A stretch of 32,989 nucleotides of DNA from Smithella sp. PtaU1.Bin162 (GTDB taxonomy: Bacteria > Desulfobacterota > Syntrophia > Syntrophales > Smithellaceae). A model generated the notes under the pieces. That model did not search any database. It saw only the letters and a list, made by a program, of their open reading frames with translations, and had not been told where the DNA came from. Of this stretch, positions 1 through 32,989 are shown piece by piece; the first letter of the stretch is position 1, and each line of letters begins with the position of its first letter. Position numbers and translations under genes: made by a program. Location of the stretch: assembly GCA_002068015.1 (NCBI GenBank), contig MVRV01000098.1:1-32989 (forward strand), read 5' to 3'.

Positions 1-480
1 GGTCAGGGCAACTTCTTTTGCCCGTCCCAGACCGATTATTCTCCAGAGCGGATCCATAACCGGGGTCAGGGAAAGAACGATTTCCCGCTGGCCGAATTTG
101 GCCCTCTCCGAAGCATAGCGAATGTCGCACATAAGCGTAAGATCAAAGCCGCCGGCAATGGCCGGCCCGCCGACAGCGCAAATCACCGGCTGTTCACAAT
201 AAAGAATGGCCCGGTACGCGCGGTGAAAAAGAGCAGTGTATTCTTCGTTGGACACCTTCTCGAGTTTACGGATGATGTTGAGATCAAATCCCGCGGAAAA
301 ATATTTTTCGCCGCCGGTCAGTACCGCAACATTAACATCCTGACGTTTACTGATTTCGGTAAAGACAGCCTCAACTTCCTGCAGCACTTCCGGAGCCAGA
401 GCATTTCCCTTGTCCGGACGGTGAATAGTCACCGTCGCCACTTTGTCCTCAACGGACAACAATAAATATTTTAAATTCAT
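1..480 (-). CDS. Enoyl-CoA hydratase/isomerase family protein (crotonase), 3' end outside window
   Basis: The first 160 residues of a crotonase-fold protein are present and the frame runs open off the left edge. The N-terminal strand-turn pattern, the SAGFDL stretch (residues 62-67) that forms part of the CoA and oxyanion-hole site, and the GGP-AIAGGFDL loop (104-114) are typical of the family. Enoyl-CoA hydratases use two glutamates 20 residues apart. Here the first position is Asp113 and the second is Glu133 (GQREI), so the pair is D/E rather than E/E, which leaves room for a hydratase, isomerase or ring-opening hydrolase activity. The ATG at 480 is preceded by a GGAGG-like site around 487-492. 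It is the last visible gene of a minus-strand catabolic run, 30 bp after an acyl-CoA dehydrogenase. Family assignment is firm; the substrate is unknown. Confidence 0.9.
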   Translation of the reverse strand, partial: MNLKYLLLSVEDKVATVTIHRPDKGNALAPEVLQEVEAVFTEISKRQDVNVAVLTGGEKYFSAGFDLNIIRKLEKVSNEEYTALFHRAYRAILYCEQPVICAVGGPAIAGGFDLTLMCDIRYASERAKFGQREIVLSLTPVMDPLWRIIGLGRAKEVALT

Positions 481-510
481 AAATAATTCCTCCCGATAAG
501 TTTATATTTT

Positions 511-1650
511 TCAGCGAAGGATTCCCGCCGCCGCCATGACCCTCTGAATTTCATTTACACCTTCATAAATTTCCGCAAGCTTCATGTCGCGGAATATTCT
601 CTCCACATTAAACTCTTTGGAATAGGAAAAAGCTCCGAGGACCTGCATGGCGTTGCTGACAACACGATGGCAGGCCTGTGATACAAACAGGCGGGTTCGG
701 GCTGAATCAAAAAGGATGTCCTTCTTCTGTGATTTCCAGTACGCTGTTGCATATGTATAGTAACGAGCCGCTTCCACATCGGCCGACATTTCTCCCAGAA
801 GCCACTGGATTGTCTGGAAATTGGATATGGGCTTTCCTCTTTGCACCCGCTCTTTGGCGTACTTTACCGCTTCATCCAGTGCGCCCTGGGCCATGCCCAG
901 ACATTCGGCGGAAATACCCAGTTTGCCGATGGCTATCTCGGTGGTAAGCATGGTAAACCCCTTGCCCCGTCCCGCTTCACCGCCGGTGGTATTCTCGAAG
1001 GGAACCCGGACATCTTCCAAAATGACGTCGGCAACCTCCATTCCGTTCATTCCCAGCTTTTCCACCAGTTTCGGCGTGGAATAACCTTTGGCATCCTTGG
1101 GAACAATGATATTGGTTATTTTGTTGTCTTTCTCCACATCCTTGCAAAATACGACAATGTACCCGGGAAGCGAAGAGTTGGTGATGAAGATTTTCTCTCC
1201 GTTGATGATCCAGTCCTTGCCGTCGCGGACACAGGTCGTTCTGATGGCGCCGGGATCCGATCCCGTTGACGGTTCCGTAAAGGCGAAGCTGCCCACGGCA
1301 TCCCCCTGCAGGAGTTGCGGCAGATATTTCTTTTTCTGTTCTTCCGTACCGAAATCATTGATGGTACCGGCACAAAGGCAATTCACCGATATGTGGCCGC
1401 CCAGAGAGCAGTAAACCCGCGACAGCTCTTCGATAACCATCGCATATTCCAGATAGGTGCTGCCGATGCCGCCGTATTCAGGTGAATACTGGATCCCGTA
1501 AAAGCTCAGATCCCGCATTTTTTTGATCAGTTCACGGGGAGTGCGCTTTGTTTCTTCCATCTGGTGGATGAGAGGCGCAATCTCCGTTTCCGCAAACTTC
1601 CTCGCCGTTTCCTTGAACATTACTTGTTCTTCTGTCAAACTGAAATCCAT
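511..1650 (-). CDS. Acyl-CoA dehydrogenase
   Basis: A full-length 379-residue FAD-dependent acyl-CoA dehydrogenase, which makes a 2,3-double bond in an acyl-CoA and passes electrons to an electron-transfer flavoprotein. The FAD/substrate loop is visible at about residues 122-133 (FAFTEPSTGSDP), and the C-terminal IYEGVNEIQR motif carries the likely catalytic base Glu363, at the position used by short- and medium-chain enzymes. Length is normal for the family. The ATG at 1650 has an AGGAG site 6 nt upstream. It sits between a small membrane protein gene and a crotonase gene on the same strand, so dehydrogenation followed by hydration of the same intermediate is likely. It differs clearly from the second acyl-CoA dehydrogenase at 4131-5276, so the two probably act on different intermediates. 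Substrate not determinable. Confidence 0.93.
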   Translation of the reverse strand: MDFSLTEEQVMFKETARKFAETEIAPLIHQMEETKRTPRELIKKMRDLSFYGIQYSPEYGGIGSTYLEYAMVIEELSRVYCSLGGHISVNCLCAGTINDFGTEEQKKKYLPQLLQGDAVGSFAFTEPSTGSDPGAIRTTCVRDGKDWIINGEKIFITNSSLPGYIVVFCKDVEKDNKITNIIVPKDAKGYSTPKLVEKLGMNGMEVADVILEDVRVPFENTTGGEAGRGKGFTMLTTEIAIGKLGISAECLGMAQGALDEAVKYAKERVQRGKPISNFQTIQWLLGEMSADVEAARYYTYATAYWKSQKKDILFDSARTRLFVSQACHRVVSNAMQVLGAFSYSKEFNVERIFRDMKLAEIYEGVNEIQRVMAAAGILR

Positions 1651-1729
1651 TATATTCTCCTTTTTACTCTGATAATTTAGCTTTTAATTTCTTTCTAAAG
1701 TGATGCTTTTTTCTCTGCCGGAAATACGG

Positions 1730-2302
1730 TTAAACTGTTTTATTCAGCGGATCTAAAAGGCGTCCGTTACGATTATCCCGCCGTTTTATCGTTGTCCTTT
1801 CTTCCACGGCATTCCCGGAAATCATTTTTAAATCCTTTATCCATCCTTCAATTGTTTTTCCGGAAAACGGACCGATCCGGAAAGTTTTCTCACACCCTTC
1901 CTTATTTTCGACGGTCAGTTGAATCATGGATAGACCCATCATGCCGTAAAACCAGGAATTAACGGGAGAGCAATCCCGGATGAGATTTCCCGAAACACTC
2001 CAGCTTTCTTTATCCGCAATGCCTTTGAATTCCACCTTATCTCTGGTGAGAACAAAAATTCCTTTACTTCTCCGGGCAATTGAAACAGCCGCCATTGCCC
2101 CGCACACACCTGCCGCCCAACCGATAATGCTCAGCAGAGAAAGCGACTGTAAAGAATCAGGAAACAACTGCGCCCCGCCGTGTCCCGTCTTCGCCAAAAA
2201 TATTCCTCCCAGGGAAATCAGCATGCCCGCTGTCGACCCTATACCGTAAATCAATCGGTCTTTTCTGTTTTCCCTTATCGGTTTTTTGTTTTCTATTTTC
2301 AT
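1730..2302 (-). CDS. Hypothetical protein with two N-terminal membrane segments
   Basis: A 190-residue protein I do not recognise. After a short basic N-terminus there are two hydrophobic segments (about residues 20-40 and 55-76) that should form a membrane hairpin. They are followed by a soluble part of about 110 residues rich in beta-strand-type alternation (FVLTRDKVEFKGI at about 86-98), somewhat like bacterial PH-type domains; that resemblance is only impression. The C-terminus is basic. The ATG at 2302 has a GAGG site upstream. It lies between the transporter gene and an acyl-CoA dehydrogenase gene on the same strand, with a hairpin (2348-2386) separating it from the transporter, so it may be transcribed with the catabolic genes. 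No function is proposed. Confidence 0.7.
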   Translation of the reverse strand: MKIENKKPIRENRKDRLIYGIGSTAGMLISLGGIFLAKTGHGGAQLFPDSLQSLSLLSIIGWAAGVCGAMAAVSIARRSKGIFVLTRDKVEFKGIADKESWSVSGNLIRDCSPVNSWFYGMMGLSMIQLTVENKEGCEKTFRIGPFSGKTIEGWIKDLKMISGNAVEERTTIKRRDNRNGRLLDPLNKTV

Positions 2303-2347
2303 AACTTATTTTCCTCTTTGCACCATGTTTGTTAAGCAGCATCCTCC

Positions 2348-2386
2348 CGGCGGTTATCCCCCCCGGATGGATAGGATAACCCGCCG
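2348..2386 (-). terminator. Inverted repeat after the transporter gene, possible weak terminator
   Basis: CGGCGGTTATCC (2348-2359) pairs with GGATAACCCGCCG (2374-2386) through 12 base pairs with one bulged C. It lies 48 nt past the transporter stop codon on the minus strand. There is no U-tract on either side, so it may be a Rho-dependent or processing element rather than an intrinsic terminator. Confidence 0.4.
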
Positions 2387-2433
2387 TAAAGAAGAGCATG
2401 AGCAGTAATCACCTGCTTGCTCAACAGATAAAA

Positions 2434-3867
2434 CTATTTTGCTTCTCCGTTGGCATGAAACAAATGTTCCCCTCCCTGCTTGGATTTGTCGGCAAAAGCT
2501 TTTGGCCCTTCCAAAACAAGACAGAGGATTATTCCAATAACCAAACCCTTCGTCGGACCGGCGATAGCCAGAATTCCTCCGATGATAGTGGCCAATCCCC
2601 GTTCCGTGTTGTTGCGGACAAGCTCCATGGCGATGTAACCACAAGCAAAGGCCTGGATCAGTAAAGTCAGGGAAAGGGCAACCGGCAGCGCCGGTTTAAA
2701 GACGAAAACCAGGGGCAGAATAAGACAGCTCAGGAATTTCATGATATTGAAACTTCCCGATCCGCCGAAAATGGAATCCATAGCCTTGCGGCCCAGCTTG
2801 TAGCGCTCCGTCACGGCGACCGTCATGGCAGCCCACAGCGGACCGGCCAGTGTCGGGGTAGCCGCACAGCATCCCTCGATAAAATTACGCAGGGCGCACA
2901 GCAGATTTAAACGATTCGGATCTCTGTCGACAATTTCATCTTTGCGAAATTCTTCATTGGCATTCTGGATGCAGGTGGTTCCAATAACCATATCACCGAA
3001 AGCGATAACATAAGCAATAAAAGCCATGGGAATGGCGGCAATCCAGGTGGAAAGAGGAGGAATGCCCACACCGAAGATGGACTGGGTCTGAATAACTTTA
3101 GTAATTTCGGGTATGAAGATTATTCCGTTGGAGAAAACGGGAAGAGGAATTTCCCCGCTAATCCAACCGGCGATAATACCTACTATGAGTCCGGGAACCA
3201 TGCCGTAGTTGGCCACCTTGACCCAGAGGTTTGTCTTATCCAACGTTTGGCCGTGCCGCACCTTTGCGCTGAACACTTTGGAAAAAAGCAGATACAAAGC
3301 GATCAAACCGCCGACAGTAATGCTGATGGGATATTTAGTAAAACCAACTCCCGTGGGAGCAAAACAGTATTTCCCAGTCACAGCGGCGATGCCCGCCCCC
3401 AGGATAATTCCGGCCTGTAGTGCTATGGGAACGACATTCAGTAGTTTTTTCGCCAACCCTGTGATACCCAGGATAAAGAATAAAAATCCAACTATAATCT
3501 GCAGGGCGATAAGGGCCTGAACCCGATCAGGCCCCATAGCGAAGCCGCCAAGATAAGCCAGAGTTAATGGAATGGCCGGAGTAATCCAGCCCGGAATGAT
3601 CGGATCGCCCATGACCTGATGCAGGCAGTAGGTCAGTTCATGAAAAGCCACAATCGTCAGTGCAACTTCAAAAGACATTCCGAACGTATCCTGTAAAAGC
3701 GCAATTGCGCCCATGCCGGTCACAAACATGACCATGGCCTGGAACATCTCGGTCATTTCCCATCCCCAGTGAATAAATGGAATTCTCAACTTGAATATCC
3801 CCATGGGGATATACGGTAACTCTTCGCCGTCTTTTCTTCGTTTAACACCAGGTAAAAAAATCGCCAT
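2434..3867 (-). CDS. Polytopic transporter of the NCS2/SulP-type fold, probable organic anion permease
   Basis: A 477-residue integral membrane protein with about 12-14 hydrophobic segments. The second half holds an FGDMVIGTT stretch followed, after a charged loop (EEFRKDEIVDRDPNRL), by a helix-breaking segment rich in Gly, Pro and Thr (EGCCAATPTLAGPLWAAMT). This layout resembles the substrate-binding half-helices of nucleobase/ascorbate (NCS2) and SulP transporters, but the signature motifs of true xanthine/uracil permeases are not exact. The ATG at 3867 follows GGAGGACGAGTGT. It is embedded among acyl-CoA dehydrogenase and CoA-transferase genes, so the cargo may be the organic acid those enzymes degrade; that is inference from context. 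It probably has its own promoter, because a strong terminator lies just upstream at 4074-4120. Confidence 0.7.
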   Translation of the reverse strand: MAIFLPGVKRRKDGEELPYIPMGIFKLRIPFIHWGWEMTEMFQAMVMFVTGMGAIALLQDTFGMSFEVALTIVAFHELTYCLHQVMGDPIIPGWITPAIPLTLAYLGGFAMGPDRVQALIALQIIVGFLFFILGITGLAKKLLNVVPIALQAGIILGAGIAAVTGKYCFAPTGVGFTKYPISITVGGLIALYLLFSKVFSAKVRHGQTLDKTNLWVKVANYGMVPGLIVGIIAGWISGEIPLPVFSNGIIFIPEITKVIQTQSIFGVGIPPLSTWIAAIPMAFIAYVIAFGDMVIGTTCIQNANEEFRKDEIVDRDPNRLNLLCALRNFIEGCCAATPTLAGPLWAAMTVAVTERYKLGRKAMDSIFGGSGSFNIMKFLSCLILPLVFVFKPALPVALSLTLLIQAFACGYIAMELVRNNTERGLATIIGGILAIAGPTKGLVIGIILCLVLEGPKAFADKSKQGGEHLFHANGEAK

Positions 3868-4073
3868 ACACTCGTCCTCCGTTTTTCATTGTTATATTAC
3901 GCTTTTGACCAACTAATCTTTTATTCATCCTTGTATAAATCAAACCGCATCGATAATGACTTCTTCCGGAAACAAGAAATTACTTATTGAAATTTTCTGA
4001 ATCTATCGGCAGCACCTCCTTTCTTTTGTCTCAGCTTACCCGCCGGATCATTTTTATTTCCCCGGCCGTAAAA

Positions 4074-4120
4074 AACGTTGCAACCTCTGCAGCGGCAAAT
4101 TCCGTCAGAGGTTGAACGTT
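4074..4120 (-). terminator. Intrinsic terminator of the CoA-transferase/acyl-CoA dehydrogenase operon
   Basis: CAACCTCTG (4081-4089) pairs perfectly with CAGAGGTTG (4106-4114). After one bulged G the stem continues with AACGTT (4074-4079) pairing to AACGTT (4115-4120). On the minus strand the stem is followed at once by a run of T (plus-strand A run 4069-4074). It starts 10 nt beyond the acyl-CoA dehydrogenase stop codon and separates that operon from the transporter gene. Confidence 0.8.
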
Positions 4121-4130
4121 ACAACTTGCG

Positions 4131-5276
4131 CTATCTCAATACCTGATTGGCAATAATGATTCGCTGTACCTGATTGGTCCCTTCGTAAATCTGGGTAATT
4201 TTGGCATCCCGCATCATCCTTTCCACCGGATACTCCCTCGTATAACCGTAACCGCCGAAGATTTGAACGGCGTCGGTTGTAACCTTCATTGCCGTATCCG
4301 AGGCGTACCACTTGGCCATTGAGCAGATTCTCGGTATGTCGGGATGATTCGGTTCCGTATCAATCATTGCGCCGGCACGGTAAACCATAGTCCGGGCGGT
4401 CTCCACCGCAAGCGCCATTTCGGCAAGCATCCACTGGATTCCCTGGAAAGAGGAAAGTGTTTTACCGAACTGCATCCGTTCTTTTGCATAATTGATCGCG
4501 GCATCAAGAGCTCCCTGGGCAATGCCTAAAGCCTGGGCGGCGATATTTGGGCGGGAATAGTTGAAAGTGTTCATCAATGTTTTGAAACCGCTACCCTCGG
4601 GACCGACGAGATTGCCGTCGGGAACAAAACAGTCTTCAAAAGAAAGCTCACGGGTATCGGAACCACGTATACCCAATTTGTGTTCAGGCTTACCGACAAT
4701 CAGACCTTTGGCGCCCTTCTCAACGACAAAGATGCTCATCCCTTTGTTGCCCTTCGTTTTGTCGGTGTAACAGATTACGCAGGTGATTCCCGCCACACCG
4801 GCCTGGGTAATGAATATTTTCGAGCCGTTGAGCACATATCCGCCTTTCACCTTTGTCGCCGTTGTTTTCATTCCCGCCACATCGGAACCGGCATTGGGTT
4901 CGGTAATAGCCATGGCACCGGGAGTTTCCCCGGTAGCAAGTCTGTATAAAAAATTCGATTTTTGTTCTTCACTTCCGGCAATCATCAGTGGTTCACTGGA
5001 AAGTCCCTGATTGGTCAGAATCACCGATGTCGAGCCGCAGACCCGCGCCGTTTCTTCCAGAACCAGGAGCAGCGCCAGTTGTCCGGCACCGGCACCGCCG
5101 TATTCTTCGGCCACGTTGACACCCAGAAGCCCGTTGTCTCTCAGTATTTCGAAATTGTCCCAGGGAAAGCGCTCGGAAGCATCGATTTCCGCCGCTTTGG
5201 GAGCAAACTGCTCCTGCGCAATTCTCCTTATGGTATCTCTCAACATCGTTTGGTCGTCATTCAATTTAAAATCCAT
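4131..5276 (-). CDS. Acyl-CoA dehydrogenase, short-chain/butyryl-CoA type
   Basis: A complete 381-residue acyl-CoA dehydrogenase. The FAD-contact loop is clear (MAITEPNAGSDVAG at about residues 136-149), and the C-terminal IYEGTNQVQR motif places the catalytic glutamate at residue 365, as in butyryl-CoA and other short-chain enzymes. The C-terminal GGYGYTREYPVERMMRDAKI stretch is also typical. The ATG at 5276 has AGGAGG 5 nt upstream. It lies 67 bp after the CoA-transferase B subunit and ends in a strong terminator, so CoA transfer and the first dehydrogenation appear to be one transcription unit. Electron acceptor (ETF or Etf/Bcd complex) genes are not in the window. Exact acyl chain is unknown. 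Confidence 0.93.
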   Translation of the reverse strand: MDFKLNDDQTMLRDTIRRIAQEQFAPKAAEIDASERFPWDNFEILRDNGLLGVNVAEEYGGAGAGQLALLLVLEETARVCGSTSVILTNQGLSSEPLMIAGSEEQKSNFLYRLATGETPGAMAITEPNAGSDVAGMKTTATKVKGGYVLNGSKIFITQAGVAGITCVICYTDKTKGNKGMSIFVVEKGAKGLIVGKPEHKLGIRGSDTRELSFEDCFVPDGNLVGPEGSGFKTLMNTFNYSRPNIAAQALGIAQGALDAAINYAKERMQFGKTLSSFQGIQWMLAEMALAVETARTMVYRAGAMIDTEPNHPDIPRICSMAKWYASDTAMKVTTDAVQIFGGYGYTREYPVERMMRDAKITQIYEGTNQVQRIIIANQVLR

Positions 5277-5343
5277 TTTTCCTCCTGTATTGGCTATGAT
5301 TTACCTCAGACATTCTGCTGAAATATCTTGCTGCATCTTTCTG

Positions 5344-6123
5344 CTATTTCTTCTTTAAAAATACTCCCGTGGGATCCAACTCTTCCCTTAGAATCCGGAT
5401 CAGTTCGGGATCAGGCCGCTCGGTCTCCTTCACGTCTTTGGCAACGACCAAATCCCAGCCCGTGTTGTCTTTGATCTGCTCGATGGTTACACCGGGATGA
5501 TACGAGGCGAGATACATTTCCTTCGTTTTGGGATGAAAGCGCAAAATGCCCAGTGTCGACACCACAACACTCGGACCGCCACCGGAGAACCCCATCTTGT
5601 CTCTTTCCTTCCCGCCTCTGAAATATCCGGGTGTCGTGACAAAATCGACTTTTTCCGGAAAGCGCTGCTTCTGGTGAAGCATCATCACGATAGTTCGCCG
5701 GCAACCCGCACCGATATCGTTGGAACCCCCGCTGCCGGCGAAACGCACCTGAGGATTACGGTAGTCACCAATCACGTGAGTATTGAGATTTCCGTACCGG
5801 TCAATCTGGGCTCCACCTAAAAAACCGACATCCAGATCGCCGGCATGAACAATCCCCAAACCTTCCATAAGCCCCCCCTGCATGGCCGATCCGGGAGCCA
5901 GAACAGAGTCGGCCACCGAAAAGGGCGTAACCAGAGGTTTGCAATCAATAGCGCCCGATTCATAAATGGCAACCATGTTGGGGGCATGTGTTTTCTGCGC
6001 CAGAAACGCTCCAAGCAGCGGAAGCCCCGTTCCGATGATGACCTTTTCACCATCTTTCAATTCTCTCGCCGCGGCAACGGCCATAAGTTCCTGCAATGTA
6101 AAGTCATTATATTTGAGAGCCAT
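5344..6123 (-). CDS. CoA-transferase family I, subunit B (GctB/IpdB-like)
   Basis: A 259-residue protein of the glutaconate CoA-transferase beta-subunit type (COG2057). A Glu-Ser-Gly sequence with Glu55 sits where the active-site glutamate of Acidaminococcus GctB (Glu54) is found. The GGAQIDRYGNLNTHVIGDY segment (about 103-121) and the SGGSNDIG loop (about 130-137) are typical of the family. The steroid-ring hydrolase IpdB lacks a glutamate in this context, so the residue favours a true CoA-transferase or a closely related acyl-CoA hydrolase here. The ATG at 6123 follows AAGGAGG. The gene begins 12 nt after the A subunit, as expected for a hetero-oligomer. Likely role: activation of an organic acid by CoA exchange. 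Substrate not resolved. Confidence 0.88.
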   Translation of the reverse strand: MALKYNDFTLQELMAVAAARELKDGEKVIIGTGLPLLGAFLAQKTHAPNMVAIYESGAIDCKPLVTPFSVADSVLAPGSAMQGGLMEGLGIVHAGDLDVGFLGGAQIDRYGNLNTHVIGDYRNPQVRFAGSGGSNDIGAGCRRTIVMMLHQKQRFPEKVDFVTTPGYFRGGKERDKMGFSGGGPSVVVSTLGILRFHPKTKEMYLASYHPGVTIEQIKDNTGWDLVVAKDVKETERPDPELIRILREELDPTGVFLKKK

Positions 6124-6135
6124 TGTTAATCCTCC

Positions 6136-7080
6136 TTAGAATCCGTAATTCACGGAGCTTGAGCTGATATCTTTTGCCTTCAAATTCAAAAATTTTTTCA
6201 TTCCGTAGGTATCGATATACTTCTTCAAATATCCTTCCCGGTCCTCTACTCCGTATACCCAATTATCCATAAACTTCTTCCAGCCTTCCGGACTCCGGGA
6301 TTCACGGATGTATTGGAAAATAAAATCCCGATCCACATCGTAATAACCTTGTGTATGCTTGGGATGAGCACCGAACGGAGCCGGCACAACGGCAATAACT
6401 TTATATCCGGGAAGAATCGTCCGATTGGGATCACGGCCAATGACGTCGCGGCCGACAATTTCTTCGCAGGATACAATGACCTGTTTGCAAGCTCTCATAC
6501 TCCAGGGAGAATCCCCCCAGATGCCCCACATCTGGCAGTTCCCCTCTTCATCGGCGCGTTGAACATGAAAATAACCGATATCGGGTGTTAAAGCCGGAAC
6601 GGCGACATACTCTTTTTTGGAATTAAAAGGATCGCGGATAAGTTTGGCCTTACCCTCTCCCATCCATGCCGAATATTTCATCATGTCGCTTCCTTTCATC
6701 GACTGAATAGGAATAAAAGGTATACCCAGCGAGCCGGCCAGATATCTCGCCATTACGGCAAAGTTAGTGTAATCCTCCATTTCAATCTTGTGAGGAATGC
6801 CTTTTTCCATGGCTCTCCGGAAGCAGTGCAGAGGTCCGAATACTTCCATCCAGACATAGGAAGACACGATCCTGTCAACACATCCGGCACCGATCATCTG
6901 ATCGGCATGTTCATTAAAACTGGGCTGACAGATCGTAAGCCGGCGCTTTTGCTGCCTGATGATTTCATGTGTAATGGCATATGAAATTGCATGGAAAAAA
7001 CCGCCTACCCCCACCGTCATGCCGTCAGCGATAAATTTTGCAACCGCCTCTTTGGCTGTCATGACTTTTGACACCTTCAT
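6136..7080 (-). CDS. CoA-transferase family I, subunit A (GctA/IpdA-like)
   Basis: A 314-residue alpha subunit of the glutaconate CoA-transferase type (COG1788). The N-terminal DGMTVGVGGF stretch (about 18-27), the C-terminal PFGAHPKHTQGYYDVD segment, in the position of the PFGAHPS motif of these proteins, and the terminal four-helix part after it are all present. The frame is open further upstream to 7197, but the ATG at 7080 has a GGGAGGG site 6 nt away and matches the family's usual N-terminus, so it is preferred. First gene of its operon, with a sigma-54-type promoter about 135 nt upstream (7227-7242). Works with the B subunit at 5344-6123. The natural CoA donor and acceptor are unknown. 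Confidence 0.87.
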   Translation of the reverse strand: MKVSKVMTAKEAVAKFIADGMTVGVGGFFHAISYAITHEIIRQQKRRLTICQPSFNEHADQMIGAGCVDRIVSSYVWMEVFGPLHCFRRAMEKGIPHKIEMEDYTNFAVMARYLAGSLGIPFIPIQSMKGSDMMKYSAWMGEGKAKLIRDPFNSKKEYVAVPALTPDIGYFHVQRADEEGNCQMWGIWGDSPWSMRACKQVIVSCEEIVGRDVIGRDPNRTILPGYKVIAVVPAPFGAHPKHTQGYYDVDRDFIFQYIRESRSPEGWKKFMDNWVYGVEDREGYLKKYIDTYGMKKFLNLKAKDISSSSVNYGF

Positions 7081-7514
7081 AAAAATCCCTCCCGTAAAAT
7101 TAATACCGATTACGCACAATTCCCGTTCTGTAAGCTTTTCCAACAGGCTTAATGGCGTGCAATCAATTGCCGCACTGTTTTTGTAAACAATTGGCATACG
7201 AGTTCTTGAAATTGACTTCCCGCGATTGCAATGGGCATGCCATAAACAACAACAATGATATATGTCTGATATTATTGATTTTTATAAGAGTAATAATAAT
7301 TGCGGCGCGAAGAGAATAAAGCAAAACATTTACTGCCGGAAAGCCCAAGTAAACTTTCCACTGGTGTCCGAATCAAAAATATTCAATCTATCCGGCATAC
7401 TTGGAGCGATGAAGCATATGCTTCACGAATAGAGGAAATCATTTGGGAAAACTTTTTTAGACGGAGACGGCAGGCAAAAGATAAAACAGGAAACAACATA
7501 TAAGGCATACGAAA
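7081..7514. other. Intergenic region upstream of the CoA-transferase operon
   Basis: Holds the sigma-54-type promoter described separately (7227-7242) and an AT-rich stretch at about 7250-7300 where activator sites could lie. A plus-strand frame 7300-7503 is open for 67 codons from a TTG, but has no ribosome-binding site and no recognisable motif, so it is not called as a gene. Nothing else was recognised. Confidence 0.5.
7227..7242 (-). promoter_or_regulatory. Candidate sigma-54 (-24/-12) promoter for the CoA-transferase operon
   Basis: On the minus strand TGGCATG, four bases and TTGCA match the sigma-54 consensus (TGGCACG-N4-TTGCW) with one mismatch. The invariant GG (7241-7240) and GC (7229-7228) have the required 10-base spacing. 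Transcription would start near 7216, about 135 nt before the subunit A start codon. No enhancer-binding activator gene is in the window. Confidence 0.55.
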
Positions 7515-7546
7515 AGCGGCGGATTACCGATAACCAATCCGCCGCT
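7515..7546 (-). terminator. Terminator hairpin after the MoxR gene
   Basis: AGCGGCGGATT (7515-7525) and AATCCGCCGCT (7536-7546) form a perfect 11-bp stem with a 10-nt loop, 7 nt beyond the MoxR stop codon on the minus strand. The following minus-strand bases start TTTT, a short U-tract. On the plus strand a looser T-rich stretch follows as well, so it could act in both directions. Confidence 0.7.
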
Positions 7547-7553
7547 CTTCGTT

Positions 7554-8525
7554 TTATTCAATAGGTACCGCTGTTGCAGAAACGATGTCGGCAATTACCG
7601 CCTCATCGGTTTTTCCGCGCAGGCGGGCTTCCGTCGTGAGGAAAAGCCGGTGCGCCAAAACAGGAACGGCCAGCGTCTTGACATCATCGGGAATGACGAA
7701 AGTTCGTCCTTCCACCGCGGCGTGCGCCTGTGCGGCAGCCTGCAGCCCTAAGCTGGCCCGCGGAGACGCTCCCAGTTTTACATCTTTATGCAATCTGGTC
7801 TTTCTGACTAACTCTACGGCATATTTCACGACGTCGGCACTCACATGAATGTGCCGGCAGATTTTTATGAGCTCCATGAGTTCAGCGGCATTGGTTATTT
7901 TCTCCAGACTGTCCAGAGGATTTTCTTCCTGAAAGCGGGACAGTATTTTTTCTTCTTCCTGCTCATCGGGATAACCGATTCTCAAACGGATCAGGAACCG
8001 GTCCAGCTGCGCTTCCGGAAGGGGGAATGTCCCTTCCAGCTCTATGGGATTCTGGGTCGCGATAATGAGAAACGGCCGCGGCAGAAGGAGGGTCGCGAGA
8101 TCAACGGTAATCTGATGTTCCTGCATCGCCTCCAGAAGGCAGGACTGGGTACGGGGCATGGCACGGTTAATTTCATCAACAACAACAATATTGGCCATGA
8201 TCGGCCCGGGATGAAACATGAATTCGGCCGTTTTCTGATTAAAATAATTGACGCCGGTAATATCGGAAGGCAGAAGATCAGGAGTACATTGTATCCTTTT
8301 AAAAGAACAGCCCAGCGACTTGGTCGCCGCCTTGGCCATCATGGTTTTCCCCAAACCCGGTACATCTTCAATCAGAATATGCCCTTCACTCAGGAGAGCA
8401 ACAAAGATGAGCTTGATGGTTTCTTCCTTATTGACTATTACCTGCTCCACATTATTGATGAATTTTTTCGACGCAGCGTTAATCCGCTCAATATCCTGAG
8501 AGCTGACAGGCCTCGATGGCGGCAT
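7554..8525 (-). CDS. MoxR-family AAA+ ATPase
   Basis: A 323-residue MoxR ATPase (AAA_3), a chaperone-like ATPase that usually remodels or activates partner proteins containing VWA or DUF58 domains. Walker A is GLGKT (57-61), Walker B VVVDEIN (114-120), sensor-1 Asn159 lies in ATQNP, and the MoxR hallmark EGTFPLPEAQLDRF is at 164-177. The lid domain fills the C-terminal third. The ATG at 8525 has GGAGGAG just upstream and lies 4 nt after the DUF4129 membrane-protein gene. MoxR is the last gene of the unit here, although it more often comes first in such operons. The clear terminator at 7515-7546 follows. Family assignment is firm; the client is presumably the upstream DUF58 protein. Confidence 0.93.
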   Translation of the reverse strand: MPPSRPVSSQDIERINAASKKFINNVEQVIVNKEETIKLIFVALLSEGHILIEDVPGLGKTMMAKAATKSLGCSFKRIQCTPDLLPSDITGVNYFNQKTAEFMFHPGPIMANIVVVDEINRAMPRTQSCLLEAMQEHQITVDLATLLLPRPFLIIATQNPIELEGTFPLPEAQLDRFLIRLRIGYPDEQEEEKILSRFQEENPLDSLEKITNAAELMELIKICRHIHVSADVVKYAVELVRKTRLHKDVKLGASPRASLGLQAAAQAHAAVEGRTFVIPDDVKTLAVPVLAHRLFLTTEARLRGKTDEAVIADIVSATAVPIE

Positions 8526-8529
8526 AAAA

Positions 8530-9921
8530 TTATCTCCTCCTTCTTTTGAAAAACAGCAGTTTTTTACGCTGTTTAATTTTCTTATAACTTTCCCAAACCT
8601 GTTTGCGGGTATCTTCCGTTAACCGGATTTCACCGTAACGAACCTGAACAAACTGCTCGGTGATGAAACCAATCTCTGCGGCGGCTTCCGGAAGCCAGAA
8701 GCTGAGCTGGGGATAGAGTTCGGCGGGCGTGGCGGAAACTTTTTTCCGGCAGCCGGACATCGCCGCCCATCTTAAAATCTGCCCGTAGACAAACTTCATG
8801 GTTAAGGAATCATTATGGCGACCCCGCCTGCGAATATAAAGCCACTGCATTTTTCTCATAAAAGCCGCTGCAGAATTTTTAATCAGCACAAAAATATTTT
8901 TCAGATAAGAACTATTCAGTTTATGTACATCCGCCGGAATTCCCTTTTTACGGCGGCGAATACTTTCCGCTATCTGCCGGGAAACGCTCCAGAGAGCGGC
9001 TGCAATCATTGATATAAAAAGACCGCCGACAAGCATCTGCAGCCACTTGCGTACGGCGGGAGGGATGTTGAATAAATTGGCGATCACCGCCGGATCTCCC
9101 GGTGTTTTGGGAGCGGAAGGCGGAGGCGGAGGGAGTACGGCATCCGATCCCGAAAAAAAACCGGCCAGAAAACGCATTACCTGCATAATTAAATTCAGAA
9201 TAAAATTTAAAACACTTTTCCCGGCCAGATAAAGTTTCGCGGCTAAAGCCGGATTGAAGATAACCGCAAGGCTGAGGCCGCTGATCACCGTCAACCCAAC
9301 GCAGATCAAAGCGGCAAGATCGATCACTACGGAAAAGCCTTCCGTCGACGCCAATCGTTCCCGCCGGGAAAAAAACAAACTGATCAGGCCGCAGACGAAA
9401 AAAATAATCACCGGCGCAAAATAATTTTTATCCACTCCTGCTACGGCATGGAAAAAAAAGATTACCAGAAACATTAAAAATCCAAACTGAAATTCAGCCA
9501 GACATTGCTCAAAGCCCACTGCCATTGAGGCCAGCCGCAACCCCTGATACCAGTAAATTGCCGTAACAATTATAACAGACAGGCCCAGGAATATATCGGG
9601 GGCACCGCCCGTCATTATATGCGCGGAGGATATAAGCGGAACAGCCAGATTAAACGGCCAGACGGCAACAAAAAGAAAAGCAACGGCAAGACAATTGAGA
9701 ATTACACGCCCGACAAGAAACCGCAGGGTATGCACGGCCGCCACGTTTAGCAGCAGGGAAGCGAAATAGACCGGCACAATGTTCCATACGGAAATTTTTC
9801 CACCCAGAGCATAACTGAAAAGCAAATCCGCTCCGCAGAAAAGCCAGGAAACCTGCAAAGCGGAAAGAAATGCAATCCGCGCCAGATGCAGAAAAATATC
9901 TTTTATTGTTGAGGCTCGCAT
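8530..9921 (-). CDS. Multi-spanning membrane protein with C-terminal DUF4129-like domain
   Basis: A 463-residue protein. About eight hydrophobic helices fill residues 10-250, then a proline-rich linker with five consecutive prolines (about 264-275), one more membrane segment (about 297-315), a basic cytoplasmic stretch and a C-terminal domain (about 370-450). That domain has the pattern of DUF4129: a Cys-Arg-Lys-Lys turn, a TPAEL-like helix, then FVQVRYGEI. DUF4129 is often found at the end of TgpA-type transglutaminases; the transglutaminase domain itself is absent here. The gene overlaps the end of the DUF58 gene by 19 nt and is followed after 4 nt by moxR, so the three products are probably made together and work as one membrane-associated complex. 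Biological process unknown. Confidence 0.75.
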   Translation of the reverse strand: MRASTIKDIFLHLARIAFLSALQVSWLFCGADLLFSYALGGKISVWNIVPVYFASLLLNVAAVHTLRFLVGRVILNCLAVAFLFVAVWPFNLAVPLISSAHIMTGGAPDIFLGLSVIIVTAIYWYQGLRLASMAVGFEQCLAEFQFGFLMFLVIFFFHAVAGVDKNYFAPVIIFFVCGLISLFFSRRERLASTEGFSVVIDLAALICVGLTVISGLSLAVIFNPALAAKLYLAGKSVLNFILNLIMQVMRFLAGFFSGSDAVLPPPPPSAPKTPGDPAVIANLFNIPPAVRKWLQMLVGGLFISMIAAALWSVSRQIAESIRRRKKGIPADVHKLNSSYLKNIFVLIKNSAAAFMRKMQWLYIRRRGRHNDSLTMKFVYGQILRWAAMSGCRKKVSATPAELYPQLSFWLPEAAAEIGFITEQFVQVRYGEIRLTEDTRKQVWESYKKIKQRKKLLFFKRRRR

Positions 9922-11162
9922 TGGATATAACCGTTTAAAATTTCGTATTTGTAAACAGGCACTTCTCCCTGCAGCGGGTTATCTTTCCCGCCCGCAGGAT
10001 TAAACACCAGAACTTTGTAACCTGCCTGCCGGAGGTTTAATATGGAAAGGCGCACCGCTTCGTTGAATTGTACTGCGGCAAAAATGAAGGTCGTTCCTCC
10101 GCGCAATTGATTCAGTATTGAGGGGAAAAAATCCTGCCATGATTTCCCGGCCCGGAAATTTACTTTGGCCAAAGCTGTAAGCAGAATATCAATTCCGTCA
10201 ATATTGCCGTCCGGCAATATTGATACGGGCTTTCCGGTATCCGCCGAAGCGCAGTTGGAAAAAAGCCCCACGGAATTTCCCTCACTGACTGATTTGTGGG
10301 CAAGCGCCGCCAGGACGCAAATTGCCGTTTCCCATTCTTCCTTACCGGCAAATTCTTCCCGCGGTAAAAACAGAGTCAATTGTCCCGTCGTTGTAGGTTC
10401 AAACACTTTTACCTGAAGACGGTCACGTCTGGCGCTGGCCCTCCAGTGAATATGCCGGAATTCATCGCTGACGCAATAATCACGTACTCCCATGGTACGG
10501 GTATGATCATGAAAAAGCTGCTCCCTGAAAGATACGCCGCCGGTCGGATACAGCGAAAGTATGTTCAGATCTTTCAGCGGATAAAGCCGCGGATATACAA
10601 TTATCGCCTCTTCGCTGGGAAATCGTGCCTTCTGTTCATAAAGGCCGAACATGTCGCCGGAAATCAGGGTAAGATTTTTTAATGGATAGTAACCGCGCCT
10701 CCGGCAGAGAAACGAGGGCCGGAATCGCGCGGCGCTGAAGGAATTCAAAGAAAAATCAAAAGCAAGCTCCGGCACCGGAGAAGAATCATCAATTCCGTTG
10801 TCGGCCGTCATTGTCAAGCTGCGGGAAACGGCAATTTCAGCATGCGCCCAGAACAGCGGAATAATTTTTTTATTGGCAATCTCAATATTAATTGCCGCAG
10901 AATCATCAGGAAAAAAATGCCTTTGCGACAATGACAAATTGCAGTGAACCTTACTCAGCATGGATTGACTGATAATCTTGGCAATGAACGCCAGCGCCAG
11001 GAGAAGGCTGATTCCAACGGTAAAAGAGTGAAAATTCTGAACCAGCGCGATAAAAAGAACACCGGACAAAAAAATAATACTTCCCCGATAAAACAAAATA
11101 CCTGTAGGTTCTGATTCGGTTTTAGTCTTTGGTAAAGAAGTCAATATTCTTGTTGTCTTCAT
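9903..11162 (-). CDS. DUF58 domain protein
   Basis: A 419-residue protein with two N-terminal membrane segments (about 26-45 and 49-65), a middle beta-rich region and the DUF58 core. The diagnostic stretch runs from RDYCVSDEFR (228-237) through HIHWRASARR (238-247) to VKVFEP (251-256). DUF58 proteins resemble VWA domains and are almost always encoded with MoxR ATPases, as here. The ATG at 11162 lies inside the end of the TetR gene (41-nt overlap), and no strong ribosome-binding site precedes it. Either translation is coupled to the TetR gene or a later non-ATG start is used. The downstream gene overlaps by 19 nt. Confidence 0.85.
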   Translation of the reverse strand: MKTTRILTSLPKTKTESEPTGILFYRGSIIFLSGVLFIALVQNFHSFTVGISLLLALAFIAKIISQSMLSKVHCNLSLSQRHFFPDDSAAINIEIANKKIIPLFWAHAEIAVSRSLTMTADNGIDDSSPVPELAFDFSLNSFSAARFRPSFLCRRRGYYPLKNLTLISGDMFGLYEQKARFPSEEAIIVYPRLYPLKDLNILSLYPTGGVSFREQLFHDHTRTMGVRDYCVSDEFRHIHWRASARRDRLQVKVFEPTTTGQLTLFLPREEFAGKEEWETAICVLAALAHKSVSEGNSVGLFSNCASADTGKPVSILPDGNIDGIDILLTALAKVNFRAGKSWQDFFPSILNQLRGGTTFIFAAVQFNEAVRLSILNLRQAGYKVLVFNPAGGKDNPLQGEVPVYKYEILNGYIQCEPQQ

Positions 11163-11844
11163 TTAAACCGTTCTGATCCGGGAAAAAACTTTTTTCGGGG
11201 CTCATTTCCACCGGGTTTTTTTTCAGACCATGGATAAAAATATTCAGACTGTCTTTGACCATGGTATGTATCTTGGCTGCGCGCTTCTCCTCTGTCCCCG
11301 TAAAGAGATAAAAAGAAATAATTCCGTTGAGTAAACCCCAAATGGCATTCTGACCGTGGCGTACATTAATTGCTGATGAAAATTCACCCGCATCAATACC
11401 TTTTTGCAGTATCTCGCCAATGATCCGGATATTATCATTGGCACTGGAAAACAAATGTCGGCTCTGTTCTTCGGTCAGGGTCATCTGATCAGCCCTGATG
11501 AGATAAGACATAAATATTCTAAACAACTCATTATCATAAAGAAAATAATCAACGTAAATCCGGGCATAATCAAGCAATAGCTCCGTCGCCGACATATTAT
11601 TTTGAAAGAAATTGCTTATCCTTTTGTGAAATTCTGCATTATCGGCAATTAATACCTGGAGATAGATTTCTTCTTTGCTGTCAAAATACAGATAAACGGA
11701 ACCCTTGCCGATTTCAGCCTGGGCGGCAATACTGTCCACCGTTACCGCTTTAAAACCTTTTTCAAAAAACAGCTTGCGGGCGGCATTTAAAATCGCGCTT
11801 TTCCGGGTTTCCTTCTTTTTTTTTCTTCTTTCTTCCAGGCTCAC
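11122..11844 (-). CDS. TetR/AcrR family transcriptional regulator
   Basis: A 240-residue TetR-type repressor. The DNA-binding domain is at residues 15-61 and ends in the classic pattern IGKGSVYLYFDSKEEIYLQVL (position 45 onward). The remaining 180 residues are a helical ligand-binding and dimerisation domain with no recognisable signature. The start is a GTG at 11844 with AAGGA upstream. The C-terminus is an unusually polar tail that overlaps the start of the DUF58 gene, so the regulator is likely cotranscribed with the DUF58/DUF4129/MoxR genes and may control them. Some TetR proteins of this shape (FadR, PsrA) sense acyl-CoAs, which would suit the neighbouring metabolism, but nothing in the sequence proves it. 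Confidence 0.9.
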   Translation of the reverse strand: MSLEERRKKKKETRKSAILNAARKLFFEKGFKAVTVDSIAAQAEIGKGSVYLYFDSKEEIYLQVLIADNAEFHKRISNFFQNNMSATELLLDYARIYVDYFLYDNELFRIFMSYLIRADQMTLTEEQSRHLFSSANDNIRIIGEILQKGIDAGEFSSAINVRHGQNAIWGLLNGIISFYLFTGTEEKRAAKIHTMVKDSLNIFIHGLKKNPVEMSPEKSFFPDQNGLNEDNKNIDFFTKD

Positions 11845-12318
11845 TTTCCGGTTTCCTTTTTATCTCTTGCGGTACTTTTCATTTCCGCTGCAGATCATTT
11901 TTCACAACAAATAAGGCCAGGACAAAACAATTCTAACCCGAAACACCGGTTTCCGCCTCCTGAGCTCCCTCATCGCGCTGCTTTTCCGGAAAAAGAAAAT
12001 CAGCCTGCTCCAACATTAAGAAATACGCCCAGCTCCTGCATGTAAAGGCATGAGATTTTTTTACTTCACGGCAATGACATCTGTGGCTTTTTCCAAGGTC
12101 GCAGAATTGTTTTAAGAGGCGTAAAGTCGGCTCCTGGCTTCAGTTTTTCCCTGACCATTAGTCGCGTTTTGACTATATTATATTCATCCCGGTGTCAAGA
12201 AAAAACAACCCCGAAACCCGGATCAGTTATGCAGTTCCCGGATAAATGTTTTAACATCGGATTATCGGACACAAACTCCCGTAATGGAAATTGGGAGAGG
12301 CTCCGTTATCTTCGGAGA
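11845..12318. other. 474-bp intergenic region with a relic-like Cys/His-rich frame
   Basis: No standard gene. On the minus strand 68 codons are open from 12139 to the TAG at 11933; this is entered separately as a possible gene relic. A nested hairpin lies at the right edge (12278-12329) and overlaps the stop codon of the VWA gene. The TetR promoter must lie at the left side, but no convincing -35/-10 pair was found. Confidence 0.5.
11933..12139 (-). pseudogene. Open frame without start codon, Cys/His-rich; possible gene relic
   Basis: After an in-frame TGA (12140-12142), 68 sense codons run to a TAG (11933-11935). The translation has protein-like composition, with Cys13, Cys21, Cys23 and Cys34 and several histidines around GKSHRCHCREVKKSHAF, which could suggest a metal-binding fold. 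There is no ATG, GTG or TTG until residue 42, so the intact 5' part is missing or frameshifted. An ATG in another frame (about 12161) with a plausible N-terminus ends within 31 codons. It may instead be chance, or a structured non-coding element. No family recognised. Confidence 0.25.
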
Positions 12319-12329
12319 TTAATTACGGG
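12278..12329 (-). repeat. Nested inverted repeat at the end of the VWA gene
   Basis: CCCGTAAT (12278-12285) pairs with ATTACGGG (12322-12329), and inside it CTCCG (12301-12305) pairs with CGGAG (12313-12317). The outer right arm overlaps the last codons of the VWA-protein gene. There is no U-tract, so a terminator or an mRNA 3'-end stabiliser are both possible. Confidence 0.35.
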
Positions 12330-13512
12330 ACATTAAATGTTTAACCGCTTTTTCCAGACCATCCAGCGAAAGTTCAAACATCGGGAATATCTGCCGGATA
12401 CTATGAATGGTCCATGTCCGATCCCACATATCCTGCGCTACGGGATTGAACCAGACCGCATGCCGGAATATTCTGGCCAGATCTTTTAAATATTCAATAC
12501 TGGCACGGGAATAGCTCTGATTAAAGTAAATAACACCCGAGGGATCCAGAAGCTCATAGGGGGCCATGGAGGCATCGCCGACAATAACCAACCTTGTCTC
12601 CGGATCGCTGCGGACAAAATCTTCAACCGGTATCGGTTTTTTGTGTCGCTCCGGATCCTGCCACACATTCTTATAAATAGTATTGTGGAAATAATAAATT
12701 TCGAGTTCCTTGAATTGAAAATTAACATAATGAAAAAGAATCTGCACCAGCTCCACATAAGGATCCATCGACCAGCCGCCGTTGTCGATAAGAAGCTTCA
12801 CTTTCAGGCGGTCGGCCAGGTGACGGTCGAACACAATCTCAATTTCACCGGCATTGCGCATTGTCGAATAAATTGTTTTATCAATGTTTACGACATCGCG
12901 CGGTCCGGAGGGGACAAGATGCTTCAGTCTTTTAAGGGCTTCGCCTATTTGCGAGGGGGTAATCGGTCCTTCCTGGGAATAATTTCGATAACGCCTTTCG
13001 AGCGCCACTTTAATCGCCGACTTGTTAGCCGACGATCCGCCTATGCGCATGCCGCCGGGATGAAATCCCGAATGGCCGACAGGAGAAGTACCTTTCGTTC
13101 CAATCCAGTAGTTGCCGCCGGAATGGGCTTCGGTTTGTTCCTTTAACCTTTCGCGAAAATAATTCAGTAATTCTTCCGGAGTCATTTCCTGAATTTTGTC
13201 TTCTGGTATTCCCAAAGCACCCGCCATTGCTGCCGGATTGCGCAGCCATTCCTCCAGCAAAGCGCGAGCAATTTCCGTGAGCTCGTCTTCAGTCGGTTCC
13301 GCTTCAACCACTCCGCGGAAGGCCCGGGCAAAAATCTGATCGTAAGCATCAAAATAGCGCTCGCTTTTGACGAGCAGACAGCGGGCGGCGATATAAAAAT
13401 CTTCCAGAGAGCGGATCAGCCCCAATCCCAGTGCTTTCTGCAGGCGCAAAAAGGACGTGGGAGAAACGGGAATGCCCTGATCACGCAACATGTAAAAGAA
13501 ATTCACAAACAT
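12319..13512 (-). CDS. CoxE-like VWA domain protein
   Basis: A 397-residue protein of the CoxE/VWA-containing type, normally the partner of a MoxR/CoxD-type ATPase. The N-terminal half is helical and charged (residues 1-130); a glycine-rich segment follows (132-160). The VWA domain begins at about 235. Its metal-site motif reads LLIDNGGWSMDPY (241-252), where the usual D-x-S-x-S is D243 to S248 with altered spacing and no first serine. A second VWA-type acidic position is in VGDASM (311-316). The ATG at 13512 is 12 nt after the stop of the AAA+ gene, with an AGGACGGCGGA site, so the pair is cotranscribed. In carboxydotrophs CoxDE pairs help assemble CO dehydrogenase; the client here is unknown. 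Confidence 0.85.
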   Translation of the reverse strand: MFVNFFYMLRDQGIPVSPTSFLRLQKALGLGLIRSLEDFYIAARCLLVKSERYFDAYDQIFARAFRGVVEAEPTEDELTEIARALLEEWLRNPAAMAGALGIPEDKIQEMTPEELLNYFRERLKEQTEAHSGGNYWIGTKGTSPVGHSGFHPGGMRIGGSSANKSAIKVALERRYRNYSQEGPITPSQIGEALKRLKHLVPSGPRDVVNIDKTIYSTMRNAGEIEIVFDRHLADRLKVKLLIDNGGWSMDPYVELVQILFHYVNFQFKELEIYYFHNTIYKNVWQDPERHKKPIPVEDFVRSDPETRLVIVGDASMAPYELLDPSGVIYFNQSYSRASIEYLKDLARIFRHAVWFNPVAQDMWDRTWTIHSIRQIFPMFELSLDGLEKAVKHLMSRN

Positions 13513-13524
13513 AAATCCGCCGTC

Positions 13525-14373
13525 CTATTTAATTCCTGATCCCTGATGGGTGGCCAGATAAAGATCACTGCTTTTTTTAAACAACACTCCCGCATAAGGA
13601 ATTTGTCCGCGTTTCATGTCTTTGATCTGGAAATCCGGATCAGCCTGCAGAGCCCGTATCCAGTTAATCAATTCCCGCGTGGCCGGCTTCTTCTCCACTC
13701 CGCGGACATCGCGCAATTTGTAAAAAGCGTCCAGGCAGGCTGCTGCCAGATTATCGTTTAACCCGGGAAAATGAACACCGATAATCTGCCTCATTAAATC
13801 CCGGTCGGGAAAGGCAATATGATGAAAATTACACCGTCCGAGAAAAGGATCGGACAAATCTTTTTTGGCGTTTGATGTAATTATTACAACGGGCCGGTTC
13901 CGGGCCGATATTGTTTTATCAATTTCCATAATATCAAACTGCATCTGGTCGAGAATATCCAGCATGTCATCCTGAAAATCGGTATCCGCCTTATCGATTT
14001 CATCAATCAAAAGGATCACCTTTTTTTCCGCCACAAAGGCCTGACCGATTTTGCCCATTTTGATGTATTCCTCAATATTGCTGACGTCACGTTTCGAATC
14101 GCCGAAACGGCTGTCATTGAGGCGGGTTAACGTGTCGTATTGATAAAGGGCGTCGATCAGTTTCATACTGGATTTAACATTAAGCACGATAAGCGGCATA
14201 TGCAGACTTTCCGCAATGGCATGCGCGAGCATTGTTTTTCCCGTCCCCGGCTCGCCTTTCAGCAAAAGCGGCATTTCCAGAGACATGGAAATATTTACAA
14301 TTTTAGCCAATTCTTCGTCGAGAACATAACGTGCAGCCCCACGAAACCTGGCGGGACGATTATCTGTCATCAT
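13525..14373 (-). CDS. AAA+ ATPase, MoxR/CoxD type (AAA_5)
   Basis: A 282-residue AAA+ ATPase. Walker A is GEPGTGKT (40-47), Walker B LLIDEID (121-127), sensor-1 Asn168 lies in ITSNAKKDL, and an arginine (Arg180) follows in FLGRC at the usual arginine-finger area. Length and layout match CoxD-like ATPases that act with VWA proteins, and the VWA gene follows after 12 nt. The ATG at 14373 has AAGGAGT 6 nt upstream. It is distinct from the MoxR at 7554-8525: the loop after Walker B differs and there is no EGTFPLPEAQLDRF motif. Likely role: ATP-driven maturation of a metalloenzyme or membrane complex together with the VWA protein, inferred from family knowledge. Confidence 0.9.
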   Translation of the reverse strand: MMTDNRPARFRGAARYVLDEELAKIVNISMSLEMPLLLKGEPGTGKTMLAHAIAESLHMPLIVLNVKSSMKLIDALYQYDTLTRLNDSRFGDSKRDVSNIEEYIKMGKIGQAFVAEKKVILLIDEIDKADTDFQDDMLDILDQMQFDIMEIDKTISARNRPVVIITSNAKKDLSDPFLGRCNFHHIAFPDRDLMRQIIGVHFPGLNDNLAAACLDAFYKLRDVRGVEKKPATRELINWIRALQADPDFQIKDMKRGQIPYAGVLFKKSSDLYLATHQGSGIK

Positions 14374-14439
14374 AAAAACACTCCTTTTTCATAAATTTAT
14401 ATAATTATTTTTCGGCAACCGCCAACATCGGCCTTCGGT

Positions 14440-14622
14440 TTAACCGAACAAATCCAAATATTTCCGGCAGAAAAACCCTGCCGGATTTTCTTCATCATTT
14501 TCAATTACAGCATGTACCCGGCTGCCTCGGAAGCTCATCAATTCCAGAGGTAAGCTTTGTGCGGTAGTTTCATATATCTCGTAAGCTTTGTCAATCCGGT
14601 AATGATTTTTTTTACTAGTCAT
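14440..14622 (-). CDS. Small hypothetical protein (60 aa) upstream of the AAA+/VWA pair
   Basis: A 60-residue frame from an ATG at 14622, 66 bp before the AAA+ gene on the same strand. The product is hydrophilic, with a predicted helix (RIDKAYEIYETTAQSL) and an acidic stretch (IENDEENPAG), no Cys pair and no membrane segment. The composition is protein-like and the placement suggests it is the first gene of the AAA+/VWA unit, but no strong ribosome-binding site is seen and no family is recognised. It could also be non-coding leader sequence. Confidence 0.45.
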   Translation of the reverse strand: MTSKKNHYRIDKAYEIYETTAQSLPLELMSFRGSRVHAVIENDEENPAGFFCRKYLDLFG

Positions 14623-14656
14623 TTATTCGGCATTCCGCCGTCTTTTGAAAAAAAGC

Positions 14657-14685
14657 TTGACAAAACATCTTTTCGTGCTACTTAT
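14657..14685 (+). promoter_or_regulatory. Sigma-70 promoter of the nickel-uptake operon
   Basis: A perfect -35 TTGACA (14657-14662) is followed at 16-17 nt by a weak -10 (TACTTA/ACTTAT, 14679-14685). A weak -10 behind a consensus -35 is common for regulated promoters. The -10 lies inside the candidate NikR dyad. Start codon of the first gene is about 30 nt further on. Confidence 0.55.
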
Positions 14686-14701
14686 TTTACATTCGTGACA
14701 C
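14675..14701 (+). promoter_or_regulatory. Candidate NikR operator
   Basis: GTGCTAC (14675-14681), 13 bases, then GTGACAC (14695-14701). This matches the GTGTTAC-N13/14-GTAACAC pattern that I recall for delta-proteobacterial NikR sites with one mismatch per half. It covers the -10 element and the probable start of the beta-barrel/nikMN-Q-O operon and ends 15 nt before its start codon, so nickel-loaded NikR would block transcription. The regulator gene is at 22616-23035. Confidence 0.65.
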
Positions 14702-14716
14702 TATTGGAGATTAAAA

Positions 14717-15499
14717 ATGCGCTGTCAATGCTTGCTTGTCGGATTAATTTTCACTGCTTTTTTGCTTCTCCCGGGAATATCGCAGGCTGCCCACCCGCTC
14801 ATCACTGATGACACGGGAACACAGGGCACAGGAAAATTTCAACTGGAATTAAACGGACAATACGATTCGGATAAAGAAGAGATTGACGGTACCGGCGTCA
14901 AATCTACGGGAGGCCAGGTCTCGACCACAATTTCTTATGGAATCACCGATACTGTTGATCTCGTGGTAACACTTCCGTATCAATGGGGAAGAACTGAAGA
15001 AAATGAAGTAACCACCTATGACGAAAAAGGTATTTCCGATACAGTCCTCGAAGCGAAATGGCGCTTCTGGGAGAAAAACGGTTTCTCTCTGGCCCTGAAA
15101 CCGGGTATCCGTTTCCCCACCGGCAATGAGGAAAAAGGCTTGGGTGCCGGAAAAATCGGCGGCCAGCTTTTTTTAATCGGATCTCAGGAACTGGGCTCCT
15201 GGGCCTTCCATACCAACCTCGGATATATCCGCAATGAAAATAAGGCCGATGAACAATTAAATATCTGGCATGCCTCCTTCGCCGCAACCTGGGAAATCGT
15301 CAAAGATTTAAAACTTGCCGCCAATGTGGGGATCGAACGCAATCCCGATGATAACGCCGGAAACAATCCGGCCTTTCTTATCGGCGGAATTATTTATTCC
15401 GTCACGGAAAATTTTGATCTCGACTGCGGAGTCAAATACGGCTTAACTTCATCGGAAACCGACTGGTCATGGATGGCGGGGATCACCATCCGCTTTTAA
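14717..15499 (+). CDS. Outer-membrane beta-barrel protein, candidate nickel channel
   Basis: A 260-residue exported protein. A signal peptide covers residues 1-24/25 (hydrophobic core VGLIFTAFLLLPG, cleavage after the Ala in SQAA). The mature part begins HPLITDDTGTQGTGK and then alternates aromatic/hydrophobic and polar residues in about ten to twelve amphipathic strands, ending in Arg-Phe, the C-terminal Phe expected of outer-membrane barrels. It resembles the MetA-pathway phenol-degradation/transporter family (PF13557). GGAG lies 7 nt before the ATG. It is the first gene of the operon, only 12 nt before nikMN, and sits directly behind the candidate NikR operator, so a role in passing nickel through the outer membrane is a reasonable inference. 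Family knowledge alone does not give the substrate. Confidence 0.85.
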   Translation: MRCQCLLVGLIFTAFLLLPGISQAAHPLITDDTGTQGTGKFQLELNGQYDSDKEEIDGTGVKSTGGQVSTTISYGITDTVDLVVTLPYQWGRTEENEVTTYDEKGISDTVLEAKWRFWEKNGFSLALKPGIRFPTGNEEKGLGAGKIGGQLFLIGSQELGSWAFHTNLGYIRNENKADEQLNIWHASFAATWEIVKDLKLAANVGIERNPDDNAGNNPAFLIGGIIYSVTENFDLDCGVKYGLTSSETDWSWMAGITIRF

Positions 15500-15511
15500 G
15501 GAGTTCTATTT

Positions 15512-16546
15512 ATGCACATGGCAGACGCCCTAATCTCCCCGGCCGTAGGAGCCACAATGTGGGCCGGGTCTCTCGCCGTCCTCGGGTATTCCTCAAGGAA
15601 AATCCGGGAAACAATCGACAACAAAACGATCCCTCTTATGGGAGTAATGGGCGCTTTCATTTTCGCCGCCCAAATGATCAATTTTACCATACCGGGAACG
15701 GGTTCAAGCGGACACCTGGGAGGAGGTATGATCCTTGCCGCCCTTTTGGGGCCTTATGCGGCATTTGTTGTTGTTGCCTCGGTCCTCACCGTCCAGGCTC
15801 TCTTCTTTGCCGACGGGGGACTTCTTGCCCTGGGCTGCAATGTCTGGAATCTCGGCCTCTATCCTTGCTTTATCGGCTATTATCTTATCTATAAGCCTAT
15901 AGCGGGAGACGGAGGAAATTACCGGAGGATTTTTATTGCGTCACTTCTCAGCGTCATTGTGGCGCTGCAATTCGGCGCCTTTTCGGTAGTTCTGGAAACA
16001 ATCCTCTCCGGCAAAAGTGAGTTGCCTTTCCATACTTTTGTCCTGCTCATGCAGCCGATACATCTGGCCATCGGCCTTGTGGAGGGAATCGTCACCGCTG
16101 GAATTCTCAGTTATGTTAAGAACGCCCGGCCGGAGATTCTGGATACGGGCGCAGTTTCCCGCCCTCCTGCCGCCGGTCTGCCCTGCAAAAACATCCTGAT
16201 TGTCTTTGTGGTTCTTGCTGTCTTAACAGGCGGTGTGCTTTCCTGGTTTGCGTCCACTTCTCCCGACGGCCTCGAGTGGTCAATTGAAAAGGTCACCGGC
16301 AAAGGAGAACTTGCAGAGCAGGAGAAGGGAATCGCACCCGTTCTTAAAGAAATTCAGGAGAAGACCGCTTTCCTTCCGGATTATAACTTTAAACAGGCAC
16401 ATAAAGAAAAACCGGAAACGGAGAAAGTTCCCGCCTGGCCGGGGATCGATACGGGCACTTCAGTGTCCGGTGTTGTGGGCGGCGGCATTGTCCTGGGAAT
16501 CGTTTTTCTCATCGGCTACGGCATCAGAATTTTCAAGCGGCAATAA
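15512..16546 (+). CDS. nikM: ECF-type nickel transporter, fused substrate-binding components NikM-NikN
   Basis: A 344-residue inner-membrane protein. Residues 1-205 are a CbiM/NikM S-component. The mature N-terminus MHMADAL puts His2 in the metal-binding position, and the SSGHLGGG loop with His68 and the GCNVWNLG segment with Asn110 are the other conserved parts. After a linker and a membrane helix (about 228-246) comes a PDGLE domain (SPDGLEWSIEKVTG from 250), the NikN/CbiN-type part, with a final membrane helix. Fusion of the two parts is known in nickel systems. AAGGAG precedes the ATG. It works with NikQ and NikO. Nickel rather than cobalt is inferred from the candidate NikR site; no cobalamin riboswitch is seen upstream. 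Confidence 0.9.
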   Translation: MHMADALISPAVGATMWAGSLAVLGYSSRKIRETIDNKTIPLMGVMGAFIFAAQMINFTIPGTGSSGHLGGGMILAALLGPYAAFVVVASVLTVQALFFADGGLLALGCNVWNLGLYPCFIGYYLIYKPIAGDGGNYRRIFIASLLSVIVALQFGAFSVVLETILSGKSELPFHTFVLLMQPIHLAIGLVEGIVTAGILSYVKNARPEILDTGAVSRPPAAGLPCKNILIVFVVLAVLTGGVLSWFASTSPDGLEWSIEKVTGKGELAEQEKGIAPVLKEIQEKTAFLPDYNFKQAHKEKPETEKVPAWPGIDTGTSVSGVVGGGIVLGIVFLIGYGIRIFKRQ

Positions 16547-16641
16547 AATAAAAAGGCATCACGCCTGCTCCGGAACAAAAGGATTGCAGCCACCGGGCCG
16601 GTGCATGTTATTTTGCCAGCATATTGAGAAGTATTTTATTT

Positions 16642-17451
16642 ATGGCTTTTGACTCACAATACTATAATGTCGGTTATCTCGACCGGCTTTCCTATCAGGA
16701 TACCTTTGTGCACCGGCTCGACCCCAGGACCAAACTGATCACTACCCTGCTCTTTCTTTTTACCGTGATTTCCTTTTCCAAGTATGAAGTGGCGGCCCTT
16801 TTCCCTTTTCTGCTCTTTCCGGCAATATTCCTGACCGTCGGAGAGATTCCCCCGGGCTTTATCCTGAAAAAAGTTCTCCTTGTTTCTCCTTTTGCGATCT
16901 TCATCGGCATCTTCAACCCCCTGCTCGACCATGGACAGGTTGCGATTCTGCCGGGATTGACTCTTCCGGCCGGGTGGTTGTCTTTTGCCTCAATCCTGCT
17001 TAAATTTTTTCTGACCGTCAGCATGGCGCTGCTCCTTATTGCCACGACTTCTTTCCCGACAATCTGTCACGCCCTGCGGCGGCTGGGACTTCCCTCTATT
17101 TTCGTGTCTCAGCTCCTTTTCCTGTACCGTTACATCTTCGTCCTGGGGGAAGAGGTCATGCGCATTGTCCGTGCCCGCGACATGAGATCTTACGGCCGGA
17201 AGGGAACGGAAATAAAAGTCTTCGTCCGTATCGCCGGAGTTCTTTTTCTGCGAACCGTGGAAAGGGCGGAAAGAATCTATTTCGCCATGCTGGCTCGGGG
17301 TTATGAGGGAGATATGCCGGTAAGTAAAAAATACCATTTAACAACAAGTGATCTGGCCTTTGCCTTATCCGTTATCGTCTGTCTCTTTATTTTTCGCTGT
17401 TATCCGGTCACCCAAATCATCGGCAATTTTTTCCGGGGGATATTCTCATGA
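16642..17451 (+). CDS. nikQ: ECF transporter transmembrane component NikQ/CbiQ
   Basis: A 269-residue energy-coupling T-component with five or six membrane helices. The N-terminus DRLSYQDTFVHRLDPRTKL and the two short coupling motifs containing Ala-Arg (VRARDMRSYGR at about 174-184; MLARGYEGDM about 35 residues later), which contact the ATPase, are characteristic of CbiQ/NikQ. The ATG at 16642 is preferred to a TTG 18 nt earlier; a GAGAAG site lies upstream. The stop codon overlaps the nikO start by 4 nt (ATGA). The 95-nt gap after nikMN holds a 6-bp palindromic hairpin (16591-16603) that could tune expression between the S-component and the ATPase module. Confidence 0.9.
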   Translation: MAFDSQYYNVGYLDRLSYQDTFVHRLDPRTKLITTLLFLFTVISFSKYEVAALFPFLLFPAIFLTVGEIPPGFILKKVLLVSPFAIFIGIFNPLLDHGQVAILPGLTLPAGWLSFASILLKFFLTVSMALLLIATTSFPTICHALRRLGLPSIFVSQLLFLYRYIFVLGEEVMRIVRARDMRSYGRKGTEIKVFVRIAGVLFLRTVERAERIYFAMLARGYEGDMPVSKKYHLTTSDLAFALSVIVCLFIFRCYPVTQIIGNFFRGIFS

Positions 17452-18182
17452 GCCATCATATCGTGGAATTTAAAGATGTCTGTTTCCGGTATCCCGACGG
17501 GACGGAAGCACTGCATAATCTTTCCTTCCGGATTATCCACGGGGAATCAGTCGGCATTATCGGAGCGAACGGTTCCGGAAAATCCACACTACTTCTGCAT
17601 ATGAACGGCTACCTGATGCCGACTGGAGGAACGGTGAATATCGGCGATCTTCATCTGACACGCAAAACACGCCGGGAAATACGTAAAAAAGTCGGTATCG
17701 TTTTTCAGAATCCCGACGATCAGCTGTTTATGCCTACCGTTTACGATGACGTAGCTTTCGGTCCGCAAAACCTCGGCATGGATGAAGAAGATGTGCAAAA
17801 ACGGGTTCGCGCAGCTCTTGATCTGGTCAACTGTTATGATCTCATCAATAAACCGCCGCACCATCTCTCGAACGGCCAGAAAAGCGCCGTGGCCATCGCT
17901 GCGGTCATGGCTATGGAACCGGATATCCTCGCCATGGATGAGCCTGCGGCCAACCTTGATCCGAAATCAAGGCGTCTGCTCATCAACCTGCTCAAAACTT
18001 TCGAGCACTCCAAAATCATCGCCTCGCACGATCTGGATCTGATCTTCGACGTCTGCAAACGCTGCATTATCATCCGGGAAGGAACGGTCGCAGCCGACGG
18101 CCCCTCCCAAGATATCCTCACCAACAAGATCCTGCTTGAAGAAAATAATCTGGAGTTGCCGCTTTCGCTCCAGCGACGCTGA
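17448..18182 (+). CDS. nikO: ECF transporter ATPase NikO/CbiO
   Basis: A 244-residue ABC ATPase that powers the nickel importer. Walker A is GANGSGKST (39-47), the Q-loop glutamine is in VFQNPDDQLF (85-94), as is usual for cobalt/nickel ECF ATPases, the signature is LSNGQ (140-144, instead of LSGGQ), Walker B ends LAMDEP with Glu165 as the catalytic base, and the switch histidine is His194. The start codon overlaps the nikQ stop. It is the last gene of the operon; no obvious intrinsic terminator follows. Confidence 0.93.
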   Translation: MSHHIVEFKDVCFRYPDGTEALHNLSFRIIHGESVGIIGANGSGKSTLLLHMNGYLMPTGGTVNIGDLHLTRKTRREIRKKVGIVFQNPDDQLFMPTVYDDVAFGPQNLGMDEEDVQKRVRAALDLVNCYDLINKPPHHLSNGQKSAVAIAAVMAMEPDILAMDEPAANLDPKSRRLLINLLKTFEHSKIIASHDLDLIFDVCKRCIIIREGTVAADGPSQDILTNKILLEENNLELPLSLQRR

Positions 18183-18386
18183 GATGGCTTTTGAAAAACG
18201 ACCATCCGTATTGTTACGCTCCGCGCCGAAGTGCGCGCGTATTGCCGCCGCTTATAAATTATAGTTTAACAGTTCAATATTATGTGATAATAGTTATAGA
18301 AAACGGTGAAAGAAAGTTTCCTACGGAAAGAGACGGCCGGATTTTCAGAAATACAGTCTGTAAAAAATATCACTTAAGTGATTTCC

Positions 18387-19049
18387 ATGAATCTCATGAT
18401 TTTCATATTAGATCTTTTCGGTACGGCAATCTTCGCAATTTCCGGCGCGCTGGCAGCCGGCAGGAAACAAATGGATATCTTCGGAGTGGTGGTTCTGGGC
18501 TGCGTCACCGCTCTCGGAGGAGGCACGCTGCGGGATGTGATCCTTGGAACTTCCCCGGTCTTTTGGATTTTAGACACCGTTTATCTCGCGGTCGCCGCGA
18601 TTGCGGCAATCGGCACATTCGTATTGGTGCGGCACTGGAAAATGCCGACGGCGGTTCTATTGTATGCTGATGCGGTTGGTTTGGCTGTTTTCACGGTCAT
18701 CGGTTTCCAGAAGGGCTTTTCTGCGACCCATGTATACAGTATCGCCATCGTCATGGGTGTAACTACGGGCGTGGTCGGTGGTATTATCCGGGATGTTCTT
18801 TCCGGTGAGATACCCTTGATTCTGCGCCGGGAAATCTATGCAACGGCAAGTCTCTGCGGCGCCGCTCTGCTGGCAGTGCTGACTTACCTGCAACTTCCCA
18901 GCCTCTTTACCGTATCAGCTGCCGTTCTGGTTACACTGGTAATTCGGCTTGCTGCGTTGCATTGGAATTTGGCTTTGCCGCTATTCCGGCTGGAGGAAGA
19001 CAGGAAAGAGATTACCCGGAACAAACCGGAAGATCCAGGCGACGCTTAA
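18387..19049 (+). CDS. UPF0126/TRIC-type cation channel protein
   Basis: A 220-residue, seven-helix membrane protein of the YicG/UPF0126 family, whose prokaryotic members are TRIC-type monovalent cation channels. Two glycine-rich repeats are typical: ALGGGTLRDVILG and the related GVVGGIIRDVLSGEIP about 85 residues later, each with the conserved Gly-Gly and Arg-Asp. The start is taken as the ATG at 18387; a GTG 9 nt earlier is also possible and neither has a strong ribosome-binding site. It lies about 200 bp after nikO on the same strand, so it may be a separate unit. Physiological role unknown. Confidence 0.9.
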   Translation: MNLMIFILDLFGTAIFAISGALAAGRKQMDIFGVVVLGCVTALGGGTLRDVILGTSPVFWILDTVYLAVAAIAAIGTFVLVRHWKMPTAVLLYADAVGLAVFTVIGFQKGFSATHVYSIAIVMGVTTGVVGGIIRDVLSGEIPLILRREIYATASLCGAALLAVLTYLQLPSLFTVSAAVLVTLVIRLAALHWNLALPLFRLEEDRKEITRNKPEDPGDA

Positions 19050-19101
19050 CAGTTCGCCAGAAGGAGATTTTCGACATAAGCAGAGAGTATTTTCATCGAA
19101 A

Positions 19102-19129
19102 TTGATTTTATGATAGATTACTTTATACT
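19102..19129 (+). promoter_or_regulatory. Probable sigma-70 promoter of hisC
   Basis: TTGATT (19102-19107), 16 nt, then TATACT (19124-19129). It is 60 nt upstream of the hisC start in a short AT-rich gap. Prediction by eye only. Confidence 0.4.
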
Positions 19130-19188
19130 TGATCCTGAAAAAAGTTGAACAGCAAAAGTAACTTAATAAAAAAGACGGATACATTAAT

Positions 19189-20256
19189 ATGAACAGATAC
19201 TGGAGCAGAAAGGCAAAAGAAATCACCGCCTACGTCCCCGGAGAACAGCCGAAAGACCGCAGATACATAAAACTGAATACCAACGAAAATCCTTATCCTC
19301 CTTCTCCCCGGGTAATTGCAGCGATCAAAGCGGCGACAAACGACACCCTGCGGCTTTATCCGGACCCTACCTGTGATGAACTCCGGGCAACGATAGCCGG
19401 ATATTACCAACTGAATAAAGATCAGGTTTTCATCGGCAATGGTTCGGATGAATTACTGGCCTTTGCTTTTCCGGCATTCTTCGAACCGGCGGGCAATCCC
19501 GTGCTTTTCGCCGAGGTAACCTACAGTTTCTATCCGGTTTATGCCGCCTTTTTCAATATCAATTGCCGGCTTGTCCCGGTGGATGGTGAATTCAACATTG
19601 ATGAGGAAGGATACTACCAGGATAACGGCGGCATTATTATCGCCAACCCCAATGCCCCAACCGGGAAAGGCGTATCCCGGAAAATGATCGAAAAAGTTCT
19701 GGAGCGCAATAAAGGCAACGTAGTTATAGTCGATGAAGCCTATATAGATTTCGGCGGTGAATCTTCCGTGCCGCTCGTCGGAAATTATCCTAATCTTCTT
19801 ATCATCAAGACTCTATCCAAATCACGGTCGCTGGCAGGATTGCGGGTAGGGTATGCTCTGGGTAATGCCGGTCTGATTGAGGGAATGATTCGCATCAAGG
19901 ACTCAATCAACTCCTATACTGTTGACCGTCTGGCACTGGCCGGAGCGATAGAGGCAATAAGGGACAATGCTTATTTTCAGGAGACGAAAACAAAAATTAT
20001 CCAGACACGAAAACGGGTAACGGCAAAACTTACGAAAATTGGTTTTAATGTAATTCCTTCACAGGCAAATTTCATTTTTGTGAGCAGCAATAAATGCCCC
20101 GGCAAGGTTCTTTTTGAAAAGTTGAGGGCTAAGGGCATTTTAGTCCGGTATTTCAACAAGCCCGGAATCGACAACTTCATTCGTGTTTCTATCGGGACTG
20201 ATGAGGAGATGAATTCTTTCCTGGATGCAGTTGCCGCAGCCCTTTTGGAAGTTTGA
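19189..20256 (+). CDS. hisC: Histidinol-phosphate aminotransferase
   Basis: A 355-residue fold-type I PLP aminotransferase that converts imidazole-acetol phosphate to histidinol phosphate in histidine synthesis. The N-terminal KLNTNENPYPPSP (28-40) is a HisC hallmark. The PLP-binding NPNAPTG is at 153-159, Asp182 lies in IVDEAYIDF, and the Schiff-base lysine is Lys211 in TLSKSRSLAGLRVGY. Length is normal. It stands apart from any his operon, between two ion-channel-like genes, which is common for extra HisC copies; some act on phenylalanine or tyrosine precursors, so another amino-acid role is possible. Confidence 0.93.
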   Translation: MNRYWSRKAKEITAYVPGEQPKDRRYIKLNTNENPYPPSPRVIAAIKAATNDTLRLYPDPTCDELRATIAGYYQLNKDQVFIGNGSDELLAFAFPAFFEPAGNPVLFAEVTYSFYPVYAAFFNINCRLVPVDGEFNIDEEGYYQDNGGIIIANPNAPTGKGVSRKMIEKVLERNKGNVVIVDEAYIDFGGESSVPLVGNYPNLLIIKTLSKSRSLAGLRVGYALGNAGLIEGMIRIKDSINSYTVDRLALAGAIEAIRDNAYFQETKTKIIQTRKRVTAKLTKIGFNVIPSQANFIFVSSNKCPGKVLFEKLRAKGILVRYFNKPGIDNFIRVSIGTDEEMNSFLDAVAAALLEV

Positions 20257-20311
20257 TACCTGACAGGCTGCTGAAAATCAAATATAGCGAAAAATCAAAA
20301 CGAGAGATTTT

Positions 20312-20935
20312 ATGGCGGATGATCAAAAAGATCTCAGAATTTTGAAAAACAGGCTCGAGGCTCTTGTGGACGGGATTTTTGCGTTCGCCATGACCCTGCT
20401 TGTCACCGGTCTCGTCATTCCGCACCTTTCCAAAACGGAAGCCAAGGTAAAACTCGCCCCGATTCTCGCCGGAATGCAGTCCGAGTTTATATCCTTTATA
20501 GTTGCTTTCTTCGTTCTCGCTTCCTTCTGGCGTATCCACAACCGGCAGTATCATTATATTCGCATAATCGATTCCGTTGTCATGAGAATCACACTGTTCA
20601 CGCTGATTTTTGTGGTTTTGATGCCCTTTACTACAAATCTCAGTGGAGATTATTCCGATGTTCAGCTTGCCGTCTGTCTCTTCCACGGCAACATGTTCAG
20701 TCTCGGTTTTTTTCTGCTTATTCATTGGTGGTATCTGGCAAAAACTCCCGAAATAACTTCCTCTCCGATCAGCAGAAGTACAGCGTTTAAAGGCATTTGC
20801 AGATCCATGATTACACCCGTTATTTCCGCTCTGGCCTTCATTGTTTCTTTTATTTCACCATCATGGTCAATGGCGGTATACTTTTTAATCATACCCTTTG
20901 TTGTTGTTGTCGAAAAACACTCCCGCCCCTCTTAA
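20312..20935 (+). CDS. TMEM175-family (DUF1211) potassium channel protein
   Basis: A 207-residue membrane protein with about six helices. The first helix has the family pattern RLEALVDGIFAFAMTLL (14-30), the bacterial version of the pore-lining FSD motif of TMEM175 potassium leak channels, followed by a T/L-rich helix end. ATG at 20312 with GAGAG upstream; 55 bp after hisC. Bacterial members form tetrameric K+ channels; the physiological role here is unknown. Confidence 0.88.
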   Translation: MADDQKDLRILKNRLEALVDGIFAFAMTLLVTGLVIPHLSKTEAKVKLAPILAGMQSEFISFIVAFFVLASFWRIHNRQYHYIRIIDSVVMRITLFTLIFVVLMPFTTNLSGDYSDVQLAVCLFHGNMFSLGFFLLIHWWYLAKTPEITSSPISRSTAFKGICRSMITPVISALAFIVSFISPSWSMAVYFLIIPFVVVVEKHSRPS

Positions 20936-20964
20936 ACGAAGAGGCGATATGCAGGGCAAGACAA

Positions 20965-20993
20965 TTGACATGAGGTGGTATTTTTATTATGTT
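20965..20993 (+). promoter_or_regulatory. Probable sigma-70 promoter of the radical SAM gene
   Basis: Consensus -35 TTGACA (20965-20970), 17 nt, TATGTT (20988-20993). Start codon of the gene lies 26 nt downstream. Prediction by eye. Confidence 0.5.
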
Positions 20994-21019
20994 ATCATTG
21001 ATTTAACCAGAGAATTTCT

Positions 21020-22555
21020 ATGAAAATCGTTCTGCTGTCCATGCCGGACGTAGCGCCGGTAATCATGCATGAGGCCGCCTTTCATATGCCCAATTGCGGC
21101 ATTGCCAGCGTGGGCGCCAATATTGATGAGGAGCATGAGGTATATATCATCGACCTTGTCCGCAAACGCTGCCGGCTGAGAAGTTATCTGACCAGAACAC
21201 TCTTAAAAATCCATCCGCAGCTCGTCGGACTGTCGGCCATGACCTGGCAGTATGACACCTGCGTCAAATTGATCCGGCTCATCAAACACCTGTTGCCTGA
21301 TGTTAAAATCGTTATCGGTGGCTATCATGCCACCTTGATGCATGAAGAAATCGCCCGTTCACCGGAAGCGCGTCTGATTGATTTTATGATCCGGGGAGAA
21401 GGAGAAGAAACATGCCGCAGGCTCGTCAATGCACTGGAAGGCAGTGACCGGATCGAAGACATTCCTTCCCTGTCTTATAAGAACGGCCGGGAGTTTGTGC
21501 ATAACCCCAAAGGAGAACTGCTCGATTTATCAAAGATTAAAATTCCCATCCGCGACCGCCGCCGCCTGACCTCGGGATACCACGTCATGCTTTCCAGAGT
21601 CGAGGTAATGGAAACATCCCGGGGCTGCACGCGCGCCTGTTCGTTTTGCAGCATGAACCATATGTATGGAAAGACTTTTCGGGCTTATCCTCTTGAACGG
21701 ATATTGGCGGATATTGACGATATTTATTATAACCGCCGGACACGCCTGATTTTTGTAGCGGATGACAATCTGGTGCTGGACCCTAAGCGGGTAATTGAAA
21801 TCTGCGATGCCATTATCGCCCGCAATTATAAGGGACTGAATCTGATCGTCCAGGCCGATTGCCTTTCCATGTCCAGAAACGAAGAGATGGTGCGCAAAAT
21901 GTCGTCTGCGGGCATTAAGTCGATCTTTCTGGGCATTGAAAATGTGTCCAGAAAAAACCTGGCGGTCGCTCACAAGGGCGATATTGTTGATGCTTCACGT
22001 CTGGCCGTACAGCTTTGCCACAAATACGGTATCATGGTTGTTGCCGGCTTGATTTTCGGTTTCCCGGATGATGACGAAAAAGATATTATTGAAAACTATA
22101 ACTTCTTAAAATCCCTCGATGCCGACACCAGCTACTGCCAGATACTGACTCCTTATCCCCAAACCGTCATGCGTCAGGATCTGTTGGACCAGGGGCTGGT
22201 AACCAACGCCCGTGAATACAAATTCTACAATGGTATCTGGGCCAATGTTAAAACCCGTTGCCTGGATGAAAAAATGCTGCAATACCTGGTCTGGCTGCAT
22301 CGTCAGAAGATTATGGGATGGTGGGAACCGTCCGGGCGGGCCAAAAGACAAGGACGCCTGTGGGTGCCGGTATGGACATATGCTCTCCGTCCTCTGCTTC
22401 AGCTTGTTATGGACAGGAGGCTGAAAAAGGTGGGCTGGGAAGGGCGCTATCAAATGGATATGCAACGCCTGGCGGGTGTGAATGTATTTTCCGATCTGGA
22501 CGCATTTACTGCATCCGCGAAACAGAGGCCGGAATCAAAAATGTATTCACCATGA
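21020..22555 (+). CDS. B12-binding-type radical SAM protein of unknown substrate
   Basis: A 511-residue class B-type radical SAM enzyme. Residues 1-135 form a Rossmann-like B12-binding domain (LVGLSAMTW at 68-76, VIGGYHATLM at 98-107), but the cobalamin-ligating DxHxxG motif is not present, so cobalamin would bind base-off without a protein histidine, or not at all. The radical SAM cluster is C203-xxx-C207-xx-C210 in TSRGCTRACSFC. A GIENVSR segment and a C-terminal helical domain of about 150 residues follow. Such proteins do methylations, ring contractions and other steps on lipids and natural products. Related shapes occur in hopanoid and bacteriochlorophyll enzymes, but no assignment is made. 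It stands alone with its own promoter. Confidence 0.88.
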   Translation: MKIVLLSMPDVAPVIMHEAAFHMPNCGIASVGANIDEEHEVYIIDLVRKRCRLRSYLTRTLLKIHPQLVGLSAMTWQYDTCVKLIRLIKHLLPDVKIVIGGYHATLMHEEIARSPEARLIDFMIRGEGEETCRRLVNALEGSDRIEDIPSLSYKNGREFVHNPKGELLDLSKIKIPIRDRRRLTSGYHVMLSRVEVMETSRGCTRACSFCSMNHMYGKTFRAYPLERILADIDDIYYNRRTRLIFVADDNLVLDPKRVIEICDAIIARNYKGLNLIVQADCLSMSRNEEMVRKMSSAGIKSIFLGIENVSRKNLAVAHKGDIVDASRLAVQLCHKYGIMVVAGLIFGFPDDDEKDIIENYNFLKSLDADTSYCQILTPYPQTVMRQDLLDQGLVTNAREYKFYNGIWANVKTRCLDEKMLQYLVWLHRQKIMGWWEPSGRAKRQGRLWVPVWTYALRPLLQLVMDRRLKKVGWEGRYQMDMQRLAGVNVFSDLDAFTASAKQRPESKMYSP

Positions 22556-22615
22556 ACTACGGTGGTAATTATCATTACTCCGGCCGTGTGAATTATCAAA
22601 CCTCTTCCATCCAAG

Positions 22616-23035
22616 CTACCTTAATGTTTCTTCCGCCGTTCCCGTCATACTGAGCGCACAGTGACGAACACCCTTGATTGCCCTCAAGGAATCGGAAAGC
22701 TGCAGAACTTTCTTCACTCTCCCCCTGACGGCAACAATTTCCAGGCAGTTATGGTGATCGAGATGAATATGCTGGGTGGAGATAATCACATCCTGACTGT
22801 CATGCTGAATATCAATAATCCTGCTTAAGAGTTCTCTCGTGTGATGATCGTAAATATAGGTAATGGCGCCCGCTACTTCGCCGCCTTCCTCCCAATCCTG
22901 TTTAAGCAGTTCCTGACGGATCATATCGCGAAGCGCCTCCGAGCGGTTGGTATATTTCCGGCGGTGAATCAAATCGTCGAATCTTCTCAAAAGCCCTTCT
23001 TCCAGTGAAACCCCGAATCTGACCAGTTCCGACAT
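22616..23035 (-). CDS. nikR: Nickel-responsive transcriptional regulator NikR
   Basis: A 139-residue ribbon-helix-helix repressor with ACT-type metal domain. The N-terminal RHH part (RFGVSLEEGLLRRFDDLI, then NRSEALRDMIRQ) is clear. The four high-affinity nickel ligands of E. coli NikR (His76, His87, His89, Cys95) align with His78, His89, His91 and Cys97, in STQHIHLDHHNCLE. The ATG at 23035 follows a GGGAGGATG site. It is transcribed divergently from uppP. Its likely target is the nickel-uptake operon at 14717-18182, whose promoter overlaps a NikR-type dyad. It may also regulate itself (see 23056-23085). Confidence 0.95.
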   Translation of the reverse strand: MSELVRFGVSLEEGLLRRFDDLIHRRKYTNRSEALRDMIRQELLKQDWEEGGEVAGAITYIYDHHTRELLSRIIDIQHDSQDVIISTQHIHLDHHNCLEIVAVRGRVKKVLQLSDSLRAIKGVRHCALSMTGTAEETLR

Positions 23036-23055
23036 ACGTTGTCATCCTCCCGCCG

Positions 23056-23085
23056 GTGTATTATTAAGTTTAATTCATTTAGCAC
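23056..23085 (-). promoter_or_regulatory. Weak dyad overlapping the nikR -10, possible autoregulation site
   Basis: On the minus strand GTGCTAA, 16 bases and AATACAC form an imperfect dyad (plus-strand 23056-23085). The left half shares GTGCTA with the nik operator, but the spacing is three longer, so NikR binding is doubtful. Confidence 0.25.
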
Positions 23086-23104
23086 CGTCGGCAATTTGTG
23101 TCAA
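23076..23104 (-). promoter_or_regulatory. Probable sigma-70 promoter of nikR
   Basis: Minus-strand TTGACA (23104-23099), 17 nt, TAAATG (23081-23076), about 40 nt before the nikR start codon. Confidence 0.45.
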
Positions 23105-23128
23105 TGCCTGCACCTTATCGCTGTTTTT

Positions 23129-23157
23129 TTCACAAAGAATATGGACAACCGGATAAT
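23129..23157 (+). promoter_or_regulatory. Probable sigma-70 promoter of uppP
   Basis: TTCACA (23129-23134), 17 nt, GATAAT (23152-23157), 70 nt before the TTG start of uppP. The back-to-back arrangement with the nikR promoter leaves no room for other genes. Confidence 0.45.
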
Positions 23158-23227
23158 ATTAAGATATTGGACAATCATCCAAAGCAGTTATCTCCATTGT
23201 TTTTTATTCACAAAAAAGAGGTGAAAG

Positions 23228-24022
23228 TTGACGACAGTTGAGGCTGTAATCTTAGGTTTAGTTCAAGGTCTGGGAGAGTTTCTGCCTATATCAAGTTCCG
23301 CTCATCTGGTGCTCGTCCCCTGGCTTTTTAAATGGGAAGATCCCGGCCTTACTTTTGATATCGCCCTGCATCTGGGAACATTAATTGCCGTGGCCGTTTA
23401 TTTCTGGAAGGACTGGCTGCGCTTATTATCAAAGGGATTTACCGACACAAAAAGCACGGACGGGCGGCTGTTCTGGTATCTGGTGGCTGCTACTATTCCC
23501 GGCGCCGCTATCGGTTATATGCTCGAGGAATATGCGGAAACAACTTTCCGCAATCCCGTTTTAATAGCCTCCATGCTGATTTTACTGGGCATTATTTTAT
23601 ACTGGGCGGACCGGAAAAGTGCCAAAAAAACCCGCATGAATGATATATCATTCGGAACAAGTTTTTTGATAGGCCTGTCACAGGCCCTGGCAATTATTCC
23701 CGGGGTTTCGCGCTCCGGGATTACGATGACTGTCGGACTGCTCCTTGGTTTGACCAGAGATGCCGCGGCCCGCTTTTCTTTTCTGCTTTCCGCTCCGATC
23801 ATTTTCGGCGCAGCCGCAGTCAAGCTGCCTTATGTAATTTCCCATCCGACCATGATTACGGGGAATTTTATTCTCGGAATGATAGTTTCATGTATTACCG
23901 GTATTGCCGCAATCTGGTTTCTCATGCGTTATGTTCAGACAAAAACGTTCCTGCCCTTTTCCTGGTATAGATTTATTCTGGGAGCAATTGTTATTTTTAT
24001 CGCTTTCCTTGTAAGACAATAA
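23228..24022 (+). CDS. uppP: Undecaprenyl-diphosphatase UppP (BacA)
   Basis: A 264-residue inner-membrane phosphatase that recycles undecaprenyl diphosphate for peptidoglycan and surface-polysaccharide synthesis. The two active-site segments are plain: GLGEFLPISSSAHLVL (14-29, with catalytic Glu17) and PGVSRSGITMT (157-167, with the conserved arginine). Length is normal. The start is a TTG at 23228 with AGAGGTG a few bases upstream; no ATG fits the family N-terminus. Single gene between nikR (divergent) and the PaaK-like gene (convergent). Confidence 0.95.
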   Translation: MTTVEAVILGLVQGLGEFLPISSSAHLVLVPWLFKWEDPGLTFDIALHLGTLIAVAVYFWKDWLRLLSKGFTDTKSTDGRLFWYLVAATIPGAAIGYMLEEYAETTFRNPVLIASMLILLGIILYWADRKSAKKTRMNDISFGTSFLIGLSQALAIIPGVSRSGITMTVGLLLGLTRDAAARFSFLLSAPIIFGAAAVKLPYVISHPTMITGNFILGMIVSCITGIAAIWFLMRYVQTKTFLPFSWYRFILGAIVIFIAFLVRQ

Positions 24023-24109
24023 TTTTCCGCTGCAAGGTCCCCGGGCTAATCATACAACTATTTCAATCGCCGGATAATCAATATCCTCCGCTCAGACTAC
24101 CCACATTAA

Positions 24110-25375
24110 TCAATATGTTCTTTTATCCACGATTTTTTTGGCCCCTTTTTCCATTGTACCTGCGGGGACAAAACACACTTCATCACATTTTACCTTGCAG
24201 ATATCCCGAAAATCCTTATCCAGATTTGCGAGCCACTTCTCCTTATCGGCGGGCTCACGGCAAAGTTCCACCGACATGACCATGTTGTCCCGGTTGTCGG
24301 CTCTCGTCACAACCAGCTGATAGGCGGCAATTTCCGGGTATTTCGCGGCAACCTGATCCGTCTGGTTGGGATGCACAAACATCGCCCGTACACGCACCGC
24401 ATCGCCCGAACGGCCCATGATTTTCGGCAGGCGGGCCGTCGTCCGGCCGCAGTCACATACTTCTTCCTGTAAACACGATAAATCTCCCGTTCCGAAGCGG
24501 ATCAGCGGATATACTTCGTCAAACGGCGTCACCACAATCTCTCCCACTTCGTTCGGCTCCAGCGCTTTCCCCGTACTCGGATCAACTATCTCCACAATGG
24601 CATCGGTGGTTACATGCATGCCGCAGTTCTTTTCACAGGATGTCGCCACAAATCCCAGATCCGCAGTCGCATAGGCATCGCCCCAGATACACTCGATCCC
24701 GTATTTCTCCGTAAACATTTTTCTTAATACGTCACCCCCCATCTCGCCGAAAACCATCGCCCAGCGCAGATTAAAATCCTTCCGGAAATCATACCCCTTC
24801 TCTTCGGCTTTCCTGATAACGGCATTTAGAAAAGAGGGTGCTCCCACAAAGCCCGCCGCCCTGAGATCGTACATAACCTGCAAGATCAAATCAGTATTTC
24901 CGGGACCGGCGGGAAATACCGTGCAGCCCATATTCCTGAGCATGTCTTCCACGATGAAACCACCCGGCGTAATATGGTAAGACCATGTATTAATTACGAT
25001 CTGCCCTTTACCGAAATCGGATTGCGCCGACCGGCCCCTCCGCTCCGGATCGTAAATAGGGCCCGGGGACTGAAACACTCTTCCCAAACCGGCAATCGGT
25101 ACCGCCAGATAACCGCCAAAAGGAGGGTTTTCTTTCTGCAGCCTGATCAGGTCATCTTTCCGCAGGATCGGCAGTGCCTCCAAGTCTTGAATGCTATGGA
25201 CGCTTTTCGGTTTGATACCGGCCTGATCAAACCGTTCCCTTACGGCAGGAGCATTCTTGTATGCGTAAGTCACCAGTTTGTGAAGTTTATCGTCCAATAT
25301 TTTCTCCCGCCCGGCCACCGATAACCTCTCCAGACGATCGTCATGCTCAAACAGTTGTTTTTTCTTTGCTGTCAT
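24110..25375 (-). CDS. PaaK-like adenylate-forming CoA ligase, non-canonical P-loop
   Basis: A 421-residue member of the phenylacetate-CoA ligase branch of adenylate-forming enzymes. Family parts visible: ALPILRKDDL (67-76), the GTGD ATP-binding core in IRFGTGDLS (292-300), GRSGD (321-325) with the C-terminal PaaK domain after it, and a terminal KKIVDKR. A CDCG pair (307-310) may hold metal. The phosphate-binding loop, normally a Ser/Gly/Thr-rich SSGTTG-type sequence at about 98-106, is replaced by RVFQSPGPIYDPE (99-111), so the usual loop chemistry is absent or altered. The frame extends to 25417, but the ATG at 25375 has a GAGGGG site and is preferred. It follows an MBL-fold hydrolase gene by 60 bp, likely the same transcript. 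Substrate unknown. Confidence 0.85.
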   Translation of the reverse strand: MTAKKKQLFEHDDRLERLSVAGREKILDDKLHKLVTYAYKNAPAVRERFDQAGIKPKSVHSIQDLEALPILRKDDLIRLQKENPPFGGYLAVPIAGLGRVFQSPGPIYDPERRGRSAQSDFGKGQIVINTWSYHITPGGFIVEDMLRNMGCTVFPAGPGNTDLILQVMYDLRAAGFVGAPSFLNAVIRKAEEKGYDFRKDFNLRWAMVFGEMGGDVLRKMFTEKYGIECIWGDAYATADLGFVATSCEKNCGMHVTTDAIVEIVDPSTGKALEPNEVGEIVVTPFDEVYPLIRFGTGDLSCLQEEVCDCGRTTARLPKIMGRSGDAVRVRAMFVHPNQTDQVAAKYPEIAAYQLVVTRADNRDNMVMSVELCREPADKEKWLANLDKDFRDICKVKCDEVCFVPAGTMEKGAKKIVDKRTY

Positions 25376-25434
25376 ATTTTCCCCTCGCTGAAATATATTC
25401 AGAGCCGCCCCCGGCACATTCTCCGGGGCGGATA

Positions 25435-26319
25435 TTACACTCGGACAAATTTATTCCCTTCCCGGTAAACCCGCTTTTCTGCAATCAGTTTTTCCAGATG
25501 CTTCCTCATGTGACCTTCTTCTCCCAAATCAAAAAATGATTCCGGTTTCCGGGGAATCCGGTAAATGATGCAGGCCCGGATAATTTCTTGCAAAGTACGT
25601 GGTTCGGCAAGAAGGTCCAGCAGCTTTTCTTCTCGTATATCTATTATTTTTAAATAATTATCCCACAGCTCGCCCGGATTGTCCGCAAGTATCCCCATTT
25701 CATGAGATGTCATCCATACCCGGGCCGGCCATTTCCGCAAAAGTTCAATTGTCCTCACCGTATCGGCAATACTGCTTCCCCGGTCACTATACCACGGCCC
25801 AAACTTGGTCAGATCATAATCGGCCAGAAATAATATCTCCTGTTCCCGGAAATAAAAAGACAAATGCCCCGGTGTATGTCCGGGAGTCCCAATTACATCT
25901 ACCGTTATTCCTCCCAGATCGATTACCGACCCCGCCTGTAAAATGCGCGATACCTGCCGGGGATGATAATCGAATTTATCCAGCATATATTGATGCCAGT
26001 ACTCTCTGATATTGCCTGTCGCTCCGTAACTATCCAGCAACAGTTCTATATCCGTAACTCCCGGGGCGTCTTCCCGGGACACACCAAGGGGGCAATCAGC
26101 AAATAAACTCAGATGCCTGATATGATCTTCATGAACATGGCTCAGCCATACTTCACTCACTCCCTCTTCATCATGAATCTGTTCCAATCTTTCCCTCGTC
26201 GCCGTCGGATCAATTAGTATATTCGGACCTTTGATAAAAATCGCATTGCAACTCGGGTAACGGCCCCCTTTTTCTCCACTTAAAAACCATACCGGCCCAT
26301 AATGTTTTTCTGCTTCCAT
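25435..26319 (-). CDS. MBL-fold metallohydrolase with winged-helix C-terminus
   Basis: A 294-residue metallo-beta-lactamase-fold hydrolase. The metal motif HVHEDH (His61, His63, Asp65, His66), PGHTPGH (146-152, His148), the ADYD bridging aspartate (Asp167) and a late SHEMG histidine (about 205) are all present, so a dinuclear metal site is intact. The last 70 residues resemble the winged helix found in LACTB2/glyoxalase-II-like enzymes. Hydrolysis of a thioester, lactone or phosphoester is possible. Upstream partner of the PaaK-like ligase, which suggests a thioesterase role on the same metabolite; inference only. Confidence 0.88.
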   Translation of the reverse strand: MEAEKHYGPVWFLSGEKGGRYPSCNAIFIKGPNILIDPTATRERLEQIHDEEGVSEVWLSHVHEDHIRHLSLFADCPLGVSREDAPGVTDIELLLDSYGATGNIREYWHQYMLDKFDYHPRQVSRILQAGSVIDLGGITVDVIGTPGHTPGHLSFYFREQEILFLADYDLTKFGPWYSDRGSSIADTVRTIELLRKWPARVWMTSHEMGILADNPGELWDNYLKIIDIREEKLLDLLAEPRTLQEIIRACIIYRIPRKPESFFDLGEEGHMRKHLEKLIAEKRVYREGNKFVRV

Positions 26320-26416
26320 TTCTACTCCTCAAGGATTAATTATCGGTCAGAAAGATACCTGAATACCGGCATTGCCTGCAAGTATTTATTGTACTTCTTC
26401 ATATTAAAAATATGTC

Positions 26417-26445
26417 TTGACATTAATTGATATTGAGCGTAGGGT
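26417..26445 (+). promoter_or_regulatory. Probable promoter of the csp leader
   Basis: TTGACA (26417-26422), 17 nt, TAGGGT (26440-26445), a perfect -35 with a poor -10. It would give a leader of about 170 nt before the cold-shock start codon. Confidence 0.4.
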
Positions 26446-26528
26446 GCCTCCAAGTTTGCGTCAGGGTGTCATTTGGACATGTAAGATGCAGATGAAAGTT
26501 GAATTTAGACATTTTGAAGTACAAAGGT

Positions 26529-26563
26529 AAGCCACCATGTTCTTTAGAGTCTGGTGGCTTTTT
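26529..26563 (+). terminator. Terminator-like hairpin inside the csp leader
   Basis: AAGCCACCA (26529-26537) pairs with TGGTGGCTT (26552-26560) across a 14-nt loop, followed by a run of five T (26559-26563). It lies between the leader promoter and the csp ribosome-binding site, so it may act as an attenuator or end a small leader RNA. Confidence 0.55.
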
Positions 26564-26621
26564 CAGTTCTGCACCGTGTTAATTCGACTTGAGAAATTTT
26601 TAGAAAGGAGGATTTAATACG

Positions 26622-26822
26622 ATGTCAGAAGGTAAAGTAAAGTGGTTTAATGAGCGTAAAGGCTTCGGTTTTATCGAACAGACCGGCGGTGATGATGTTT
26701 TTGTACATTTCAGTGCCATCAGCGGTGATGGGTTTAAGACCTTATCCGAAGGCCAGCAGGTAAGTTTTGATGTGCGCCAGGGTAAAAAAGGCCTGGAAGC
26801 GGAAAACGTCAGAGCTATTTAA
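26622..26822 (+). CDS. csp: Cold-shock protein, CspA family
   Basis: A complete 66-residue single CSD protein. The RNA-binding motifs KGFGFIEQ (RNP1, 13-20) and DVFVHFSAI (RNP2, 25-33) are intact, with the aromatic surface residues Trp8, Phe15, Phe17, Phe27 and Phe30. AGGAGG sits upstream of the ATG. It acts as an RNA chaperone in the cytoplasm. The long leader with a U-tract hairpin is a sign of post-transcriptional control, as known for cspA-type genes. A good terminator follows 18 nt after the stop. Confidence 0.97.
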
Positions 26823-26840
26823 TTAACTCTTTAAAAAATC

Positions 26841-26881
26841 ATGCACTCCTGTACATATCAATGCGCGGGAGTGCATTTTTG
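26841..26881 (+). terminator. Terminator after csp, usable on both strands
   Basis: ATGCACTCC (26841-26849) pairs with GGAGTGCAT (26868-26876), followed by TTTTT. On the minus strand a run of six T lies just past the opposite end (26830-26840), so it may also stop transcripts arriving from ilvD. Confidence 0.8.
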
Positions 26882-26946
26882 TTTGTGCTGATCAATTAAC
26901 AATTTGCATCCTAATACAATCCCCCGAAAAAATGCTTCCTTTCTCT

Positions 26947-26996
26947 TTCCGGCTTTTGCCGGAATCCAGCATTATCAAACAATTACCGGATTCCGG
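26947..26996. repeat. REP-like palindrome with second overlapping inverted repeat
   Basis: TTCCGGC-TTTT-GCCGGAA (26947-26964) is a perfect 7-bp stem with tetraloop. Its right half also starts CCGGAATCC (26959-26967), which pairs with GGATTCCGG (26988-26996), so two alternative hairpins share one arm. The sequence style resembles short intergenic REP elements. Located between csp and ilvD. No second copy in the window. Confidence 0.35.
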
Positions 26997-27088
26997 TCTG
27001 AGCCTGGAAAGATGAAAAAGGAGACTTACCGTATCTCCGGTGGAAAATGCCCCGCATAGCTGAAATCTTTTTATGTTTATGAATAGTT

Positions 27089-28726
27089 TTATTTCCCGTA
27101 GCAATTCACTCCGGTGTACGTTTTACGATAGTTCTCCAGCATCGATGTGAGTTTTCTTTCCACGCTGCGCACCGATGACAACCTTTTCTTGATTTCTTCC
27201 GGACTGAGCACCACATTCAGTGTGCGGTTGGGAATATCTATTTCAATCATATCCCCGTCTTTGATCGCACCGATTGCTCCTCCGTTAAAAGCTTCCATTT
27301 CTATATGGCCGATACACGGGCCGGTAGTGGCTCCCGAAAAACGTCCGTCCGTAAGCAGGGCGACACGTTTGTAACCGGCGCCCTTGACGGCATCGGTGGG
27401 TGTAAGCATTTCCGGCATTCCCGGCGCTCCGGCAGGCCCCTGAAAGGGAAGAACCAGAACATCACCTTCGGCGATTTTTTTTGTTTCAATAGCATCAAGC
27501 AAATCCTGCTCGTTATAAAAGACTTTTGCAGGCCCTTTATGGACAAACATTTCCGGAGCCAGCGCAGTTTGTTTTATGATGCCGCTCGCGGCGATATTTC
27601 CTTTCAAAACCGCTATCCCGCCCTCCTGATGATACGGATTGTCCATACTGCGAATGACTTCCTCGTCGATCACCGTTGCCGCTTGGGCTATCTCCAGGAT
27701 GGATTTTCCGTTTACCGTGGGGTTATCTTTCAGCATACCCAAGATTCGCTTCATTACCGCCGGAACTCCGCCTGCGGCATTAATGTCGGTTATCTCATAT
27801 GGCCCGGCGGGAATGATCGAGCACAAATGCGGCATCTTCCGGGATATCGCATCGAATTGATCGACTGCGATATCTATACCGACGGACCGGGCTATCATGG
27901 GAATGTGCAAAACCGTATTGGTCGATCCCCCCATAGCCATATCCACACGGATGGCATTTTCAAAGGCGGCTTTGGTCATAATATCCCGGGGACGGATGTT
28001 CTTTTTAACCAGTTCCACAATTCTTTTCCCGGATTCATAGGCCTGCTGCTTTTTCAGCGGATCCAGGGCAGGTGTAGTGGCACATTTAGTCAGCGACATT
28101 CCCAGGGATTCAGTTACGACAGCCATTGTGTTGGCAGTGTATAGTCCGACGCATGACCCCGCTCCGCACACCATGCAGTCAAGCCGTTTTTCAGCTTCTT
28201 CCATACTCATTTTCCCCGCCTTGATCTCCCCGACCATACTAAAGCCTTGTATGGGATGATATTTCTTCCCATCGATAACATTGGCTTTCATGGGACCGCC
28301 TGTAACCATAATAGCCGGCAGATTAAGGCGACCCGCCGCCATAAGCATGCCGGGAGTGATTTTATCGCAATTGGTCACACCAATCCATCCATCCAGGCTG
28401 TGGGAAAGAGTCATGAGCTCAATATTATCGGCAATGTGTTCGCGGCTGGGCAGGCTGAGCCGCATCTCCACCGACATGGCAATTCCGTCACAAATACCGG
28501 GAACACCCCATTCCAAGGGAACGCCGCCGGCATCACGGATGCCTCGTTTTACTTCCCGGGTAAGTTCTCCAAGATGAATGTGTCCGGGGATAAGATCATT
28601 ATAACTGTTGGCAACACCAATGAATGGTTTGCCTGCTTCCAGATCATCTTTCTGCAACCCCGCCGACATCAATAATGCCCGATGGGGTATGGTTTCCACA
28701 TTCTTTTTCAAAATATCCGAACGCAT
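27089..28726 (-). CDS. ilvD: IlvD/Edd-family dehydratase (dihydroxy-acid dehydratase type)
   Basis: A 545-residue iron-sulfur dehydratase. The family motifs are DLIPGHIHL (44-52), NCDKITPGM (119-127) and CGAGSCVGLYTANTM (187-201), giving Cys120 and Cys192 as cluster ligands. The first motif has Gly-His instead of Pro-Cys-Asn, the form seen in E. coli-like [4Fe-4S] enzymes. The alternative upstream frame to 28894 is rejected because AAGGAG precedes the ATG at 28726. Dihydroxy-acid dehydratase makes 2-keto acids in branched-chain amino acid synthesis; related members dehydrate sugar acids such as gluconate or xylonate. It is 68 bp after the TRAP permease genes and shares their strand, which favours either cotranscription and a sugar-acid role or mere proximity. 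Which applies cannot be decided here. Confidence 0.92.
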   Translation of the reverse strand: MRSDILKKNVETIPHRALLMSAGLQKDDLEAGKPFIGVANSYNDLIPGHIHLGELTREVKRGIRDAGGVPLEWGVPGICDGIAMSVEMRLSLPSREHIADNIELMTLSHSLDGWIGVTNCDKITPGMLMAAGRLNLPAIMVTGGPMKANVIDGKKYHPIQGFSMVGEIKAGKMSMEEAEKRLDCMVCGAGSCVGLYTANTMAVVTESLGMSLTKCATTPALDPLKKQQAYESGKRIVELVKKNIRPRDIMTKAAFENAIRVDMAMGGSTNTVLHIPMIARSVGIDIAVDQFDAISRKMPHLCSIIPAGPYEITDINAAGGVPAVMKRILGMLKDNPTVNGKSILEIAQAATVIDEEVIRSMDNPYHQEGGIAVLKGNIAASGIIKQTALAPEMFVHKGPAKVFYNEQDLLDAIETKKIAEGDVLVLPFQGPAGAPGMPEMLTPTDAVKGAGYKRVALLTDGRFSGATTGPCIGHIEMEAFNGGAIGAIKDGDMIEIDIPNRTLNVVLSPEEIKKRLSSVRSVERKLTSMLENYRKTYTGVNCYGK

Positions 28727-28794
28727 ATTTTTTCTCCTTATGAGTTTATTCAATAATAAAAATATCGGGATTCCTTTTGGCTGGAAAGACAATC

Positions 28795-30078
28795 TCATCC
28801 AACGCCCATGAAAATCCTCGGCAGTATCATCACGAACCAGGGAATATACGTACAAATAAAAAGTACGGTGAAAAGAACAATCACCATCGGCCAAATAGCC
28901 CGGCTGATCTGCTCCAAGGAACGCCCGCTGATGGCACTCGCCACAAAGATGTCGATGGCCATGGGAGGAGTGGTCATACCGATGGCAAGTCCCATAGTCA
29001 TAATTACGCCGAAATGGATAAGATTACCCCCCACAGCCTCGATCAGAGGAAGGAATATGGGGGTTAAAATAATCAAGGCGGAAGCTGTTTCCATGAAACA
29101 TCCGGCTATCAGCACGATGATGTTGATCATCAGGTAGATCGCAAAATAATTATTACCCGCAATGTCGATCATCGATTTGGCGACAGCCTCGGGAATTTGA
29201 TAAAAGGCCAGCCCCCACCCGAAAATCTTGGCTGTACCGATGATAAACATAATCAATGCCGATGTAACTCCCGCACCCACGACCAATTTGTAGAACTTTT
29301 TAAAATCCAGAGACCGGTAGATGGCCCAGGCAATGAGAATGCAATAATCAACGGCAATAGCAGCGGCTTCAGAAGGCGTAAAATAGCCGGAGAAAATCCC
29401 CCCCAGGATAATAACCGGAGTCATCAGCCCCCACAGAGAAGATACAAACCTCTTTCCCACTTCTTTTAACGGCAATTTTTCGCTTGCGGGATAGTTGTGT
29501 TTATGTGAGCACCAGACTGCATAAGTAATCAAACCCGCTCCCATAAGTGTCCCCGGAAGAAATCCACCCATGAATAATTTGGCCACTCCCTCACCGGCAA
29601 TCACAGCATAGAGCACCATAGGCACACTGGGAGGAATAACCACCCCGATACTGCCGGATGAAGCGATCAGAGCGGCGGAAAAATCCTCGTCATATTTCTT
29701 TTTTTTCATCTCCGGCATCAGGGATGCCCCCACTGCCGCCGTAGTCGCAGCACCGGAACCGGAGATGGCGGCGATGAACATGGAGGCCATGGTGGCAACA
29801 ATTGCCAATCCGCCGCGTATTCGTCCGATGGTTGCTTCCGCCACGGCAAGGATGCGTTCTGAAATTCCACCCCGGGCTAAAATATCTCCGGCCAGGATAA
29901 AAAACGGAACGGCCACAAGGGCAAAAGAACTGCTGCCCTCAAAAATTGTTTGAGGAACCATTTGCAGAGGAATACCGTTGAGAATAAAGACAATGAGCGC
30001 CGAAAGCCCCACAGCCAGACCCACAGGAACACCGATGAGCAGAAGCAGGAAGAAACTACCAAAGAGAACCCAGCCCAT
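28795..30078 (-). CDS. dctM: TRAP transporter large permease (DctM)
   Basis: A 427-residue inner-membrane protein with about 12 helices, the transport subunit of a TRAP system driven by a sodium or proton gradient. Typical features are GVPVGLAVGLSALIVF near the N-terminus, a gly-rich SGSGAATTAAVG segment (about 106-117), and SSGSIGVVIPPSVPMVLYAVI (133-153). The start is ATG at 30078 with AGGAGGTAAT upstream, 3 nt after the dctQ stop. Cargo is set by DctP at 30612-31580. Followed by the ilvD-type gene. Confidence 0.95.
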   Translation of the reverse strand: MGWVLFGSFFLLLLIGVPVGLAVGLSALIVFILNGIPLQMVPQTIFEGSSSFALVAVPFFILAGDILARGGISERILAVAEATIGRIRGGLAIVATMASMFIAAISGSGAATTAAVGASLMPEMKKKKYDEDFSAALIASSGSIGVVIPPSVPMVLYAVIAGEGVAKLFMGGFLPGTLMGAGLITYAVWCSHKHNYPASEKLPLKEVGKRFVSSLWGLMTPVIILGGIFSGYFTPSEAAAIAVDYCILIAWAIYRSLDFKKFYKLVVGAGVTSALIMFIIGTAKIFGWGLAFYQIPEAVAKSMIDIAGNNYFAIYLMINIIVLIAGCFMETASALIILTPIFLPLIEAVGGNLIHFGVIMTMGLAIGMTTPPMAIDIFVASAISGRSLEQISRAIWPMVIVLFTVLFICTYIPWFVMILPRIFMGVG

Positions 30079-30081
30079 ACA

Positions 30082-30600
30082 TTACCTCCTCTTTAGTATC
30101 TGGCCGATCGACGCCAGAAGATGCAGAATGACGACGACGCCTGTAATCGGGAAGATCAGATATACCCAAGCCATGGGAATCATCATTGCCGGTGAAATTT
30201 GACTCCGCTCCGCCTGCATGAGCGATATCCCGTAAGTGGCAATAACTGCAAAAAAACCGATGCCCAGAAAGTGCACCAGAATTGTCAAAGATTTCCGGAT
30301 TACGGCAGGCAGGAATTCAACGATGAAGGTTACGGCAATATGGGCTCCCCTTTTAAAGGCCACCGCAGCCCCGACAAGTGATGCATAAACCAGAAGAAAG
30401 CAGGTGATTTCTTCCGACCAGGAAAGGGCGGTAAAAAATACGCGGGCAATAACCTGGAGAGTAGTGAAAAAGATCATGGCCAGCATCAGTCCGAAAAGTA
30501 CTTTCTCACTCCAATTATTGATCCGATTGCTCCAGGAAAGAAGCAATGATGGAGCGGCGGTAGCATCCGTCACCGTTCCACTTACTATTTCAGCTGTCAT
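30082..30600 (-). CDS. dctQ: TRAP transporter small permease (DctQ)
   Basis: A 172-residue, four-helix membrane protein of the TRAP small subunit. The central RVFFTALSWSEEITCFLLVYASLVGAA stretch, with WSEE (about 60-63), is the DctQ signature; the remaining helices match the fold. It is 11 nt downstream of dctP and 3 nt upstream of dctM. Required, with DctM, for high-affinity uptake. Confidence 0.93.
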   Translation of the reverse strand: MTAEIVSGTVTDATAAPSLLLSWSNRINNWSEKVLFGLMLAMIFFTTLQVIARVFFTALSWSEEITCFLLVYASLVGAAVAFKRGAHIAVTFIVEFLPAVIRKSLTILVHFLGIGFFAVIATYGISLMQAERSQISPAMMIPMAWVYLIFPITGVVVILHLLASIGQILKRR

Positions 30601-30611
30601 AAGAGTGCTCC

Positions 30612-31580
30612 TTACTTGGTATTGATGATCGTGTCGATTATCTCTTTACCAAATGCCGGGGTGTATTTATCATAAACCGGTTTTGCCGCTTCGCGGAATA
30701 GTTTCAAATCCGGATTGCTCACCATCATACCTTTGGCCTGGAGATACTTGAGCCAAACCGCTTCCATTTTGTTATCCCAATCCCGTTCAAATACGGCTGC
30801 ACCTTGTGCGGCATCCTTGACCAGTGCCTGCTGTGCGGGTGTAAGCTTCTGCCACAACTTCATGCTCATGAGAATCACAGCCGGGGCATACGCATGACGG
30901 GTAATGCTCAGATATTTCTGCATCTCGTTAAGTTTGAAAGCGACTATGACATTGAGAGGATTCTCCTGGCCGTCCACAGTGCCCTGCTGAAGCGCTGTGA
31001 GCACTTCGGTCCAGGCCATGGGAACCGCATTGGCTCCCAGAGCCGTAAAAGAATCAACATAAACCGGATTTTGCATGACACGGATTTTCAGTCCTTTTAT
31101 ATCTCCCGGGGTGACAACTTTGCGTTTGCTGTTGGTGAGATTCCGGAATCCACGCTCGCCGAAGGCCAGTCCTTTCCACCCCTGCGTCTCCATTAAAACG
31201 AGAAGCTTCTGGCCGACAGGTCCATCCAGAACTTTGTATGCATGATCCGGATCACGAAAGATAAACGGCAGGTCGATAACACCGAACGACGGCACAAAAT
31301 TGATGATCGGTCCGGTGGTAATGATTGCGGCATCGACGATCCCCATTTTCATCCGTTCCAGAAGAGTGCGTTCATCACCAAGCTTGGCATTGGGAAAAAT
31401 GTTGACTGTAATTTCTCCCTTGGAGCTCTTTTCGGTAAGTTCCTTAAACTTCTCCGCCGCTACATGAAAGGCATCTTTTTCATTAACCACATGAGCAAAT
31501 TTAATTTCCAGGGCAAAAGCGAAGCTCGTCAGTAAGAAAAAAAACATCCCGGCGATAGAAACACAAAAAAGTTTTTTCAT
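30612..31580 (-). CDS. dctP: TRAP transporter periplasmic binding protein (DctP)
   Basis: A 322-residue solute-binding protein. The signal peptide covers residues 1-23 (basic MKK, hydrophobic FFFLLTSFAFA). The DctP core has the GLKIRVMQNPVYVDSFTALG segment (about 163-182), where the conserved arginine that salt-bridges the substrate carboxylate lies, and the AVPMAWTEVLTALQQGTVDGQENP region. Binds an organic acid; which one is unknown. ATG at 31580 follows AGGGAGGTAA. First structural gene of the dctPQM-ilvD unit. Its promoter carries a dyad, and an XRE-cupin regulator gene lies 550 bp upstream. Confidence 0.94.
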   Translation of the reverse strand: MKKLFCVSIAGMFFFLLTSFAFALEIKFAHVVNEKDAFHVAAEKFKELTEKSSKGEITVNIFPNAKLGDERTLLERMKMGIVDAAIITTGPIINFVPSFGVIDLPFIFRDPDHAYKVLDGPVGQKLLVLMETQGWKGLAFGERGFRNLTNSKRKVVTPGDIKGLKIRVMQNPVYVDSFTALGANAVPMAWTEVLTALQQGTVDGQENPLNVIVAFKLNEMQKYLSITRHAYAPAVILMSMKLWQKLTPAQQALVKDAAQGAAVFERDWDNKMEAVWLKYLQAKGMMVSNPDLKLFREAAKPVYDKYTPAFGKEIIDTIINTK

Positions 31581-31680
31581 CGTACATTACCTCCCTCTGT
31601 TTTTTGTTGGAAAATATTTATTTTGATTATCTACCCGGATTATCGCCAGCCGCATTACAGCGATAATGTTTCATTATACG

Positions 31681-31700
31681 AACTATGTTGCATGATAGTT
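31681..31700 (-). promoter_or_regulatory. Candidate operator dyad at the dctP promoter
   Basis: AACTAT (31681-31686), 8 nt, ATAGTT (31695-31700) is a perfect 6-bp dyad that covers the -10 of the dctP promoter. The nearby XRE-cupin regulator is the obvious candidate to bind it; inference from position only. Confidence 0.4.
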
Positions 31701-31719
31701 AATAATTGTTTAATGTCAA
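31692..31719 (-). promoter_or_regulatory. Probable sigma-70 promoter of the dctPQM-ilvD operon
   Basis: Minus-strand TTGACA (31719-31714), 16 nt, TATCAT (31697-31692), a consensus -35 and a -10 with one mismatch, about 110 nt before dctP. Confidence 0.55.
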
Positions 31720-31977
31720 GCATTTTTTTTACTAATAGTAAACTTTAATCGGAAGCTTTTGTTTTGTTTAGCGAAATAATTTGCATATAATTAATCATTT
31801 TAATGTCGGATATTTTACTTTCGAAAAACTGTTTTCTACGGATGAGCAATTTTATTTTAGTCAGGTGTATATGGATAATGGTCTATCAAATAGAACATTT
31901 CATCAAACATATTTTTTATGTACCGGTGAAAACATTATAGTAGTGGCGGGACAACATTATTACCAAAATGGGTTGCA

Positions 31978-32040
31978 CTGATACTGCCGGAGTCTGCGGA
32001 ATGCAGAGAATAGGCTATCTCCGTCGGCCGGTATATCATT
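31978..32040. other. Possible structured element in the dctP upstream region
   Basis: An inner hairpin TCTGC/GCAGA is enclosed by CGGAG/CTCCG and by imperfect pairing of TGATA and CCGG with CCGG and TATCA on either side. It lies between the XRE-cupin stop codon (32131) and dctP. It could belong to the 3' end of the regulator transcript or be chance; no U-tract follows. Confidence 0.25.
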
Positions 32041-32130
32041 CAACATCAGCAAGTGATGTAAACGAAATGCATGTAAATTATTCTTTGAAGGTTATCTTGA
32101 ATACGAAGAAGATGTATTTTTAAAATAACG

Positions 32131-32718
32131 TCAGATATTTCTCTTGACGTTACTCTTTTGTCCGGCAATAACCACAAGGCATTCAGACATTTCTTTGCCC
32201 ACGTTTTGAGCACGATGAGGTACTGACGGATCAAAATGGATGGCATCGCCTACGGCCAGGGGTATTGTTTCATGGCCATAAATCAATTCAATTGATCCTT
32301 TTAAAACCAGAACAAATTCTTCACCCGGATGATCATACAGTACTTTTATTTTTTTCTTCAGCGGCGGGTGCTTCATGATAAAAGCTTCAATGAGATGGAG
32401 GTCTTTGGCAGCATTAAAGGCGTAATAAATAAACCCGATGTCGGTGCCACGGCGAACTACCTGTCGTCTTTGACCATTGCGCGTAACAGTATACTTTTGA
32501 TCCGTTGTATTTCCGTTTTCCTCAAAAAAGATACTGATGGGCACTTCCAAACCCTGGGCAATTTTTGCCAGCGTAGCAATAGGCGGTGAAGATTGGTTGT
32601 TTTCCAAACGCGAAAGCATGCCCGGAGAAATACCTGTTTTCAGCCCCAACTGTTTTAACGTAAGACCTTTGATCCCGCGTATTTTCTTTATTCCATCTGC
32701 AATTTGTTTTTCAATCAT
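32131..32718 (-). CDS. XRE-family regulator with C-terminal cupin domain
   Basis: A 195-residue repressor. The helix-turn-helix is at residues 16-62 (LTLKQLGLKTGISPGMLSRLENNQSS, 19-44). The cupin domain at about 108-182 has HPGEEFVLVLKGSIEL and the second strand pair GDAIHFDPSVPHRAQN. Proteins with this layout, such as PuuR, sense small metabolites through the cupin. It has a near-consensus promoter of its own (32825-32853) and sits upstream of a TRAP/dehydratase operon, so regulation of that operon by the transported acid is plausible. ATG at 32718; only a weak AGAGA site precedes it. Confidence 0.92.
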   Translation of the reverse strand: MIEKQIADGIKKIRGIKGLTLKQLGLKTGISPGMLSRLENNQSSPPIATLAKIAQGLEVPISIFFEENGNTTDQKYTVTRNGQRRQVVRRGTDIGFIYYAFNAAKDLHLIEAFIMKHPPLKKKIKVLYDHPGEEFVLVLKGSIELIYGHETIPLAVGDAIHFDPSVPHRAQNVGKEMSECLVVIAGQKSNVKRNI

Positions 32719-32989
32719 GATTCTCTGCTTAAATGCATAAATTATCGGGTAAGATTAATAATAAAAGTTTCCGTAATACTCCGTTTTAAAAGGTTCAATA
32801 ATTTACTTTAATGAATTTATTTGCTTTATAATAAACGCTGATTTTGCTGTCAAGATATTCTTTTCTCTCTTGTTTTAATTCACTATGTCAAAAATGTTTG
32901 GAAATGTAAAAGATCAGGACGCTGCAATTAATTGCAAAAAAAAGTGCTTCTATACGAGTCAATCTGCAGGATCGTATTGTTTTTTACAT
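32719..32989. other. AT-rich right end of window
   Basis: Carries the promoter of the XRE-cupin gene. Beyond 32853 no gene, RNA or repeat was recognised up to the window edge. Confidence 0.4.
32825..32853 (-). promoter_or_regulatory. Strong sigma-70 promoter of the XRE-cupin gene
   Basis: Minus-strand TTGACA (32853-32848), 17 nt, TATAAA (32830-32825): an almost ideal promoter, leaving a leader of about 100 nt before the start codon. Confidence 0.65.

Follow-up and report, generated by a model that had tools for sequence, protein, structure and literature searches.

Members of the COG4313 family (PF13557), which carries a "phenol degradation" annotation, include the channels Pput2725 of Pseudomonas putida (4RL8), SphA and TcpY, whose genes adjoin catabolic genes and for which uptake of amphipathic or hydrophobic organic molecules has been proposed. 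The lumen of 4RL8 is filled by its first 14 residues; the channel conducts only above 150 mV and binds detergent, and its authors proposed that hydrophobic molecules pass by lateral diffusion. Passage of ferrous iron and of free nickel or cobalt across the outer membrane is usually ascribed to porins of no specified kind; for nickel, a few TonB-dependent receptors are also invoked, FrpB4 and FecA3 providing a NikR-linked uptake step. For the delta-proteobacterial NikR regulon, the available text of Rodionov 2004 (PMC545781) gives the reconstructed consensus GTGTTAC-N13/14-GTAACAC with nikMNQO as a target, and mentions no outer-membrane barrel there.

Within the window analysed here (the whole stretch of 32,989 nucleotides), the operator consensus and the nikMNQO target of this regulon recur, but an outer-membrane barrel of the PF13557 fold is the first gene behind the predicted operator. 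The barrel resembles the COG4313 channels in its profile match, fold, N-terminal segment and P-[TS]-G loop motif; it differs in that its gene and those of its relatives adjoin metal importers and NikR or Fur rather than catabolic genes. We consider it fairly probable that the barrel is a channel that lets divalent transition metals enter through the outer membrane without TonB, and that it has here been placed under NikR together with the nickel operon. Its putative role would thus match that of FrpB4 and FecA3, although the barrel lacks their plug domain (PF07715 is not among its Pfam matches), has only ~236 mature residues and would not be expected to involve TonB. The parts belong to known families, and what seems to be new is the tie of one COG4313 clade to transition-metal import across several phyla; a search of open-access literature yielded no publication that connects COG4313 with metal uptake. 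If the reading is correct, the outer-membrane step would be supplied by a channel family whose genes accompany the Feo, Nik and Cbi systems of Syntrophales, Nitrospirota and Desulfobulbaceae, many "phenol degradation" proteins would be re-annotated, and a fold with largely unknown natural substrates would gain a substrate class.

The predicted operator and the nickel operon

The dyad GTGCTAC-N13-GTGACAC, at an operator-to-ATG distance of 42 nt from the barrel gene, agrees with the published consensus at 12 of 14 positions (two mismatches), and its right half, GTGACAC, is identical to that of the Geobacter sulfurreducens NikR site in the available text of the same study (PMC545781). A scan of the window with the consensus, allowing up to two mismatches, returned this dyad as the only match, compared with 0.01 expected from shuffles; this expectation was computed from the independently published NikR pattern and not from the letters of the dyad itself. 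On this sequence evidence the dyad, which an earlier note on this DNA had described, is a predicted NikR-type operator. It extends from 12 nt past a perfect -35 hexamer to beyond the presumed transcription start, which is a normal location for a repressor site. The earlier note had placed the dyad exactly on the -10 of a promoter with a perfect -35: the TTGACA and the geometry stand, whereas the -10 is weak (ACTTAT at 14680-14685, three of six matches at a 17-nt spacer) and a sigma-70 scan listed no plus-strand promoter. Elsewhere in the same genome, a second consensus-like match (G000:C24:4811-4838, locus L103) lies 19 nt before a tyrosine-integrase-like ORF with Cas-like ORFs adjoining (assigned by eye). 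We rejected it as a true operator and regard it as probably a chance match, given this context and the four matches of the backward pattern.

Table 1. Features of the barrel operon and its regulator, in window positions
Feature	Position	Strand	Basis or remark
-35-like hexamer, TTGACA	14657-14662	+	Read directly; also before the dyad in loci L113 and L125
Predicted NikR-type operator, GTGCTAC-N13-GTGACAC	14675-14701	+	Direct reading, consensus match, conservation in orthologous operons
Outer-membrane barrel, PF13557/COG4313, 260 aa	14717-15499	+	PF13557 profile, predicted structure, fold matches
Barrel signal peptide	14717-14788	+	By eye from aligned N-termini; likely cleavage SQA/AHPL (relatives AFA/GHPL)
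N-terminal segment, AHPLITDDTGTQGTGK	14789-14836	+	Residues 1-16 of the model, ordered but not in a strand
nikMN, ECF S-component, CbiM + PDGLE fusion	15512-16546	+	PF01891 E 2.6e-59, PF13190 E 1.2e-32
Terminator-like hairpin, CACCGGGCCGGTG	16591-16603		Between nikMN and nikQ
nikQ, ECF T-component	16642-17451	+	TIGR02454 over cut-off; alternative TTG start at 16624 possible
nikO, ECF ATPase	17448-18182	+	PF00005 and ECF_ATPase models
nikR, nickel-responsive ribbon-helix-helix repressor	22619-23035	-	PF08753, NF003381; passes NCBIfam cut-offs

The ECF importer set behind the barrel is complete, with S (CbiM plus PDGLE), T (CbiQ) and ATPase subunits found. The tight spacing claimed earlier holds between barrel and nikMN (12 nt) and between nikQ and nikO (4-nt overlap), but nikMN and nikQ are separated by ~95 nt when the nikQ ATG is used, and the hairpin within this gap could lower nikQO expression relative to the barrel and nikMN. 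Likewise, the barrel is fused to the nickel genes at the level of the operon and not as a gene fusion. The NCBIfam models that match NikMN best are for cobalt and stay below cut-off; the predicted operator and the nikR gene argue for nickel rather than cobalt as the importer substrate. nikR lies 4.4 kb downstream of the operon and is the sole copy, since NikR_C has a single match in the genome. Its product, noted earlier for its four nickel ligands, indeed shows the His76/His87/His89/Cys95 spacing pattern when read from the sequence (E. coli numbering). The window also encodes a TMEM175-type potassium channel homologue (PF06736) at 20312-20935.

Neither a [NiFe] hydrogenase nor CODH/ACS was found in this genome, which counts against the proposed reading; the sole nickel-enzyme candidate found is a LarA-family protein (C99:7494-8090), and the prismane-family protein is a hydroxylamine reductase. 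The genome has one TonB receptor, which lies beside ABC permease and ATPase genes of siderophore/B12 type, so that a receptor-based nickel route is not apparent.

The barrel protein

As the earlier note had it, the first gene behind the operator encodes a barrel with a signal peptide and a C-terminal Phe; its match to PF13557 has an E-value of 2e-24 (87.4 bits, gathering cut-off 22). An AlphaFold2 model of the mature protein, built with 71 homologues, has a pLDDT of 92 and predicts a 12-stranded barrel, with 13 strand elements in DSSP when 74-82 and 85-96, here counted together as a single kinked strand, are listed separately. While a sequence-profile search of solved structures gave no match, the top structural matches to the model are tied between the polypeptide (amyloid) exporter FapF (5O65, Z 24.9) and 4RL8 (Z 24.2), the latter aligning over 233 residues (barrel residues 2-236) with an rmsd of 2.4 and ~14% identity. 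The N-terminal segment is expected, from the model and by analogy with the plug known in 4RL8, to fold into the barrel lumen. It contains A-H-P-L-I-T-D-D, one of the best-conserved stretches in the family, with H2, D7 and D8 near-invariant. H2, H141, H161, E20, D57, K104, D212 and K216 are near-invariant in the barrel clade, and the same positions in 12 sister sequences carry P, Y, mostly Q, Y, Q, F, L and G, respectively. The three histidines, which together with the A/G-HPLxTDD plug distinguish the barrel from the known COG4313 channels, are near-invariant across both Ni/Co-linked and Fe-linked members. Candidate residues for Ni/Co versus Fe specificity were discarded: the differences lie mostly in strand 1 and the loops rather than at the conserved histidines, and may reflect phylogeny.

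The main doubt about a metal channel comes from analogy with the best-studied relative, which was judged to be a channel for hydrophobic molecules. The barrel might likewise import an amphipathic or hydrophobic organic molecule by lateral diffusion, as proposed for SphA, TcpY and Pput2725, in the form of a small metallophore-like chelate or a ligand needed with the metal. We consider this unlikely, even though 4RL8 is the closest uptake-channel fold and the P-[TS]-G motif, part of a conserved loop patch, is retained in the barrel clade. The importers to which the barrels are linked (NikMNQO, CbiMNQO, FeoB, HupE) take up free or loosely bound metal ions, and no metallophore synthesis genes were seen among the annotated neighbours. 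Moreover, the predicted lumen-facing positions, assigned by strand alternation, exceed the lipid-facing ones in both conservation and polarity in most strands.

Operators and genes beside the barrel family

In the order-level set of 155 genomes, the barrel occurs in 71 and a NikM relative in 73. The dyad upstream of the barrel is conserved in most barrel-nikMN loci of the order, where it scores 11-14 of 14 and usually lies 41-44 nt before the barrel gene; lower scores occur at the fused-NikMN loci L011 (10), L022 (9) and L015 (8). By contrast, a NikR-type dyad is absent upstream of FeoB-linked barrel relatives, those behind feoB in the order set scoring 8-9. In the wider set, the mean score was 11.3/14 for 32 barrel-NikMN operons versus 8.5 for 28 FeoB-linked barrels (Mann-Whitney p = 3e-9, indicative only as the sequences are related). 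Many barrel-less nikMN operons retain a dyad scoring 10-14 before nikMN or near nikR; the barrel thus resembles a cassette that may or may not be inserted between operator and importer. NikR-type half sites at partnerless Desulfobulbaceae barrels were not counted, as these matches straddle the start codon picked by the ORF caller.

Neighbourhoods were taken for the barrel matches in the order and for the best 80 of 402 matches in the genome collection. Among the 69 barrels of the order, 61 lie beside metal genes, namely 36 beside Ni/Co ECF importers, 18 beside feoB, four beside fur only, two beside B12 genes and one beside nikR, leaving eight others, of which four (L064, L088, L090, L095) are at or near contig ends. 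The underlying script tally was ECF 33, Feo 18, Fur 4, B12 2, NikR 1, NikQO 1 and other 10, from which L028 and L030 were reassigned by hand from other to ECF, nikQ-nikO immediately preceding the barrel in both. The wide set of 115 de-duplicated barrels gave 51 ECF, 28 FeoB, four Fur and two NikR neighbourhoods, with 30 unlabelled; the unlabelled ones include nikQ-nikO (L072), cbiK (L130), hupE with cbiD (L172), DUF4198 (L148) and B12 synthesis genes at L096 (by eye) and L097 (by similarity). About 25 barrels of the wide set, a Desulfobulbaceae group included, have no recognisable metal neighbour. Within ECF operons the barrel gene is first, last or internal, and the Feo gene orders are fur-feoA-feoB-barrel in Syntrophales versus fur-barrel-feoA-feoB in Nitrospirota. 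In the order, no barrel adjoins at least 18 of the nikMN loci, and it is therefore dispensable.

The earlier note suggested that the barrel serves this group as its outer-membrane channel for nickel entry. This fits the nickel-linked subgroup, where close relatives are tied to nickel importers, but is too narrow for a family that is also tightly linked to feoAB, and to cbiMNQO, hupE/cbiD, cbiK and B12 genes. A nickel-exclusive channel is ruled out, since 18 of the 69 barrels of the order adjoin feoB; the gene contexts suggest that the family property is transition metals in general rather than nickel alone. DUF4198 proteins, periplasmic nickel-binding proteins linked to NikR and Ni/Co importers (PMC12537917), are encoded next to it in L025 and L148; unlike the barrel they are soluble, and they are absent from the window operon. 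A DUF4198 protein is a possible hand-off partner of the barrel.

In three loci (L067, L076, L085), a ZIP-like gene (~301 aa, by eye) lies next to the barrel on the opposite strand, a possible link to zinc or iron; L076 and L085 also have fur upstream of the barrel. Near several of the Desulfobulbaceae barrels with no recognised metal neighbour (L159, L164, L166, L170, L146, L189), a peptidase M50-like gene recurs (by eye).

A role of the barrel in metal homeostasis other than uptake, for example as an exporter or as a part of the cell envelope regulated together with metal uptake, would suit the top-ranking fold match to FapF, tied with 4RL8, and the barrels that have no adjacent importer. However, the barrel has other partner genes than FapF, with no amyloid genes noted among its neighbours, no secreted partner gene recurs, and a position behind starvation-type regulators (NikR, Fur) together with importers fits uptake rather than export; we therefore regard such a role as improbable.

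A quick tree of 113 barrels requires at least six changes of Ni/Co label and at least seven of Fe label on well-supported branches, which points to repeated recruitment rather than a single frozen arrangement, although the labels nonetheless cluster on the tree beyond shuffles. That the neighbourhoods are mostly a vertically inherited chance arrangement with little functional meaning, as the clustering and the many orthologous operons from close relatives might suggest, is very hard to reconcile with these forced partner changes, the several gene orders and importer types, and a sister clade without such linkage.

The operator sequence with its conservation, the gene order, the predicted fold, the recurrent linkage and the conserved residues are observations; for uptake of metals through the barrel, we infer the transport itself, its direction, the binding of NikR to the operator and what the plug does. 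Under nickel scarcity, NikR would leave the operator, allowing one transcript for the barrel and NikMNQO, and divalent transition-metal ions or small complexes would reach the periplasm through the COG4313/PF13557-fold channel without TonB, the N-terminal Ala/Gly-His-Pro-Leu-x-Thr-Asp-Asp segment probably acting as a lumen gate. Relatives have been recruited many times to CbiMNQO, HupE and FeoAB; given this repeated recruitment, the channel itself probably does not discriminate strictly between metals, with selectivity residing in the importer. More tentatively, and at somewhat less than even chances, the COG4313 barrel clade as a whole may be a general TonB-independent entry route for Ni2+, Co2+ and Fe2+, paired repeatedly with the matching inner-membrane importer and gated by the X-His-Pro-Leu-x-Thr-Asp-Asp plug and the pore histidines.

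The sister PF13557 clade shares 22-28% identity with the barrel clade. As a control, none of these Ni/Co/Fe importers was found beside 13 distant PF13557 paralogues from the same genomes (the start of some neighbours was read by eye), one of which (L192) follows a cation P-type ATPase-like gene. Members of the sister clade (L192-L203) have an N-terminus of the type AGPPF.TDDPEPVEY, and genes for two small membrane proteins (~150 and ~112 aa) often follow theirs. Finally, at L176:5812-7824, a TonB-dependent receptor gene is flanked by two CbiM-type clusters and immediately precedes a barrel gene, placing two outer-membrane routes side by side.
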